Shown: piece after piece, positions 1 to 64,000 of the stretch
How positions within the stretch are numbered: position 1 is the stretch's first letter
Layout: every line of letters starts with the position of its first letter
NCBI GenBank assembly: GCA_028875575.1
Contig: JAPPDF010000073.1
Location: 1 to 64,000, forward strand
Direction of reading: 5' to 3'
DNA: 64,000 nucleotides
From: Acidobacteriota bacterium
Lineage (GTDB): Bacteria > Acidobacteriota > Terriglobia > Versatilivoradales > Versatilivoraceae
Made by a program: the position numbers and the translations under genes
Notes under the pieces: model-generated
Databases searched by the model: none
What the model saw: the letters and a program-made list of their open reading frames with translations, nothing else
Told to the model about the DNA's origin: nothing

Positions 1-148
1 TGAGGGGGAGTCGCAGAAGCCGAGCCGCAGGCGAAGGCTGATGCGGAGGGGGGCAATCGCGGCGCCACAAAGCAGCGCCGAATGGCGAAGGCTGATGCGG
101 TGGGGGGCATGACTCGGCTCCGGATCGTGCGAGAGGACGGCCTGCCCC
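1..148. repeat. Dispersed intergenic repeat, family R1, copy 1
   Basis: This non-coding stretch runs up to the stop codon of the first gene. It is an imperfect reverse complement of about 55825-55965. Both copies hold a near-exact 19-base unit twice (here about 28-46 and 82-100), a G-rich AGGGGGAGTCGC tract and a GACTCGGCTCC-like end. By eye the match is roughly 85-90 percent. No open frame is conserved, so this is probably a non-autonomous intergenic repeat. Its left end may lie outside the window. Confidence 0.75.
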
Positions 149-156
149 GGTATCGG

Positions 157-1671
157 CTACTTCCGAGACCGAAAAAGCCGAAACACCAGTTCACTGGGGG
201 GCTGGCCGGGACCGCCCACCAGCCGGCTGGCGAGTTGGCCCGCCAGAAGCGTCGTACACACCCCGATGGGCGCATACCAGAGAAAGGAAACACTCGAGTA
301 GAAGATGAACCCGGCCGTGGTCACGGTTCCCAGGAGCAGCCCCAGGAAGGCGCCCCTGGACTCGGTCGTGCGGGTGAGCATTCCCAGCAGAAAAACCCCC
401 AGCATGGGGCCGGTGAAGCTGTCTACAATGGTGGCGGCGATTTCCACGATAGAACCCAGCTGCCCCACGTAACAGGCCAGCACGGTGACCAGGACTCCCA
501 GGCCCAGGGTCAGCAGGCGCGAGAACGCCAATTCCACCGAACCCGGACCGGGCAACCAGGGCGAAATCCAGGCCAGAGACCAGCCGAACCGCTTGACGAA
601 ATCGTTCATGATGGCCGTGGTCACCGAATTAAGCCCCGAATCGATTGACGACATGGCCGCCGCCAGGATGGCCGCGATCATGATCCCCCGCAATCCGGCC
701 GGCATCTGGCTGGCGATGAAATAGGGAAAGACCCGGTCTCCCTGGATGTCGGCCGGCAACTGACCCGGATTGAGATGGTAGAAGGCGAACAGGCCCAGTC
801 CGATCGAGATCATCATCAGCCCCAGGGGGAATCCTCCGCCCATGTTCATGAGAAAGGACTTCTGCATCACCTTGAGGGAGCGGGCCGACAGGTATCGCTG
901 CACGCTGACCTGGTCGGTGCCGTAGGTTCCCAGGTGAGCCACCAGTCCGCTCAGGAAGGCTCCCCAGGTGGTGATCCGAACGGTCGGGTCCAGCGACCAA
1001 TCCAGGACTCGCGTTCTCCCCCCGGCTTCGGCAATGGTCCAGATTCCGGAAATCCCTCCAACCGCGGAACTCACCACCCACAGGGCCAGGATCGACCCGC
1101 AAAACAGCACGAAGAACTGGACCACGTCGGTCCAGATCACGGCTCGCATGCCGCCCAGGACGGTGTAGAGGGTGGCCACCACGCCCACCGCCACGATGGT
1201 TTCTATCAAGGCGAATCCGGTGACCGTGTGCAGCACCAGGGAGGGAACGTAAATGGCGGTGCCCATCCAGAGGATCCGCCACAGGATGAAGACGCTGCTG
1301 GCCAGAGACCGTACGGTGACGCTGAAGCGCTTTTCCAGGTACTCGTAGGCCGTGTAGACCTTGAGACGATGGTAGAAGGGCATGAACACGAAGATGACGA
1401 CTACGGCGGAGGGAAAGGCGGCCAGCATCTGCACCGCGAACTCGGCGCCATGAGTGAAGTACTCCGACGGAGTCCCCATGTAGCTGATGGCGCTGTAGAG
1501 GCTGGCGATGGTGGATATGCCCAGGGGAAACCATCCCATGGAACGGCCGGCCAGGAAGTATTCACGGGTATCTTTCTGTCCCCTGCCCACCCAGACACCG
1601 ATAGAGACCATGACCAGGAGATAGGCGAACAGCAGAAGGTAATCCAGGAAGGAAAACGGAGACACGGGCAT
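157..1671 (-). CDS. Sodium:solute symporter (SSS family), paralog 1
   Basis: A 504-residue inner-membrane protein with about 13 hydrophobic helices, the usual size and layout of SSS (LeuT-fold) symporters, which use a Na+ gradient to import sugars, polyols, organic acids or amino acids. The conserved N-terminal segment AGRSMGWFPLGIS (residues 41-53) follows a charged loop, as in the family. It closely resembles the next gene (residues 25-55 are nearly identical), so the two are tandem duplicates with possibly different substrates. It is the last gene of a long minus-strand catabolic block and probably imports a substrate for it. The substrate cannot be read from the sequence. The stop lies next to repeat R1. 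Confidence 0.93.
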   Translation of the reverse strand: MPVSPFSFLDYLLLFAYLLVMVSIGVWVGRGQKDTREYFLAGRSMGWFPLGISTIASLYSAISYMGTPSEYFTHGAEFAVQMLAAFPSAVVVIFVFMPFYHRLKVYTAYEYLEKRFSVTVRSLASSVFILWRILWMGTAIYVPSLVLHTVTGFALIETIVAVGVVATLYTVLGGMRAVIWTDVVQFFVLFCGSILALWVVSSAVGGISGIWTIAEAGGRTRVLDWSLDPTVRITTWGAFLSGLVAHLGTYGTDQVSVQRYLSARSLKVMQKSFLMNMGGGFPLGLMMISIGLGLFAFYHLNPGQLPADIQGDRVFPYFIASQMPAGLRGIMIAAILAAAMSSIDSGLNSVTTAIMNDFVKRFGWSLAWISPWLPGPGSVELAFSRLLTLGLGVLVTVLACYVGQLGSIVEIAATIVDSFTGPMLGVFLLGMLTRTTESRGAFLGLLLGTVTTAGFIFYSSVSFLWYAPIGVCTTLLAGQLASRLVGGPGQPPSELVFRLFRSRK

Positions 1672-1746
1672 GGATGTCTTGTCCGAGACGATCCTGTTTT
1701 TGCTCTGATTCAGCCGCCCCGTCGTGTGGGGCGGGCCCGTGGCTAT

Positions 1747-3270
1747 TTAGAACCCGGGGATCCGGTAGACCAGGTCGGTGCGCCTGGTCGGGGGGCTCCC
1801 CTGCGCCATGCTGATGGCGTAGCCGACCACCAGGGTGGTGGCCAAGCCCACGGTGCCGTACCAGAGGAATGAGACAGTGGAATAGAAGATGAAATAGCTG
1901 GTGACCAGGCTTCCCACCAGCAGGCCCCAGAAGGCTCCCTGAGAATCGCATTTGCGGGTCAGCATTCCGAGCAGAAAGACGGCCGCCATGGGACCCGCAA
2001 AGCTGTTGACCAACTTGTTGGTGATCTCGATGATGGACCCCAGCCCACCCACGAAGCAGGCCAGCACGGTAACCGCCACACCCAGGCCCAGGGTCAACAG
2101 GCGGGAGAGCTTCAATTCCCTGGCGGCCACCTCAAGGGGCGCCTCTCCGGGAGACCATCTCATGATCCACCCGGGCTTCCAGTTGAATCTCTTGAAGAAA
2201 TCGGTGATCAGGGCGGTGGTGCAGGAATTCAATCCGGAGTCGATGGACGACATGGCGGCCGCCAGGATGGCGGCAATCATCATGCCCCGGAGTCCAATGG
2301 GCATCTGGGTGGCGATGAAATAGGGAAAGACCCGATCGCCCTGAATCGCATCGGGCAAATTCTGCGGGTTGGTGGCGTAGTAGGCGAACAGTCCCAACCC
2401 GATCAGGATGATGAACCCCTTCATGACCAGGCCCGCACCCATGTTCAGGATGTAGGACTTCTGCATGATCGGAAGCGACCTGGCGGTCAGATATCGCTGC
2501 ACACTGACCTGGTCGGCGCCATACATGCCGATGTGACCCACCAGCGACCCCATCACCGCTCCCCAGGTAGTCACTCTGATAGTGGGGTCCAGGGACCAGT
2601 CGAACAGACGGGTCCTGCCTCCCTGCTCGGCGAGCCTCCAGATTTCGCCCGTTCCCCCCGCATCCATTCCGATAATCCAAACGGCCAGCACCGAACCACC
2701 GATCAAAATGAAGAACTGGCAGACGTCAGTCCAGATGACCGCCCGCATGCCGCCGGCCACGGTGTAGAGCGTGGCCGCGATGCCGACCCCCAGGATGGTC
2801 TCCAGCAGGGGCATGCCGGTGACGGTGTGAAGCACCAGGGCCGGCACGTAAGTGGCCGTGCCCATCCACAGAATCCTCCAGAAGACGAACACTGCGCTGG
2901 CCAAGGTACGGACCTTCAGGTCGAATCGCTCCTCCAGGTATTCGTAGGCCGTGTAGACCTGGAGCCGGTGGTAGAATGGCATGAAGACATACATCACCAC
3001 CGGAACCACCAGCACGATCGAGAGGGTCTGGCTGGCCATCTCCAGGCCATGGGTATAGTACTCCGCGGGCGCCCCCATGTAGGTGATGGCACTGTAGAGG
3101 CTGGCCAGGGTGGAGATGCCGACCGGAAACCAGCCCATGGAGCGGCCGGCCAGAAAGTATTCCTTGGTGTCTTTCTGACCGCGGCCGACCCAAACGCCGA
3201 TGGCGACCACCAGAACCAGGTAGGTGGTCAGAGCCACGTAGTCCAGCGCTGAAAAAACTGAGGTGTTCAC
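1747..3270 (-). CDS. Sodium:solute symporter (SSS family), paralog 2
   Basis: A 507-residue polytopic membrane protein of the SSS family, with about 13 predicted helices. The same AGRSMGWFP segment is present near residues 40-50, as in the neighbour 75 bases downstream, and the two align end to end. Paired SSS transporters beside Gfo/Idh/MocA dehydrogenases and TIM-barrel isomerases fit uptake of sugar- or polyol-like compounds. It starts at an ATG 60 bases after the DUF1932 dehydrogenase stop and could be co-transcribed with it. The coupling ion is inferred from the family. Confidence 0.93.
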   Translation of the reverse strand: MNTSVFSALDYVALTTYLVLVVAIGVWVGRGQKDTKEYFLAGRSMGWFPVGISTLASLYSAITYMGAPAEYYTHGLEMASQTLSIVLVVPVVMYVFMPFYHRLQVYTAYEYLEERFDLKVRTLASAVFVFWRILWMGTATYVPALVLHTVTGMPLLETILGVGIAATLYTVAGGMRAVIWTDVCQFFILIGGSVLAVWIIGMDAGGTGEIWRLAEQGGRTRLFDWSLDPTIRVTTWGAVMGSLVGHIGMYGADQVSVQRYLTARSLPIMQKSYILNMGAGLVMKGFIILIGLGLFAYYATNPQNLPDAIQGDRVFPYFIATQMPIGLRGMMIAAILAAAMSSIDSGLNSCTTALITDFFKRFNWKPGWIMRWSPGEAPLEVAARELKLSRLLTLGLGVAVTVLACFVGGLGSIIEITNKLVNSFAGPMAAVFLLGMLTRKCDSQGAFWGLLVGSLVTSYFIFYSTVSFLWYGTVGLATTLVVGYAISMAQGSPPTRRTDLVYRIPGF

Positions 3271-3330
3271 GGATTTCCCCAGAGAAATTGAGCTACGACA
3301 CCGGTGAGCGGTCGGCAGCTGCAGACCGGA

Positions 3331-4215
3331 TCAGGGCTTGGGCTTCAAGCTTTCGGCCAGTTTGGATACGGTTTGCGGGAGCGTTCGGTCCCGATCCAAC
3401 GTATCCGTTCGCTCCCCTCCCAAGTCGCTCTCCGCGATCATTCTGAAGACCTCAGCCGCCCCGGAGTGGATGTCCGGGGTGACACCGACGCTCCCGAAGG
3501 TTCGGGCAATCTCCTCCATTTCGGCGATCCAGCGGAAGGCCTTGGCCGGCACCCGCCTGACCTGCTCCATGGCCTTGAGCTTCTGGCCCTGGCTGTAGGC
3601 AAGCTCCGACCTCAGCTCGTCCGAGAGCCCCAGAGCCTCGGCGCTGGTGAGCACGGCCGCGTGAAGCGCCAGGGTTCCCTTGGTGAGCCCGGCATAGCAC
3701 ATCTTGATGGCCGAAGCCCGTCCAATCTGGCTGCCGATCCACTTGACGGCAATCCCTCGACCATCGAGCTGACCCATGGCATCCGCATTGGAGCCGGAGA
3801 CATAAAAGCGGGGAGGCTGCCCCTGCCCAGGAGGAGGGCCGATGATGGAGGCGTCCAGATAGCGACCGCCGGCCGCGGAGATGATGCCTTGGATCCGACT
3901 GGAGGTCGCCGGGGAGATCGCGTTGCAGTCGGCAAAAACCGGGCGGCAGCCGGTGTTGCTCACGGCCTTGGCCACTGCTTCGGCCAGCGCCACCGCTGCC
4001 TCGGGCACCAGAATGGAAAGAATGAGGTCGGCCTGCTCTGCCAGCGCTTCCAGGCTGGGCACGGTCCTGAACCCAGCAAGCTCCGCCATCCGGCAGGTGC
4101 GAGGGCTGCGGCCCGACAGGCAGGTCATCACCTCCAGGCCACTGGCCCGAAACTCCCGTCCCACGGCATGGCCCATGTCTCCGGGACTCAGAATGGCAAT
4201 GCGTTGGATCTGCAG
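3331..4215 (-). CDS. NAD(P)-dependent dehydrogenase with DUF1932 domain, apparent CTG start
   Basis: A soluble 6-phosphogluconate/3-hydroxyisobutyrate-dehydrogenase-like protein. The N terminus is a Rossmann fold (IAILSPGDMGHAVG, a variant of GxGxMG), and the C-terminal third is the DUF1932 helical domain with the conserved KMCYAGLTKG stretch. Domain length gives about 295 residues. The reading frame stays open far upstream, but that part is antisense-like sequence overlapping the preceding gene. No ATG, GTG or TTG lies at the domain boundary. The best start is CTG at 4215, preceded by AGGGGG at a 7-base spacing and 12 bases after the upstream stop. The substrate is unknown, and the context suggests a hydroxy acid or sugar acid. 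Confidence 0.82.
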   Translation of the reverse strand: MQIQRIAILSPGDMGHAVGREFRASGLEVMTCLSGRSPRTCRMAELAGFRTVPSLEALAEQADLILSILVPEAAVALAEAVAKAVSNTGCRPVFADCNAISPATSSRIQGIISAAGGRYLDASIIGPPPGQGQPPRFYVSGSNADAMGQLDGRGIAVKWIGSQIGRASAIKMCYAGLTKGTLALHAAVLTSAEALGLSDELRSELAYSQGQKLKAMEQVRRVPAKAFRWIAEMEEIARTFGSVGVTPDIHSGAAEVFRMIAESDLGGERTDTLDRDRTLPQTVSKLAESLKPKP

Positions 4216-4226
4216 CGGAACGCCCC

Positions 4227-5261
4227 CTAGAGTTCCACCGGTCGGCCTTCCCGGGCCGACCGATTGAGCGCCGTGATGGCAGCCACGTTGGCGCGGCTGT
4301 CTTCCAGGGTAACCACCGGATCGGCGCCGTCCAGAACGGTGGCCGCCATGGATTCGACTTCGTCCTGATAGGCGTTGACGTCGGCGAAGACCCTCCTCTC
4401 GGTCCTGCGATTGTCGAGGCCGTCGCCGAAGGTGGAAGACTCCTTGATTCCGGCCTCGCTGACCAGGCGCACGGTGGCCGGCTGATTCTCGCGATTGACC
4501 CAGGGAAGATCCAGATGGAGATACCCGGCGGTTCCGAGCAGGTCGGCGTCGACCTGGGTGAATGAAGCAAAGCTGGAGAAGAAGTGAAAGAAGGTTCCTT
4601 TCGGAAATCTCAGATGGCCTGAAAAACTCAGGTCGATTCCGGTGGGTCCGGTGACTTCGACGGCACGAACCTCCACCGGTTCGGCCTGTAGCACGGTACG
4701 GGCGAAGCTGACGCAATAGCTGCCCAGGTCCCAGACCGATCCGCCGCCCATGGCGGGGTCCAGGCGGATGTCCCCGGGACGTTCCAGGGTGAAGGTAAAT
4801 AGGCCGCGGCCCATGCGAACCTCACCGATGGCGCCCTGAGCGATCAGGTCGCGCACATAGGAAGTTTGGGAGTGAAACCGCATCATGGTGGCTTCCTGGA
4901 TGGTGACTCCGCAACGGCCGGCGGCCTCCAGGAGCTGGTCCACCTCTTCGACGGACAGGGCCAGCGGCTTTTCACAGAGCACGTGCTTTCCGGCTTCGGC
5001 GCAACGGAGAGACCACTCGGTGTGCAGCCCGTTGGGCAGAGAAATGTAGACCACGTCAATGTCGGGATCCGCCAACATCTCTTCATAGCTGCCGTAGGCC
5101 TTGGAAATGCCGTGTTCTTCGGCATAGCGATCGGCCGTATCCTGACTGCGGCTGGCTACCGCGATCAGCTTGTTTCGTTCCGACCGCTTCAGGCAGGGGA
5201 TCAAGCGCTCATTGATACGGGCCGTGCTCAACAGGCCCCAGCGGGCTCGTTTATCGCCCAT
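4227..5261 (-). CDS. Gfo/Idh/MocA family oxidoreductase
   Basis: A 344-residue soluble NAD(P)-dependent dehydrogenase. It has an N-terminal Rossmann domain (about 1-120) carrying the family motif CEKPLAL at residues 96-102, whose lysine is catalytic, and a C-terminal alpha/beta domain that binds the sugar or polyol. The start matches the family (WGLLSTARIN near residue 8, the usual WGIIGTG position, with a divergent glycine motif). It is shorter than the two following Gfo/Idh proteins and belongs to another subgroup. The 12-base gap to the next gene suggests translational coupling. The likely role is oxidation or reduction of a ring hydroxyl. Confidence 0.9.
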   Translation of the reverse strand: MGDKRARWGLLSTARINERLIPCLKRSERNKLIAVASRSQDTADRYAEEHGISKAYGSYEEMLADPDIDVVYISLPNGLHTEWSLRCAEAGKHVLCEKPLALSVEEVDQLLEAAGRCGVTIQEATMMRFHSQTSYVRDLIAQGAIGEVRMGRGLFTFTLERPGDIRLDPAMGGGSVWDLGSYCVSFARTVLQAEPVEVRAVEVTGPTGIDLSFSGHLRFPKGTFFHFFSSFASFTQVDADLLGTAGYLHLDLPWVNRENQPATVRLVSEAGIKESSTFGDGLDNRRTERRVFADVNAYQDEVESMAATVLDGADPVVTLEDSRANVAAITALNRSAREGRPVEL

Positions 5262-5341
5262 CCGTATACCTCACTAAGTATTTGTTAAATAAGGAGAGTA
5301 GATAATCACTGTTCATGTAGTTTCTTAGATAACTGGTCTGG

Positions 5342-6520
5342 TCAGTCCCGTCTAAGACTTCGGACCTCTTCCCAGCATTGGGACTTCCAGGATCGCTGCA
5401 TGGCCTCCTGGACCTCGGCCACGGCCAGGGCTTCCCTGAATCCCGGCTCCCCCTGCTTTCGGCTGGCCACCGAGTTGAGGAACTCCACCGCCTCGATCAA
5501 CTTGAGGTCATCGTAGCTCATGCTGATGGCCGGACCGGAGTAGAACTGCACGTAGGAGGGATGGTCGGGACTACTTTGAATCACGGTGGTCCCGTCACGC
5601 TCGGTGGCGCTGTCGGGCAGATGGAGCTGAAGCTCATTCATGCGCTCGAAGTCCCACTTCAATGCTCCCCGGGTTCCGTTCAGCTCAAAGGCCATTTCAC
5701 AGCCGGGCCCCTTGATCACCCGGCAGGCTTCGAAGGTCCCCCGGGCTCCGTTGCCGAACTCGACCAGCGCGCTCACGTAGTCTTCGTTGGTGACCGGCCC
5801 CTTGGGGTCATCGGCCGAGCCTGTGGAAAAGTGGGTGCCGGACCCCTTGGGGACCAGAGGGCGTTCGGTGATGAATGTGTGGCTGGTGCTGGTCAGGCGC
5901 TTCACCGGTCCGACTATGGAGTGGGCCATGTCGGCCACGTGGGAAATGAGGTCGCCCAGGGTGCCGGTGCCCGACCATTCCTTCTGAAATCGCCAGGAGA
6001 GAACTCCATTGGGATCCCTGCCGTAACCCACCAGAAAACGACCGCGATAGTGGGTCACCTCCCCAAGCTTGCCCTCCTGAACGAGCTTGCGGGCGTATTG
6101 GACCAGCGGGGCCCAGCGGTAGTTGTAACCGACCCAGCTGATGACGTTGGCCCGGCGCGCGATCCCCTCGATTTCGGCAGTCTGCAGTGGCCCCATGCCC
6201 ACCGGCTTCTCGCAGAAAATGTCCTTGCCGGCCGCCGCGGCCGCGCTCACGACCTCCAGGTGCAGGTGGTTGGGCGAGGCGACGCTGATGGCCTGAACGG
6301 AGTCGTTTTCGATGACCTCTGTCCAGTCGGTGGTCCGCTGCTCGAATCCGAAGCGTTCCTGTCCGTCCCTGGCCCGCGCTTCCACTTCGTCGGCGCAGAT
6401 GACCAGGCGGGGACGAATCCCCGTGTCCCGGAACCGATCCGCCACCTGGCCATAGACGCGGCTGTGCACGTTACCGACCCAGCCCATGCCGATGACTCCA
6501 ATACCGATTTCATGTGCCAT
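5342..6520 (-). CDS. Gfo/Idh/MocA family oxidoreductase, paralog A
   Basis: A 392-residue NAD(P)-dependent sugar or polyol dehydrogenase. The Rossmann motif GMGWVG is at residues 11-16 and CEKPVG at 103-108, followed by YNYRWAP and the C-terminal substrate domain. The start is taken at ATG 6520, five bases after AGGAG, rather than the GTG just upstream. It aligns along its length with the next gene (6665-7813), sharing [17 protein letters not shown] or FNYRWAP, SWRF and FEACRVI. The two are a duplicated pair that may act on related substrates or as subunits. A repeat-filled gap separates them. Confidence 0.92.
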
Positions 6521-6537
6521 CACGACTCCTTACATGC

Positions 6538-6683
6538 AGTGGATAGTGGATAGTGGTCAGTGGTCAGCCGCTCCTCCGCCCTGGCGGGCGGATCATACTA
6601 GAGTGAAACAGGTTTGTGTCAGTTGCTGAACGCGTCGATTAATTAGCTATCCACTAATCACTGATCACTGACCACTGACCACT
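6538..6683. repeat. Inverted low-complexity repeat (AGTGGTCAGTGG arms)
   Basis: The left arm (about 6538-6567) is built from AGTGGATAGTGG and GGTCAGTGGTCAG. The right arm (about 6650-6682) is its reverse complement, so the region could fold into a long imperfect hairpin. The right arm overlaps the 3' end of the oxidoreductase gene at 6665, and its last codons (VVSGQ and stop) are written in repeat sequence. A copy of repeat family R2 lies in the loop. Confidence 0.75.
6571..6612 (+). repeat. Dispersed repeat family R2, copy A
   Basis: A CCGCCCTG..GGGCGGATCATAC core followed by AGTGAAACAGG. Similar elements occur at 49489-49530 and, inverted, at 56155-56197, with a weaker match at 40508-40553. 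The core CCGCCCTggcGGGCGG is a small palindrome. All copies are intergenic. Confidence 0.7.
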
Positions 6684-7813
6684 TCCTCCCACTGATTCGA
6701 CTCCCAGGAACGCTCCACCGCCGTATGCACGGCAGCCACCGCGGCGGCTTCCCGAACGCCCGGTGTCGCCTGCTTTTCCTCCAGAATCGACTTGACGAAA
6801 CGGGAGGCCTCGATGGTTTTCAGGTCCTCGTATCCCAGGCTGGTACCCTGTCCCGGATTGAAGTGCCCGTGAAACGGATATTCGGGGTTGCTGAACAAGC
6901 GGGTATAACCCTGCCGGAGCGGTTCCCTTCCCGGATTCACATAGACCTGCAGCTCGTTCATTCGCTCGAAATCCCAGACAACCGAGCCGGTGGTGCCATT
7001 CACCTCGAATTTCAACTCCTGTTGCGGACCGGTGATGACGCGGCAGGCTTCGAAGCTTCCCCGGGCGTCGTTCTCGAACTGAACCAGGCCCCCCACATAG
7101 TCCTCGTTGGTGACTGTCTGGCGCGGCAGGGGGGGAACCTGTCCGCCCGCCCTGGGGCGGCTACCGATCCAGGTCTTTCGATTGGCCACTACCCGCTTGA
7201 TGGGGCCCACCAGAAAGTGGCCCAGGTCGGTGGTATGCGAGAGCATGTCGTTCAACACGCCGGTCCCGGAGACGGATTGATCGAAGCGCCAGGAAATGGC
7301 TTCCTCCGGATTGCGGGCATAGCCTTCGAAATAGCGGCTGCGGAAATGCGTGATATCACCGAGGTAGCCCGCCCGGATGAGCTGCCTGGCGTATTGAACC
7401 ATGGGCGCCCAACGGTAGTTGAAACCCACCAGGCTCAGGACGCCGGACTCCTCAACCACCCTCTGAATGGCTACCGTCTCCCGCGGAGTCCTGCCAACCG
7501 GCTTCTCGCAGAGGACGTGCTTGCCCGCCCGGGCTGCCGCGCTCACGATGGCCAAGTGGCTGTCATTGGGAGTGGTCACGCTCAGCGCCGCGATCCGATC
7601 GTCCTCGATCAGCGAGGACCAGTCGGTAGTGTGGCCCTCGAATCCGTGCCGGGAGGCTCCTTCCCGAGCCCGCTCGGCTACGGCATCGGCACAGCAGACC
7701 AGACGCACCTCCGCCTCCAGTTCCGGAAAGCGGTCTCTTAGCTGGCGATAGGCCCGGCTGTGGGTGTGTCCCATCCACCCCATGCCGATGACGCCCACAC
7801 CCAATGAGTTCAT
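6665..7813 (-). CDS. Gfo/Idh/MocA family oxidoreductase, paralog B
   Basis: A 382-residue NAD(P)-dependent dehydrogenase closely related to the neighbour at 5342-6520. The Rossmann GMGWMG is at residues 10-15 and CEKPVG at 101-106. FNYRWAP, SWRFDQSVSGTG and FEACRVITGP follow as in the paralog. The ATG at 7813 lies 10 bases after the upstream isomerase stop, so the two are probably translated together. A TIM-barrel isomerase plus Gfo/Idh dehydrogenase pair is typical of inositol-type or keto-sugar catabolism. The final codons come from a low-complexity repeat, which implies that the natural C terminus was replaced or slightly extended. Confidence 0.92.
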   Translation of the reverse strand: MNSLGVGVIGMGWMGHTHSRAYRQLRDRFPELEAEVRLVCCADAVAERAREGASRHGFEGHTTDWSSLIEDDRIAALSVTTPNDSHLAIVSAAARAGKHVLCEKPVGRTPRETVAIQRVVEESGVLSLVGFNYRWAPMVQYARQLIRAGYLGDITHFRSRYFEGYARNPEEAISWRFDQSVSGTGVLNDMLSHTTDLGHFLVGPIKRVVANRKTWIGSRPRAGGQVPPLPRQTVTNEDYVGGLVQFENDARGSFEACRVITGPQQELKFEVNGTTGSVVWDFERMNELQVYVNPGREPLRQGYTRLFSNPEYPFHGHFNPGQGTSLGYEDLKTIEASRFVKSILEEKQATPGVREAAAVAAVHTAVERSWESNQWEEVVSGQ

Positions 7814-7823
7814 GGTAGCCCGA

Positions 7824-8792
7824 CTATAGCCAGGGTGGGTTTTCCTCGGGCATGGTCCTGATGAGGAGAGGCTTGAGGAACTCGACGCTCTTGATGATGC
7901 CTTCCGGCGCGCTCATCAGGGAATCCTCGTGCTCGATGCTCAGGACGCCATCGTAACCGACCGATCGCAAGGCGCTGAGGAATTCGCGCCACCACAGCTC
8001 TCCGTGGCCGAACCCCAGGGTCCGGTATCCCCAGGACCTCTCCAGCACCAGGTGCATGGGCGTCAGGTCTATTCCGCCGCTCAAGGCCATCTTGTGCCGG
8101 TCGATGCGGGTGTCCTTGGCATGCACGTGGAAAACGAAGTCGGGACCCAGGTTCTGAACCACCCAGCTCGGTTCCATCCCCTGGTAGAACAGGTGGCTGG
8201 GATCCAGGTTGGCCCCCACCGAGGGACCGGCGATCTCGCGCAGCCGCAGCAGCCCGGGGGTGTTGAAGACCGACTGCCCGGGGTGCATCTCGATGGCGAC
8301 ACGGACTCCGTGGTCGGCCGCATGCCGGCCAACCTTCTTCCAGAAAGGTGTCAGGACTTCATCCCACTGCCACTCGAGAAGATCCAGGAATTCCTGCTGG
8401 AAGCTGTGGGCCACCCAGTTGGGATAGGGCGTGCCGGAGGGATCGCCCGGGCAGCCGCTCATGGCGACCACCGTATCCACTCCCAACTTGTCAGCCAGGT
8501 CAATGCAATTGAAGAGGTCCTGGCCGTGTTTCGTGCCTCTTTCCGGGTTGGGGTCCACCGGATTCCCGTTGCAGTTCAAGGCGCTCACGACCAGATTGCG
8601 GCTGTCGACGGCAGCCTTGAATTCCGAGCGCGCCCCCGCATCGGACAGCAACAGGTCGGCGTCGCAGTGGGTAGCCTTTGAAAATCCCCCGGTGGCGATT
8701 TCAACGGCTTCGATGCCCTGCTCCACCACCCAATCCAGTGCGGCAGGAAGGGACATGTCGGGAAGTCCGTCGGTAAATAGGCCTATTTTCAT
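7824..8792 (-). CDS. Sugar phosphate isomerase/epimerase-like TIM barrel, copy 1
   Basis: A 322-residue soluble protein of the AP-endonuclease-2 (xylose-isomerase-like) TIM-barrel family. Divalent-metal ligands expected for the fold are visible: E168 in IEMHPG, D197 and H200 in NLDPSHLF, H222 and H224 in HVHAKDT, and E287 in SIEHED. Family members isomerise or epimerise sugars, dehydrate inosose (IolE) or cleave keto-glycosides. The exact reaction here is unknown. A second member is at 10610-11626 with the same motifs and length class. It is followed at 10 bases by a Gfo/Idh dehydrogenase. Confidence 0.9.
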   Translation of the reverse strand: MKIGLFTDGLPDMSLPAALDWVVEQGIEAVEIATGGFSKATHCDADLLLSDAGARSEFKAAVDSRNLVVSALNCNGNPVDPNPERGTKHGQDLFNCIDLADKLGVDTVVAMSGCPGDPSGTPYPNWVAHSFQQEFLDLLEWQWDEVLTPFWKKVGRHAADHGVRVAIEMHPGQSVFNTPGLLRLREIAGPSVGANLDPSHLFYQGMEPSWVVQNLGPDFVFHVHAKDTRIDRHKMALSGGIDLTPMHLVLERSWGYRTLGFGHGELWWREFLSALRSVGYDGVLSIEHEDSLMSAPEGIIKSVEFLKPLLIRTMPEENPPWL

Positions 8793-8874
8793 GTTGGGCT
8801 CCTGGATTGGAATGCTGGTTATGTTCTACTGAACTCATTCAGGGACGGGACATCCTCCCTGCCTGGCCGGCCTC

Positions 8875-9882
8875 CTACTGCCCGGCTCCCGGATCCAACG
8901 GGGGAAATAGACTGTAACCAGGCACGTTGATGCCGATCTTGAAGAGGCTCTTGCCGGCGGTAACATAAAGGGTTTTCTTGTCGCTCCCTCCAAAGGTCAT
9001 GTTGGTCACCACGTCTTCCGGGATGGGTATCCTGTCCAATAGCCTGCCCCGAGGAGAAATCACGTAGATCCCAGCCGGGTTGACATTGGATTCTCCCTCC
9101 CGCTTCGGCAAGGTAATTCCGGCAGCCGTCCACAGGTTTCCTTGCATATCAACGCGTAGACCGTCACCGGGTCGCCCCACACCGAAGTCGTAGACCAGCC
9201 TTTGTCCGGAAACCGCGCCCCCGGGACTGAGCTCAAACCCCCAGATTTTTCGGGCTCCGCCCGGACTGATGTTGTAATCCGCCACATAGAGAAAACGGTC
9301 GTCCGGACTGACCGCGATCCCGTTGGGTTGCTGGATTGCAGGCTGCTCCAATATTCTGGAGACTCTTCCGTCGCAGTCCAGGCGATAGACGGCTTCGACA
9401 TCCATCTCCATGGTGGAACGGTCGCCATAACAGGGATCGGTGAAATAGATACGCCCCTTTCGGTCGATGGCCAAGTCGTTGGGGCTATTGTAACGCCGAC
9501 CATCAAATCGCTCCGTCAACACCTCGACCTGGCCGGTTTCCAGATCGGTGCGTACGATCCGACGACGGCCACCCGACCCCATTTCGCAGCCCTCGCAACT
9601 GACCAGCCTCCCTCGGCTGTCGAACAGGTTTCCGTTGGTCCTGCCGCTGTCCGCCCTGAAGACGGAGAGCTGCCCGTCCGCCGCACGCTTCATCACTCGA
9701 TTGTTGATGATGTCGCTGAAGTAGACGCTGCCGTCGGAGTGGTACGCCGGTCCCTCGGCAAAGGCGATGGTTGCGGCCCGGCTCAGCCGGGCACCGGTGT
9801 TCAGGAAACGCCGGGGCGACGGCAGGCAGGCTCGATCCGCCGGGTTTGGTTCCGACATTTCCCTTGATCGGGCTGCATTCAT
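8875..9882 (-). CDS. SMP-30/gluconolactonase family lactonase
   Basis: A 335-residue six-bladed beta-propeller of the SMP-30/gluconolaconase/LRE family, which hydrolyses sugar lactones using a bound divalent metal. Motifs in order are FAEGPAYHSDGSVYFSD (metal-binding Glu in the first strand), NGNLFDSRGRL, NSPNDLAIDRKGRIYFTDPCYG, QPNGIAVSPDDRFLYVADYN and GDGLRVDMQGNLW. The ATG at 9882 is preferred because an earlier in-frame start would overlap the upstream hydrolase by 64 bases and add a poor N terminus. There is no signal peptide, so it is cytoplasmic. It sits inside the isomerase/MBL module and fits hydrolysis of a lactone made by the dehydrogenases. Confidence 0.9.
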   Translation of the reverse strand: MNAARSREMSEPNPADRACLPSPRRFLNTGARLSRAATIAFAEGPAYHSDGSVYFSDIINNRVMKRAADGQLSVFRADSGRTNGNLFDSRGRLVSCEGCEMGSGGRRRIVRTDLETGQVEVLTERFDGRRYNSPNDLAIDRKGRIYFTDPCYGDRSTMEMDVEAVYRLDCDGRVSRILEQPAIQQPNGIAVSPDDRFLYVADYNISPGGARKIWGFELSPGGAVSGQRLVYDFGVGRPGDGLRVDMQGNLWTAAGITLPKREGESNVNPAGIYVISPRGRLLDRIPIPEDVVTNMTFGGSDKKTLYVTAGKSLFKIGINVPGYSLFPPLDPGAGQ

Positions 9883-9911
9883 GGTGGCACCGGAGCGTCC
9901 GGAGTGTTTCC

Positions 9912-10619
9912 TCAGCACTGGTGTCTTCTGGGATCGGCGGAAGCCTCCAGCACCAGGATGGCCGGCTTCTTCCATCCCGCCGGTCCCGATGAGAGCCGTA
10001 CGGTTGTGGACCGCGTATGGATCAAGGGGTCGGCGGGGCGGGTCTTCAGGAAATCACCCAGGGGGCGCATCCTGCTGGGCCACCACAGCAAGAAGTGCAT
10101 GGGGATGATCCATCGCGGTCTCAATTGGTCGATAAGACTCGACAGCTCTTCCAGAGTCAGCGTGTTGGCCTGACCGGCGATGGCCAGCAGGACATCGCAC
10201 TTGCCCTCGAAGATCGACAGTTCCGCCGGGCTGAGGCCATAGCCCAGATCCCCCAGATGCAGAATCCAGAGATCCTCAACCTTGAGGGCGTAGAGCGCGT
10301 TGTCCTTGGGACTGCCGCTTTCGTGAAGGGGCGATTCGGCCGCGCCCAGTGGAACCAGCGGGTTGCCGTCCACCTCGGCTTGGCGGTCTTCGCGCACCAA
10401 GTCCAGGGCGTTGATGACTTCCGGGGTTCCGTGGATCAGCCCGGGATCTCCGTGCGCCAGGTCATCCAGGGAGCTGACAATGGCCAGGTCCCCCTGGATG
10501 GCCGGTCCGGCCGGCAAACCCAGGCGGGTCGGAGAAAAGGGATCGGTGACGATGACCGGGCCGCCGTCCCGCCAGATGCGAAAACAGGCATGGCCAACCC
10601 ACTCGATGTTCACGGCCAC
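9912..10619 (-). CDS. MBL-fold (UlaG-like) hydrolase with altered metal motif, copy 1
   Basis: A 235-residue metallo-beta-lactamase-fold protein resembling the UlaG/COG2220 group. GHACFRIW at residues 9-16 and TDPFSP match the fold. The usual HxHxDH loop is replaced by LDDLAH at 51-56 and keeps only the last His. Later ligands are present: H121 and D124 in HLGDLG and H175 in PMHF. The GTG start at 10619 aligns with the paralog's N terminus and overlaps the upstream isomerase stop by 10 bases, with GGAGG upstream. It may be a lactonase-like hydrolase with one metal or other chemistry, or a non-catalytic relative. Confidence 0.85.
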   Translation of the reverse strand: MAVNIEWVGHACFRIWRDGGPVIVTDPFSPTRLGLPAGPAIQGDLAIVSSLDDLAHGDPGLIHGTPEVINALDLVREDRQAEVDGNPLVPLGAAESPLHESGSPKDNALYALKVEDLWILHLGDLGYGLSPAELSIFEGKCDVLLAIAGQANTLTLEELSSLIDQLRPRWIIPMHFLLWWPSRMRPLGDFLKTRPADPLIHTRSTTVRLSSGPAGWKKPAILVLEASADPRRHQC

Positions 10620-11626
10620 TCGATGTCATCCTCCGTAATCTGGTGGAATCCTGCCAGTTCCCACCAGCCGGTCCCTTTCCCGGGCGGCGGTCCCATCACC
10701 AGGGGCTTGAGGAACTGGATGGACTTTTCCAATCCCTCCCGCACATCCATGTAGTCGCACTCCATCTCGACCGAGAGGGCTCCCTCATATCCGATGAAGC
10801 GCAAGGTGGTGATGAAATCGCGCCAGAACCGCCGATCGTGGCCCCAGCCGATCAGGTTGAAGGTCCAGGACCGCTTTTCTGGGTTGGACGGGGTCTGGGT
10901 GGTGTCCAGCAATCCCTGCAGCTTCAGGTTGCGGGGCTCCATGCGGGTATCCTTGATATGGACGTGCAGGAGCCGATCCCCCAGGTAGGCGATGGTTTCC
11001 AGCACGTCTATGTGCTGGACGAAGAGATGTGACGGATCCAGGTTGCATCCCACAATCGGTCCGATGGCTTCCCGCAACTTCATGACCGTCACCGGTGTGT
11101 GCACGATGTCGCCGATCCAGGGCTCGAAAGCCAGGCGGCAGCCGTGATCGCGGGCAACGGCGGCGTGTTCCCGCCAGAAAGGAATGACCCGCTCCTCCCA
11201 CTGCCAGCGCAGAATGGCCCGGTTGCGGGCATTGGTGGGGTCCACCACCCAACAGGGGCAGGAATCTCCGGGCGCTCCCGGCGGGCTGCCCGCGTTCAAT
11301 GTCAACAGATCCACCCCCGTGGCCTCGGCCAGGCGGCAGACTCTGCGAAAGTGCTCGGAGTATTGCCTGGCTTCCGCCGGGTCGGGCGAGAGTCCGTTTC
11401 CGTGAGCCGAATAGGCGCTGATGGTAAAGCCGTGGTCATCCAGCGCGCCCTTCCAGCGCTTTAACGCTTCAGGGTCGGACAGCAGTTTTGGAAGGTCGCA
11501 GTACTTTCGGCTGGCTTCCCCCAAGCAGGCGATCTCGATCATCTCGACGCCCTGCTTTTGGGCGAAATCCAAGCCTTCCTCGAAATCGAAGGGCAGCAGG
11601 AAAAGCGTGTTGACACCGATTTTCAC
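10610..11626 (-). CDS. Sugar phosphate isomerase/epimerase-like TIM barrel, copy 2
   Basis: A 338-residue AP-endonuclease-2-type TIM barrel with the same ligand pattern as the gene at 7824-8792: FEPWIGD, NLDPSHLFVQ, HVHIKDT and SVEMECD. The two share NLDPSHLF, SWxF or SWGY and a C-terminal SIQFLKPL or SVEFLKPL segment, which points to an internal duplication. Its stop overlaps the start of the following MBL-fold gene, so the pair is translationally coupled. It probably acts on a keto-sugar or inosose-like substrate; the substrate is not determinable from sequence. Confidence 0.9.
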   Translation of the reverse strand: MKIGVNTLFLLPFDFEEGLDFAQKQGVEMIEIACLGEASRKYCDLPKLLSDPEALKRWKGALDDHGFTISAYSAHGNGLSPDPAEARQYSEHFRRVCRLAEATGVDLLTLNAGSPPGAPGDSCPCWVVDPTNARNRAILRWQWEERVIPFWREHAAVARDHGCRLAFEPWIGDIVHTPVTVMKLREAIGPIVGCNLDPSHLFVQHIDVLETIAYLGDRLLHVHIKDTRMEPRNLKLQGLLDTTQTPSNPEKRSWTFNLIGWGHDRRFWRDFITTLRFIGYEGALSVEMECDYMDVREGLEKSIQFLKPLVMGPPPGKGTGWWELAGFHQITEDDIEWP

Positions 11627-11685
11627 TTCTTACCTCCTCCCGGGGACCCGGTACGGGCCTGGGTGCATTCCGGGCTTCCATCCAA

Positions 11686-12405
11686 TCAATCTTCCAGACC
11701 GACAGTGGGTTGGTATCCGCTGGGCTCGAGGGCGACGATGGTTGGGCGGTCCAGAACCGGCAGGTCGATGGGAAATTCGACTACCGAAGACCTGGGAAAG
11801 ATCAGGGGGTCCTCCCGGCGGCGGTCCAGGAATTCCCGCAGGGGTCGCATGGGTCCCGACACCGGAGGCAGCGCGAAATGCATGGGAATGATCCACCTGG
11901 GTTTGAGATGATCGATCATCGCATCCAGATCCGGCAGGGACAAGGTGTTGTACTGACCCACGATGGCGAGCATGACCTCGCATCGCCCTTCGAAGGGAGC
12001 CACTTCCTCCCGCGGCAGCCCATATCCGAGATCGCCCATGTGCATGACCCACACCCCTCCCACCTGCAGGGCATAGAGGGCGTTGTCCTTGGGGCTTCCA
12101 CTGTCGTGAATGGGCGATTCGGCTGCCCCTACAGTTACCAGCGGGCTGCCGTCGACTTCAACTTCCAATCCCTTCTCGACCACATCCAGAGCATCGATGA
12201 CTCTCCGACGTCCCCGCACCAGCTCGGGGTATCCGTGGGCGTCGTCGGTCAGTGAGCTGACGATGACGGTATTGCCATCGACCCTGGCCGCATCCTCCGG
12301 CAAGTAGACGGTCTTGGGCGTGTAGGGGTCCATGACGATGACCGGTCCCCCCTCCCGCCAGACCCGAAAGCAGGCATGTCCTACCCATTCCACCTTTACC
12401 GACAT
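11686..12405 (-). CDS. MBL-fold (UlaG-like) hydrolase with altered metal motif, copy 2
   Basis: A 239-residue MBL-fold protein, a clear paralog of the gene at 9912-10619. VEWVGHACFR, GAAESP, SGSPKDNALYAL, HxGDLGYGL and PRWIIPMHF are shared. The start is ATG 12405 with GGAGGG eight bases upstream; the longer open frame upstream is a shadow of the next gene. The HxHxDH loop reads LTDDAH (52-57), again with only the terminal His kept. H122 and H176 are retained. Two paralogs with the same substitution suggest a distinct subfamily, not random decay. Confidence 0.86.
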   Translation of the reverse strand: MSVKVEWVGHACFRVWREGGPVIVMDPYTPKTVYLPEDAARVDGNTVIVSSLTDDAHGYPELVRGRRRVIDALDVVEKGLEVEVDGSPLVTVGAAESPIHDSGSPKDNALYALQVGGVWVMHMGDLGYGLPREEVAPFEGRCEVMLAIVGQYNTLSLPDLDAMIDHLKPRWIIPMHFALPPVSGPMRPLREFLDRRREDPLIFPRSSVVEFPIDLPVLDRPTIVALEPSGYQPTVGLED

Positions 12406-12473
12406 AATCCCTCCAGCTTGGCTTTGGCCCGGGGAAGGAACGCCAGCCCCGGAAGTCTCCGTTTCTCGAAGAC

Positions 12474-14216
12474 TCAATACAGGGCCAGGGCTCTGCCCGG
12501 ACCTCCATGACTGTCTCGGATCTTGATGGGTGCGAAGATGAAGTAGGCTCGTTGCGGCACCTCGCCGAGCCCGATCAAGGATTCGACCCCCACCAGCCCG
12601 CGGCTCCCCAGCGCCCAGTAGGTCATCAAGGCCCGGCGGGGCTCGGCGCCTCCCAACGTGGGACCGTCGGTGCCGACGCAACGGATCCCCTTCTCGGCCA
12701 GGTAGACGACGGCCTCCGGTCCCGGCGCCGGCCATCCTTCGCTGCGGCCGTTCAACGGATCTGCCATGAACCGGTTGCCTTCAGGGAAAGGCTTGAAATA
12801 GCGGTCGCTGTAACCGCTGCGGAAAATGACGATCTCCCCCTTCTTGAGAGGTCCATGCTTGGCCTCATACTCCTGAATGACCTCAGGAGTGATTTCCGGG
12901 GAGGCTGGCCACTGATCCTTGGAGGTGGACCCGATCAGATGTTGCACGTCGATGACCCGAGCCCAACCGCAAGTCTGGGAAAGCGGCACCTGTTCCGTGG
13001 TCACCCGACTGGTCCCCCTCTTCCCGAAACGCCGTTCGTAGGCCGCCAGCCACTGCCGCACCTCCGGCGCGTATGTCTGGTTGTCGAAACCGGGCGGGGG
13101 CAGGGCGTAGGCCGGCGGCACCAGGTGGGTGCCGGTATGACTGTCCAGGTGGTGGAGCTTCATCCCGTAGGGGGGGATGATATTCCGCAGATAGGGATGA
13201 CGGTTGTTGCCGACTCCCCTGCCGGGCCACCAAACCGGGAGATTGTCGGCCAGCAGCACCGACAGGTCGATGACCCGCTTGTTCCTGGCCGACTCGATCA
13301 ACTGCCCGGCCAAGGGCTGGCCCACGATGGCGAATGCCCTGGATTCGGCGCCGATCCCCTGGGAATGCTTGAGGCCGACGGTACAGTAGAGGGCCCCGGT
13401 TGTCGGCAGCTTCCCCAGGCGGGTCGCTCCTTCAGTCCAGATCATTCCGTGCTTGAGACCGGCATAGTGAGTCTCCTCGGCGATGGGTCCCGGGATCGGC
13501 CCCATGCTGGGGCTGTCGGTGCCGAGCGTCATCACTTTTCGGGTCGCCAGGTACTCCATGCACTGGGGAGTGGGGTCGGGCCAACCCGGCGTCCTGCCCT
13601 CCAGGGGATCGGCGACGAATCCACGTCCCGACGGAAAGGGACGGTAGTAGCGGTCGCTGAAACCGCTGTAGAAGAGCACCGCATCGCCAAGTCCCAGGGG
13701 GCGGTGCCGCTGTTCCCAGGCCTGCACGTGCCTGGCTTCGACCAGGGAGCTGTGGCCATTGGGTGCGCTGTCGAGCAGTTCCCGAATGTCGATGACGCAG
13801 GCTTCTCCCACAAACTGCCAGGCCGGCACCTTGTCCCCGGTTACCAGGCCGTAGGGCCCGGCGTTGGGTTTCCCGGAATCGGGGGGCGCCACTGAATGGG
13901 TCGGTCCGTCGAACTGGGTGCCCACGTTCTCATCCAGCGTCAGAATATCCGAGTTGTAGGCGCTGAGCGGACCGATCCGCCGGTAGTGGTTGATCTGAAA
14001 TCCCGGCCCGGCGCCGGGCCAACTGCAGGGGAACTCTGGGGCAACCATGAGGGAAAGGTCGACGAACTCCGGCCCCGGGTGCTTATCGGCCTGAATCCGC
14101 CCCGGCTGCAAACTCCAGGCCAGGCATCCCAGGATCACCAGAGTGAAGAAGACGGCCTTCGCCGACAGTGAAGGGCGGGACGAAGAACAAGGACTCGAAA
14201 ACCGTTTAGGGCGCAT
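12474..14216 (-). CDS. Secreted tandem cyclase-family protein (two kynurenine-formamidase-like domains)
   Basis: A 580-residue protein with an N-terminal hydrophobic signal or anchor (about 20-38), then two cyclase/formamidase-fold domains (about 50-310 and 315-565). Each has the signature YSGFSDRYYxPFPxGxxFxADPLxGR or its equivalent (RSGYSDRYFKPFPEGNRFMADPLNGR in the second) and a GTDxPxxG segment. Single-domain relatives are metal-dependent amide or lactone hydrolases of about 250 residues. The metal motif HxGTHxDxPxH is split. The first domain has N97-x-G-T-Q101-x-D103-x-P-x-H107. The second has H360-x-G-T-H364-x-V366-x-P-x-Y370. It is probably periplasmic. Whether it hydrolyses a cyclic amide, ester or lactone is unknown. 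Confidence 0.86.
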   Translation of the reverse strand: MRPKRFSSPCSSSRPSLSAKAVFFTLVILGCLAWSLQPGRIQADKHPGPEFVDLSLMVAPEFPCSWPGAGPGFQINHYRRIGPLSAYNSDILTLDENVGTQFDGPTHSVAPPDSGKPNAGPYGLVTGDKVPAWQFVGEACVIDIRELLDSAPNGHSSLVEARHVQAWEQRHRPLGLGDAVLFYSGFSDRYYRPFPSGRGFVADPLEGRTPGWPDPTPQCMEYLATRKVMTLGTDSPSMGPIPGPIAEETHYAGLKHGMIWTEGATRLGKLPTTGALYCTVGLKHSQGIGAESRAFAIVGQPLAGQLIESARNKRVIDLSVLLADNLPVWWPGRGVGNNRHPYLRNIIPPYGMKLHHLDSHTGTHLVPPAYALPPPGFDNQTYAPEVRQWLAAYERRFGKRGTSRVTTEQVPLSQTCGWARVIDVQHLIGSTSKDQWPASPEITPEVIQEYEAKHGPLKKGEIVIFRSGYSDRYFKPFPEGNRFMADPLNGRSEGWPAPGPEAVVYLAEKGIRCVGTDGPTLGGAEPRRALMTYWALGSRGLVGVESLIGLGEVPQRAYFIFAPIKIRDSHGGPGRALALY

Positions 14217-14555
14217 CGATTCAAACCTCGCGGGGACTCGCTGTCAGAGGGACAACCGACTTGCTTTGACTGGCGTTCAGGGCTGCTAACCTTATCAATA
14301 TCGGAAAGCCCATTGCAACCGATGGAACGGAGAGTGAAGTTTGAAGTGTGAAGTGAGAAGGGTGAAGTTTGATGGGTGAAGGGTGGAGAGTGAAGAGTGA
14401 TCTGATTGGAGCATTAATCACCTTGCTGATCTCGGTCCTGATGCTTAAAGTGCAACCACGTCACAAGGCGCTTGTCTGCTCCTCAAACCCTCCGCCGTCC
14501 ACCTCTTCACACCTCAAACTTCCAACTTCATACTTCACACTCCTCACTTCTCACT
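14217..14555. repeat. Intergenic region with inverted GAAGTTTGAAG-type repeats
   Basis: A 339-base gap. The left arm (about 14331-14400) is a degenerate string of GTGAAG and GTTTGAAGTG units. The right arm (about 14500-14575) is its reverse complement, with about 100 bases of ordinary sequence between. The right arm runs into the M81 peptidase gene, whose last codons and stop (NEV and TGA) are written in repeat. Small open frames here are low-complexity and not supported as genes. Confidence 0.7.
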
Positions 14556-16052
14556 TCAAACTTCATTACTCGGATACTGCGCTTCCAACTCCAGTGGATA
14601 GAGCGGGCGCCGGCGGCGGTGGTAGGTGAAACTGGCCGGATTCACGCAGGTGGCCCCCGGCGTGTCCACCAGGATGGTCCGGGCCGCGACCGGATTGTAG
14701 GCGGCTCTGGGGGCAATCACACCCTTGGCCACCAGGATCTTCTTGGATTCCGGCTTGATTCCCAGGCTCTTGACCTGCTCCAGGCTCACCGGAGCCATCT
14801 TCACGCTGGTCAGCACCAGGGTGTGCTGCTCGGGGGTCTCTACGACCGCCGTCACCCCCTGGTCGAAGGAACCCCAGCCTCCATGCCTCACTTCCGGTTC
14901 CTGAAAGATGCCATCCGAGATCATCCGCACCCGGCCCTGAATGGGGACCGGGGAGCCGTGCCGGTCATCGGTCTTGGCTCCGACCTCCAGCTTCACCGGG
15001 TTGCGAACCCCGGCTTCCACGCAGCGGGCCACCGACCCGGCATCGAACAGGACCACCATGGCATTGGAGGCTTTCTGGGCCACGATTTCGGCCAGCACGA
15101 CGGTGGAGTCTCCCGGACTTCCGCCGCCGACGTTGTCACCGATATCCATCAGCACCACCGGGGCCTCGGGGACCCGCATGGCCATGGCCACCGCCTCGGC
15201 CGCATCGGGCAGGTCGGCCTGGAATTCCTCCCGCCGGTCCCAGGCCCGTTGGGCCATCCAGCGCGCCGCCTTGCGGGCCAGGTCTCGGTCGCGGTCAGCC
15301 ACGGCCAGAAAGCTGGCCCCGAATTCCTCCACGTCCGAGTAGGAAAATCCCATGGCCACGCTGGCGGACAGAATTCCCTGCCACCGCAAGACCGACTCAA
15401 CATCCTCGTACAACCCCTTGGACGGATTCTCGTCCGTGTACTGCTTGGCGATGCTGATGATCAGTGGCGGGCATTCGAGGGCTTGCACCGGTCGAATCTC
15501 TCCCCGCAGCGTCCGGCCGAGCAATGAAGCGGCTTCCAGTCCTCGGGTTTTCTGGTCCAGATGGGGATTGGAACGATAAATGGTGGTGGCGTCGGTACTG
15601 GCCGCCATTCCCGGAGAAACGTTGGCATGCAGGTCCAGCGTCATGACGACGGGGACATCCGGCCCCACGATTTCCCGCAACCTCCGAGCCATCTCGCCGT
15701 CGGCGTCGGGGAATTCCTCCGACACGGTGGCCCCGTGCAATGCCAGATAGAGGCCGTCCAGGGGCAGGGCCGCCTTCAGAGCCTCGACCGTCTCATCCGC
15801 TATGGCGTCGAAGGTCTCCCGGACTATGGTGCCGCTCGGCATGGCGAAGGCCGCCACAAGCGGAACGGGCTCCAAACCGTTGGATTGGGCGCCCTCCAGA
15901 AAGCCACTCAGTTCGTGATTGCCTCCGGTCCAGCGCTCTATCAGCCCCCTGCCCCGGGTCAGGCTGACCTGTTCAAAGTGCTTGTAGGTGGTGGGGGTGA
16001 CTGCAAAGGTATTGGATTCATGGATAAATCCCATAACACCAACGCGTTTCAT
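14556..16052 (-). CDS. M81 family metallopeptidase (MlrC-like)
   Basis: A 498-residue protein of the M81/MlrC family, named for the Sphingomonas enzyme that degrades linearised microcystin. The N-terminal DUF1485 domain (about 1-295) carries HESNTF at 11-16, LHGATV near 106 and the zinc motif LDLHANVS with D140 and H142. A second His comes in NPHLD about 24 residues later. The C-terminal MlrC domain follows with DNVGGGSPGDST. There is no signal peptide. In non-Sphingomonas genomes the substrates are unknown. Beside the double cyclase and hydantoinase genes it may hydrolyse small peptides or cyclic amides. A distant paralog is at 32288-33751. Confidence 0.9.
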   Translation of the reverse strand: MKRVGVMGFIHESNTFAVTPTTYKHFEQVSLTRGRGLIERWTGGNHELSGFLEGAQSNGLEPVPLVAAFAMPSGTIVRETFDAIADETVEALKAALPLDGLYLALHGATVSEEFPDADGEMARRLREIVGPDVPVVMTLDLHANVSPGMAASTDATTIYRSNPHLDQKTRGLEAASLLGRTLRGEIRPVQALECPPLIISIAKQYTDENPSKGLYEDVESVLRWQGILSASVAMGFSYSDVEEFGASFLAVADRDRDLARKAARWMAQRAWDRREEFQADLPDAAEAVAMAMRVPEAPVVLMDIGDNVGGGSPGDSTVVLAEIVAQKASNAMVVLFDAGSVARCVEAGVRNPVKLEVGAKTDDRHGSPVPIQGRVRMISDGIFQEPEVRHGGWGSFDQGVTAVVETPEQHTLVLTSVKMAPVSLEQVKSLGIKPESKKILVAKGVIAPRAAYNPVAARTILVDTPGATCVNPASFTYHRRRRPLYPLELEAQYPSNEV

Positions 16053-16150
16053 TAGATGTACGCCTCCCTTTCGTCCTTATGGTGTCAAACTGTCCGGGAA
16101 TTCCGACAGGCCTTTGCCGGAAATACCACAGTACGCACAACCATCCTTGC

Positions 16151-17134
16151 TTAGTCCCAGGAGTTCATTTCCACCATCCATTCAGGCGGGAAATCCATCT
16201 CCAGGGACTGCAAGGCATTGTCCAGATGGCCGGTGTGGCGAGCTCCGATCAGCACGGAGTCGACCCCCTCCCGCTTGAGGACCCACCCCATGGCCAGTTG
16301 AACCATGGAAAGACCCGTTCGGTCCGCCATCTGCCGAAGTTGCTCGACGACCCGAAAGCTGCGCGGGTGGAAATAGACGTCCACGTGGCCGGGAATCACG
16401 TCGAAGCGGGTGCCCTTGGGAATCTCGGCCTGATCGGCCGTGTACTTTCCGGCCAGGAATCCCGCCCCCAGCGGACTGTAGGTCACCACCCCGACCTCCT
16501 GCCGTTGACACAGGGGCAGCAGATCCGTCTCGATCTCGCGGCGAGCCAGATTATAGATGGGTTGAATGACCCCGAGGCGGGGCAAGCCCGTCCGACGACT
16601 CAGTCCGAGAGCTTCCGACAGTTGCGCGTCGGAGAAATTGCTGCATCCGCTGCAGCGAATCCTGCCGTCCTTCTCTCCTCGATCCAGCGCCGCCAAACCT
16701 TCTTCCAACGGGACGCCGGGATCATACTTGTGGAACAGGTAGAGATCAATGTAGTCGGTCTGGAGACGACGCAGGCTGGCTTCCAGGGCCTCCTCTACTT
16801 CCTGCCGGCTCTTGTTGGCCGATACCTTGGTCTGAATGGTGACCCGGGAGCGCACCCCCCGGGATTTCAGCCAACGGCCCAGAATTTTCTCCGAGGAGTA
16901 CATTTCGCCGCTCACCTCGCGCACGTCCTCGACTCCCAGGTTGTCGCGCCGATATTCTCGGGCCTGCCCGCCGCCGTAGGCCTCAGCGGTATCGAAAAGG
17001 GTAATGCCGCGTTCCAGGGCAGCGTCCATGATCTGAAACGAGGTGGCCTCGTCAATTTCCCTACCGAATGTGGCGCAGCCCAGGCCGAGTCGGCTGACCA
17101 CGATGCCGCTGCGGCCCAATGACCTCATTTCCAT
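16151..17134 (-). CDS. Aldo/keto reductase
   Basis: A 327-residue NADP-dependent TIM-barrel reductase. The catalytic tetrad is visible: D48 and Y53 in LFDTAEAYG, K103 in IQTKVS and H135 in LFHKYD. C-terminal cofactor residues follow (GARHTGHLDNAL). The start is ATG 17134, with GAGGGG about six bases upstream; a longer in-frame start adds an Arg-rich tail with no family match. It most resembles the YghZ/IolS-like group that reduces aldehydes or ketones of sugars. It is transcribed with the surrounding catabolic genes. Confidence 0.92.
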   Translation of the reverse strand: MEMRSLGRSGIVVSRLGLGCATFGREIDEATSFQIMDAALERGITLFDTAEAYGGGQAREYRRDNLGVEDVREVSGEMYSSEKILGRWLKSRGVRSRVTIQTKVSANKSRQEVEEALEASLRRLQTDYIDLYLFHKYDPGVPLEEGLAALDRGEKDGRIRCSGCSNFSDAQLSEALGLSRRTGLPRLGVIQPIYNLARREIETDLLPLCQRQEVGVVTYSPLGAGFLAGKYTADQAEIPKGTRFDVIPGHVDVYFHPRSFRVVEQLRQMADRTGLSMVQLAMGWVLKREGVDSVLIGARHTGHLDNALQSLEMDFPPEWMVEMNSWD

Positions 17135-17216
17135 TGCTTTTCCCCTCGCCAGAAAATTGGAGCCGGTCCGAGCGGGCCGACCTCTTGGCGGCAAACGACG
17201 CCGCCCATAACCTCCA

Positions 17217-17768
17217 TCAGGACTTCAAACCTGCCATATATTCATCCCTGAGGATACCCATGAGGATCAGGTCATGCCACTGGCCCCGGGAGTAGTGCCA
17301 GTCCCGCAGAGCCCCCTCCTCCTGGAACCCGCACTTCCGGTAGCAGCGATAACCCCGCTTGTTGGCTCGAATCACCCTGAGACCGACGCGGTGCAGGTTC
17401 AACTCCTCGAAGCAGACTTTCAGGAACAGCCGCAGGGCTTCCTCACCCAGGCCCTTGGATAGCGAAGTGACATCTCCAATGACTATTCCCACCTCGGTGT
17501 TCTGTCGCCGCAGATCCAGATATTCATAGCCGATATGGCCCAGATACTTGTGGTCCTCCCGGCGACAGATGGCGAATTTTCGGTTGGCGGGGTCCACGTT
17601 GTTGACCTGAGCCTCCACAAAGGCTCGAGCCTGCTCCAGAGATTCGGGCCAGACATAGGAACCCGTCCACCATACGATCTCATCCAGGGTTCGCCACTGG
17701 TAGAGGGCCTCGACATCGCTCAGCAGGTATTCCCTCAGATACACTCTGTCTCCTAGAAAGTGGGGCAT
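17217..17768 (-). CDS. GNAT family N-acetyltransferase
   Basis: A 183-residue GNAT protein of the RimJ/RimL-like group. An N-terminal GDRVYLREYLLSDVEALYQW strand-helix is followed by the acetyl-CoA-binding core (IGDVTSLSKGLGEEALRLFL) and the C-terminal NKRGYRCYRKCGF motif. The start ATG 17768 has a strong GGGAGGAAGAGC upstream; the longer open frame is a shadow of the next gene. It may acetylate a small amine or protein N terminus. No specific substrate can be named. The spacing to both neighbours (about 60-80 bases) allows co-transcription. Confidence 0.88.
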   Translation of the reverse strand: MPHFLGDRVYLREYLLSDVEALYQWRTLDEIVWWTGSYVWPESLEQARAFVEAQVNNVDPANRKFAICRREDHKYLGHIGYEYLDLRRQNTEVGIVIGDVTSLSKGLGEEALRLFLKVCFEELNLHRVGLRVIRANKRGYRCYRKCGFQEEGALRDWHYSRGQWHDLILMGILRDEYMAGLKS

Positions 17769-17827
17769 GCTCTTCCTCCCTTCTTGGTTGAATTCCTTTC
17801 CTGAAACACACTGAATTCCGAACGCTC

Positions 17828-18661
17828 CTACAAGAGCCTTGCAAACAGCTCGCGGGCCTGATCGGCGTTGGCAAGAGGCCGTCCCCGTTGCAGCGCACGG
17901 GTCGCCGCCAGCCTCACCAGCTCTGCATTGCTGGCGGCTCGGGCGCCGTCGGGTCTGTAGAGATTGTTCTCGAATCCGATCCGGGCGTGTCCGCCCCGAC
18001 CCAGGGCGCGGTCCATGCAGGCCAACTCCTGCTTTCCGAAGGCGCACAGGAACCACCCCTCCCGAAAGGGGCTGACCTCCAGCAACGGATCCAGGTCAGT
18101 GGGTTCCGATTGTTGATGCGGGGTATAGCGCCCAAGCACAAAGAGGACGCAGGGGGCGGAATGTGGAACGACTCCACGGTGAATGAGTCGCACCAGGAAC
18201 CTGACCTGATCCGCGTCGAAAACGATAAACTGGGCAAAGATCCCTTCCGCCCTCAGCCACTCGAGGAATTCAGCCGCGGCGGATTCAGATGTCGGATTGG
18301 AGAATATTTCCCCGACGGAAAGACTCACTGCCTCGGGCCTGAGTTCCCGAACCAGGTCCATCTGCTCCTCCGGACGGTAAAGGCCGCAGGACTCGGTGGT
18401 AACCTGAATCACCAGACGGTCGCCCACCTGGGAGCGAATAGCCTGGATGGCGGCTCGGTAGGCCGTCACGTCCAGAATGTGGGCCAGATTATGGTCCCGG
18501 ACATGCAGATGGATCATGGCCGCTGCCGCCTCCAGACTCTCGGCAGCCGCTCGCCCCAGTTCAGCGGGCGTCGTGGGCAGATCGGGATGGTCCCGGCGGG
18601 TCTTGCGTGCCCCGTTGGGGGCGACGCAAAGAATCGCAGGAGATGGTTTTGCCGTGGACAT
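17828..18661 (-). CDS. Beta-keto acid cleavage enzyme (BKACE, DUF849)
   Basis: A 277-residue TIM barrel of the BKACE family, which condenses a beta-keto acid with acetyl-CoA and cleaves it to acetoacetate and a new acyl-CoA. CVAPNGARKTRRDHPDLP near residues 12-29 is the family N terminus. HLHVRD with H51 and H53 gives the zinc ligands, and a later Glu in IGFENNLY completes the site. The founding member Kce works in lysine fermentation, but the family is broad in specificity. Position between an acetyltransferase and a D-aminoacylase suggests a keto acid derived from an amino acid or cyclic imide. It ends 59 bases before the GNAT start. Confidence 0.9.
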   Translation of the reverse strand: MSTAKPSPAILCVAPNGARKTRRDHPDLPTTPAELGRAAAESLEAAAAMIHLHVRDHNLAHILDVTAYRAAIQAIRSQVGDRLVIQVTTESCGLYRPEEQMDLVRELRPEAVSLSVGEIFSNPTSESAAAEFLEWLRAEGIFAQFIVFDADQVRFLVRLIHRGVVPHSAPCVLFVLGRYTPHQQSEPTDLDPLLEVSPFREGWFLCAFGKQELACMDRALGRGGHARIGFENNLYRPDGARAASNAELVRLAATRALQRGRPLANADQARELFARLL

Positions 18662-18680
18662 GCTTCCCTGTTGACGGCTG

Positions 18681-20276
18681 CTATTGACGGCGCAACACCC
18701 GCCCGCCGCGATTTCCCGTCAATCGACCGTCCCTGACAGTCAGAACACCGTTCACGACCACGTGAGTCATGCCGACGGCGGTCTGGTTGGGTTCGTAGGT
18801 CGTGCCCCGCTCGCTGAAGGCCTGCGGATCGAATATTGCCAGATCCGCGCAAGCTCCCTTCTCGATGACGCCCCTGTCCTTCAATCCCAGGCGGCCGGCC
18901 GGAAGTGAGGTCAAGCGGCGAATCGCCTCTTCGGGGCGGAGCTTTCCCGTATCGCGCACAAAGTGCCGGTAGAACCAGGAGGCCCAGGTGTAGGCCCCGT
19001 GGAAGGATCGGTCCCGCAGAGGTCCGTCGGTGGCCAGGGCGGTGGCGTCCGAGCCCACCATGCAATGGGGATGCTCAAAGGCCAGTTCATTTTCGTCCAG
19101 TCGGTAGGTCAGGGCCATCACCATCAGTCGGTGGATATCATCGACTTCCGCCAGCAACAGATCATAGACGGCGTCGAGAGGTTCGACACCCATCCGTCGG
19201 CCGATCTCCCCGATACTCTTTCCGGAAAACTCCGGGTAGGCCAGAGAATCGAAAATGACAATTCGCTCCCAGTCGTCCTGCACCAGTGAGCGAAGATGAC
19301 TCCGGTAGGTCTTGAGCTCGCTTCGAACCCCGGAATCCCGCAGACGCGCGGCGACGGCTTGGGGACCTCCTTCCAGAGACCAGGGCGGCAGCGCCGTTCT
19401 CAGATTGGTGGTTCCGAACAAGCGGGTATGCATATCGAATCCCACGTCCTGACCCTGCCCGCGGGCTTCATCCACCATCCCCAGGGCCTGCCGGTAGGCC
19501 TGCTGTCCGTCATCGGCCAGTCTGGCCACCACCTGGATGTGGGAGATTTGCAGTGCCGCTCCCGAAGCCCGGCCGGTTCGAATGGCTTCCGCGATAGTCT
19601 CTTCCACCTCACCGGCCCGATTCCGAGTGTGGGTGGAATAGAATCCCCCGGCGTCGGCCACCAGACGGCACAACTCGACGATTTCCTCCTCGGGACAGGC
19701 CTTCTCGGGTCCGTACTCCAATCCTGTCGAAAGCCCGAAGGCGCCTTCTTCCAGGCACTGGGACAGCAACCGCTTCATGCGGCTCAGTTCCGCCGGAGTA
19801 GAGGGCTTGCTGACATCCTCGACCGCCGCCAGTCGAAGCAGACCATTCGGCACCAGCGTCAGCACGTTGACCGCAGGCTGGCCCGCTTCCAGGCGTTCCA
19901 GGTACCCGGCCATGGTGCGCCAACCGATGTCGTCCGCGGCGTGGCAGCCATAGATGTTGGACCGGGCTCGCTCGGGGTCCACGATGGGGGCGCAGCCGTG
20001 GCCACAGTTGCCGATCACTTCCAGGGTGACCCCCTGCATGACCGAGCTCACGGCCCTAGGATCGACGATCAGCGTGAAGTCGGAATGGCTGTGTATATCG
20101 ATGATTCCCGGACTTGCCCACAGCCCGGCAATATTCAACTCGGCAGCGCCATCGACCCGACCGATCGATCCAACCTCCGAGATCCGCCCGTCCGTGACTG
20201 CCAGATCGGCCCGAAAGGGCGGTTTCCCCGTCCCGTCCAGCACCTCCCCACCTCGCAGGATCAGATCGCAACTCAT
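18681..20276 (-). CDS. D-aminoacylase / N-acyl-D-amino-acid deacylase family amidohydrolase
   Basis: A 531-residue amidohydrolase-superfamily enzyme. The metal site shows H62 and H64 in IDIHSHSDF, C91 in IGNCGHG (the Cys ligand typical of D-aminoacylases) and a late Asp in MVGSDA. The C-terminal strand-rich part (DRGVIEKGACADLAIFDP) is the composite beta-sandwich. It hydrolyses N-acyl-D-amino acids or related amides in the cytoplasm. It sits 19 bases upstream of BKACE and downstream of hydantoinase A/B, which fits stepwise ring opening and deacylation of cyclic amides. Confidence 0.92.
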   Translation of the reverse strand: MSCDLILRGGEVLDGTGKPPFRADLAVTDGRISEVGSIGRVDGAAELNIAGLWASPGIIDIHSHSDFTLIVDPRAVSSVMQGVTLEVIGNCGHGCAPIVDPERARSNIYGCHAADDIGWRTMAGYLERLEAGQPAVNVLTLVPNGLLRLAAVEDVSKPSTPAELSRMKRLLSQCLEEGAFGLSTGLEYGPEKACPEEEIVELCRLVADAGGFYSTHTRNRAGEVEETIAEAIRTGRASGAALQISHIQVVARLADDGQQAYRQALGMVDEARGQGQDVGFDMHTRLFGTTNLRTALPPWSLEGGPQAVAARLRDSGVRSELKTYRSHLRSLVQDDWERIVIFDSLAYPEFSGKSIGEIGRRMGVEPLDAVYDLLLAEVDDIHRLMVMALTYRLDENELAFEHPHCMVGSDATALATDGPLRDRSFHGAYTWASWFYRHFVRDTGKLRPEEAIRRLTSLPAGRLGLKDRGVIEKGACADLAIFDPQAFSERGTTYEPNQTAVGMTHVVVNGVLTVRDGRLTGNRGGRVLRRQ

Positions 20277-20403
20277 TCTGAAGGCTCCTCCCTGATTCCA
20301 CCATCACTCACCCTTCCACTTGAGGAGGCAGGGGAATGGCACGATGTTTTCTGACCGGTGCCCGAGTGGTCACGAGTGTGAAAACGCTGAAACACAGGAG
20401 TAG

Positions 20404-20457
20404 AAAATGATTCATCATTCATATTTCATCATTCATCATTTATCCAAACGACTTTTC
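20404..20457. repeat. ATTCATCATT simple repeat at the 3' end of hyuB
   Basis: A degenerate run of ATTCATCATT units (on the minus strand AATGATGAATGATGAA). The last codons and TGA stop of the hydantoinase B gene at 20436 lie within it, so the repeat supplies the stop codon, as do the repeats at 6650-6682 and 14500-14575. Confidence 0.65.
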
Positions 20458-22184
20458 ACCTGCTGCCGCAGGCTCGCCGTAGCCACCGCATCCACTTGGC
20501 CGAACCCATCCAGGACGACGCCGTAGTCCCGTCGAGCGCTACCCGAGGAAACCTTGCCGTTTCTGACATCTCGAGCCACCGCCGCCGGATCTCTGGTGAG
20601 GGGATCTCCCCATCCTCCACCGCCGGCCAATCGATGATAGACCGAGTCTCCGGCCTTGATCGAGGTCGAAATCATGGTGGGCAGGATTTCAACCCCGCCG
20701 GCCCCGTCCACCTCACTCAGGGAGGGCGCACCCGGCTTCCCGCCCTTGAGTCCGTAAGGCCGGTGGTCTCGCCGATCGGAGCGGATGGACAGGGTGGAAC
20801 CTCCAGCCAGAAGGCGCCACTTGCGCTCGATGGCCAGACCTCCTCGAAACCGGCCCGCTCCCCCGCTGTCCCGGACCAGCCCGTAACGCTCAATGCACAG
20901 CGGGTACTCGCTTTCGGCCTGCTCGACCGGTATGTTGCCGGCGACGTTGGAGGGATTGCACAATCCGTCGTTCCCATCCCTGTCGGGGCGCCCACCCCAG
21001 GTCCCGGTGACCAGCTCATAAAACACGTAGGGCTTCCCTTCCGGTCGCTTTCCCCCGAAAATCAGCAGTGAATTGCCCCCTTCTCCGGCCGCGAACACGC
21101 GGTCGGGCAGCAATCCGGCCAGGGCGCCCCGCACGGTGTCGGAAAGACGGAACCCGGTAACCCCTCGCATCGAGGATGCGGCCGGCATGCTGGCGTTGGC
21201 CACGGTGCCCTCCGGGGCAATGACTTTGATTGGCTTGAACATGCCGGCAGTGTTGGGAATCTCCGCTTGAATGACCGATCGCAGGCAGACCGCGACCACC
21301 GAGGTGGTAAACGAGAGCGTACAGTTGATGCCGCCGCGCACTTGGGGATCGGTCCCGGAAAAGTCGGCGGTCAAGGTGTCGCCGCTCACGGTCAGGGTCA
21401 CCTGCAACCGGACGGGAGGCCCGCCGACTCCATCGCTATCCATATGGTCGGTGAAACTGGAGGACCCGTCCGGCCAGGAGGCGATCTCTGAGCGAACCAG
21501 GCGCTCGGTGTAGGTCAGAAGGTCTCGACAGCACCCCTGGAATGTCTCCAGGCCGTAGCGTTCGATGAGCTTCAGGACGGAGTTCGCTCCAATGTAGGTA
21601 GCGGCCAGTTGGGCTCTCAAATCTCCCAGAGTCACTTCAGGAATCCGGACGTTGGAAGCCAGCAACCCAAAGATGGCTTCGTCCGGACGGCCTCGCCGAT
21701 AAAGCTTGAGCCAGGGAATTCGCAGTCCCTCCTGGAAGATCTCGGTGTTATCGCAAGCCGCGCTCCCGGGCAGGCGCCCTCCCAGGTCCGCGTGATGAGC
21801 CGTGCTGACGGCAAAACCGACCCGACGGTCCTCCCGGAAGACGGGGCGGACCACAAAGATATCGGGAATGTGCATGCCTCCGTCGAAGGGATCGTTGAGA
21901 ATGAACACATCCCCGGGATCGATTTCGTGTCCGTATTTTTTTAACAAGGTCCGCATGGCGAACGGGACCGACGCGATGTGGTGCGGGAGTGTGACGCCTT
22001 GGGCGATCATCTCTCCCTCGGCGTCGCAAAGAGATGTGGAAAAGTCCAGGCAGTCCCGAACGATGGTGGAATAGGCCGTGCGGTAGAGGCTGATCGCCAT
22101 CTGGTCCGCCGCCGACGCCAGGGCGTGTTGCATGATGGCCAAAGTGATCGGATCGGCGTGGCCTGCCGGGTCGCGCATGCTCAT
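20436..22184 (-). CDS. Hydantoinase B/oxoprolinase family protein
   Basis: A 582-residue HyuB-type subunit. DPITLAIMQHALASAADQM at the N terminus, then DFSTSLCDAEGEMIAQ, LPHHIASVPFAM and NDPFDGGMHIPD, are hallmark segments. It pairs with the A subunit in ATP-dependent N-methylhydantoinase, 5-oxoprolinase and acetone or acetophenone carboxylase complexes. Its ATG overlaps the hyuA stop in an ATGA arrangement (22181-22184), giving tight translational coupling and probably one-to-one stoichiometry. The substrate is unknown; the amidohydrolase next door favours a cyclic amide. The C-terminal codons are from a simple repeat. Confidence 0.93.
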   Translation of the reverse strand: MSMRDPAGHADPITLAIMQHALASAADQMAISLYRTAYSTIVRDCLDFSTSLCDAEGEMIAQGVTLPHHIASVPFAMRTLLKKYGHEIDPGDVFILNDPFDGGMHIPDIFVVRPVFREDRRVGFAVSTAHHADLGGRLPGSAACDNTEIFQEGLRIPWLKLYRRGRPDEAIFGLLASNVRIPEVTLGDLRAQLAATYIGANSVLKLIERYGLETFQGCCRDLLTYTERLVRSEIASWPDGSSSFTDHMDSDGVGGPPVRLQVTLTVSGDTLTADFSGTDPQVRGGINCTLSFTTSVVAVCLRSVIQAEIPNTAGMFKPIKVIAPEGTVANASMPAASSMRGVTGFRLSDTVRGALAGLLPDRVFAAGEGGNSLLIFGGKRPEGKPYVFYELVTGTWGGRPDRDGNDGLCNPSNVAGNIPVEQAESEYPLCIERYGLVRDSGGAGRFRGGLAIERKWRLLAGGSTLSIRSDRRDHRPYGLKGGKPGAPSLSEVDGAGGVEILPTMISTSIKAGDSVYHRLAGGGGWGDPLTRDPAAVARDVRNGKVSSGSARRDYGVVLDGFGQVDAVATASLRQQVKSRLDK

Positions 22185-24304
22185 TGGTGGGAGCCGGCTC
22201 CTTCCATGACGACATTCTGAAGGTCGTCGAGCCAGACCCGAGTCGCGGGTGGCACCACGACGGTCGTGTCATACTCGTCGATCAACAGCGGGCCTTGGGT
22301 GATCTCCCGGAGAGAAGTTCGGGCAACTACCGGGGTATCAATCGCCCCCCACCGCGAACCGAAGTAAGCCATACGGCTGGGCGCCGCTTCGCCTTGGAGC
22401 TTAACGGGTTCGGGAAACCCCTCAGTCTGGTCCCGCATTGCTTTCCCCACCAGGCGCACCGCAAGGACTTCGACCGTGTGGCCGGCGGCGGACCGATGTC
22501 CGTAGAGCCGCTCGTGCTCAGCCTCAAAGGTTTGGCGAAGGGTGTCGACATCCTCAGGCGTGAGTGGCTTGGCCGGGAGTGGAACCCTGATTTCCGAGGT
22601 CTGTCCCCGAAATCGCATATCCACGCTGCAGGCGAGCTGAACTCGTTCTCCGGAATAGTGTCCTCGCCGGAACCAGGCCAGCATGTCCTTTTCCAGTGTC
22701 TCTCGCAACTGTTCGATTTCCCGGGGACAGAGGGATTCAACGGAGAGCAGGCAGCTCCGAACTCCGTGGCGCTCGACATCGGAGTAAAGCAGGCCGAGCG
22801 CGCTGAAGAGGCCCGGCAGTTCCGGGATCATGGCCCTTTGAACCGAAAGTTCCTCAGCCAGGCCTGCGGCGTGGACCGGCCCCGACCCCCCGAAGGCCAT
22901 CAGCACAAACTCGCGGGGATCCCTTCCCCGTTCGGTTGAGACTTCCCGCAGGGCTTTCATGATGCGTGTGTTGGCTATGCGGTGAATCCCCTCGGCAGCC
23001 TCGAACAGTCCTACTCCCAGCGGACCGGCAATCCGGTCCTGAATGGCGCGCCGTGCGGCCTCCGGATCGACATGGACCTCCCCGTTGGCCAGCGGCCCGG
23101 GGCGGACATAGCCCAGGACCACGTTGGCATCGGTTACCGTCGGTTCCTTTCCTCCCTGCCGGTAGCAGGCGGGTCCCGGAACAGCTCCGGCGCTTCGGGG
23201 ACCGACATGGAGCCCGCCGGCCCGGTCCAGATAGGCCATACTGCCTCCCCCGGCCCCCACTTCGGCGATGTCCAGGCTGGGTGCGCGAATGAGCTCTCCG
23301 CTGCCGCCCATGAGCCGACTGCCGGTGGACAAGGAGGCACCGACTTCATATTCGGAATGGTAGCCAACCCGTCCCTCCTCGATCATGGAGGCTTTGGCGG
23401 TGGTTCCTCCCATGTCGAAGGTGATCACGTTGGCCAGGCCCATCCTGCCTGCGGTGGTAGCGGCTGCCAGGACTCCCGCGGCGGGACCTGACTCCAGGAC
23501 GAAAACGGGACGGGAGGCTGCGTCGTCTTCGGGTGTCAAGCCCCCGGCCGACTGCATGATGAGCAGGGGGGCCTCGATATCCATCCGGCGGAGACTTCTC
23601 CTTAGCGCATTCAGATAGCCGCGCATCACCGGGCGCACGTAGGCATTGACCGCGGTCGTAGCGGTTCGTTCGTATTCCTTGCGCTCGGGCAGTATCTCGG
23701 ATGAGAGCGAAACTGTCAGATGGGGAAGGTGCTTCCTCAGGAAGCGACCCGCCATCATTTCATGTTCAGGGTAGGCGTAGGCATGGAGAAAGCAAACGGC
23801 CACCGATTGCACGGCCTCCTGTTCCAGTTTTTTCTTGAGATCCCACAGCTCCGACTCCCGCAGGCCTACTTGAACGTCCCCGTTGGCCAGGACACGTTCA
23901 TCCACCTCGAAACGCAGATAGCGCTCCACCAGTTCCCTTGGTTTCTGGAAGAACCAGTCGTAGAGCACAGGCACCCGAATCCGCCTCAACTCCAGAACGT
24001 CCCGGAACCCCTTGGTGGTGACCAGCGCCGTTCTTGCCCCCCGACGCTCCAGCACGGCATTGGTCGCCACCGTCGTACCATGGGCGACTTCCCTCACGCG
24101 AGCGCCGGAAATCCCTGTTGAGCCGAGCCAAGCCCCGATGGCGCGGATGACGGCCTCTTCAAAGTGAGGAGGGGTCGACGGCACCTTTTGAGTGTGTAGA
24201 TTTCCCCGCCCGTCCAAGACCACCACATCGGTAAAGGTGCCACCAACGTCGGCGCCAATGCGTACGCCGCCCTGAGGGAGAATGGCTCTCTTGGCGGCGT
24301 TCAA
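22181..24304 (-). CDS. Hydantoinase A/oxoprolinase family protein
   Basis: A 707-residue HyuA-type subunit of the ASKHA (actin-like ATPase) fold. RIGADVGGTFTDVVVLD near the N terminus is the phosphate-binding motif. HGTTVATNAVLERRGARTALVTT, ESGPAAGVLAA, FDMGGTTAKASMIE and GGGSMAYLDRAGGLHVGPRSAG follow in the usual order. It would phosphorylate the ring carbonyl or enol at the cost of ATP while the B subunit completes hydrolysis or carboxylation. It is the first gene of the hyuAB pair. The 201 bases upstream hold no recognised gene. Confidence 0.94.
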   Translation of the reverse strand: MNAAKRAILPQGGVRIGADVGGTFTDVVVLDGRGNLHTQKVPSTPPHFEEAVIRAIGAWLGSTGISGARVREVAHGTTVATNAVLERRGARTALVTTKGFRDVLELRRIRVPVLYDWFFQKPRELVERYLRFEVDERVLANGDVQVGLRESELWDLKKKLEQEAVQSVAVCFLHAYAYPEHEMMAGRFLRKHLPHLTVSLSSEILPERKEYERTATTAVNAYVRPVMRGYLNALRRSLRRMDIEAPLLIMQSAGGLTPEDDAASRPVFVLESGPAAGVLAAATTAGRMGLANVITFDMGGTTAKASMIEEGRVGYHSEYEVGASLSTGSRLMGGSGELIRAPSLDIAEVGAGGGSMAYLDRAGGLHVGPRSAGAVPGPACYRQGGKEPTVTDANVVLGYVRPGPLANGEVHVDPEAARRAIQDRIAGPLGVGLFEAAEGIHRIANTRIMKALREVSTERGRDPREFVLMAFGGSGPVHAAGLAEELSVQRAMIPELPGLFSALGLLYSDVERHGVRSCLLSVESLCPREIEQLRETLEKDMLAWFRRGHYSGERVQLACSVDMRFRGQTSEIRVPLPAKPLTPEDVDTLRQTFEAEHERLYGHRSAAGHTVEVLAVRLVGKAMRDQTEGFPEPVKLQGEAAPSRMAYFGSRWGAIDTPVVARTSLREITQGPLLIDEYDTTVVVPPATRVWLDDLQNVVMEGAGSHQ

Positions 24305-24505
24305 CCCAACCTCCCGGGTTCATCGGCTTTGCGACTTGTTGGGAGCGAAGGTGTTTTCCTCGATTCCCGATTCAATTGGAGATCACCAGCGGCGGCAGAC
24401 AAATGCAACAATCCCTGTGGGGAGGCATCGGGTTCTAAAGGTTGGATTTGGGAATGCCCTACTCTTGGAATGGAACCGGACAATCGTCTTCTGGCTTCGT
24501 CAGGA

Positions 24506-25435
24506 TCAGGACGGTAGCAGGACGTCCCGGTTCTCGGCGACGATCCGCTTGATGTTGCGGATACAGGCACGGTCCAGAGGATAGCCCAGGTAGTTGGACC
24601 AGTTCCGGAACACGCCCAACTCCATCAGAAGGCGCTTCAGGCCCGAGAGCCAGCAGGCCAGCCGGTCGCCGCCGTAGACTGTGTATAGCATGCGTGTCGT
24701 GCGAGTCTGTATTCTGTCGGCACGGGCATAGTCGTGGGCCGCAACCGCCTGGATCATCTGACCCACCAGGTAACCCGTAAAGATTCCGCCGCCAAGCAGC
24801 AGGCCGTCATATCCGGCTCTCAAGTAATCCAGACACTGAAATTCATTGCCGTTGAGCAGGCGCAATCGGGGGCGTTTCCGCCGCGCGGCCAGGGCAATCT
24901 CCCGTCGCTGATTGTCGGACGAGCTGTCCTTGACCATGATCACCCGCCGGTCGGCATAAATGGTAGCGAGAACCGACTCCGGGATGACCACCGAACTGTG
25001 GCGCCCACGATCATAGATTCCGATGGGCAACTCACTCTCCCTCAGAATCTGACGGTAGTGGTTGGTCAGTGTCTGGGGATTGGCATTGAGAAAAAAAAGC
25101 GGCGGCGCGACCACCGCAATCTGGGCTCCATCCGCCTTGGCGGCCCGAATATTGGCGACCACGCGACTGGCCGAGTTGTCGGTGACCTGCACCGCAATCA
25201 TCAGCCGGTCTCGAGAATACTTGCGGGCCGCCCTCACCAGTCTCCGTCGCTCCACATCCGGCATCCAGGGACCCTCTCCGCAAGTGCCGGCCAGGAAAAG
25301 CCCCCGGACTCCCAAGCGCAAATGGTGCTCCACCATTTTCTTGACAGCCACCGTGTCGACCTTCAAATCCTTGGTAAACGGCGTTGGCGTGGCCGACCAG
25401 ACCCCTCCAAGTTTCTGCAGCTGGAGCTTGGTCAT
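24506..25435 (-). CDS. Dihydrodipicolinate synthase/N-acetylneuraminate lyase family protein
   Basis: A 309-residue class I aldolase TIM barrel. The Schiff-base lysine is K169 in MVKDSSSD and the catalytic Tyr is Y141 in GIYDRG. GTCGEGPWM replaces the classical GTTGE. The ATG at 25435 has TAGGAG seven bases upstream and is preferred over the upstream in-frame start. The lack of lysine-biosynthesis neighbours and the catabolic setting argue for a keto-acid or sugar-acid lyase rather than DapA. It may produce or use pyruvate. The specific substrate is unknown. Confidence 0.88.
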   Translation of the reverse strand: MTKLQLQKLGGVWSATPTPFTKDLKVDTVAVKKMVEHHLRLGVRGLFLAGTCGEGPWMPDVERRRLVRAARKYSRDRLMIAVQVTDNSASRVVANIRAAKADGAQIAVVAPPLFFLNANPQTLTNHYRQILRESELPIGIYDRGRHSSVVIPESVLATIYADRRVIMVKDSSSDNQRREIALAARRKRPRLRLLNGNEFQCLDYLRAGYDGLLLGGGIFTGYLVGQMIQAVAAHDYARADRIQTRTTRMLYTVYGGDRLACWLSGLKRLLMELGVFRNWSNYLGYPLDRACIRNIKRIVAENRDVLLPS

Positions 25436-25501
25436 CGTTAGACTCCTACGCCCGCACTTCTCACCGGGCCGCTTCGTGTATGACAAGACTTACAAGATCA
25501 A

Positions 25502-26728
25502 CTAACTGGTCGACCGTTCGATCCGATAGAGGTGGCTGTCGGTTCTCAAGTAGATGGCGCGGCCGTGCACGGCGAACGAGGCCAGGGTGCGACCCGGCAA
25601 CCGGTTGCTGGCCAGCTTCTTGAACTCCCTCCCAACCTCCAGGACGGTCGCCTCTCCTGATTCGTTCAGCAAATAGATTTTCCCTTCGGCATACACCGGC
25701 GAAGCCGAGTACTCTCCAGGCAGCCTTTCCTGCCAGTGGTGCTTGCCGGTCCGGGCGTCCACGCAGGATGCAATACCGCGATCGCTGACCATGTAGAGTT
25801 CCTTTCCCACCAGCAAGGGAGAGGGATTCAACGGAACCCCTCGTTTCAAGCTCCAGGCCACGTGACTATCGGTCACGTCGCCCTGGCCATCGGGACGGAT
25901 TGCGTAGAGCACGGGATGCGGGTACCCCGAGATGATATAGACCAAACCCAGGCCGAAAACAGGGCGAGGGACTAGGGAAAACCCGTCGTAGCGCACCGAC
26001 CAGATCTCCTCCCCGGAGAGTGGGTGGTAGGTCACGACTCGATCGCCACCAGTGCTGATCAACTGGGGCTTGCCCTCCACCTCGATGGCCAAGGGGGTCG
26101 AGTATGCCATCCGACCCTCGCGAGTCTTTTTCCACCTCAACTTCCCGGTATGCTTGTCCAAGGCTGCCACGAACTGTACGTCGGTGCCGTCGCAGTTGTA
26201 GATGAGAAGGTCCTCGAACAGGACCGGAGAACCGCCCGGTCCGTGGCGGTGATCGTAGTCGAACCGATGTTTCCAAAGGATCCTGCCGTCGCTGCGAAGG
26301 CTGGCCGAGCCGAATGCTCCAAAGTGGACATAGACTCTGTCCCCGTCCAGAACGGGAGTGGGAGAGGCATGGCTGTTCTTGGAATGGATGCGGCCCGCCT
26401 GCTCCTGGCGGAATACCTCCAGGTCATGGATCAGTTTTCCGTCACTCCTGCTCAGACACAAGGCCCGCAGCGAACGTCCTTCGTCCACCGAGGCGGTCAA
26501 CCAGATTTTTTCGCCCTGAATGACCGGTGACGACCAGCCGTTTCCCGGAAGGGGCACCTTCCAGGTGATATTCTTGGTTTCACTCCATTCCTTTGCGAGA
26601 CCACGGGCGGAAGCGTGACCCTGGCCTCCCGGCCCCCTGAACTGTGGCCAGTCCTCTTCCTGATCCGGCAGTCCGGTTAGGGAAACGACCAGAGAAAGCA
26701 ATACAAGAAAGAGGACGGGGTACTTCAT
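25502..26728 (-). CDS. Secreted PQQ-like beta-propeller repeat protein
   Basis: A 408-residue exported protein. ATG 26728 (AGGAG seven bases upstream) begins a signal peptide, KYPVLFLVLLSLVVSLTG, followed by WPQFRGPGGQG. This WxQFRGP-type opening is common in BamB-like, PQQ-domain propeller proteins of Acidobacteriota and Planctomycetota. Several blades with SDGKLIHDLEV, DKHTGKLRWKK and DARTGKHHWQ repeats follow. It lacks the active-site Asp/Glu array of quinoprotein alcohol dehydrogenases, so it is probably a periplasmic scaffold or binding protein. It is the first gene of the minus-strand block; a divergent region separates it from the FecR protein. Confidence 0.88.
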   Translation of the reverse strand: MKYPVLFLVLLSLVVSLTGLPDQEEDWPQFRGPGGQGHASARGLAKEWSETKNITWKVPLPGNGWSSPVIQGEKIWLTASVDEGRSLRALCLSRSDGKLIHDLEVFRQEQAGRIHSKNSHASPTPVLDGDRVYVHFGAFGSASLRSDGRILWKHRFDYDHRHGPGGSPVLFEDLLIYNCDGTDVQFVAALDKHTGKLRWKKTREGRMAYSTPLAIEVEGKPQLISTGGDRVVTYHPLSGEEIWSVRYDGFSLVPRPVFGLGLVYIISGYPHPVLYAIRPDGQGDVTDSHVAWSLKRGVPLNPSPLLVGKELYMVSDRGIASCVDARTGKHHWQERLPGEYSASPVYAEGKIYLLNESGEATVLEVGREFKKLASNRLPGRTLASFAVHGRAIYLRTDSHLYRIERSTS

Positions 26729-27248
26729 TAGTGAACTCCTTGCCATATTCCCGACTTGATGAGCAGCCTCAAACCGAATTTCCTGTCATGACCCGGAACG
26801 CCGGGAAGGAAACGCGGTTGAACCGCGCTGAAAGCAAAACGCAACGTTATGCTAACTTACTTAATGATTCAACTTATTTGAACACACAGGGTTGCGCCCG
26901 TTGCCGTCAAATCGCCCCATCGGGCGCAATCACGCCATCATTACCTTCCCGTCGAAGCCTTCGGCCCACTGTCTATCCTATCTCAAAAGACTGATTATAT
27001 GGACTATTGTCGGCAGTGCTCCCTTTGGCCCTCAGGCAACACCTCGTTCGGTCCCACGCATCCCACCCACTGCACTCGATCCGGTTTTCGTCCACCGGCC
27101 ATTTGACTCAAAAATCTCTCAAGCAGGAAGGGCCTGACATGGAAACACCGCTTCTCTCCAGGTATACTGGTCGAGTGCAGGTCCTTCCGCCGTGTCCGTA
27201 CGCTTCAGACAAGTAAATTCCGCAGCTACGACCGGGAGGTCATCAGCC
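26729..27248. other. Divergent intergenic region with a 9-bp inverted repeat
   Basis: A gap of about 520 bases between divergent genes, with AT-rich stretches near 26840-26890 and 26985-27010. A perfect inverted repeat TTGCGCCCG / CGGGCGCAA occupies 26892-26900 and 26921-26929 with a 20-base loop; it could be a regulator site or an RNA hairpin. A weak sigma70-like pair, TGGAAA (27140-27145) and TATACT (27163-27168) with a 17-base spacer, may drive the FecR gene. Short open frames here are not convincing. Confidence 0.45.
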
Positions 27249-29564
27249 ATGACAAGTCGACGTGGAATATTGGTTCTGTTTTCCCTCGTTGCCATGTCTA
27301 TCAATCACTCGGCACTGGCACAGTCGCAGGAGACCGGTCCGGCGCTGGGCGTCGCCAGGCTCAGCCTGGCCAAGGGCGACGTCACCGTGCAGCGAGGCGA
27401 ATCGGGAGATTCGATTCAGGCCACCGTCAACATGCCGCTGGTGGAGGCCGATATTCTGACTGCTGGATTGGCCTCCCGTGCCGAAGTCCAACTGGACTAC
27501 TCCAACTTTCTGCGCCTTAACGAATTGTCCGAGGTCCGACTGGCCAACCTGGGCCACCGAACCTTCCGGATTCAACTTGAGCGCGGCGTACTCACTTACA
27601 GCGAATTGAGGGGCGGCGATGCCGACGTTGATATTGAGACCCCATTGGCCGCGGTTCGTCCGGAAAAGAACGGACGCTACCGAGTGGAAGTCGTCGGTCT
27701 TGATCGCGTGACTGTCACCGTGAGGAAGGGACGGGCCGAGGTCGCCTCGGCAAGCGGCAGCGAAACACTCAAATCCGGTCAACGCATGATCGTCCGCAAG
27801 GGAGATCAGGACATCGAATTCCAGGTGGCCAAGGCCGATCCCCGGGACGACTGGGACCTTTGGAACATCAAGCGGGACCGGAACCTCATGAAGTCCAAGG
27901 CCTACGGCTACGTGCATAGGAGCGTTTACGGCGTTGAGGATCTGGACGATCATGGCCATTGGGCCTACGTTCCCAGCTACGGCCGTTGCTGGTTTCCGTC
28001 GGTTGCGGTGGGTTGGGCGCCCTATCGGCACGGTCGATGGGTGTGGATGGACTATTATGGCTGGACCTGGGTCAGTCACGACCCCTGGGGCTGGGCGCCC
28101 TACCATTACGGGCGCTGGTTCCGCCACGCTCGTTTCGGTTGGGGCTGGTACCCCGGATCCTTCTACTCCCGTCACTATTGGCAGCCGGCGCTGGTAGCCT
28201 TTTTCGGCTTTGACGGCCGTGGCGGCCTAGGAATCGGCTTGGGTTCGCGCTATGGATATTACGGCTGGATTCCGCTTGCCCCCGGGGAGCCCTACTACCC
28301 CTGGTATGGGCGTCGCTCCCGCTACGGCCGAGGACGGAGCAGGGGCGGCTCCACCATCCTGGTCAACAACCGGATTAACATCTACAACAGCTACCGCAAT
28401 GCACGCCATCGCAATGGCACCACCCTGGTCGCCGCCCGACACTTCTCTCGTGGACAGATTCTGAATGCGCGTGCCCTGCAAGCCTCTGAGGTGCGACGGG
28501 CCAGCCTGATGCGTGGCCGCATTCCAGTCGTACCCGATCGCGTCAGTCAGGGTCAACTCGTTCAGAGGGACCGCCGCCTGCACCGGAACCCTGGTTCAAA
28601 CATTCAAAACCGGTTCTTCTCGACCGGCCGCGCGCGGCGCAACATCGCTCGTCGCTCTTTCGTCCAGCAACGCCAGGACATGGTCCGATTCGTCGACTCC
28701 ATGGGGCGAAGCGACACCAAGGCCCTTCGTCCGGCCAATTCCCGCTCGTCCACCAGACCCGAGGCCGGGCGCTCGGCCCCCGGCTTGCGCTCCCAGCGGC
28801 CTGCGGCCGCCAGATCCGGCGTAGTACCTGCCAATCGGCGCAGCCTGCCTACTCCATCCGGTCCGGCGGCGATTCGAGATCGCAGCAACGTTGATCGAAG
28901 CGTCAGGCAGCCCGCAAGTCCTCCGCGTCCAACGGCTGCCCGTCCGGATGGCGGTAGTCGGTCGGACTCGCTCGAGCGCTGGCGACGCTTCAACCGCCGC
29001 GCCGCCACCCAAGGTACGATCCCCCGTGGGACACCTTCCAGAAGTTCGACTCCGGGCTCGGCTGAATCGGCGTCGGAATCTTCCCCTTCAGTCCCATCGG
29101 TGCGGCCATCGCCACGCTTTTCGCCCAGAAGTTCCTCTCGGGTCAACAGCATCCGCGGGCAAGGCTCTCCCCGCAACAGCCGACCGTCCTCCTCGGTCTC
29201 TGGATCCTCCGGCCGAAGCTCCACGCGAGTCTCGGCGCCTTCCCGACCTTCGTCGTCCCGGTCCTCGTCACGGGTCCGCAGCACTCCCAGTCGCAACCGG
29301 CCGTCGCCGTCGGTCTCCAGGTCCTCCGGCCGAAGCTCCTCTCGGGTCTCGGCGCCTTCGCGACCCTCGTCGCCCCGATCCTCGTCACGGGTCCGCAGCA
29401 CTCCCAGTCGCAGCCGGCCGTCGCCGTCGGTCTCCAGGTCTTCCGGCCGAAGCTCCTCCCGGGTTTCGGCCCCCAGTCGCTCGAGGTCGAGTTCCTCCAA
29501 CCGAAGCAGTGAGTCGCGAAGCTCCAGCAAGACCCCGTCGCGAAGCCGTTCTCAAAGGCGTTAG
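27249..29564 (+). CDS. Exported FecR-domain/DUF6600 protein with Ser/Arg-rich repeat tail
   Basis: A 771-residue protein. A signal peptide (about 1-24, ending ALAQ) follows ATG 27249, which has GGGAGG upstream. Residues about 35-190 form a FecR domain (SLAKGDVTVQRG, RAEVQLDYSNFLRLNELSEVRL). Residues about 205-370 are a Trp/Tyr/Gly-rich DUF6600-type domain with GHWAYVPSYGRCW, GWAPYRHGRWVW and GWAPYHYGRWFRH. The last 350 residues are low-complexity Ser, Arg and Pro with 39-residue tandem repeats. FecR domains normally regulate ECF sigma factors, but with no TonB box or sigma gene nearby a structural cell-envelope role is more likely. The tail is strongly basic and probably disordered. Confidence 0.87.
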   Translation: MTSRRGILVLFSLVAMSINHSALAQSQETGPALGVARLSLAKGDVTVQRGESGDSIQATVNMPLVEADILTAGLASRAEVQLDYSNFLRLNELSEVRLANLGHRTFRIQLERGVLTYSELRGGDADVDIETPLAAVRPEKNGRYRVEVVGLDRVTVTVRKGRAEVASASGSETLKSGQRMIVRKGDQDIEFQVAKADPRDDWDLWNIKRDRNLMKSKAYGYVHRSVYGVEDLDDHGHWAYVPSYGRCWFPSVAVGWAPYRHGRWVWMDYYGWTWVSHDPWGWAPYHYGRWFRHARFGWGWYPGSFYSRHYWQPALVAFFGFDGRGGLGIGLGSRYGYYGWIPLAPGEPYYPWYGRRSRYGRGRSRGGSTILVNNRINIYNSYRNARHRNGTTLVAARHFSRGQILNARALQASEVRRASLMRGRIPVVPDRVSQGQLVQRDRRLHRNPGSNIQNRFFSTGRARRNIARRSFVQQRQDMVRFVDSMGRSDTKALRPANSRSSTRPEAGRSAPGLRSQRPAAARSGVVPANRRSLPTPSGPAAIRDRSNVDRSVRQPASPPRPTAARPDGGSRSDSLERWRRFNRRAATQGTIPRGTPSRSSTPGSAESASESSPSVPSVRPSPRFSPRSSSRVNSIRGQGSPRNSRPSSSVSGSSGRSSTRVSAPSRPSSSRSSSRVRSTPSRNRPSPSVSRSSGRSSSRVSAPSRPSSPRSSSRVRSTPSRSRPSPSVSRSSGRSSSRVSAPSRSRSSSSNRSSESRSSSKTPSRSRSQRR
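29184..29483 (+). repeat. 117-bp tandem repeat coding for a 39-residue Ser/Arg unit
   Basis: Two full copies (29184-29300 and 29301-29417) plus a partial third (29418 to about 29483), in frame, near residues 646-745 of the FecR/DUF6600 protein. Each unit reads PSxSVSxSSGRSSxRVSAPS, then RPSSxRSSSRVRSTPSRxR. The copies differ at few bases, so expansion was recent. Confidence 0.85.
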
Positions 29565-29813
29565 CACATGGGGTTCCCATCGCCTGCAACATAACCGGCT
29601 TCCGGCTTGGAGCCTGACCCGGGGGCGCGGACCGCTGAAGCAGTTCGATCTCGCTTGGTGGCCCTTCCTCGCGCTTTCTGCTCCCTGGCGAATATCCATG
29701 CCCTGGCTCCGCCAAGAAAGTCTTGCCACCGTGCGCCGTTCCGTCTAGTCTTCAAGTCTGTTCACGATTGAAGAATCAGTCTCCCCCGGCCCCGTCGACT
29801 CTAGGACTTACTG

Positions 29814-31514
29814 GTGCCATTCAAGCTCTCAGCTCAACATCTGGCGGCGGTCAACCGCCGTCGCAGGGTAGTGGTCAACCGGGACGCCATTCACGGAGAC
29901 CCCACATTTACCGATCCGGACATCCGGGATCTGGTCGACTACAAGTTCGATTTCATTGACCACTTCCGGACCCATATCGACAGCCTGTGGTGGAACTGGG
30001 GCGAGGGCCATCAGGCGCCGTATCCCAGCAAGATCCTGCCCCACTACGCCGAGACCTATGACCATCCCGGTTACCAACGATGGTTGGACGAGGGTATCGA
30101 CCCCGTCCGGATCTTTCTGGAAGAAACGCGGAAACGAAAGCTGGAAGCATTTTTTGCCTATCGCATCAACGGGGGCGACAACGACCTTCACCTCCTGCCC
30201 ACCCGCCAGATCTCGCTGAAGGAATCCCACCCGGACTGGCTTATCCGTTTGCCCTGGAGAGATTCGGGGATGTGGAATTTTGCCATTGAGGGCGTCAGGG
30301 ACTACAAGTTGAGCATCCTGCGGGAAGTGGCCGAAAACTACGACTTCGACGGCATTGATATCGACTTCGCCCGCGCCCCTCCGGTGCTGCCTCCCGGCAG
30401 GCAGTGGCAACTGCGCCACCACCTCACGGAGTTCATGCGCGAGCTCCGTTCCATGCTCCTGGAGTTCGAGCGCAAGCGCAACCGGCCTTTCCTCCTGTCG
30501 GCCAGGGTTCCGGAAACGGTTGAGGGCGCCCACTTCGACGGCCTGGACGTGGAAACTTGGGCCCGCGAACAGATTGTGGACCTCTTCGCGCTGGGGGTGC
30601 GTTCCTTCGAGGTCGACATTCAGGGCTACCGATCCTTCACCCGGCACCGCGACATCAAGCTCTACCCCAGCCTGGACGACTGGCACAGCAGTGACGGCTA
30701 CCAATGGCCGCCCATTGAAGTCTTTCGCGGGATCTTCGCCAACTGGTGGAGGCAGGGGGCTGACGGCATCCACACCTTCAACTTCTCATACGGCCGTCCC
30801 GAGCCGGCAGCCCGAATCGGAGTTCCCTTTCCCGACCCCGTCGTCCACGTTTGGCGTTCGGCCCAGTGGAGTGACACGCCGGTCTGGGAAACCCACCTGC
30901 AGGCCTATCAGGAAATGGGCATTCCCGCGGCACTGAGAGACCGGGACAAGACCTTCGTGATACAGCGCCGGGGCGGGGGCGGACACCCCTCGCTGGAGCC
31001 TGAACGATGGCATACTCCCCGATATTTTTATGCCAACTCCAACATGATGGCCCAACTACCGGCCGATCTGGCCAATGACGGCAAAGCCGATACTCTGCTT
31101 CGCCTGGAGGTGGCGGACGACCTGGACTGGAAGCCCGACCGGATCAAAGACCTGAATCTGCGGATCTTGCTGTCGGACCCGGCCGCCCGGTCCCTGCCGG
31201 ATACACAAAAGCTGGAGCGAACCTTCGTCAAGCGTTTCATGCAGGCAAGAATCCGGGCACGCAAGGCCCAGCCTCCTGACAGCTACTACAACCTGCCTCC
31301 CGAAAAGGGGATCGACCGGGAGATTGAGGTAAGGTTGAACGGGGCGTTACTGGCTCGGCCCCTGATCGAGGAAGGATGGCTGACGTTTCGACCGCGGGGC
31401 ACGCAGCTGATTGCCGGCACCAATCTGCTGGGGATTCGTCGGACTCGCCCGGCAGCCGATACCCAGCCCCGGATGAAGGTGGAAAAGGTCGAACTGACGG
31501 TACGCTACCGTTAG
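29814..31514 (+). CDS. GH10-like/unclassified glycoside hydrolase-type TIM barrel
   Basis: A 566-residue protein from a GTG start with AGGA seven bases upstream and no signal peptide. The first 350 residues look like a (beta/alpha)8 barrel related to the glycosyl-hydrolase-like GHL10 group (family inference). EAFFAYRINGGDNDLH and DFDGIDIDFARAPPVLPPG carry acidic residues where family nucleophile or acid residues lie. WAREQIVDLFALG and GADGIHTFNFSY follow. The C-terminal 170 residues are beta-rich (LRLEVADDLDWKPD) and may be a sugar-binding module. It probably acts on an oligosaccharide inside the cell. Substrate and catalytic residues are not established. Confidence 0.7.
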   Translation: MPFKLSAQHLAAVNRRRRVVVNRDAIHGDPTFTDPDIRDLVDYKFDFIDHFRTHIDSLWWNWGEGHQAPYPSKILPHYAETYDHPGYQRWLDEGIDPVRIFLEETRKRKLEAFFAYRINGGDNDLHLLPTRQISLKESHPDWLIRLPWRDSGMWNFAIEGVRDYKLSILREVAENYDFDGIDIDFARAPPVLPPGRQWQLRHHLTEFMRELRSMLLEFERKRNRPFLLSARVPETVEGAHFDGLDVETWAREQIVDLFALGVRSFEVDIQGYRSFTRHRDIKLYPSLDDWHSSDGYQWPPIEVFRGIFANWWRQGADGIHTFNFSYGRPEPAARIGVPFPDPVVHVWRSAQWSDTPVWETHLQAYQEMGIPAALRDRDKTFVIQRRGGGGHPSLEPERWHTPRYFYANSNMMAQLPADLANDGKADTLLRLEVADDLDWKPDRIKDLNLRILLSDPAARSLPDTQKLERTFVKRFMQARIRARKAQPPDSYYNLPPEKGIDREIEVRLNGALLARPLIEEGWLTFRPRGTQLIAGTNLLGIRRTRPAADTQPRMKVEKVELTVRYR

Positions 31515-31522
31515 CCGGGCAC

Positions 31523-31981
31523 TCAGGGGTTCGTGTCCCGAACCAATCGCCCGAACATTTGTCCGCCCACGTCGCCCCCACTCCAGGTTCCGGCGTACTG
31601 ATCTCGGTAGATCAGCACTCTGGCCGTGTAGGTTCCAAGGTTCGGGATGCTCAAGTCAGTCAGAGTGATGACGGGGGTGTCCCCTGCCCACTGGACATTG
31701 AGCGGCAGCGGCAGCGTGACGTCCCGATTTCCGTATTGAATTCGGACCTGAAAGAGCCAGAGGCCGCCCGGAATCTTCGAAACCTTGGTGATGGTGTATT
31801 TTTCCTCCCGCAGATTTTTCTGATCCCCCACCGTGAAATGGCCGACAAGAGTCGCTCCGGATAGTGACTGCCGGAAGTGCTCTTCCAGGGCAGCCCCGTT
31901 ACTGGGACCGGCATTGCGGGTACAGCCCGAGGCAGTTGCAATCACGAGGACAATGGACAATGCAAGCGTCTTGGGATTCAC
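31523..31981 (-). CDS. Small hypothetical lipoprotein
   Basis: A 152-residue protein from GTG 31981 (AGGAA six bases upstream). The signal IVLVIATASGC ends in a lipobox, with Cys20 as the lipidation site. The mature part (about 130 residues) is beta-rich: LVGHFTVGDQ, EEKYTITKVSKIPGGLWLFQVRI and a C-terminal YAGTWSGGDVGGQMFG. This pattern recalls small proteins predicted to bind ligands in a barrel, but I do not recognise the family. An upstream ATG in frame would add 32 residues with no signal-like start. It is convergent with the preceding gene (8-base gap). Confidence 0.75.
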   Translation of the reverse strand: MNPKTLALSIVLVIATASGCTRNAGPSNGAALEEHFRQSLSGATLVGHFTVGDQKNLREEKYTITKVSKIPGGLWLFQVRIQYGNRDVTLPLPLNVQWAGDTPVITLTDLSIPNLGTYTARVLIYRDQYAGTWSGGDVGGQMFGRLVRDTNP

Positions 31982-32287
31982 GATTCTTCCTTTCGGTGAA
32001 GCGGCGGCCCCCCGAAACTGCTTCGCGAAGAGCAATCGGAAGGCCGGACCTGTCATGGCGCGGAACGGCAGAATCATACCATCTCGTGCGGACTTGAGCC
32101 CGTCCTCCTCCAGATTGGGATTCGGCCGGGTGGAACCGAAAACGTTTCCGTACCCGCCCTGGATTGGGGAATAATCCTCAGCAACGGCGAGTCATGCCAG
32201 GGAACATCGAGGCATTGTGTTCCGGAAACCAACGGGATCGACGCCCTCGACTCGAGACCGGTGGCGTGATCCAGCGGATGGGAACCC
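31982..32287. other. Intergenic region between divergent genes, nothing recognised
   Basis: 306 bases between the lipoprotein gene (minus) and the second M81 gene (plus). It should hold both promoters, but no convincing -35/-10 pair, RNA gene or repeat was found by eye. Short open frames here lack family features. Confidence 0.5.
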
Positions 32288-33751
32288 ATGAAACTCTTTC
32301 TCGCCTGTCTGGGCACTGAAACCAACACCTTTTCTCCCTTCCCCACCGGTTACCGCACCTTTGAGGAAACCTGCCTCGTCAGAGGGGGAAACCACGGGCA
32401 CGACCCGTTTCTCTTTGCGGTTCCATTGATCCTGTGGCGCCAACTGGCCTTACGAAACGGCTGGTCGGTGGTGGAGAGTCTGTGTGCCTTTGCCCAACCT
32501 TCCGGAGTGACGCTAGGCCGCGTCTACGAGTCATTCCGGGACGAAATCCTGGCTGACCTCCGACGGGCCATGCCGGTGGACATGGTTCTACTCAGTCTGC
32601 ATGGCGCCATGGTTGCCGAGGGATACGACGACTGCGAGGGGGACCTGCTGGCTCGTATCCGAGCCCTGGTCGGTCCCAAGGTGCCGGTCGGGGCCGAATT
32701 GGATCTCCACTGTCACCTGACCAGTCGGATGGTAGAGGAGGCTACCGCCATCGTCAGCTTCAAGGAATACCCCCACACGGACGCTGCCGACCGGGCCGGA
32801 GAACTCTTTCACATCCTGTCCGCGACTGCCTCAGGCACCCTTCAACCGCGCATGGCTCTATACGATTGCCGCATGATGGGCATCTACCACACCACCTCGG
32901 AGCCCATGAAGAGCTATCTGGCCGGAGTCAAGCATCTGGAGCAGCAGAAGGAGATTCTTTCGATCTCGATAGCCCACGGGTTTCTCTGGGGGGACGTTGC
33001 CGACATGGGAACCCGGATCCTGGTCGTCACCGATGGAAGACCCCGGGAAGGAAACCGCTTGGCAGAATCGCTGGGGCGCCAACTGTTTGAACTGCGTCAT
33101 GGGCTCCGGCCCGACTACAGGACCATCGACCAAGCCCTGGGAGAAGCCTTGAGCCAGGGCCGGGGACCGGTGGTGCTAGCGGACGTGGCCGACAACCCGG
33201 GCGGCGGCGCGTCCGGAGACTCCACCTTCATTCTCGAGGCTCTCATCGACCGCGGGATCGAGGATGCCGCCGTGGCCTGCATCTGGGATCCGATGGCCGT
33301 AGCCATGGCTACCGAAGCGGGAGAAGGAGCCCGATTCGATGTGCGTCTCGGAGGCAAGATGGGACCGAGTTCGGGACGCCCCCTGGATATTCCAGTGACG
33401 GTAACCAAGGTGGTCCCCAATACCTGTCAAACCTTCGGCAGCGGTGCCGGCCGGTCGGTCTCGCCTCTTGGGGACGCCGTCGTTCTGCGCACCGGCGGCA
33501 TCGACATCGTGGTCAACTCCATTCGAACTCAAACCCTGGGCACCGATGCCTTCACCAATCTGGGCATCGATCCTCGGACCAGGCGGATCCTGGTGGTGAA
33601 ATCGATGCAGCATTTCCACGCGGCTTTCGCCCCCCTCGCCCAAGAAGTTCTATATGTGGACTCACCGGGAGCGCTGGTCAGCGATGTGACTCAAATCCCC
33701 TTCCAAAAAGCGGACCGGGGAAAGTGGCCAATCTGCGAGACGGTGGCCTGA
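32288..33751 (+). CDS. M81 family metallopeptidase (MlrC-like), second subfamily
   Basis: A 487-residue M81 protein. The N terminus LACLGTETNTFSPFPTG differs from the HESNTF of the homolog at 14556-16052 and marks a different subfamily. The zinc motif ELDLHCHLTSRM (D139, H141) and a later His in EYPHTD are kept, as is DNPGGGASGDSTF in the MlrC domain. There is no signal peptide, so it is cytoplasmic. The role is inferred as hydrolysis of a small peptide or amide. It stands alone, 132 bases before a short leader region of the PPC-domain gene. Confidence 0.9.
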   Translation: MKLFLACLGTETNTFSPFPTGYRTFEETCLVRGGNHGHDPFLFAVPLILWRQLALRNGWSVVESLCAFAQPSGVTLGRVYESFRDEILADLRRAMPVDMVLLSLHGAMVAEGYDDCEGDLLARIRALVGPKVPVGAELDLHCHLTSRMVEEATAIVSFKEYPHTDAADRAGELFHILSATASGTLQPRMALYDCRMMGIYHTTSEPMKSYLAGVKHLEQQKEILSISIAHGFLWGDVADMGTRILVVTDGRPREGNRLAESLGRQLFELRHGLRPDYRTIDQALGEALSQGRGPVVLADVADNPGGGASGDSTFILEALIDRGIEDAAVACIWDPMAVAMATEAGEGARFDVRLGGKMGPSSGRPLDIPVTVTKVVPNTCQTFGSGAGRSVSPLGDAVVLRTGGIDIVVNSIRTQTLGTDAFTNLGIDPRTRRILVVKSMQHFHAAFAPLAQEVLYVDSPGALVSDVTQIPFQKADRGKWPICETVA

Positions 33752-33919
33752 CCCTCCGGATCGGTCATTGCCAAAGGCAAAACTTCTACTCTTCAAGCTC
33801 TTGACAAAGGGTCCGGGTGTGGGCCTGTTCCGGGGGAATAGCGGTCCCTGAAGCTCTACTCCTATGGTATCCTTGGGAGTGTTTTGGGTCAGGACTGTGG
33901 TGCCGAGGTCAGCGTTCCC

Positions 33920-35908
33920 GTGTACTTGAGATTGATTGCCGCTACCCTGTGCCTGGCGGCTCCACTGAGCGCTCAGGATATCGAAACAGTCACTGAGCCC
34001 AAGCTGCTCTCCCATTTCCCTCTGGGCGGCCAACAGGGGACGACGTTCGACCTCGAGGTCTCGGGCGAAGCCCTGCAAGGCACCCACACCGTTTGGTTCG
34101 AGGGCGGAGAACTCTCCGCCTCCGTCCTGAAGCTGGAAAAACTCCAGTCCACCTCGGAAAAAAAGGACAAGAAACCGGAAGACTACCTGGGGAAAGCGGC
34201 GAAGGCCGATCACCGGGCCGTCTTGAAGATCCGGATACCGAAAACGGCCGCGCTCGGATTGCACCTGTTCCGGCTGGTCACTCCGCGGGGACTCTCCAAT
34301 GCCCTGGGCCTGCAGGTCGTCTCCGATCCGATCATTTCGGAAACCGCCCGCCCGCACCAGACCGCGGAACAGGCGCAATACCTGTCGGTCCCCGCGGTCG
34401 TAAACGGCAGCCTCTCAGAGAAGGGCCAGCGAGACTTCTACGCATTCCGCGTTTCCCAGGGGGAGGAACTGCTCTTTGCCGTTCGTTCGGATCTGGGCCC
34501 CAGCCGCACCTACCAGGCCCAAGCCGCAATCACCCTTTACCAACGTTCCGTCAGTTGGTTCGATCCCAGCCGTGTGGTCCGGTTGGTCGTTGAGGGCCCC
34601 GCCCTGACCTGGGAGCCCTTTCAGCGATACGAGCGGACCCGCTCAACCGGCAGATTCGCCCTCTTCCAGCGTATTTCTCACCGATTTGAGAACTCGGGGC
34701 GCTATTTCCTTTCGGTCGGCACCTTTACCGGAACCGGCGATCCCAATCATGGCTACCAGCTGCGGATTATCCGGCGCCTGTCTACTGATGCCCACCAGGT
34801 CCTGGGCAGATTGGCCCACCCGGATCCGGGCGACTGGCTGGAAAGGGACTCCGCCACCCTGAGACAACTGGGAAGTTTCCAACGGCCGCTTGAGCCCAAC
34901 CGTCTGGCTCTTTTGCAGCACCGCTCCGGTAGGGTCGCGGTCAACGGAACGCTCTCTGGACCAATCGAATCCGTATCTGACCAAGGCAATGCTTCCAATA
35001 CTTCTCCTGCCCGTGCTTCCCGGATCGAACCGGCGCCCGAAGTGGAACCCAACGACTCCCTCGACCGACCGGGCACGGTGAAGATTCCCGGCCTGATCGA
35101 GGGCCGGATCCAGACGCCCGGCGATATCGACCTCTTCCGTTTTCAGGCCAAAGCCGGACAGAAACTGGCCTTCGAGATTGAAACTCCCGGGAACTCTCTG
35201 CCACATTTCAACCCCTGGCTCAAGCTCCTGGACGGGAGCGGCAACGAGCTGGTCTCCAACATTTACATGGAATATGGCGGCGACGGCGACGACGTCAACA
35301 AAACGGTTGAACGGAAGACGATCTTCACCATCGAGCAAACGGGCAGCTACTTCCTGCAGATCCGGGAGTTGACCTCGGTGCAAGGAGGACCCCGGTTCAG
35401 GTATCGGCTCCTGGCACGCCCGCAGGTTCCTCATCTGGGCCGGGTTGAAATCAGCCTGGGAGTCACGCCCTTCCTGTCCACGCTCGTCGACAAGACCGAC
35501 CGAATCAACCTGGAGGCGGGACAGGTCAAGGAAATGGTGGTGGTGTGCGAGAAGGAGGAAGGGTTTCAGGGAAATGTCCTGCTCACGGTCGACAACCTTC
35601 CCCCCGGCGTGCAAGCCTGGGTCAGTACCGCAGCCGGCTGGACCGAGACGTTGATGCGGGGCATCCAGTATCGACCCCTCGGTGTCGAGGTCGTATCTCC
35701 CCGCCACCACCGCCCGCAACGCAGCGCAACCACGCTCGTATTCTGGGCAAGTCCCGACACCCCCATCACAGGGTCCCCGCGCTTCATTGAACTCAAGGCC
35801 CGGCCGGTTGTGGATGGGAGGGTGGGCCCGGCGTTGCCGGCAGGAAGGATTCCTTTCCTGGCTGTCCGGCCGGCCGAAGAGACTCAGGTCATGACTTCCC
35901 GCCGCTGA
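33920..35908 (+). CDS. Exported protein with PPC (pre-peptidase C-terminal) domains
   Basis: About 662 residues from GTG 33920, which gives a clean signal peptide (YLRLIAATLCLAAPLSAQ). A TTG at 33884 with GGGAG close upstream is an alternative. Two beta-sandwich PPC-like regions are visible: one around residues 120-280 (GSLSEKGQRDFYAFRVSQGEEL) and one around 370-500 (EVEPNDSLDRPGTV, GRIQTPGDIDLFRFQAKAGQKL). Such domains occur in secreted peptidases and in large surface proteins. No catalytic triad is seen. It precedes the DUF1549/DUF1553 and DUF1501 genes by 16 bases; this three-gene set is common in Acidobacteriota and Planctomycetota and is probably an operon. Confidence 0.85.
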   Translation: MYLRLIAATLCLAAPLSAQDIETVTEPKLLSHFPLGGQQGTTFDLEVSGEALQGTHTVWFEGGELSASVLKLEKLQSTSEKKDKKPEDYLGKAAKADHRAVLKIRIPKTAALGLHLFRLVTPRGLSNALGLQVVSDPIISETARPHQTAEQAQYLSVPAVVNGSLSEKGQRDFYAFRVSQGEELLFAVRSDLGPSRTYQAQAAITLYQRSVSWFDPSRVVRLVVEGPALTWEPFQRYERTRSTGRFALFQRISHRFENSGRYFLSVGTFTGTGDPNHGYQLRIIRRLSTDAHQVLGRLAHPDPGDWLERDSATLRQLGSFQRPLEPNRLALLQHRSGRVAVNGTLSGPIESVSDQGNASNTSPARASRIEPAPEVEPNDSLDRPGTVKIPGLIEGRIQTPGDIDLFRFQAKAGQKLAFEIETPGNSLPHFNPWLKLLDGSGNELVSNIYMEYGGDGDDVNKTVERKTIFTIEQTGSYFLQIRELTSVQGGPRFRYRLLARPQVPHLGRVEISLGVTPFLSTLVDKTDRINLEAGQVKEMVVVCEKEEGFQGNVLLTVDNLPPGVQAWVSTAAGWTETLMRGIQYRPLGVEVVSPRHHRPQRSATTLVFWASPDTPITGSPRFIELKARPVVDGRVGPALPAGRIPFLAVRPAEETQVMTSRR

Positions 35909-35924
35909 TCTCGGGAGGTGTTGT

Positions 35925-38489
35925 TTGTCAGGAGGAATGTTGCTCCTTAGACCCCTTTACCCGTCGCTGGCGAAAATCCTGGCGATTTTCCTGATATGCC
36001 TCGGATGGGATCCCGGCTTGGCCCACGGCCAGGAAACCGCAGTTCCCCCAACCCTGCTTTCGCTGAGGATCGTTCCGGAGGACATTCATCTTTCGGGTCT
36101 CAGCCCGTCCCAGCAGCTGGTTTTGCTGGGCAGGTATTCCGACGGACTGGAACGCGACCTGACGGGTGCTTCGTCCCTTGAATTGGGCTCCACCGAGGTG
36201 GCAACCATCGAGGATCAAGGTCGATTGACAGCCCTTTCGGAGGGAAGCACTACCCTGCACGCCCATGTGGCCAACCATTCAGCCTCTGCAATGCTGACGG
36301 TGCAGTCGTTGGCAACGCCGCCACCCTTCAGTTTTCAGCATGATATCGGCGGAATCCTGACCAAGCGGGGTTGCAACGACAGTAGTTGCCATGCGGGTGT
36401 CAAGGGAAGAGGGGGGTTCAAACTTTCCCTCAACGCCCTGGATCCGAAGGAAGACTACCGTTGGATCGTCAACGGCGGCACCTACCAGGTCATGAGCCTG
36501 GAATCCGCAGGTCCGGAGTCCCCGCGCATCGACCTGAGCCAACCCGAAAATAGCCTGTTGCTGCGTAAACCCACGCTCCTTTTGCCTCATGGAGGTGGAG
36601 AACGCCTGACCACCAAGTCTTCCGACTACCGCACCTTGTTGGACTGGATTCAGTCCGGCGCTCCCTATGAACGCAAGGATTCAGAGGTTGAAGTTGAACA
36701 GGTGACCCTGTTTCCGGAGGAACGAGTGCTCGATGCCGAGGGCACCCACCAGTTGTTGGTCACCGCCCATCTTGCCGATGGTCGAACCCGGGACCTGACC
36801 CAACAGGCCTCCTACCAGTCCACCAACGAAGAGGTGGTGACGGTGACTGACTCCGGTCGAGTCCAGGCCCGGTCTACGGGAGAGACGACCATTATTGTCC
36901 GCACGGCCGGTCATACCGCCAGCGCACGTTTCGGAGTCATCTCCGAACCATTGCAGACCAACCCTTCGCCTCCGCCCCACAACTTTATCGACGACCACGT
37001 CTTCGGCAAGTTGAGCCGCTTTCAAATCCCCGCATCGCCGCTCTCCAGCGACGCCGAGTTCCTGCGCCGGGTCTGCCTGGATTTGACGGGAACGCTACCG
37101 CCGCCCGATCGGGCCCGGGAGTTCATCGCCAGCCGGGACCCTCAAAAACGAACGAAACTGATCGACGCCCTGCTGGATTCTCCCGAGTACGTGGACTACT
37201 GGACCTTTCGCTTCGGCCGGCTCTTCCGGGTGGCTGCCGGCGCCGTCGGGGGGGCTGAGCACGCCTACACCTATTGGCGCTGGGTGTGGCGGAACATCGC
37301 CCAAAACACGTCCTATCGGGAAATTGCCCTGGAGCGGCTGGCGGCACAGGGCTATGGCGGGGCCTCGAGGCACTTTCTTTCCTACGGGGAAGAAGCCAAG
37401 GCTGCGGATATCATGCCGGAAGAGGTACGGGTCTTCCTGGGAAGACGGCTGGATTGCGCCCAGTGCCACGACCACCCCTACGAGCAGTGGAGCCAGGATC
37501 AGTTCTGGGGGCTGGCCTCCTTCTTCGGACAGATCAGCCGAACCGAATGGACCGGGTTCGGGGCGTCGGTTCTCTTTGACGATCCCGCCGGCCGCCAACC
37601 GGATTTTGGAGAGTCGGCGGAAACGGTGAAGGTGATTCACCCCCGTCGCAAGCAGCTCGTCAAGCCCGCCTTCCTGGATGGGCAAGCCATCGCCTCCGCG
37701 GGCAACGGGCATCCGCGCCGGGAGTTTGCCCGCTGGATCACGACTCACCCCTACTTCGCCGAAACACTGGTCAACCGCATGTGGGGCCACCTTTTTGGAC
37801 GCGGCCTGGTGGATCCGGTGGATGATTTCCGTTCGACCAATCCGCCTACCCACCCTGGATTATTGCAGGCACTGGCCGAGGACTGCCGGCTCCATGAATA
37901 CGACCTGAAGCAGATCCTGCGTCGGATCACCCGTTCGCGGACCTACCAGCTTGCCTCGACTCCCCTTGAGTCGAACCGCGAAGATGCCTTGAACTACTCC
38001 CACTTCATCCCCAAGCCGCTGGAAGCCGAGGTGCTTCTGGATGCCATCAGCCAGGTGACCGGTGTCCCGGAAGTCTTCGAAAGCGGCCCGGGGGGCCAGG
38101 CTCCCCTGGGAACCCGGGCCATTCAACTGGAGGTGCCCGACATCTATCCCTCCGATTTTCTGCAGATGTACGGGCGACCCAATCTTCTGCAGATTCCGGA
38201 AGTCAAGGCCTCTCCCAGCCTCAACCAGGCGCTCCACATGCTGGTGGGAAAGACCTACACGGAGAAGATTTCCAGGAAGGGCGGACGCCTCGACCAGTTG
38301 ATCCAAAGGGACGCCTCCCACCGCGAGGTGATTCAGGAGCTCTATCTGGCAGCCTTGTCTCGCCTGCCCTCACCGCTGGAGTTGTCCGAGCTGGAGTCGG
38401 TCTTGGGCAAGAGTTCCGACAAGAGGCAGGCTTGGGAAGACCTGGTCTGGAGTCTGATCACCTCCCGAGAGTTTGCCTTCAACCACTGA
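35925..38489 (+). CDS. DUF1549/DUF1553 protein with Big_2 domains and two heme-like motifs
   Basis: An 854-residue exported protein. TTG 35925 follows GGGAGG at a good spacing; ATG 35937 is an alternative. The signal segment is about 13-36. A Big_2 Ig-like domain (about 45-125) precedes C150-x4-C155-H, a planctomycete-cytochrome-like site. A second Ig-like domain (about 255-345) is followed by DUF1549 (about 350-560) with C511-x2-C514-H, then DUF1553 (about 600-854). Its partner is the DUF1501 protein downstream. The family is implicated in extracellular polymer or sulfated-sugar degradation, but the biochemical role is unproven. It shares the operon with the PPC protein. Confidence 0.9.
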   Translation: MSGGMLLLRPLYPSLAKILAIFLICLGWDPGLAHGQETAVPPTLLSLRIVPEDIHLSGLSPSQQLVLLGRYSDGLERDLTGASSLELGSTEVATIEDQGRLTALSEGSTTLHAHVANHSASAMLTVQSLATPPPFSFQHDIGGILTKRGCNDSSCHAGVKGRGGFKLSLNALDPKEDYRWIVNGGTYQVMSLESAGPESPRIDLSQPENSLLLRKPTLLLPHGGGERLTTKSSDYRTLLDWIQSGAPYERKDSEVEVEQVTLFPEERVLDAEGTHQLLVTAHLADGRTRDLTQQASYQSTNEEVVTVTDSGRVQARSTGETTIIVRTAGHTASARFGVISEPLQTNPSPPPHNFIDDHVFGKLSRFQIPASPLSSDAEFLRRVCLDLTGTLPPPDRAREFIASRDPQKRTKLIDALLDSPEYVDYWTFRFGRLFRVAAGAVGGAEHAYTYWRWVWRNIAQNTSYREIALERLAAQGYGGASRHFLSYGEEAKAADIMPEEVRVFLGRRLDCAQCHDHPYEQWSQDQFWGLASFFGQISRTEWTGFGASVLFDDPAGRQPDFGESAETVKVIHPRRKQLVKPAFLDGQAIASAGNGHPRREFARWITTHPYFAETLVNRMWGHLFGRGLVDPVDDFRSTNPPTHPGLLQALAEDCRLHEYDLKQILRRITRSRTYQLASTPLESNREDALNYSHFIPKPLEAEVLLDAISQVTGVPEVFESGPGGQAPLGTRAIQLEVPDIYPSDFLQMYGRPNLLQIPEVKASPSLNQALHMLVGKTYTEKISRKGGRLDQLIQRDASHREVIQELYLAALSRLPSPLELSELESVLGKSSDKRQAWEDLVWSLITSREFAFNH

Positions 38490-38532
38490 CGCCGCCTTGA
38501 TGGCACCCAATGCGGGCGCCAGGAGATTGACA

Positions 38533-39879
38533 ATGATGCGAAAAGCAGGGTGTTTGACGGTTACTCCGGAGCTTCTGAAGCGACGCCACTTCCTCCGAGT
38601 CGGCTCTCTCAGCCTTCTCGGAATCAGCCTGCCTCAATATCTGAATTTCCGGAGCCTGCAGGCTGCCAGCGGCAAGGACACCCGCGGGCAGGCGAAGGCC
38701 CAGGCCTGCATCCTGGTCTGGCTGGAAGGAGGCCCCAGCCACGTGGACACCTGGGACCCCAAACCCAACAGCAGCTTCAAGCCCATTCCAACCAACGTGG
38801 CGGGAATTCAGGTTTCCGAGCTGCTTCCACGGTTGGCCAGGCAGATGGACAAGCTGGCCCTCCTCCGATCGGTCCACACCGAAGAAAACAACCATGGCCA
38901 GGGAACCTATTACGCGCTGACCGGACACCGTCCCACAGCCGCCATGCAGTTTCCCAGCCTGGGAACCATCGTCACCAAGGAACTGGGGGCTCGAAACAAC
39001 GTTCCCGCCAATGTACTGGTTCCCGACACCTGGAAAACGGCTTCCTATGGTGAATATACCAAGGGCGCCTTCCTGGATCCGGCCTTCAACCCCATGGTGG
39101 TTCCCGATCCCAGCAAGGAGGATTTCCAGATTTCCGACCTGGCTCTTCCAAAATCCCTGACGGTTGAACGCCTGCGCGACCGGCGTTCGATGTTGAAACT
39201 GGTCGACAGAATGTATCGCAGCAAGATCGAAAGGGCCGAGCACCAGGCTATGGATCGATTCACCCAACAAGCCCTGCAGATGATCCTGACCCCTGAAACC
39301 CGACAGGCCTTCGACTTGAGCCAGGAATCCGAAAAGACCAGAGATGCTTACGGGCGAGGCAGCTTCGGCCAGAGTCTGCTGCTGGCTCGCAGGCTGGTTG
39401 AGGCGGGCGCCCGCTTCGTCACGGCCGCCGGCCATGAGCTGAACGGCTGGGATACCCACTCCGACAACGACGAACGCCACAAGGACAAGATGGTCCCGGG
39501 ACTGGACCGAGCGCTCCCAACCCTGCTGGAAGACCTCAAGCAGCGCGGCCTGCTGGATTCCACCGTGGTCATTGTGATGGGTGAATTCGGTAGATCGCCC
39601 CACCACAACTCAAAGGCCGGACGAGACCATTGGCCTCACTGCTGGTCTCTGGCTATCGGAGGCGGCGGTATTCGTGGAGGCCAGGTGGTGGGCGCCAGCG
39701 ACGAACGCGGCGCCTATGTGGCCGAACGCATGATTTCCATGGGCGACCTCTATGCCACCATCTACAAGGCCCTGGGAATCGACTGGACCAAGGAATACAT
39801 GAGTCCCATAGGCCGCCCGGTAAAGATCGCCAATGCCCTGGACGATGAGACCGGTCAACCCATCGAGGAATTGATCTGA
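38533..39879 (+). CDS. DUF1501 family protein, Tat-exported
   Basis: A 449-residue protein with a twin-arginine signal (KRRHFLRVGSLSLLGISL; RR at 17-18). The ATG at 38533 has AGGAGATTG upstream; an earlier in-frame start overlaps the previous gene and adds a tail without features. DUF1501 proteins have a sulfatase or alkaline-phosphatase-like fold. LEGGPSHVDTWDPKP, TAAGHELNGWDTHSDN, VMGEFGRSP and GRDHWPHCWS supply Asp and His residues in the places where such enzymes bind metal. Tat export fits a folded, cofactor-bearing enzyme. It is always found beside DUF1549/1553 proteins, as here. Confidence 0.92.
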   Translation: MMRKAGCLTVTPELLKRRHFLRVGSLSLLGISLPQYLNFRSLQAASGKDTRGQAKAQACILVWLEGGPSHVDTWDPKPNSSFKPIPTNVAGIQVSELLPRLARQMDKLALLRSVHTEENNHGQGTYYALTGHRPTAAMQFPSLGTIVTKELGARNNVPANVLVPDTWKTASYGEYTKGAFLDPAFNPMVVPDPSKEDFQISDLALPKSLTVERLRDRRSMLKLVDRMYRSKIERAEHQAMDRFTQQALQMILTPETRQAFDLSQESEKTRDAYGRGSFGQSLLLARRLVEAGARFVTAAGHELNGWDTHSDNDERHKDKMVPGLDRALPTLLEDLKQRGLLDSTVVIVMGEFGRSPHHNSKAGRDHWPHCWSLAIGGGGIRGGQVVGASDERGAYVAERMISMGDLYATIYKALGIDWTKEYMSPIGRPVKIANALDDETGQPIEELI

Positions 39880-39894
39880 AGCAGGTGGGATTCC

Positions 39895-40479
39895 TCAGAG
39901 AGCCTCCCCTACCCTGACTGTGATGGGTGAGGCGTGGTGGTGGACCAAGTGCCACTTCCCCTTGACACGAAAAAAGAGATTGGTGCCCTGAGCCTGAGAA
40001 CGGCTGAAGTTGGCGTTCCGGTAACTCTCGATGTTCTCCAGGCAGGACACCCAGGCGAAGTCTCCGTTCACTCGGATCGAAACCTCGGTTTCCCGGATCT
40101 TCATGTGCTCCGTATTACGGAAGATGGTGGCCCAGCTCTTGCGAATCCTCTTCCAACCGGTCAGCAGTTCCCAACTCGGATGCACACATTGGACCCAGGG
40201 CTCCTGGAGCCACACTTTTTCCATGGCTCGGAGGCTCTGGTCGGAAACCGCCCGGTAGAAACGCCGGTTCACTCGAAACACCTCCAACTGCTCGCCACTG
40301 AATCTTGCTTCTTCGCTCTCGGCGGCCCCATTCTCTTCAACCTCTCCGGGACGAGCCTCGGGTAAGCCGCTGGTGGACCCCGGCAGCCGATCAGGCAAAA
40401 CCGCGCCCGGAAGTAGAATCAGCGACAGACAGAGAGCTGTTGCCCAAAGGTTTCGTCTGAACAGGTAAAGGGCGCCCAT
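39895..40479 (-). CDS. SnoaL/NTF2-like fold protein, membrane-anchored or secreted
   Basis: A 194-residue protein from ATG 40479, preceded by GGAGGAAATGAG. An N-terminal hydrophobic stretch (about 8-28) serves as signal or anchor and is followed by an acidic linker. The C-terminal 120 residues match SnoaL_3/DUF4440: NRRFYRAVSDQSLRAMEKVWLQEPWVQCVHPSWELLTGWKRI, then WATIFRN, FAWVSCLENI and GKWHLVHHHASPI. Members bind small ligands or act in isomerisation. No catalytic residue can be assigned. It is convergent with the DUF1501 gene (15-base gap). Downstream on the plus strand there is only repeat sequence until the aldolase. Confidence 0.82.
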   Translation of the reverse strand: MGALYLFRRNLWATALCLSLILLPGAVLPDRLPGSTSGLPEARPGEVEENGAAESEEARFSGEQLEVFRVNRRFYRAVSDQSLRAMEKVWLQEPWVQCVHPSWELLTGWKRIRKSWATIFRNTEHMKIRETEVSIRVNGDFAWVSCLENIESYRNANFSRSQAQGTNLFFRVKGKWHLVHHHASPITVRVGEAL

Positions 40480-40507
40480 CTCATTTCCTCCGATCATTGC
40501 GTTTCAG

Positions 40508-40553
40508 CCACGTCCGCCCCCGCCCTCCACGACGGGCCAGACCCTTTGAGGTT
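40508..40553 (+). repeat. Dispersed repeat family R2, weak copy D
   Basis: GCCCCCGCCCT, then GACGG and a TTGAAACA tail, resembles the copies at 6571, 49489 and 56155 but has diverged in the middle. As at 49489, it is followed about 65 bases later by a TIR element. Confidence 0.45.
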
Positions 40554-40617
40554 GAAACAGCAAAATTTCATGGCCTATGGGGAACAAGGACCCTTTCCGG
40601 TGAATTTGGATTCCCGG

Positions 40618-40790
40618 ATTATTGAACATGGAGGCACAGGATGCACAGCATAATCAGGACGGGAGGCTGCTGAACGAGAAGCTGACTCCGGCGACAATCG
40701 AGTGCGCATTTGCGGATGTCCAAGTCTACAAGTCAGCCGTTTCCGGAATAAATCCTGTGTATCCCGTGCATCCATGTGAATCAAATTCTC
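40618..40790 (-). repeat. TIR element, copy 1 (about 170 bp)
   Basis: The left end (GAACATGGAGGCACAGGATG) and the right end (ATCCTGTGTATCCCGTGCATCC) are inverted copies of each other. On the reverse strand the interior (GGAAACGGCT, ATCCGCAAATGCGCAC, CAGCTTCTCG, CCCGTCCTG) aligns with the element at 49588-49740. It is non-coding and has the shape of a MITE or a large REP-like palindrome. Confidence 0.72.
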
Positions 40791-40930
40791 CCCCAGGCCG
40801 CTGTTCTTGACACCCGCACAGCCCATTGATTAAATTGCCCGCATTGGTTCATGGTTCCTTCAACCCCGGGAGCGTAGCGGTAGGGTGGTGCTTGCCCGCC
40901 CGTTTCCCCCCTTCAAACGAGGAAGAGTGA

Positions 40931-41719
40931 ATGAGTTCCGTCAACAACGTCGATCGGTTCCGGCAACGCCTGCAGGAAGGCAAGATTTGTGTGGGAACCT
41001 CTGTTTCGCTTACCGATCCCATCGTCAGCGAACTGGCTGCCGAGGCTGGAAACGACCTAGTGTGGATCGAAATGGAGCACTCCTACCTTGATCTTCGCGC
41101 ATTGTTGGGACATCTGGCCGCGCTGCGTGGTACCCAGGCAGCTCCCATCGTTCGTGTCGCCTGGAACGATCCCGTCCTGATCAAGCCGATTCTGGACCTG
41201 GCGCCGGCCGGCATCGTGGTACCCATGGTCTGTTCGGGGGAAGAGGCCGCCAAGGCCGTTGCCGCTTGTCGCTACCCGCCCCAAGGCATTCGTGGATTTG
41301 GCCCGATCCGAAATATGTACGGCATCGAGAGCATGGAGGAATATCTGGCCATTGCCAGAGAGCAAATCATGGTCTTTGTCCAGATTGAGCACATCCAGGC
41401 CGTCCATAATCTGGACGAGATCCTGGCGACCCCCGGCCTGGACGGCGTGGTGATCGGCCGCAACGACCTTACGGGCTCCATGGGCAAGCTGGGCCAGCAC
41501 AGCGACCCGGAAGTGCTCCGAACCATCGACAGCGTCTTCGCCAGGGTTCGCGAAACCGACCTATTCCTGGGGGCCTCGATCGGCTGCAACCTGGAAACGG
41601 TCAAGGAGTGGTATGGAAAGGGAGTCCAATGGTTTGCCCTCGGTGACGATGTAGTCCACTTTTTCGAAGGCGCCAAGGCCGTGGCCGACGAGGTCCACGC
41701 GCTGGGAGAGAGCGGCTAG
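40931..41719 (+). CDS. HpcH/HpaI family class II aldolase
   Basis: A 262-residue TIM barrel of the HpcH/HpaI aldolase/citrate lyase family. H50 in IEMEHS is the likely base, and the metal Glu lies in VQIEH (FVQIEHIQAV). RVAWND, GIVVPMV, ACRYPPQGIRG and VIGRNDLTGS follow the family order. It cleaves 4-hydroxy-2-keto acids to pyruvate plus an aldehyde, using Mg2+ or Mn2+. The ATG has GAGGAAGAG upstream. The substrate is unknown; it may process an aldol product from the sugar or aromatic catabolism encoded nearby. It stands alone between a repeat region and a pseudogene. Confidence 0.92.
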   Translation: MSSVNNVDRFRQRLQEGKICVGTSVSLTDPIVSELAAEAGNDLVWIEMEHSYLDLRALLGHLAALRGTQAAPIVRVAWNDPVLIKPILDLAPAGIVVPMVCSGEEAAKAVAACRYPPQGIRGFGPIRNMYGIESMEEYLAIAREQIMVFVQIEHIQAVHNLDEILATPGLDGVVIGRNDLTGSMGKLGQHSDPEVLRTIDSVFARVRETDLFLGASIGCNLETVKEWYGKGVQWFALGDDVVHFFEGAKAVADEVHALGESG

Positions 41720-42145
41720 CCCACCTTTCTCGCCGGAGCCGGGGTGTATCATGAAAAGGGGCGTTTTTTCAGCATCTTCCCGACCTCTTCTTGGGAATCT
41801 TCTTCCGAAAGCCGGGCCCATCACACCCCGCTACGGGAAGTGTCAGTCAGCCTCCGATGAGGCGTTTCGCAACGTTGGGTCGAGTCGTCCCGGGGGGCTC
41901 GCAGTGCGATTACTCCTTGTCGCAGCCTTCTCCGTGACCCCGGTTACCGTTAGTGGAGCCGTGACCTGGGCGGGAGGGTCATCAGTTCACCCATCACCGA
42001 CCTGGTCAACGACAAACAGCATTTCTCCATCGTGGCCGGGCATTCCCTCTACACCTTTGTTCTGAAGGACTAAAAACTCTTCCCCTAAGCAGACACTCAC
42101 AGCCGCGCCCATGACTCCCGTTCTCCACATCTCCCGAGGAACTTC
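41720..42145. other. Intergenic region around the PQQ-dehydrogenase remnant
   Basis: A 426-base gap between the aldolase and the SpmA-SpmB fusion. Apart from the relic at 41904-42073 nothing is recognised. The region 41751-41900 has an open frame starting MKRGVFS, but its composition and lack of matches argue against a gene. CTCCCGAGGAACTTC before 42146 could supply a weak ribosome site. Confidence 0.5.
41904..42073 (+). pseudogene. Remnant of a PQQ-dependent dehydrogenase (signal peptide and last 39 residues only)
   Basis: GTG 41904, with a GGGGGG stretch upstream, opens a signal-peptide-like stretch, MRLLLVAAFSVTPVTVSGA. At 41954, in a different frame, WSRDLGGRVISSPITDLVND, then KQHFSIVAGHSLYTFVLKD and TAA, matches the usual C terminus of quinoprotein alcohol dehydrogenases (GG.VISSPITY..DGKQY.A...G.SLFAF). 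The roughly 550 residues between are gone, so this is an internally deleted, frame-shifted relic. No intact PQQ dehydrogenase is visible in the window. Confidence 0.6.
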
Positions 42146-43477
42146 ATGCTGAATGGAATCTTCGTTGTCATCGTCCTGTTTTCCATCCTGATGGCGGCCT
42201 TCACGGGTCGCATGGAGATGTTGAGCAAGGCCGTGCTAGAGTCGGCCCGCTCGGCCGTCACCCTCGCCCTGGGTCTCATCGGAGTTATGGCCTTCTTCCT
42301 GGGCTTAATGCGAGTGGCCGCCGACGGGGGCTTGTTGCGGATGATGGCCCGCGCCGTACATCCCGTGATGCGATTCCTCTTCCCGGCCATCCCCAGGGAT
42401 CACCCGGCCATGAGCGCCATGATCCTGAATATCACCTCCAACCTGCTGGGGCTTGGGAACGCGGCGACCCCGTTTGGACTCAAGGCCATGATGGAGCTGG
42501 ACCGACTCAACAACGACAAGGGAACTGCAACCAACGCCATGGTGCTCTTCCTGGCTCTCAACACCTCCGGCCTGGCGCTGCTGCCCCTGGGTGTCATCAG
42601 CTTGAGAGCGGCGGCCGGCTCCCAGGATGCTGCAGGAATTTTGGCGACTACCTGGTTTGCCAGTGGATGCGCCACCGTAGCCGCGATTGTGGCGGCGACT
42701 CTGCTGGCCCGAACGCCACGCTATCGCCTGGCAGGAGCGACATCCAACCAGGCTGACCAGGACCGGCGGGTTGAAGCAACCTCCTCCGATCAGGTCCAGG
42801 CAGAGGACGCGTCCATGACGCCCCAGTCCCAACTGGAACTGGTTCGACCCCGCTGGGGAAAGCCGGTAGTGCTCGGCTTTTACCTGGCTCTGTTAGCTGC
42901 TCTGACCGTGCATATCGCGCAACAGGTTGGTACCACCCCGGCGATGGACCTGGTGCGCAGCATCATGTCTTTTTGGATGTTGCCTGCTCTGATCGCGGGA
43001 CTGGTGCTGTTCGGATGGACTCGCGGAGTGAAAGTCTACGAATCGCTGGTGGAAGGAGCCAAGGAGGGTTTTCAGGTCGCCGTGAAAATCATTCCCTACC
43101 TGGTTGCCATTTTGGTGGCCATCGGGATATTCCGGGCATCGGGGGGTCTGGAACTGTTGGCCCGGGGTATCGGTCCGGTCACCAACCTGATCGGCATGCC
43201 CGCAGAAGCGTTGCCGGTGGCCCTGGTCCGGCCACTCTCCGGAAGTGGAGCTCTGGGAGTAATGACCGAGGTCATGAACGCCCACGGGCCCGACTCCTTC
43301 ACCGGCTACATGGTCTGTACCTTTAACGGAAGCACCGATACCACCTTCTACATTCTGGCGGTATATTTCGGTTCTGTAGGCATCAAGAAGACCCGCCACG
43401 CCCTGCCGGCCTGCCTGACCGCTGATGTCACCGGCATCCTGGCGGCGGTCCTGATTGTGAACCTGCTGTTCGGGTAG
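42146..43477 (+). CDS. Nucleoside-recognition (Gate) membrane protein, SpmA-SpmB fusion
   Basis: A 443-residue polytopic membrane protein with two homologous halves. The N-terminal half (about 1-195) matches SpmA (NITSNLLGLGNAATPFGLKAM, LFLALNTSGLALLP). After an acidic, soluble linker (about 196-240) the C-terminal half matches SpmB (KIIPYLVAILVAIGIFRASG, GTNDTTFYILAVYFGSV variant STDTTFYILAVYFGSV). Separate spmA and spmB occur in spore formers, where they affect spore core dehydration. Fused forms are widespread in non-spore-formers and probably transport a small solute. About 10 helices are predicted. The ATG at 42146 is the first plausible start. Confidence 0.88.
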   Translation: MLNGIFVVIVLFSILMAAFTGRMEMLSKAVLESARSAVTLALGLIGVMAFFLGLMRVAADGGLLRMMARAVHPVMRFLFPAIPRDHPAMSAMILNITSNLLGLGNAATPFGLKAMMELDRLNNDKGTATNAMVLFLALNTSGLALLPLGVISLRAAAGSQDAAGILATTWFASGCATVAAIVAATLLARTPRYRLAGATSNQADQDRRVEATSSDQVQAEDASMTPQSQLELVRPRWGKPVVLGFYLALLAALTVHIAQQVGTTPAMDLVRSIMSFWMLPALIAGLVLFGWTRGVKVYESLVEGAKEGFQVAVKIIPYLVAILVAIGIFRASGGLELLARGIGPVTNLIGMPAEALPVALVRPLSGSGALGVMTEVMNAHGPDSFTGYMVCTFNGSTDTTFYILAVYFGSVGIKKTRHALPACLTADVTGILAAVLIVNLLFG

Positions 43478-43557
43478 AGTTCAAACGGGCTTCTTCAATG
43501 GACCGATTGCCCCGACCCGTCCGTCGTTAGCCGAGAACCTCAGATCAGGGAGGCAGC

Positions 43558-44115
43558 ATGGCCTACATCCGAGTGATTGAACCGGAAGCAGCCGACGGCG
43601 CTCTGCAAGCTGAATATGCCGCGGCCACAGAGCGTGCCGGCAAGGTCTTCAACATCCTGAAGATCCAGAGCCTCAATGCTGCCGCCCTTCACGCCAGCAT
43701 GGCGCTCTATCGGGCCACCATGCACGGACCCTCCGGTCTTTCCAGGGCCGAGCGGGAAATGCTGGCCACGGTGGTCTCTCAACTCAACGACTGCTTCTAC
43801 TGAGTGGAAGGCCACGGGGAGGATCTCCGTGTTGCGACAGGAAATCGGTTGCTGGCCGAGACCGTGAAGCGGGATTACCGGGAAGCTCCATTGGACGCCC
43901 GCCAGCGGGCCTTGTGCGAATTTGCCGAAAAGCTCACCCGCCAGCCCTCCCGAATGACCGCCGAGGACTGCCAACGGTTGAGAAGCGAGGGGCTCAGCGA
44001 TCGAGATATCCTGGATGCCGTCGAAGTGATTTCCTACTTCAATTACATCAACCGCGTGGCCGACGGGTTGGGAGTCGACCTGGAACCTGAAATGAAGCGC
44101 CGTGACACAGAGTGA
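43558..44115 (+). CDS. AhpD-like/carboxymuconolactone-decarboxylase-fold selenoprotein (Sec at residue 82)
   Basis: 185 residues if TGA 43801-43803 is decoded as selenocysteine. AhpD-type peroxidases use E-x11-C-x2-C-x3-H; here E67, C79, U82 and H86 fall at those exact spacings (EREMLATVVSQ then DCFYU VEGHGEDL). The frame stays open and homologous past TGA, through KRDYREAPLDARQRALCEFA and ISYFNYINRVADGLGVD, to the real stop at 44113-44115. Start ATG 43558 has GGGAGG five bases upstream. A SECIS-like hairpin follows the TGA. Such proteins reduce peroxides or alkylhydroperoxides. AhpD-like selenoproteins are known from marine metagenomes, which supports this reading. A nonsense mutation is the alternative. 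selA/B/C/D are not in the window. Confidence 0.85.
43813..43831 (+). promoter_or_regulatory. Predicted bacterial SECIS element
   Basis: An mRNA hairpin begins 10 bases after the in-frame TGA. Eight pairs join CACGGGGA (43813-43820) to TCTCCGTG (43824-43831), one of them a G-U wobble, closing a GGA loop. The loop starts 17 bases after TGA and opens with G, both within the known range for bacterial SECIS elements bound by SelB. It lies inside the coding sequence as expected in bacteria. Confidence 0.7.
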
Positions 44116-44176
44116 CAACGGCCGCCTTCCCGGAACCCATGATGGTGCGCCGGCTTGCTCCGGAGTGACCTGACCG

Positions 44177-45772
44177 ATGAACCGCCGACTCTTTCTCGTC
44201 CTGATCTGGGGATTGGGCGTTTTGACCGCCGCCCGCTGCGGCATGCTTCAGGAAGAATTGTGCCGTGTCCGTCTCTCGCTGGTCGACGGCAGCACCGGCA
44301 AGCCCGTCCCGGGGGTGATTCGCGGTTTCGTCCAGGGCCAGGAGACAGCGGTTCCGATCCATGGCCTACTGGAAAGGGGACAAGGCGTCGGATCGGTGGC
44401 CCTGCAGCAACAGGGCAAACGGCCGCCCCGCCGCCCCATCCATGACTGGTACGTCCTGTCCGAGCCCAGCGAAGTGACGCTGCCCCAAAAACCCCTGCGG
44501 CTGGAAGCCTTCTCGGGACTTGAAACGGAGATGGCGACCCTGGAGGTCGACCTCAGCCAGAGGAATGACGCCTCCTTGACCCTTTCCCTGAATTCATTCA
44601 GCCACATCAAGGACAAGAAGTGGTTTGGCGGCAACACCCACCTGCACCTCTTCAGGCTCGCGCCGGAAGAGGCTGATCGCTACCTGAGCACAATCCCGGC
44701 CGCGGACCGATTGGACGTCTTGTTCACCTCCTATCTGATCCGCCCGTCCGAAGACGCCGATTACATCACCAACCGCTATCCGGTAGGGGACCTGACCCAA
44801 TTCCATTCCACCGGCGTGCTGGTCAATCAGGGTGAGGAACATCGTCACAACCTGACTCCCTGGAGTGGAGGCTACGGTCACGTCATGCTGCTGAACATCA
44901 GGAAGCTCATCCAGCCGGTCAGCATCGGTCCGGGCATCACGGGGGCCGGCACTGACGGGATTCCCCTGCAGGAAGGGATCGATGAAGCGCATCGTCAGGG
45001 AGGAACGACCATTTGGTGCCACAACGACTTAGGACTGGAACGGGTGGTCAACTTCGTCCTGGGCAAGGTGGATGCCCAGAATATCTTTGACGGGCTGTCC
45101 CTGGAGGACTATCCCCAATTTGAGGACACCTTTTATCACTACCTCAATGCCGGGCTCAGGGTTCCCTTCTCGACCGGCACCGATTGGTTCCTGTTCGACC
45201 TTGCCAGAGCCTACACCCGGGTTGCGGAACCTCTGGGAATCGCCTCCTGGCTGGAAGCGCTCAAGCGGGGACGGTCCTTCATCACCAACGGCCCCCTGTT
45301 TCACTTCCTGGTGGAGGACCAAGGGATCGGAGATACCCTCTCACTGAAATCCCCCGGGGAGGTCGGAGTCGAGGGTCGGGTGTCGGGACGAATCGACTTC
45401 GATCACCTGGAACTGATCCACAACGGCCGGGTGGTCGATCGCATCCCGTCCCGAGCAACCGGGGAACACTTTTCGGCCGAGTTGAAGAAGACGTTTGCGG
45501 TGGAAGAGCCCGGGTGGCTGGCGCTGAGAGTCTCCGGGCAGGCTGACAGCGAGTACGGGTTGCCCATCTTCGGACATACCTCGGCGATCTACCTCGAGGT
45601 GGACGGAAAATCGATCCGCCAACCCGCCGCGGTGGTCCATCTAAGGAGAGAGATTCAGGCGGCGAGAACTACGGTGGCCGAAGAGGCACTCTTCGCCACG
45701 CCCGAGGAACGAAAGCGGGTGCTGGACCTCTATGACCGCGGTCTTGCGGCCCTTGATGGAGGGTCTCGATAA
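44177..45772 (+). CDS. CehA/McbA family metallohydrolase (PHP-like), exported
   Basis: A 531-residue protein with an N-terminal signal peptide (RRLFLVLIWGLGVLTAARC) that may be a lipoprotein signal (Cys near 21). A beta-rich N-terminal part (about 25-145) precedes a PHP-type barrel: NTHLHLF near 152-158 starts the metal site, then LVNQGEEHRHN, YGHVMLLNI, GTTIWCHNDLG and STGTDWF. The C-terminal part (about 390-490) is an Ig-like sandwich. CehA hydrolyses carbaryl; relatives cleave esters or phosphates. Environmental substrates are unknown. It lies 61 bases after the selenoprotein stop, so possibly co-transcribed. Confidence 0.86.
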   Translation: MNRRLFLVLIWGLGVLTAARCGMLQEELCRVRLSLVDGSTGKPVPGVIRGFVQGQETAVPIHGLLERGQGVGSVALQQQGKRPPRRPIHDWYVLSEPSEVTLPQKPLRLEAFSGLETEMATLEVDLSQRNDASLTLSLNSFSHIKDKKWFGGNTHLHLFRLAPEEADRYLSTIPAADRLDVLFTSYLIRPSEDADYITNRYPVGDLTQFHSTGVLVNQGEEHRHNLTPWSGGYGHVMLLNIRKLIQPVSIGPGITGAGTDGIPLQEGIDEAHRQGGTTIWCHNDLGLERVVNFVLGKVDAQNIFDGLSLEDYPQFEDTFYHYLNAGLRVPFSTGTDWFLFDLARAYTRVAEPLGIASWLEALKRGRSFITNGPLFHFLVEDQGIGDTLSLKSPGEVGVEGRVSGRIDFDHLELIHNGRVVDRIPSRATGEHFSAELKKTFAVEEPGWLALRVSGQADSEYGLPIFGHTSAIYLEVDGKSIRQPAAVVHLRREIQAARTTVAEEALFATPEERKRVLDLYDRGLAALDGGSR

Positions 45773-45879
45773 TCGTTGTTCTTCCCGGACCCTCACGGAC
45801 CCCTTTCGAGTCCTTTCCGAGCCCCTTGCAGTCCGACCGCGGATTAATCTTGTTGAACCTTACCAACCCTTGGGAGATT

Positions 45880-45952
45880 CCTTTAGTGCCTTCTGCAACG
45901 CCTTAGTGGCCCTTCTTGGTCATTCGTGTGACTTCGTGGATCACTCTTTTTC
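45880..45952. repeat. CCTTCGTGGAT repeat family R3, copy 1
   Basis: CCTTAGTGGCCCTTCTTGG, then CATTCGTGTGACTTCGTGGATCAC and a T-rich end. Two further copies are at 49397-49450 and 49803-49865. It lies downstream of the convergent genes 44177-45772 and 45967-47766. Confidence 0.6.
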
Positions 45953-45966
45953 CCTTCACGGGTCCC

Positions 45967-47766
45967 TCATTCGTCCTCTGCGGATGCCTCCTCCTTGGCC
46001 CAGCGTCCCCAGGCTTCCACGCGCAGCGCCAATTCCCCAAAGAATTCCGCGCCGAAGTCGCGACGGATCTCACCCGCCATCTGCTCCGCTTCGCTGCTCA
46101 GGGAAGACAAGGACAACTCCGCAAGAATCGTTGAATCTTTCCGGGGGCCACGGGAGGCAGCCAGAATCTTGCCGGTCAGGACATCGGCCCGGCAGACAGC
46201 CACCAGTTGCCGGAACAAAAGGTCAAGGTCCGCATAGTCCTCAGGAGACAAGACGGCCCGGCCTTCAACCGACACTTCCTCCGAACAGAGCCGCGCCAGC
46301 CGGAGTCCTTCCTCCTTGCGAGCAACCAACTGACACCAGCCGATGGTCTCGACGGCCGTGCCTGGAGGCATCCAGCCCACCACTCTCGAAAAGTCATTGT
46401 CGCCCAGCCCTCCGCTGACCTCGAGAATGTCCGGGGGAGGATCCCAGGGCACGGATCCGTGATCCTTCAGGCGGGTGGGCGGCCACGGCAGGGTCGTATG
46501 CTCCATGACGCTGAACGGGTGCCAGTAGCCGCACCACAGCGGAGCGAATATCCCATGCACAATCTGTGGGGTTCGCTCGAAGACCCGGGCCAGCAGCGGA
46601 CCCGCATCGGTACCGTACCGGTCCGCCAGCCACTGCCAGGTGTAGGTCTGCCAACGTCGGGAAGGAGCAAGAAAGTCCAGCCACTCGCCGATCGGTCGGT
46701 TCTTGGCAGCCTCGGAGGCCCAGCGGGACCAGGCGACAGCGTTGGCGGCATTGGGAGAATCGAAGATGGTTCGATAACGACGCCATTCCCTTCCCGACTC
46801 ATAGGAGATTCGTGCCGTCACCCCGCCAGGTTTCAGGGCATAGAGGGCATCCAGTCGCTCACAGTAGTGCTGGGGGTCCACGTAGGGAATGTCGGCCCGG
46901 CCGTAGTACTCTCCGTACACGTCGAACTCGACGATCATGGGTCGGTTGGGGTAGGCGTAGAGGTTGGGGTGGGGGATTTCGGCATTGGTGACGAAGTCGA
47001 GCACCACGTTCTTGATGTGAATCCAGACGTCCTCGGGAAGACTATCCATCGCCTCCTTGAAGATGGAACCCTGCCATTGATTCTGACCCACGGCTCCCCA
47101 GTCGCGAATGACCAGAGTCTTCCCCGCCCTGCGGCAGGCCCGCTCCATGGCTCCGAACACACCGGCCAGCCGAGCCACCTGGCGAGTCCGGTCGGGCATT
47201 TCCAACACTCCCGGAGTTTCCGTCAGCGACGTTACCACCAGCATGTCGACTTCCGGCGCCACTTCGAAGAACTCGGTCAGGGTGGCTTCCTCCCAATTCT
47301 GCAGAAAGCTCGGATCCCCCGTAGCCGACTCCGGGTATTCCCGAGCGAGCTCGTCGGGAAGATCGCGACGAACATGGTGCCAGGCCATGACTCCGAGACC
47401 CGAAGCCTTGACCTTGCCGAAGAGATCCTTCATGTAAGCCAGGTTCCGGCTACGATCCTCCAGAGTCGAGACCGCCCCACGGCTGTGCAAGTCATCGTGG
47501 CGAGCCACCTTGGGGAAGTCCCTGAAGGTCTGCCCACACAGGACCCAGTTCGCACAGGGTGGCACCGGTGAGTTGGTGTAGGCGTAGGGTAACTGCATGG
47601 CCATATTGGGAAATTCCAGGTGGGTCACGTCGAAACCCGGCGCTTCCTCTATCGACCGCTCTGCCGCTTGAGCCAGGTAGGACCTGTCGTGGTTCACAAG
47701 AAACTGCCAACCTCGTAGACCAAAGGGTCGAAAACCCCCTCTCGAGCCGGTCACTTGTGGATTCAC
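45967..47766 (-). CDS. Uncharacterised TIM-barrel-like protein (possible glycoside hydrolase)
   Basis: A 599-residue soluble protein from GTG 47766, with AGGAG eight bases upstream. No motif identifies it firmly. GFDVTHLEFPN, GLGVMAWHHVRRD, DMLVVTSLTETPG, KTLVIRDWGAVG and MIVEFDVYGEYYG resemble successive barrel strands, with acidic ends at ETPG, RDWG and EFDVYGE where a hydrolase would hold catalytic Asp or Glu. The general feel is of GH67-like (alpha-glucuronidase) or related unclassified barrels, but I cannot prove it. A C-terminal helical region (about 480-599) ends in acidic residues. It is convergent with the CehA-like gene. Confidence 0.72.
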   Translation of the reverse strand: MNPQVTGSRGGFRPFGLRGWQFLVNHDRSYLAQAAERSIEEAPGFDVTHLEFPNMAMQLPYAYTNSPVPPCANWVLCGQTFRDFPKVARHDDLHSRGAVSTLEDRSRNLAYMKDLFGKVKASGLGVMAWHHVRRDLPDELAREYPESATGDPSFLQNWEEATLTEFFEVAPEVDMLVVTSLTETPGVLEMPDRTRQVARLAGVFGAMERACRRAGKTLVIRDWGAVGQNQWQGSIFKEAMDSLPEDVWIHIKNVVLDFVTNAEIPHPNLYAYPNRPMIVEFDVYGEYYGRADIPYVDPQHYCERLDALYALKPGGVTARISYESGREWRRYRTIFDSPNAANAVAWSRWASEAAKNRPIGEWLDFLAPSRRWQTYTWQWLADRYGTDAGPLLARVFERTPQIVHGIFAPLWCGYWHPFSVMEHTTLPWPPTRLKDHGSVPWDPPPDILEVSGGLGDNDFSRVVGWMPPGTAVETIGWCQLVARKEEGLRLARLCSEEVSVEGRAVLSPEDYADLDLLFRQLVAVCRADVLTGKILAASRGPRKDSTILAELSLSSLSSEAEQMAGEIRRDFGAEFFGELALRVEAWGRWAKEEASAEDE

Positions 47767-47799
47767 TCGTCTTGCTCCTTCTTTAGTTTCAGAATTGGT

Positions 47800-49326
47800 T
47801 CAAACCCCGAGGTGCTTCTCCAAGGTGCTGACCAGTGTGGAAAGTGTCTTCACGCGGGCCCAGAGCTTGTCCTCCGCCTCCACGACCGTCCAGGGAGCGT
47901 AAGGGGTGCTGGTCCGCTCGATCATCTCCGTGACAGCCCTTCGATAGTCATTCCATCTGGTCCGATTCCTCCAGTCCTCGGAGGTCAACTTGAATCGCTT
48001 GTGCGGAGTGCATTCCCGGGCCTGGAATCGGCGCAACTGCTCCTCCGGGCTCAGATGGAGCCAAAACTTGACGCACACCACCCCCGCGGCTGTGAGGTGC
48101 CTTTCGAACTCGTTGATCTCCTGGTAGGCGCGGCGCCATTCCTCCTCGCTCGCAAATCCCTCCACCCGTTCAACCAGAACCCGGCCGTACCAGCTTCGAT
48201 CGAAAATGGTCATGTGGCCGCCCTTGGGCAATTGCCGCCAGAAGCGCCACAGGTAGTGGTGGATCTTCTCTTCAGCGGTAGGCGCGTTTATCGGAACCAC
48301 CTCGTATCCTCTCGGATCCAGTTCCTGAGTCAGCCGCTTGATGTTGCCGCCCTTGCCAGCCGCGTCCCAGCCCTCATAGACCACGACACTCGCCACCCGC
48401 CGCCCATAGCACTCGAATTCCAGATCTCGCAGGCGTAGTTGCAGTTTGGAAAGCCGTTTCTCATAGTCTCCCCGGTCCAGTTGCTTGCTCAAGTCGGAGC
48501 GATCCAGCACCGAGGGTTCGGAGTCAACCCTAATGTGAAGGCCTCGACTCCGAACTTCCTCATCAATGTTTTCCGCTGCCGGTATCGAAGGACCAATGGA
48601 CTCCGTCCCCTTGCCCCGCCTGGACAGATGGGCCGAGAGCGCGCCAATCAGGTGTTCAAGGATCTTGACCCGCCGGTATCGGCGGTTATGAGCTTCCACC
48701 AGCTTCCAGGGAGCATTCACCGTGCTGGTCAAGGCAAGCATCTCTTCCGCGGCTTCCAGGTATTTCTTGTAGCCGCGCTCTTTCTTCCAATCCGGCTGGG
48801 TCCAGCGCCAACGCTCGAAACGATCGCTCTGCATGCTCTCCAGTCGCCGTTCCTGTTCCTTCCTGCTAACGTGCAGCCAGAACTTGATCAGCACCGCGCC
48901 GTCGTCCGTGAGCTGGCGCTCGAACTCACGAATTTCACCTCCGGCCGCCAGGGCGCCTCCACGGTCCAGACTTCCGTCAACGCGTTCCTCCAACATTTGT
49001 CGATACCAGGAGCGATCCCAGAACACCCATTCACCCTTCCCGGGAAGCCGGGTCGAGAAGCGCCAAAGAAAGGGGTGGAACTGCTCTTCAAGGGTAGGCG
49101 CCTGGGTGGTAAAGACCTTGAATCCCCTGGGGTCAAGGGGGCGTACCAGGGCGTTGATCGCATCTCCCTTGCCTGCCGCCTTCCAACCCTCAAACAGGAC
49201 CACAACCGGAACTCCGGCGGCCCTGACGGCATGCTGCAGGTCGCGCAACTCTACCCTCAGCCGTGGAATGGCTTCCTGGTATTCCTCCTTGCCCATCTTC
49301 AGGTCAAGATCCAGTACTTCAAGCAT
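47800..49326 (-). CDS. Polyphosphate:AMP phosphotransferase-like PPK2 protein (two domains)
   Basis: A 508-residue protein made of two PPK2 domains (about 1-245 and 275-505), the length of class II PPK2/PAP enzymes, which transfer phosphate from polyphosphate to AMP. Each domain has a Walker A (GWKAAGKGDA at 47-56 and GWDAAGKGGN near 318) and a Walker B-like segment (WDRSWYR and FDRSWYG). In characterised class II enzymes the C-terminal domain is active and the N-terminal one is degenerate, whereas here both P-loops look intact. It is cytosolic and probably maintains nucleotide pools during stress. It stands alone, flanked by repeats. Confidence 0.92.
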   Translation of the reverse strand: MLEVLDLDLKMGKEEYQEAIPRLRVELRDLQHAVRAAGVPVVVLFEGWKAAGKGDAINALVRPLDPRGFKVFTTQAPTLEEQFHPFLWRFSTRLPGKGEWVFWDRSWYRQMLEERVDGSLDRGGALAAGGEIREFERQLTDDGAVLIKFWLHVSRKEQERRLESMQSDRFERWRWTQPDWKKERGYKKYLEAAEEMLALTSTVNAPWKLVEAHNRRYRRVKILEHLIGALSAHLSRRGKGTESIGPSIPAAENIDEEVRSRGLHIRVDSEPSVLDRSDLSKQLDRGDYEKRLSKLQLRLRDLEFECYGRRVASVVVYEGWDAAGKGGNIKRLTQELDPRGYEVVPINAPTAEEKIHHYLWRFWRQLPKGGHMTIFDRSWYGRVLVERVEGFASEEEWRRAYQEINEFERHLTAAGVVCVKFWLHLSPEEQLRRFQARECTPHKRFKLTSEDWRNRTRWNDYRRAVTEMIERTSTPYAPWTVVEAEDKLWARVKTLSTLVSTLEKHLGV

Positions 49327-49396
49327 CGGTCCGCTAATCCTTCGAAATCTTTTGGCTTCCCAACCTTTGGCGGCTCCCTATTGAGAGTTCTCCAGC

Positions 49397-49450
49397 CCCT
49401 TAGTGGCCCTTCATAGCCCTTCGTGCCCCTTCGTGGATTTCTCTTTTCGG
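49397..49450. repeat. Repeat family R3, copy 2
   Basis: CCCTTAGTGGCCCTTCATAG, CCCTTCGTGCCCCTTCGTGG and ATTTCTCTTTTCGG match the 45880 and 49803 copies. The unit is CCTTCGTG in near-tandem, ending GTGGAT plus a T-rich tail. Confidence 0.6.
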
Positions 49451-49488
49451 CCTTTGTGGACAACGCTCGGCTGTTTCAAACAAGTAAC

Positions 49489-49530
49489 GCCCCCGCCCTG
49501 CAGGACGGATCATACGAGAATGAAACATGG
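49489..49530 (+). repeat. Dispersed repeat family R2, copy B
   Basis: GCCCCCGCCCTGCAGGACGG and ATCATACGAGAATGAAACA; best preserved copy. It is followed about 55 bases later by the TIR element. Confidence 0.7.
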
Positions 49531-49587
49531 GATCCATATTGGCTATCGCGAGCCTGGGCCATGTCCCGTTAAACTGGTTTTCTACAG

Positions 49588-49740
49588 ATTGAACATCGAT
49601 GCACAGGATTTTTTCAGGAAACGGCTAGCTTCCAATGCCGGGAATCCGCAAATCCGCACCGGATCATCGCCCGAGCCGGCTTCTGGTGCAGGAAGCTCTC
49701 GTCCTGTTAATCCTGTGCATCCTGTGCATCGATGTTAATC
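49588..49740 (+). repeat. TIR element, copy 2 (about 150 bp)
   Basis: The left end GAACATCGATGCACAGGAT and the right end ATCCTGTGCATCGATGTT are inverted repeats. The interior matches the reverse strand of 40618-40790 (GGAAACGGCT, ATCCGCAAATCCGCAC, CGGCTTCTGG, CGTCCTG). No open frame is shared in a way that suggests coding. Confidence 0.75.
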
Positions 49741-49802
49741 ATCCCTGGTGCCCTTCATTGACCCCCTTGCCGACCCTTGGCGCATCCCTCTTGAGCCAAC
49801 TC

Positions 49803-49865
49803 GACCCTCTTGGTGACCCTTCGCAGTCCTTCGTGTTCCTTCGTGGATAACTCCTTTTTCTTTTG
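49803..49865. repeat. Repeat family R3, copy 3
   Basis: ACCCTCTTGGTGACCCTTCG, CAGTCCTTCGTGTTCCTTCG and TGGATAACTCCTTTTTC. It ends 14 bases before the stop of the VOC gene. Confidence 0.6.
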
Positions 49866-49879
49866 TTTCAAATAAGGTC

Positions 49880-50317
49880 TCAGTGCAGTCCCTGAACGAA
49901 TTCCAGCCAGTTCCCCTCCGGATCCCGAGCGTAAACGATTCCGAGTTCGGCATTTCGGTACGATCGGAACTTCGGCTCGGTGACGAATCGAACTCCGAGG
50001 CCTCGCAACTCCGCATAGGTCTGCCGCAGATCCTTTACGTCAAAACAGACATGGCCGGCGCCGAGCTGATGCTTGTCCAGATGGCCCTGAGGGGCCGGTG
50101 GATCGACGAAATGAACCAGTTCGATCTGATGGTCGCCCGGGAAGCCCACAAAGACCAGCTGCCGCCGCGCCCCGGGAATGCCGGTGTGGTCCCCCTCCGG
50201 AGGAGCCACGGAATCGATTCGACGCAGAATTCGTAGTCCAAGAACCTGGGTGTAAAAGCGAACCATTCCCTCCAGGTCCTTGACCACGATGCCGGTATGG
50301 TGAAATCCCTCAATCAA
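49880..50317 (-). CDS. VOC superfamily (glyoxalase-like) protein
   Basis: A 145-residue protein with the paired beta-alpha-beta modules of the vicinal-oxygen-chelate fold. The metal ligands are visible as H7 (FHHTGIVV, one of two His), E in HQIELVHF (near 72), H in AGHVCFDV (near 90) and E in WLEFVQG (near 141). Substrates in this family include methylglyoxal adducts, methylmalonyl-CoA and dioxygenase substrates. The spacing and length match small single-chain members that form dimers. It lies 9 bases after the symporter gene in the same direction, so probably the same operon. Confidence 0.9.
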   Translation of the reverse strand: MIEGFHHTGIVVKDLEGMVRFYTQVLGLRILRRIDSVAPPEGDHTGIPGARRQLVFVGFPGDHQIELVHFVDPPAPQGHLDKHQLGAGHVCFDVKDLRQTYAELRGLGVRFVTEPKFRSYRNAELGIVYARDPEGNWLEFVQGLH

Positions 50318-50326
50318 ACGGACCTC

Positions 50327-52312
50327 CTAGGCGGAGTTGTCTTCCCTTGATTGCCCCTCGTCTCTGGTCGACTGACCCTGTTGAGAGGGACTCAACTTGT
50401 AAAAATAACGTTCTACCAGATGGGTCGGAGCGGGGCCGGTGCCCTTGCTGACCAGGAATCCCAAACCGAATGAAACGAACAATCCCCACAGGTTGGGGTG
50501 AAAACCCAGTAAATCGATGCGACTCCCGCCAAACAGGGTCGGCAGGAAGAACCCCACCATCACCGTGAATCCGCCCACCATGGCGCTCAGCGCCCCTTGT
50601 CGAGTCATGCCCTTCCAATAGAGTCCCAGCAAAATGGGGCAAAGAAAGGTGGCGGCAAACCCGCTGCCCGTAAACACGATGATTCGTTGCAGAAAGTCGG
50701 GTGGACGGGTGGCCAGCAGCGTCACCACCATGCCCACAATCACGGTGGTGGCATAGCTGGCTCGCTTGACCGTCCGATTGCTGACCCGAGGGTTGATGGT
50801 ACGCTGGTAAACGTCTCGCACCAGACCCGAGCTGATCATCAGAAGAAAGCTGTCGACTGTCGACATGACGGCGGCAAAGGGTGCCGCCACCAGGACAGCG
50901 CCCAGGATCTGGTAGGCGAGCCCCATGTCCCCCACGACCCGGGTGGTGACCAGGACCATGGCCTTGTCGGAGTTTTCGGCATTCAACTCGGGAATGAGCA
51001 CCCGGGCGGCCACGAAGATGAAGACCAGCGGCAGGTAAACCATCGAGTAGAACCCGGTGACCGTCAGGATGGCCCGCTTCAGAGTTCGGCTGTCCTTGAA
51101 GGCCATCAAGCGAAGCATGGTCCCCGGCTGACCCATACCGGTGATGGCCCACATGAAGAAAAATGAAATGGCCATGCCCAGGGGATGAAAGGGGGCTCCC
51201 CGGTGAGAGCGCCCCGGCCCGAACAGCACTTCGTCGCCGCGCAGGAACACAAAGCGTTCCGTAATCCGATCACTGTCCAGGCCTATCACTCCCGTGGCTC
51301 CCATTTCGGTTTGGCGCCCGAATCGATCGGTGGCTACCTCGTTGTTGTCGTATGGAAAGCTGACCCGGAAGCGTGGGCCCAGCCTCGGGTGGTGCTCGAT
51401 GGCTCGCTTGACGTCGTTGCCGGTACTGGTGGTCCGCCCCTCGCCATCGGTCGCCAGAAAGACCTCGATAAAACGATTCTCCGCCCCAACCCCCGGGTCC
51501 CACCGTATCTCCAGGGGAGCATTGGCTCGCCCGGGGTGACGATAGAGCAAGCCGGCGGTATCGAGTGGTCCCCGGGCTTGAATGACCAGATCGTTGTAGG
51601 ACCCCGCCACCGAGGTAACCAGCGTTGGGGGGCGTTCCCTGAGCTTGCGGTTGATCGACTCCATTCCCCCGCCCTGCCTGATGATCACGGGAAGCAGCAG
51701 AGTGATGCCCAGAACCATCACCACGCCTTGCAGAACGTCGGTCCACACGACCGCTCGAAACCCTCCATAGGCCGTGTAGAAGATCACGGTGACTGCAAAG
51801 ATGATCAGCCCGGCACTGTAACCCCAGTCGGCCGGAAGGTTGAATGTTTCCTCAATGATCAGGGCTCCAGCCTTGAATTGGGCGATCAGGTTGCAAACGG
51901 TAAAGAAAATAATGGTCGAAGTTGCAAAGAGCGCCACGGCCGTCGAATCGTATCGGTCACGAAGCACGTCGGGGATGGTGATGGCTCCCGTCTTGCGAGC
52001 CACCTGGTTCAACCGCTTTCCCAGAACCCCCATGCTGCAGACTCCGGCGACCATGTAGCTTGCGATCCAGAAAGCCAGCACCCACCCGTAGCTGTATATG
52101 AGAGAGGGAAATCCGGTGAAGCTTCCGCCGGAAGCCGCCGTGGCCGCAAAGGTAAAGGCCAGGGCCCAACTACCCAGGCCCCGGCTCCCCAGAAAATATT
52201 CACCCAGGAAAGACTTGGTCGCCAGAAGTCGATGTGAGAGAGCAGCCAGAACAAAGACACAGGCGATATAGGCGATGAAGGTGATGGTGGTGGCTGGGCT
52301 GGTCTCAGTCAT
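50327..52312 (-). CDS. PanF-like sodium symporter (SSS family) with a large soluble insertion
   Basis: A 661-residue SSS transporter. The N-terminal half (GSRGLGSWALAFTFAATAASGGSFTG, about 43-68) and the C-terminal half (FFMWAITGMGQPGTMLRLMAF, STVDSFLLMISSGLVRD) are typical. About 130-150 hydrophilic residues (roughly 225-370) are inserted between helices, whereas usual SSS members of this type are near 490 residues. The insert shows FIEVFLATDGEGRTTS and FRVSFPYDNNEV, predicted as mixed alpha/beta. The YhdT-like gene upstream overlaps its start by 8 bases, as in the yhdT-panF pair for pantothenate. Pantothenate is possible but the insert argues for a different role or substrate. Confidence 0.88.
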   Translation of the reverse strand: MTETSPATTITFIAYIACVFVLAALSHRLLATKSFLGEYFLGSRGLGSWALAFTFAATAASGGSFTGFPSLIYSYGWVLAFWIASYMVAGVCSMGVLGKRLNQVARKTGAITIPDVLRDRYDSTAVALFATSTIIFFTVCNLIAQFKAGALIIEETFNLPADWGYSAGLIIFAVTVIFYTAYGGFRAVVWTDVLQGVVMVLGITLLLPVIIRQGGGMESINRKLRERPPTLVTSVAGSYNDLVIQARGPLDTAGLLYRHPGRANAPLEIRWDPGVGAENRFIEVFLATDGEGRTTSTGNDVKRAIEHHPRLGPRFRVSFPYDNNEVATDRFGRQTEMGATGVIGLDSDRITERFVFLRGDEVLFGPGRSHRGAPFHPLGMAISFFFMWAITGMGQPGTMLRLMAFKDSRTLKRAILTVTGFYSMVYLPLVFIFVAARVLIPELNAENSDKAMVLVTTRVVGDMGLAYQILGAVLVAAPFAAVMSTVDSFLLMISSGLVRDVYQRTINPRVSNRTVKRASYATTVIVGMVVTLLATRPPDFLQRIIVFTGSGFAATFLCPILLGLYWKGMTRQGALSAMVGGFTVMVGFFLPTLFGGSRIDLLGFHPNLWGLFVSFGLGFLVSKGTGPAPTHLVERYFYKLSPSQQGQSTRDEGQSREDNSA

Positions 52313-52664
52313 GAAGGATTCCCGCCTCGTTCCGCTCCGCGCTCAAGTCATCCTCCCTAAAAAAATAGAGGCAGAACAGGACGGTGATAACGACCGCCGC
52401 CACCCAGGGCGTTATCACTCCATAAAACACCCAGTCCGGAACCCCCAATCCGAGCGGGGTGGTCAGGGACTGCGGCTGCCGGTCGAATGCCGTCAGTGGT
52501 CCAACCAGCTTGCCGAGGGAGGGTCCCGTGGCATTGGGATGCGGTTCATGCACCAGGTAGCCGGCCAGATAACAGTAGGTCACCGTATAGAGGCAACAGG
52601 CGAGCCACAGGAGGAGGAGGAAGATGCATTCTCGAAGGGAGTTGCGAAAGACCGGATCGATCAT
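52305..52664 (-). CDS. YhdT/DUF997 family small membrane protein
   Basis: A 119-residue protein with two helices (about 13-37 and 78-103). The standard YhdT is about 80 residues; here some 40 residues lie between the helices (HPNATGPSLGKLVGPLTAF, DRQPQSLTT). Its end overlaps the start of the PanF-like symporter, the same order as yhdT-panF in Proteobacteria, so the two probably form a complex. The extra loop may touch the extra domain of the partner. Function in the pair is not known. The ATG at 52664 has no strong ribosome site visible. Confidence 0.8.
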   Translation of the reverse strand: MIDPVFRNSLRECIFLLLLWLACCLYTVTYCYLAGYLVHEPHPNATGPSLGKLVGPLTAFDRQPQSLTTPLGLGVPDWVFYGVITPWVAAVVITVLFCLYFFREDDLSAERNEAGILHD

Positions 52665-53423
52665 CTTGCGAGGCTGAATGGAGTGGGCAGTCAGCGCAAA
52701 TCACCTCGTCCGGAAGCCCTCGCATCGGAGCCGGCGGAATGCACCGCTGAGGAGACTGCCGCCGGAAATACCACAATCTGCAAGGGTTTGGATGGAATGG
52801 CTCAGGGTGGGCGGCAGGATCGGCCCCATGCACCCATAAGACAGGCTACGGGGGCAAGAATCATACCGATCCCACAAGGGCAACCGCCCGGCCTGCCGAA
52901 CCCGGAAGACCGGCTGGCCCGGACACTCTACCACGAATATCTTTGCCGATGAAGATCCGGCCTGGGCGGGCAACCTGCCCCATCCGAGTGACTTTAGGCG
53001 GCCTGAGACTCCATTGGGGACTTCCCGGCCGTCGGCGATTCCAAAACGGTTTCCGTTATCGGCCCGCCGGACCGTCCCAGGCTGAATCCCCAAGTGTTCG
53101 GTTTCAGAAACAGGCTTGTCAAATTTCTGAGACCGGACTCTCGGCTCACCTTGACATCTGCGCCGTTTTTGTCAATGATCCATGCCGGCTGAGGTGACCG
53201 AAGGCGCCACGGAACAACCGCCATCCACAGAGAGCCCGGAACTCCTGCCTGCGCGATCGAGCCTGGCCGAAGCAAACCGCAAACCCCCTGCGCCCCACCC
53301 CGAAACGCACGATTTCCAGGGGCGTCTGCGTTCCCGTGAATAAGCCGCCGGCCTGCAAACTTACTCGTGGCGGCTGCGTCCGAATCTGATTTTTGGAGCC
53401 CACTTGATTGAGGAGTTGATTGG
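52665..53423. other. Long intergenic region upstream of the membrane pyrophosphatase
   Basis: 759 bases between divergent genes, with no family match in any frame. A short hairpin (TCAGAAA / TTTCTGA, about 53104-53131) precedes the promoter candidate at 53151. The same TCAGAAACAGG motif recurs near 55648, and a related GAAACAGG lies near 6605. An untranslated leader of about 240 bases would follow if the promoter is real. Nothing else is recognised. Confidence 0.5.
53151..53179 (+). promoter_or_regulatory. Candidate sigma70-type promoter for the membrane pyrophosphatase
   Basis: TTGACA (53151-53156), a 17-base spacer, then AATGAT (53174-53179; 4 of 6 matches to TATAAT). The -35 is perfect. 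It would give a leader of about 240 bases. Orientation and position fit, but the -10 is weak. Confidence 0.4.
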
Positions 53424-55556
53424 ATGATTCAAACTTGGATGACCTACTTTCCGATTGCAGGACTCATTGGGTTGGCCGTTGCCATGGTCATTTATCTTAC
53501 CCTCAAACGCCTGCCGGCCGGCACCGAGTTGATGCGCGGTATCTCAGACCAGATCCAACTTGGCGCCATGACATACCTGAAGCGTCAATATCTGACTCTG
53601 TTCTTCTTTGTCACCATTGTAGCCGTACTTCTGGGCGTTTTCTTGACGTGGAACACCTCGCTTGCCTTTGTTTCAGGGGCGCTCTGCTCGGCATTGGCAG
53701 GCTTCCTGGGGATGAAAGCGGCCACCAGTGCCAACGTCAGAACGACACAGGCTGCCAAGGAGGAGGGACAGGGCAAGGCCTTGCTTACCGCCTTTAACGG
53801 CGGCGCCGTCATGGGAGTGAGTGTCGCCAGCCTGGGATTGATCGGCCTCGGCGTATTGTTCCTGATTTACGGGAAGCCGGAGACCGCCAGCGTCATCAAC
53901 GGATTCGCCATGGGCGCCAGCTCCATCGCGCTGTTTGCCCGAGTGGGAGGTGGAATCTATACCAAGGCCGCCGATGTCGGCGCTGACCTGGTGGGAAAGG
54001 TGGAGGCCAATATTCCGGAGGATGACCCGCGCAACCCCGGTGTGATTGCCGACAACGTTGGTGACAACGTGGGGGACGTGGCCGGAATGGGGGCTGACAT
54101 TTTCGAGTCCTATGTCGGTTCGATCGTGGCCACCATCGCAATTGGGGCCACCTTGGCCACTCAACAGTTGGCCGCGTTGAAGTCGACGCCTCAGGTGAGC
54201 GATCCGGAAGCCAGGACGATCCTGATGGCCCTGCCATTGATGCTGGCGGTCACCGGCCTGATTGCCTCCTTTGTGGGAATCTTCTCCATGAAGGCCCTCA
54301 AACGGATCTCTCCCGCCTCGGCGCTTCGCTACGCGACCTACATCGCCGCGGCGCTGTTCCTGGTGAGCGCCTACGGACTGGTTTCGACCTACGCGGTGAG
54401 CGACCAGGTGTTCTGGGCAATCTTTTGGGGTACCCTGGCAGGCGTCTTCATTGGTTTGATCACCGAGTACTACACCTCCGGCAAACCCATTCGGAGAATC
54501 TGCGACTCCAGCAAACAAGGAGCGGCAACCAACATCATCAGCGGAATGGCGGTGGGTCTGGAGTCCGCCGCGCTGCCTGTCCTGGCTATTTGCCTGGCCA
54601 TCTTCGTCGCCAACGACACGGCCGGTCTCTACGGGGTGGGGATTGCCGCGGTCGGAATGCTGGCAACGGTAGGCATTACCATGTCCGTCGACGCCTACGG
54701 GCCTATCGCGGACAATGCCGGGGGCATATCGGAAATGTCCCGCCTGGGGCCCGAGGTGCGCAAGATCACTGACAGCCTGGACGCCCTTGGGAATACGACA
54801 GCGGCCATGGGCAAGGGTTTCGCCGTGGGTTCGGCCGCGCTCACGGCCCTGGCGCTGTTCGCCGCCTACTCTCAGGCCGTGGTCGGCGCAATCCAGAGCA
54901 AGCTGGAGGCACTCACAAGCGAGCAGGCCGAACTTACCGGCCAGTGGAAACAGTACGCCGCCCTGCTGGCCGATGGCGAGACGCCGCTCCGGATCGTGAT
55001 CACCGAACCCACGGTGGTCATCGGGCTCTTCATCGGTGGAATTCTGCCCTTCCTCATTGGCGCCCTGACCATGACTTCGGTGGGCAAGGCGGCGGGCAAT
55101 ATGGTCGAGGAGATTCGCCGCCAGTTCCGGGAAATCCCGGGCCTGCTGGAAGGCAAGGAAGGGGTGGTTCCCGACGCTGCCCGTTGCGTGGACATCTCCG
55201 CCAGCGCCGCCCTGCGCGAGATGATCCTCCCCGGGGTCACCGCCGTGGTAGCACCGGTAATCGTGGGCTTTTTGCTGGGACCGGCAGCCCTGGGAGGCAT
55301 GTTGGCCGGCGCAACCGTCTCAGGGGTGTTGCTGGCATTGGTGATGGCCAACGCCGGGGGAGCCTGGGACAACGCCAAGAAGGCCATTGAAAAAGGTGAC
55401 GTGGCAGGAGAGCATAAGGGCAGCGATGCGCACAAGGCCACGGTGGTGGGAGATACTGTGGGAGATCCCTTCAAGGACACTTCCGGCCCTTCCATGAATA
55501 TCCTGATCAAGCTGATGTCGGTGGTGTCTCTGGTGATTGCTCCGCTGCTGGTTTAG
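53424..55556 (+). CDS. hppA: Membrane-bound, K+-dependent-type pyrophosphatase (ion pump)
   Basis: A 710-residue polytopic membrane protein (about 16 helices) that couples hydrolysis of pyrophosphate to export of H+ or Na+. The substrate site is intact: [40 protein letters not shown] and, near the C terminus, [16 protein letters not shown]456-NTT-A460-A461-MGK has Ala, not Lys, at the position that decides K+ dependence, so the enzyme should need K+. E228 in ADIFESYVG sits where Na+-pumping members carry Glu; the pumped ion may be Na+. It fits the many SSS symporters in the window. Start ATG 53424. Confidence 0.95.
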
Positions 55557-55582
55557 CCCCGTACTACCGCCCGGGGGGCCGC

Positions 55583-55611
55583 TTGACGCCCGGGCCGGTC
55601 GCGTGTATAAA
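55583..55611 (+). promoter_or_regulatory. Sigma70-type promoter of tRNA-Cys
   Basis: TTGACG (55583-55588), a spacer of exactly 17 bases, TATAAA (55606-55611); 5 of 6 matches in each box. The tRNA begins 57 bases later. A GCCCGGG/CCCGGGC inverted repeat (55569-55575 and 55589-55595), just after the pyrophosphatase gene, overlaps the promoter and might end the upstream transcript; it lacks a T-run. Confidence 0.7.
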
Positions 55612-55668
55612 ATGCGGGCTCGTCGTTTCCACGGCTAGTGTTCTGTCTCAGAAACAGGGTTGTGATCG

Positions 55669-55744
55669 GGCGAGGTACCCAAGTGGCTAAGGGAGAGGTC
55701 TGCAAAACCTTTATTCAGGGGTTCGAATCCCCTCCTCGCCTCCA
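55669..55744 (+). tRNA. tRNA-Cys(GCA)
   Basis: The acceptor stem GGCGAGG pairs with CCTCGCC. The anticodon stem GAGGT/ACCTT holds loop CTGCAAA with anticodon GCA. The T arm is AGGGG-TTCGAAT-CCCCT. Discriminator T and an encoded CCA (55742-55744) complete it. It carries Cys for UGC and UGU codons. It is not tRNA-Sec, so it does not itself explain the UGA at 43801. Confidence 0.93.
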
Positions 55745-55824
55745 GATTCCCCTGTCTTGGCCCACTCATTGACTTCGATCAACTTATTTGAAACACCGCT
55801 GTTTCGCCCTGAATCAGCCGCGCC

Positions 55825-55965
55825 GTCGCACGGTCTGGAGCCGAGCTTTACCCCCCACCGCATCAGCCTTCGCCTGACGGCGCTGCTTTGCGGCGCCGCG
55901 TATGCCTCCCTCCGCATCAGCCTTCGCCTGCGGCTCGGCTTCTGCGACTCCCCCTCAAGGGGGGA
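55825..55965 (-). repeat. Dispersed intergenic repeat, family R1, copy 2
   Basis: Reverse complement of the window start (1-148). The same CCGCATCAGCCTTCGCCTG unit occurs twice, at about 55858 and 55912, with GGCGCTGCTTTG and CTCGGCTTCTGCGACTCCC between and after. The same order of units in both copies shows one element and not chance. Confidence 0.75.
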
Positions 55966-56154
55966 GTGATAGAGTTCTACTGGAAGCCTTGTGCTGGCCT
56001 CAAGCACTCCCCCCTGGAGGGGGAGTCGGTGAGACAAGGGCCCCGCCCGCAGCCGAACCGGTGGGGGGGACGGAATCGGCGAGATCGCCACATAGGAGCT
56101 TCAGTCCGCCGTCGAGCCGGTGGGGGGCCCAGTCTCCAGGGCTGGTAAGAGGCC

Positions 56155-56197
56155 CCTGTTTCTCCCTGTATGATCCGTCTAGCAGGGCGGGGGCGGC
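56155..56197 (-). repeat. Dispersed repeat family R2, copy C (inverted)
   Basis: On the minus strand GCCGCCCCCGCCCTGCTAGA, CGGATCATACAGGGAGAAAC and AGG, matching 49489-49530. It lies about 45 bases upstream of the TTG start of the reductase and may include its promoter area. Confidence 0.7.
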
Positions 56198-56241
56198 ACT
56201 TGTCTGATTGCAGCAGCGGAATAGCGCGGGGGGAAGCAGCT

Positions 56242-57249
56242 TTGTTCCACCGAAAAATCGTTCTGGCAGCTCGCCCCCAGGGCATGCCCAAGTTATCGGA
56301 TTTCAAGTTGGTCACCTCCCCGCTTCCGCCCCCCGCGCCGGGAGAGTGCCTCGTTCGCGGCATCTATCTTTCCCTCGATCCCTATATGCGCGGTCGCCTG
56401 GACGACCGCAAGTCCTATGCGGCATCGGTACAGCCGGGACAAGTGTTGGTCGGTCAGGTCGTGGGAAAAGTGGTGGCCTCGCATCATCCGAGTCTTGAGC
56501 CCGGCGATTCGGTAGTGGGAGATCTGGGTTGGCAGGATCGGGGGGTCGCGCCGGCCGAGTCATTGACCCGAGTGGATCCGGGGCAGGAATCGCTGTCCAC
56601 GACGCTCGGCATCTTGGGGATGACCGGCCTGACGGCCTACTTTGGATTGCTGCGCGTCTGCCAACCGCGAGCGGGAGAAACGGTGGTGATCTCGGGAGCT
56701 GCCGGCGCCGTGGGATCCACTGTCGGACAGATTGCCAAGATCAAGGGATGCCGCGTGGTTGGTGTGACCGGCTCTCAAACCAAGGCACACTACCTCAGGG
56801 AACAGATGGGATTCGATGCGGCGCTGGTTTGGGGCTCGGAACCCAATGGCCCGGACTGCCTGGCGGCCGCCTGTCCCGATGGCATCGACGTCTACTTCGA
56901 CAATCTGGGCGGCGCGGTCACCGATGCCGTGATGACTCTGCTCAATCTCAAGGCTCGAGTGGCCGTCTGCGGCCAAAGCTCTCAATACAACCTGAATCGC
57001 CCCGAGCAAGGACCGCGCTGGTTGCGCAACCTGATCATCAAGCGGGCCAGCGTCCAGGGGTTTCTGGTGTGGGACTTTGCGGCGGAGCACGCTCAAGCCT
57101 TGCGGCAGTTGCAGGACTGGCTTGGGGCCGGCAAGCTTCGCAACCGGGAGCATGTGGTGGAGGGCATCGAAAACGCACCCGGGGCATTCATCGAGATGCT
57201 GGAGGGTCGTCACCTGGGAAAGTACCTGGTCAGGCTGTCATCCGAGTGA
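56242..57249 (+). CDS. NADP-dependent oxidoreductase, MDR superfamily (leukotriene B4/CurA-like)
   Basis: A 335-residue zinc-free medium-chain reductase. TTG 56242, five bases after GGGGGAAG, is preferred; the frame extends upstream only into repeat R2. Motifs: LSLDPYMRGRLDD (about 45-57), GMTGLTAYFGLL, the cofactor loop GAAGAVGSTVGQIAK and the C-terminal GKYLVRL. Relatives reduce alpha,beta-unsaturated ketones or aldehydes (prostaglandin and curcumin reductase types). It is cytosolic and a likely detoxification enzyme. No operon partner. The convergent SDR gene ends 83 bases away. Confidence 0.92.
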   Translation: MFHRKIVLAARPQGMPKLSDFKLVTSPLPPPAPGECLVRGIYLSLDPYMRGRLDDRKSYAASVQPGQVLVGQVVGKVVASHHPSLEPGDSVVGDLGWQDRGVAPAESLTRVDPGQESLSTTLGILGMTGLTAYFGLLRVCQPRAGETVVISGAAGAVGSTVGQIAKIKGCRVVGVTGSQTKAHYLREQMGFDAALVWGSEPNGPDCLAAACPDGIDVYFDNLGGAVTDAVMTLLNLKARVAVCGQSSQYNLNRPEQGPRWLRNLIIKRASVQGFLVWDFAAEHAQALRQLQDWLGAGKLRNREHVVEGIENAPGAFIEMLEGRHLGKYLVRLSSE

Positions 57250-57332
57250 TCGCACCCAGACGCCGGAGTGGATCGGTCTAGGCCTGGATTTCCTGGTACT
57301 TCCGGCACATCTGTCGCAGTACTCTTTCTCTC

Positions 57333-58118
57333 TCAGGACATGGCCATGCCTCCGCAAATGTTGAAGGCTTGGCCGGTAATGGCTGCCGATTCGTCCGAGG
57401 CCAGCAGTATCGTCATCGGAACGATTTCCCGGGGTTGCAGTCGCCTCCCGATCGGAGTGATACCCGCTTCCAGTTCCGATAGCTCGATCCCCATGCGCTG
57501 GGCGTCATAGCGGATCCTTCGGTCGTTCATCTCGGTCTGCACGGGCCCCGGACAGATAGCGTTGACGGTGACGCCGTCCCCGGCTACTTCCAGTGCCAGG
57601 GTACGGGTGAGCCCCAGCAGCCCATGTTTGGAGGCGGCATAGGCCACACCGTGGAAATGAGGCGTCCTGGAAGCTATCGAAGCGATGTTGATGATACGGC
57701 CCCGTTTTCTCCTGAGCATGGATGGCAGGATAGCCTTGCACAGCAAGTAGGGCGCGGTCAGGTTCAGGGCCAGAGATCGTTCCCAGAACCGGTCGTCAAA
57801 TTCAATTACCGGCTTCGGATTCGAGCTGCTGCCCAACCCGGCGTTGTTGACCAGGATGTCCAGGCTTCCCAGCTCCTTTTCGGCCAGGCCGACCAGGCCC
57901 GGAACCGTGGACAGATCCAGCAGGTCGGCCGAAATGGCGACAGCTTCCATCCCTGAAGCACGAATCTCTTGAACCAGTGAATCCAGGTCTTTTGCGGTTC
58001 GCGCCGTGACGGCCACCCGGGCGCCTTGGGCGGCAAACCCCAGGGCGATGGATCGCCCGATGCCGCGGCTGGCTCCGGTGATGAGCGCTGTCTTGTCTTT
58101 CAGCTTGAGTGATTCCAT
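57333..58118 (-). CDS. Short-chain dehydrogenase/reductase (SDR)
   Basis: A 261-residue classical SDR. The Rossmann TGASRGIG is at 14-21, NNAG at 91-94, the catalytic Ser in the IASIASR segment (147-151) and Y160-x3-K164. ATG 58118 has GGAAGGGA seven bases upstream; a longer frame adds 65 residues without homology. The closest type is FabG-like or gluconate/3-ketoacyl reductase, but SDR substrate cannot be read from sequence. The promoter is probably in the 303-base region shared with the ABC exporter. Confidence 0.93.
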   Translation of the reverse strand: MESLKLKDKTALITGASRGIGRSIALGFAAQGARVAVTARTAKDLDSLVQEIRASGMEAVAISADLLDLSTVPGLVGLAEKELGSLDILVNNAGLGSSSNPKPVIEFDDRFWERSLALNLTAPYLLCKAILPSMLRRKRGRIINIASIASRTPHFHGVAYAASKHGLLGLTRTLALEVAGDGVTVNAICPGPVQTEMNDRRIRYDAQRMGIELSELEAGITPIGRRLQPREIVPMTILLASDESAAITGQAFNICGGMAMS

Positions 58119-58421
58119 CGATTCGGTCCCTTCCTGTTTCTCCGCCCGACTGTATTGAGTGGAAAGAATACCCCAACTACGCCCTTTTTCAATCAGACGG
58201 TAACCGTGTTCACCCCGTCCAACTTCTTCCGATTCCGACTGCCGAGGCTGTCCCGGACCAGAAAAACCCCGCACGAGAACAGTTGCTGACCGATATCCGG
58301 AAGGGGCTCTCAACCCGATATCTCACAGGCAGGGAGCCGGCACAAATCCTTGACATTCATGGCAAAAGCGGCTAGGTTGGCGCGACCCGGCAGGCAATCG
58401 GAGGGCTCGAGACCATCCGGA
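58119..58421. other. Divergent promoter region for SDR and ABC exporter
   Basis: 303 bases. On the plus strand TTGACA (58350-58355) with a 17-base spacer to TAGGTT (58373-58378; weak) is a possible promoter for the exporter and would favour the ATG at 58422 as start. On the minus strand no clear promoter was found. No repeat or RNA gene recognised. Confidence 0.35.
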
Positions 58422-60293
58422 ATGGAAAAGTGGCCGTTCTTTAGCCATATCAAGCCCTTTCTTCCTTTCATAGCGGCCGCCACCCTGCTGATGGGTCTGG
58501 CAACGGGCCTCAAGGGCTTCCTGGCCATACTGGTCGGACCGGTGCTGGACTACGTTCTCGTTCCCGATCCCCCCAGCCGCGTACCTCTCGGAAAACTGCC
58601 CATCCTTCACAAGGAAGTCTACCTGGAACAGATCAATCCTTTTCCGTTCGAGGACCCCTGGCTGGTAGTGGGATTGCTGGGAGTTCTGGTTACGCTGGCC
58701 AAGGGAGTGTCCGAATACAGCTCGACCTATGTCTTGAACTACGTGGGTCAGTCCTGCGTGGCGCGCCTGAGAACAACTTCCTACGAAAACGTGGTCTATC
58801 AGTCTTCCCACTTCTTTTACAAGCACACCACCGGAAATCTCATTTCGCGGATCACCAACGATATCGAGAAGATTCAGTTCGCTTTCTCCACCAATCTGGC
58901 CGATGCGCTGAAGCAAACGCTGACGCTGGTGATTTTCCTTGCCATTCTGTTTTATCTCGACTGGAGGCTGGCTCTCATCATTTTCCTGGCAGCACCCCTG
59001 ATCGTTCTTCCCTCCAGGATCCTGGGCCAGTTTGTGCGGCAGCTCAGCCGGGCCAGCCAGGAGAAGCTGGGTCAGGTCGCAGAGATTCTTCAGGAGAGCA
59101 TCAGCGGCCAGCGTATCGTCAAGGCGTTCTCCATGGAGAAGTTCGAGCTGGACAGGTTTCGGCGCACCGTTCGACAAGTAGCCAGGATCAATCTCAGACA
59201 CCTTCGTCTGCAGGCGCTTCCGTCTCCACTCATGGAGCTGTTGGGAGCCTTGCTGCTGGTGCCTCTGCTCTACTACGCCCAGCAGGCGATCGGCCAGGGC
59301 CGGATGAGCCAGGGAGATTTCGGGGTGTTTTTCGTAGCGCTGCTGAGCCTGTACGAACCCATTCGGCGCATGAGCGGCATCTACATGAACTTCCAACATG
59401 CCAAAGGCGCATCCGGCAAGGTCTTCCAGATCATGTCCGAGCCTCGCCAGGTAGTGGAAGAGCCCAATGCCGCCGAGGTCGCCGAGTTCCGACATCAGAT
59501 CGAGTTCAACCAGGTGAGCTTCAACTATCCGGAGAGTGGCCTCCCGGTGTTGCAAGGAATAAACCTGAGGGTCGGCCGCGGCGAAGTGGTGGCCCTGGTT
59601 GGACCCAGCGGTTCGGGCAAGAGCAGCCTGGTCAACCTCATTCCCCGGTTTTTCGATCCCACCGAGGGTCGGGTGCTGATCGACGGGATCGACATTCGGC
59701 AACTCAAACTGTCCTCGCTGCGTGGCCTGATGGGCATGGTGACCCAGGAGACCATCCTCTTCAACGACACGCTGCGTAACAACATTTGCTACGGCAGGAC
59801 CCAGGTAACTGAGGACGAGATGCGCGAGGCGGCCCGGGCAGCCCTGGCCGAGGAGTTCATCCTGGAGATTCCGTCCCGATACGACGCCAGCATCGGCGAG
59901 CGGGGACAACAACTCTCGGGGGGACAGCGGCAGAGGTTGGCTATTGCCCGGGCGCTTCTGAAAAACGCTCCCATTCTGATTCTGGACGAGGCCACATCCT
60001 CCCTGGATACCGAAGCCGAGATTCTGGTGCAGCGGGCATTGGCCAATCTCATGCGCGGCCGAACGGTGATTGTCATTGCCCACCGGCTTTCGACCATTCG
60101 ACGAGCCGATCGCATCGTAGTCATTGAGCAGGGAAAGATCACCGAGGTCGGAACCCACACCGACCTGATGGAAAAGCGAGGTCTGTATCAACGGCTGCAC
60201 GATCTTCAGGTGGAAGGCGACGAGTCCGAGTTGGCGCCCCCGTCTGCACCAGGAAGACCTGTATCCCGGAGACCCCGGAGCCGACAGCCATGA
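58422..60293 (+). CDS. ABC exporter, MsbA-like (fused permease and ATPase)
   Basis: About 623 residues from ATG 58422 (upstream in-frame ATG 58359 and TTG 58350 would add an Arg-rich tail; start not certain). Six helices span about 15-330. The ATPase domain (about 360-590) has Walker A GPSGSGKSS (near 396), the signature LSGGQRQR (near 497), Walker B ILILDEATSSLD and the H-loop IAHRLSTI. One chain holds one permease and one ATPase domain, so it acts as a homodimer. Family members flip lipid A or lipids, or export drugs. Upstream of yicC and gmk, as in several Acidobacteriota, a role in lipid transport is plausible. The C-terminal tail is Arg/Pro-rich. Confidence 0.9.
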   Translation: MEKWPFFSHIKPFLPFIAAATLLMGLATGLKGFLAILVGPVLDYVLVPDPPSRVPLGKLPILHKEVYLEQINPFPFEDPWLVVGLLGVLVTLAKGVSEYSSTYVLNYVGQSCVARLRTTSYENVVYQSSHFFYKHTTGNLISRITNDIEKIQFAFSTNLADALKQTLTLVIFLAILFYLDWRLALIIFLAAPLIVLPSRILGQFVRQLSRASQEKLGQVAEILQESISGQRIVKAFSMEKFELDRFRRTVRQVARINLRHLRLQALPSPLMELLGALLLVPLLYYAQQAIGQGRMSQGDFGVFFVALLSLYEPIRRMSGIYMNFQHAKGASGKVFQIMSEPRQVVEEPNAAEVAEFRHQIEFNQVSFNYPESGLPVLQGINLRVGRGEVVALVGPSGSGKSSLVNLIPRFFDPTEGRVLIDGIDIRQLKLSSLRGLMGMVTQETILFNDTLRNNICYGRTQVTEDEMREAARAALAEEFILEIPSRYDASIGERGQQLSGGQRQRLAIARALLKNAPILILDEATSSLDTEAEILVQRALANLMRGRTVIVIAHRLSTIRRADRIVVIEQGKITEVGTHTDLMEKRGLYQRLHDLQVEGDESELAPPSAPGRPVSRRPRSRQP

Positions 60294-60303
60294 TCGGGTG
60301 CTC

Positions 60304-61200
60304 ATGATCCATAGCATGACCGGATATGGTCGAGGACAGTGGCAGGATGGAAGTTGGCTCTGCCGTGTCGAGGTCAAGTCCGTCAACCACCGGTACCTCG
60401 ACATCCAGAGCCGGCTCCCTTCGGAACTCTCAAGCCTGGATGGCAAGATCAGAAAGTGGATCCAGAAACGAATCAGGCGGGGACGCGTTGACCTGTCCCT
60501 GAAAATCGAAAGAGGCGATGGTCCGGGGTTCAGCCTCAATCGACCGTTATTCGAGGGCTACCTGGACGCCCTGAAACTTTTGGAGAGGGACTATTCCATC
60601 GGTGGGAACGTCGAACCAGGCCAGCTTCTGAGGATGCCTGGAATGTTGGCCCGGGAGTCCGCCCCTATTTCGGATGAACAGCTGGCCGTGCTCGAGGTGG
60701 GAGTCGCGAGCGCCGTCGCCCAGGCCCTGAGCGACCTTGAGACCATGCGGAGCGCGGAAGGCCAGGTTCTGGTGGCCGAAATCCGGCGGCGCCTGGACGC
60801 CATACAGACGGAGGTCCGAACGATCGAGACTCAGTCGGAAGGACTGTTGGAACTGCATCGAGAGCGATTGAGGACTCGCATGGAAACCATCCTGGCGGAA
60901 GTCGACATCGACCCTGCCCGTCTGCTTCAAGAGGCGGCTCACCAGGCCGACCGCGGAGATATCAGAGAGGAAGTGTCGCGACTGATCAGCCATGGAGCGC
61001 AGTGTCGAGCCCTGTTGTCCGGCTCACGCGAAGTGGGCAAAAAGATCGATTTCATGATGCAGGAAATGAACCGCGAGGCAAACACGATCCTGTCCAAGAA
61101 TGCCGGCTTGGCGGACCGCCGCCTGGATATCACCAACGCAGCCATCACTATCAAAACCGAAGTCGAAAAAATTCGTGAGCAGATCCAGAATGTGGAATAA
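60304..61200 (+). CDS. yicC: YicC family endoribonuclease
   Basis: A 298-residue protein. IHSMTGYGRG at the N terminus and KSVNHRYLDIQSRLPSELSSL near 28-48 are YicC signatures, as is the C-terminal KKIDFMMQEMNREANTILSKN. YicC proteins are metal-dependent endoribonucleases that affect mRNA stability. A GTG six bases upstream is possible, but ATG 60304 fits the family. It starts 11 bases after the ABC exporter stop and 52 bases before gmk, so one operon. yicC next to gmk and rpoZ is a widespread order. Confidence 0.94.
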   Translation: MIHSMTGYGRGQWQDGSWLCRVEVKSVNHRYLDIQSRLPSELSSLDGKIRKWIQKRIRRGRVDLSLKIERGDGPGFSLNRPLFEGYLDALKLLERDYSIGGNVEPGQLLRMPGMLARESAPISDEQLAVLEVGVASAVAQALSDLETMRSAEGQVLVAEIRRRLDAIQTEVRTIETQSEGLLELHRERLRTRMETILAEVDIDPARLLQEAAHQADRGDIREEVSRLISHGAQCRALLSGSREVGKKIDFMMQEMNREANTILSKNAGLADRRLDITNAAITIKTEVEKIREQIQNVE

Positions 61201-61251
61201 GCTCGGCGCCGATTGGGGACAAAGGACCGGATAACCGCATCGAGTAGCGAA

Positions 61252-61887
61252 ATGAAGACAAAGGGACAGATCTATATCGTGTCGGCTCCATCCGGATCGG
61301 GCAAGACCACGCTGCTAAGGAAACTCCTGAAGGAAGATGGGCGATTGCGCTTCTCCGTGTCCTACACCACCCGAAGGCCGAGAGGCCGGGAGCGTAACGG
61401 CAGGGAGTATTTCTTCGTGAGCGAGACGGAATTTGAAGCCATGATCGACCTCGGTCAGTTCCTCGAGCACGCCAGGGTCTTCGGCAACTATTACGGAACG
61501 TCGCGGCAGTATGTGGAGGAATGCATCGCCGCCGGCACCGATCTGCTCCTGGACATCGACACCGACGGGGCTGCTCAGGTAAGAAGGCAACTGCCGGAGG
61601 CCGTAACCATCTTCATCATGCCTCCATCGTTCCAGGCGCTCAAACAACGCCTGGAACAACGCCATCTCGACAGTGCCGAGACCATCCGGCAGCGCCTGGA
61701 TTGGGCGAGCCGGGAAGAGATCCATCAATTTCGACACTACGACTACGTGGTGGTCAACGACCTGCTCAGCAGGTCGCACGACCTGCTTCGCTCAATTGTC
61801 CTGGCGGAAAGATGCCGTCGAGACCGATCGCTTGAACAGATCGAAACCATCCTGAAATCCTTTGGAGGAGATTCCATTGACCGATAA
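61252..61887 (+). CDS. gmk: Guanylate kinase
   Basis: A 211-residue enzyme that phosphorylates GMP to GDP with ATP. P-loop APSGSGKTT at 12-20; SYTTRRPRGRERNGREYFFV is the GMP-binding segment; DIDTDGAAQVR follows. ATG 61252 is preferred over GTG/TTG upstream because it places the first strand (QIYIVSAPSG) as in the family. Its end overlaps the rpoZ start by 11 bases, so both are translated from one message. It is essential for nucleotide supply and links to (p)ppGpp metabolism. Confidence 0.96.
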   Translation: MKTKGQIYIVSAPSGSGKTTLLRKLLKEDGRLRFSVSYTTRRPRGRERNGREYFFVSETEFEAMIDLGQFLEHARVFGNYYGTSRQYVEECIAAGTDLLLDIDTDGAAQVRRQLPEAVTIFIMPPSFQALKQRLEQRHLDSAETIRQRLDWASREEIHQFRHYDYVVVNDLLSRSHDLLRSIVLAERCRRDRSLEQIETILKSFGGDSIDR

Positions 61888-62113
61888 CATCGGAGAAATC
61901 GACAGCAAATTTCGATACATTATCGTGGCGGCCAAGCGGACCCGGCAACTACAGGGTGGTTCCACCCCTCTGGTTAAGGGCCTTTCGAAAAAATTCACCC
62001 GGATTGCCCAGGAGGAAGTCGCCGCGGGCATGGTGAACTTTGAGATCGTCGGGAGCGAACCCCAGGATGAAGACGAGGCCATGCCGATCGTGGTCGGCCC
62101 GGTTCCCCATTGA
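61877..62113 (+). CDS. rpoZ: RNA polymerase omega subunit
   Basis: A 78-residue omega subunit. TTG 61877, five bases after GGAGGAG, gives TDNIGEIDSKFRYIIVAAKR, matching the family N terminus; an upstream TTG in frame (61862) lies in the Shine-Dalgarno region itself. RTRQLQGG replaces the usual RARQL, and KFTRIAQEEV follows. Omega assists assembly of the beta' subunit. It overlaps the gmk end, the common order gmk-rpoZ. The C-terminal acidic tail (EPQDEDEA) is longer than in Proteobacteria. Confidence 0.93.
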   Translation: MTDNIGEIDSKFRYIIVAAKRTRQLQGGSTPLVKGLSKKFTRIAQEEVAAGMVNFEIVGSEPQDEDEAMPIVVGPVPH

Positions 62114-62157
62114 GGGTTACCTTCCGCAGATAGTTTCTCCGGAGGCCGATTAGTCAC

Positions 62158-63375
62158 ATGAACTCGAGCCTGATTGTCTTGGGTGTCACCGGGTGTATTG
62201 CCGCCTACAAGTCCGCAGAACTTCTTCGTCTGCTTCAGAAGCAAGGCTATGAAGTACAGGTGGTCCTTACCGAGCACGCCCGGAATTTCGTCACCCCGAT
62301 GACTCTGGCGGCCTTGAGCCGGCGTCGAGTCATCACGAGCCTGTATGAACAGGAACAACAGTCCGAGGGACCTCAAGAGGTCTCCATTGAGCACGTTCAG
62401 CTTCCCCAGGCTGCCAGCGCGCTTGTGGTGGCGCCCGCCACAGCCAACTGTCTGGCCAAGTTTGCCGGCGGCATCGCCGACGATTTCCTTTCGACCCTTT
62501 ACCTGGCGACCACCGGTCCGGTGGTTGTGGCCCCCGCCATGAACGTCCATATGTGGAACCATCCGTCGGTGAAGGAAAATGTAGAGCGGCTTCGCTCTCG
62601 GGGAGTGATCCTGGTCGATCCGGAAGAGGGCTACCTGGCCGAGGGAATCGAAGGCAAGGGTCGAATGGCCGACCCGGAAACCATTGTGGGAGTCGTGGCG
62701 AAGGCTGCTCGAGGCACCCGGGATCTGGCCGGAGAGACTGTTCTGGTCACGGCTGGTCCCACCTGCGAGGACATCGACCCGGTCAGATACCTGAGCAATC
62801 GGTCCTCCGGCAAAATGGGTTACGAGATCGCCGCCGCAGCCCAGGCTCGCGGGGCCACAACCATTTTGGTCAGTGGCCCGACCCAGCTTCCGCCACCCGG
62901 CGAGGTTCGATGTCTCAGGGTGCGTTCCGCGGAGGAAATGAGATCCCGGGTGATGCACCATTTTTCGGAGGCCACCATCGTGATCAAGGCGGCTGCCGTA
63001 GCCGACTTCAAACCCGCCAGCCGGTCCGGACAGAAGTTGAAGAAAGGACAGGCCCCCCCATGCCTGTCACTCGTCCCGACTCCCGACATCCTGGCCGAGT
63101 TGTCCGGCCACAAGCAGGGTCAGATTCTGGTGGGATTTGCTGCTGAAACCGAGCGGGTTCTGGAAAATGCCCGGACAAAATTGGTAGCCAAGAAACTGGA
63201 CCTCCTGGTGGTGAACGACGTCACTCAGGAGGGAGCCGGTTTTGACGGAGACACCAACGTGGTTACCATGCTCACGGCCGAGGGTTCGGAAATCCCACTG
63301 GGGAAGCGGTCCAAACGAGAGATTGCTCACTCTATCCTGGACCAGGTGATTGCCTTGAAGAAGCACCATGCCTGA
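62158..63375 (+). CDS. coaBC: Bifunctional phosphopantothenoylcysteine decarboxylase/phosphopantothenate-cysteine ligase
   Basis: A 405-residue CoaBC. CoaC domain (about 1-180): GCIAAYKSAELLRLLQ, catalytic His79 in SIEHVQL, PATANCLAK at 93-101 and PAMN at 127-130 bind FMN and substrate. The clamp motif that usually contains Cys (LACG...GRM) reads LAEGIEGKGRM. CoaB domain (about 190-400): GPTCEDIDPVRYLSNRSSGKMG, AAAVADFKP and KLKKG. It makes 4'-phosphopantetheine for coenzyme A. It lies 44 bases after rpoZ and overlaps the next gene by 8 bases. Confidence 0.95.
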   Translation: MNSSLIVLGVTGCIAAYKSAELLRLLQKQGYEVQVVLTEHARNFVTPMTLAALSRRRVITSLYEQEQQSEGPQEVSIEHVQLPQAASALVVAPATANCLAKFAGGIADDFLSTLYLATTGPVVVAPAMNVHMWNHPSVKENVERLRSRGVILVDPEEGYLAEGIEGKGRMADPETIVGVVAKAARGTRDLAGETVLVTAGPTCEDIDPVRYLSNRSSGKMGYEIAAAAQARGATTILVSGPTQLPPPGEVRCLRVRSAEEMRSRVMHHFSEATIVIKAAAVADFKPASRSGQKLKKGQAPPCLSLVPTPDILAELSGHKQGQILVGFAAETERVLENARTKLVAKKLDLLVVNDVTQEGAGFDGDTNVVTMLTAEGSEIPLGKRSKREIAHSILDQVIALKKHHA

Positions 63376-64000
63376 CCATCCCGATCCTGCCCTGCTGGAA
63401 CAACTGAAAGATTACCTGAAGTATTACGCGGAAAGCGGGATCGACCGTTTCGATCCGAAAGCCGTGAGCGGAGCGCTCAGACTGGCGGCAGCCGTGCGCG
63501 GCGAAAGAAAGAGCCGTGCTGCCGGTCCGCAGCAACCCGCTTCTTCGACCCAGACTTCCCTGTTCGCCGAGTCCGGCCCGGTAAGCGTGCCAGACTCCTC
63601 CCTGGAAGAAGTCCGTGATGACCTGGGGGACTGCCAAAGGTGCAAGCTGTGTCAGGACCGCACCCACATCGTGTTCGGAGCCGGCAACCCTCAGGCCCGA
63701 CTGGTTTTTGTCGGCGAGGGACCCGGAGTTGAAGAGGACCGGCAGGGCCTGCCTTTCGTTGGACGGGCGGGGCAACTGCTGACCAGGATGATCGAAGCCA
63801 TACAGATGAGTCGGGATGAGGTCTACATCTGCAACGTGGTCAAATGCCGGCCGCCCGGGAACCGCACGCCCCAGGAAGATGAAATCACCGCCTGTTCGCC
63901 GTTTCTGGTGCGACAGCTTGCGGTCTTGCAGCCCGAGGTGATTTGTTGCCTCGGCCTGACCGCGGCCCAGACCCTCTTGCAGGTCAGGACCCCGATAGGC
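63368..64000 (+). CDS. Type 4 (iron-sulfur) uracil-DNA glycosylase, cut by the window end
   Basis: The ATG at 63368 overlaps the coaBC stop. 211 residues are visible and the frame stays open to the end. An N-terminal helical extension (about 1-80) with a Gln/Ser-rich linker precedes the family 4 UDG domain. C92 and C95 (CKLC), C160 (VVKCRPP) and C176 are the expected [4Fe-4S] ligands. GEGPGVEEDRQG near 117 is the uracil-binding active-site loop, followed by PFVGRAGQLL. It removes uracil from DNA to start base excision repair. The C-terminal part and last motif are outside the window. Confidence 0.93.
   Translation, partial: MPDHPDPALLEQLKDYLKYYAESGIDRFDPKAVSGALRLAAAVRGERKSRAAGPQQPASSTQTSLFAESGPVSVPDSSLEEVRDDLGDCQRCKLCQDRTHIVFGAGNPQARLVFVGEGPGVEEDRQGLPFVGRAGQLLTRMIEAIQMSRDEVYICNVVKCRPPGNRTPQEDEITACSPFLVRQLAVLQPEVICCLGLTAAQTLLQVRTPIG

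Follow-up and report, generated by a model that had tools for sequence, protein, structure and literature searches.

An in-frame TGA predicted to encode selenocysteine in an AhpD-like TIGR01926 protein of an Acidobacteriota bacterium

On sequence evidence, the 43558-44115 gene of this Acidobacteriota bacterium is a functional selenoprotein gene, and its TGA at codon 82 is a genuine selenocysteine (Sec) codon. The gene lies on the forward strand of the window, the 64-kb stretch of DNA analysed here. Direct reading gives a 185-codon frame with this TGA (43801-43803) as its sole interruption and a second TGA (44113-44115) as its terminal stop, as the initial annotation had described. Glu67, Cys79, TGA82 and His86 follow the spacing E-x11-C-x2-[TGA]-x3-H, which occurs exactly once in the six frames of the window. 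TGA82 thereby occupies the position of the second cysteine in the E-x11-C-x2-C-x3-H motif of the peroxidase-related CMD/AhpD family (TIGR01926). As a whole, the data are best explained, with a probability of about 0.88, by SelB- and hairpin-driven Sec insertion into an AhpD-like thiol oxidoreductase with peroxide chemistry. Translation table 11 splits the gene into exactly two fragments, the mis-annotation that had been foreseen, so automatic annotation would overlook an AhpD-like Sec enzyme. The features are as follows.

43547-43553, forward strand: AGGGAGG, a Shine-Dalgarno-like site 4 nt 5' of the ATG, from direct reading
43558-44115, forward strand: predicted Sec-containing TIGR01926 AhpD-like (CMD) protein, 185 aa, Sec82, from profiles, AlphaFold and the PDB match 6k40
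43756-43758, forward strand: Glu67 codon, aligned to M. tuberculosis AhpD Glu118
43792-43794, forward strand: Cys79 codon, aligned to M. tuberculosis AhpD Cys130
43801-43803, forward strand: predicted Sec82 codon TGA, aligned to M. tuberculosis AhpD Cys133
43813-43815, forward strand: His86 codon, also the hairpin foot, aligned to M. tuberculosis AhpD His137
43813-43831, forward strand: predicted bacterial SECIS hairpin, from energy, codon shuffles and covariation

Comparison of profiles and folds identifies the product as an all-helical, AhpD-like thiol oxidoreductase of the TIGR01926 family. The read-through protein matches the TIGR01926 model 'peroxidase-related enzyme' with 163.9 bits (E 3e-48, cut-off 81.8) over residues 3-177, so the match spans the TGA, and the family resemblance claimed for the part beyond it is real. 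It also matches Pfam CMD, and its AhpD relay E-x11-C-x2-C/U-x3-H is complete and conserved, as expected of a TIGR01926 member. AlphaFold, using 12 sequences, produces an all-helical model (pLDDT 85.9, pTM 0.79) whose nearest fold is D. radiodurans AhpD 6k40 (TM 0.83, 40% identity). The solved structures 6k40, 2pfx, 3c1l and 2oyo all match across the TGA and share fold, length and the E-x11-C-x2-x-x3-H arrangement at 36-41% identity, yet they carry Cys at the second position, where the Sec82 protein has Sec, and need no SECIS element.

Profile positions 56-104 align with residues 107-156 of the M. tuberculosis AhpD chain at an offset of 51, which makes E67, C79, U82 and H86 the equivalents of Glu118, Cys130, Cys133 and His137, the relay residues named for that enzyme (PMC3141380). 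The active-site helix pair and these four residues are alike in M. tuberculosis AhpD (1gu9, 1me5), but beyond that helix pair the protein is very distant, and it lacks Sec. The initial annotation had placed the TGA at the resolving cysteine. The codon does replace the second catalytic Cys, but its alignment to Cys133 makes Sec82 probably the attacking residue rather than the resolving one. Koshkin and co-workers reportedly found in 2003 that Cys133 of AhpD loses its proton to the Glu118-His137 relay and then attacks the peroxide. An attacking position is a common place for Sec.

The host genome contains the genes needed for Sec synthesis and insertion, as had been predicted. The 4.49-Mb assembly is estimated to be 100% complete, and a search found selC (tRNA-Sec with a UCA anticodon, 69.4 bits) on contig C54, selB as a 636-codon frame on C67, selA on C89 (E 4e-128) and selD on C52 (L058, G000:C52:502-1428; E 8.4e-103). 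The selD gene carries its own in-frame TGA within CAGU and probably encodes a Sec-containing SelD. A peroxiredoxin-family gene on a separate contig (L100, G000:C86:22491-22862) also has an in-frame TGA (FTGG-U-TAEC) and is probably a further selenoprotein gene of this host. Within the 64-kb window, an eye screen of mechanically generated candidates revealed no other plausible C/U-motif gene coding on both sides of its TGA. Among named genomes, Ca. Versatilivorator vitaminiformans and another Acidobacteriota MAG come closest (89% protein identity). MAGs of this kind are presumably sponge-derived. Neither Ca. Versatilivorator nor selenocysteine in Acidobacteriota from sponges turned up in the papers searched.

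Comparison with homologs shows that the TGA is widely conserved. It occupies the Sec column in 65/70 homologs with an aligned active site, from Acidobacteriota, Planctomycetota and Marinimicrobia, a count in which two of the 65 are repeats, as the genus-member loci L042/L043 equal L014/L015 and entered the structure tests only once. The other five have TGC, TGT or TGG, giving CxxC (L038, L041), SxxC (L025, L039) or CxxW (L024). The 70 leave out L054, in which only query residues 82-182 align and the site codon lies outside the family motif, and the partial matches L055-L057, which lack the active site. The same codon-82 TGA stands in three same-genus genomes, including this one, and in about 60 other homologs, which speaks against a TGC or TGT misread at 43801-43803. 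A search of 396 genomes from the phylum gave 50 matches at E <= 1e-35, every one with a TGA, and the 29 newly fetched among them (L064-L092) have it at codon 82. The Sec form is thus the rule for this AhpD-like TIGR01926 subfamily in Acidobacteriota. Among 61 genomes (this one and 60 relatives), 23 hold a homolog whose Sec column is TGA, and SelB is present in 22 of these; the one lacking it is 84% complete. Homologs carried on plasmids in other phyla have TGC in 5/6 and TCA in 1/6, and phage records contained no homolog of the gene. Four same-genus genomes (G001, G002, G004 and G006) have SelB and no homolog at E <= 1e-20.

These comparisons bear on two readings in which codon 82 would not encode an amino acid. 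The table 11 split into two fragments is what a nonsense mutation in a pseudogene, or an assembly error, would give. The probability of either is negligible, since the identical TGA recurs in dozens of independent genomes from three phyla, a frequency (65/70) that rules out chance or sequencing error as its cause. Stops are not scattered at random through the aligned homologs, and dN/dS for ten homolog pairs is 0.07-0.27 before the TGA and 0.06-0.36 after it, indicating purifying selection on both halves and a second half maintained as protein. Intact Sec machinery and a conserved hairpin argue in the same direction. It is also scarcely credible that TGA82 is an ordinary stop and that a second, independent protein begins at GTG 43804. 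This GTG does lie directly 3' of the TGA in the present copy, but many relatives carry ATC, ACG or other codons there; moreover, the TGA cuts through the active site, and fold and family model are continuous across it.

The recoding signal is predicted immediately downstream. CACGGGGA-GGA-UCUCCGUG begins 10 nt after the TGA and can form an 8-bp stem with a 3-nt loop.

43813-43820 with 43824-43831, forward strand: predicted SECIS stem; apical loop GGA at 43821-43823, 17 nt from the TGA

A 2026 review describes bacterial SECIS elements as having a loop of 3-9 nt with G among its first two positions, a stem of 4-16 bp, a spacing of 16-37 nt and an MFE <= -7.5 (PMC13188914). With its 3-nt GGA loop, 8 bp, 17-nt spacing and folding energy of -10.1 kcal/mol (z -3.34 for 43813-43831), the hairpin falls within every one of these limits. 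It is also stronger than expected from synonymous-codon shuffles (p 0.017). A single 50-nt fold after the TGA is no better than shuffles (z -0.15), and the hairpin alone stands out. Among 63 Sec genes, the hairpin is likewise stronger than in synonymous-codon shuffles (mean z 2.3, median p 0.03), and in six non-Sec sequences, which include the doubtfully aligned L054, it is not (p 0.31-0.73). An Rfam scan of 43000-44600 found no match, and Rfam may hold no model covering such an element.

Covariation supports pairing in two distinct registers. In the first, which spans +10 to +28 in 36 sequences, pair 17-27 switches between G-C (24 sequences) and C-G (9), proportions biased towards structure because sequences were sorted into registers by pairing; the 3' side of this swap is a silent Leu change from CTC to CTG. 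Covariation here is 0.159 versus 0.083 in shuffles, with 0/500 as high, and 0.012-0.074 in slid controls. The second register, found in 21 other sequences, has a 7-bp stem from +18 to +37 with a CGGGCC-type loop at +25, and its covariation is 0.324 versus 0.171 in shuffles, again with 0/500 as high; for both registers, the controls remove relatedness only in part. A GAUCUC segment provides the loop and 3' arm in one register and the 5' arm in the other. Register may have switched repeatedly: mapped on the tree, it requires 6 changes versus 17.9 in shuffles, although well-supported branches force only one.

Relatives that have lost Sec, to Trp in L024 and to SxxC in L025, offer a compact natural experiment, since the hairpin has disappeared along with it; none of the few Cys or Trp homologs carries it. 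Both genes are nested inside the Sec clade, and on the tree both are losses of Sec. L024 (G033) has TGG (Trp) at the column, retains Cys79 and has a broken hairpin; its position within the clade and the missing hairpin mark a derived loss. Its downstream dN/dS is 0.061 against the TGA sister L021. In L025 (G018) and L039 (G038), Cys stands at the Sec column and Ser takes the place of the first Cys. With a SECIS present, E. coli can insert Sec at UGG (PMC3834832), but L024 differs in that its hairpin is gone. The TGG of L024 might also be taken to mean that TGA82 is read as tryptophan under an altered code. Such a code has almost no likelihood: TGA is the terminal stop of this gene and of 36/65 Sec homologs in all, tRNA-Sec and SelB are present, and L024 itself is a derived loss. 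Together, the two registers and the disappearance of the hairpin with Sec make the evolution of a recoding signal within coding sequence testable.

Under the preferred reading, SelB bound to hairpin 43813-43831 would bring Sec-tRNA(UCA) to UGA 43801-43803, and translation would run on to 44115. By analogy with AhpD, the Glu67-His86 relay would ionise Sec82, whose selenolate would attack H2O2 or an organic hydroperoxide and be oxidised to a selenenic acid. Cys79 may then resolve this intermediate into a Cys-Sec bridge, which a dithiol donor, for example lipoamide or thioredoxin, could reduce. The Sec82 protein would thus be expected to contain selenium and to act as a peroxidase. The evidence of peroxidase activity found for TIGR01926 proteins is D. 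radiodurans genetics, in which loss of AhpD makes the bacterium sensitive to H2O2 and the CxxC proves important (PMC8945050). No redox gene adjoins the 43558-44115 gene to name the electron donor, and the flanking genes are syntenic within the genus only.

It is unlikely that the enzyme, with Sec inserted as proposed, mainly catalyses something other than peroxide reduction, namely another CMD-fold redox reaction such as a reductive dehalogenation like that of the debrominase Bmp8, or the reduction of a partner protein. Functions vary across the CMD superfamily, no neighbouring gene points to a peroxidase role, and Bmp8 (6ohi) appears among both the fold matches (TM 0.79) and the profile matches (E 8.6e-5). 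Bmp8 aligns in fold and active-site region, but it catalyses a different reaction at only 14% identity, whereas peroxidase-related proteins are nearest in both structure and sequence (6k40, 40%) and the complete E-C-C/U-H relay is kept. A more speculative idea, to which very little probability is given, is that the Sec clade, almost without CxxC members in Acidobacteriota, catalyses a reaction beyond the reach of Cys, for example a reductive dehalogenation that a selenolate drives within the CMD fold, as a bacterial analogue of deiodinases.

The gene adds a member to a known type of selenoprotein, and the suggestion that its principle was already established holds. AhpD-like CxxU selenoproteins appear in the Sargasso Sea (PMC1088965) and GOS (PMC2398784) studies, and the 2026 review lists a TIGR01926 CxxU selenoprotein by name (PMC13188914). 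Such entries (e.g. MCB9421940.1) share the family model and the Sec position (CxxU) with the present gene, which differs in that its Acidobacteriota host genome encodes a full set of Sec machinery. The accessible parts of the AhpD-like selenoprotein literature make no mention of Sec dominance in Acidobacteriota, of two SECIS registers or of Sec-to-Trp replacement. Another model, NF041238 (alkylhydroperoxidase-related (seleno)protein CFYUT), shares the CFYU motif and aligns at its positions 151-342 (E 2.6e-21), but the score of 76.3 bits lies below its cut-off of 175, and the model has 357 positions against 185 aa in the Sec82 protein. Finally, dS against the congener L014 is 0.086 5' of the TGA and 0.30 3' of it, a contrast that suggests a recombination tract inside the 43558-44115 gene.
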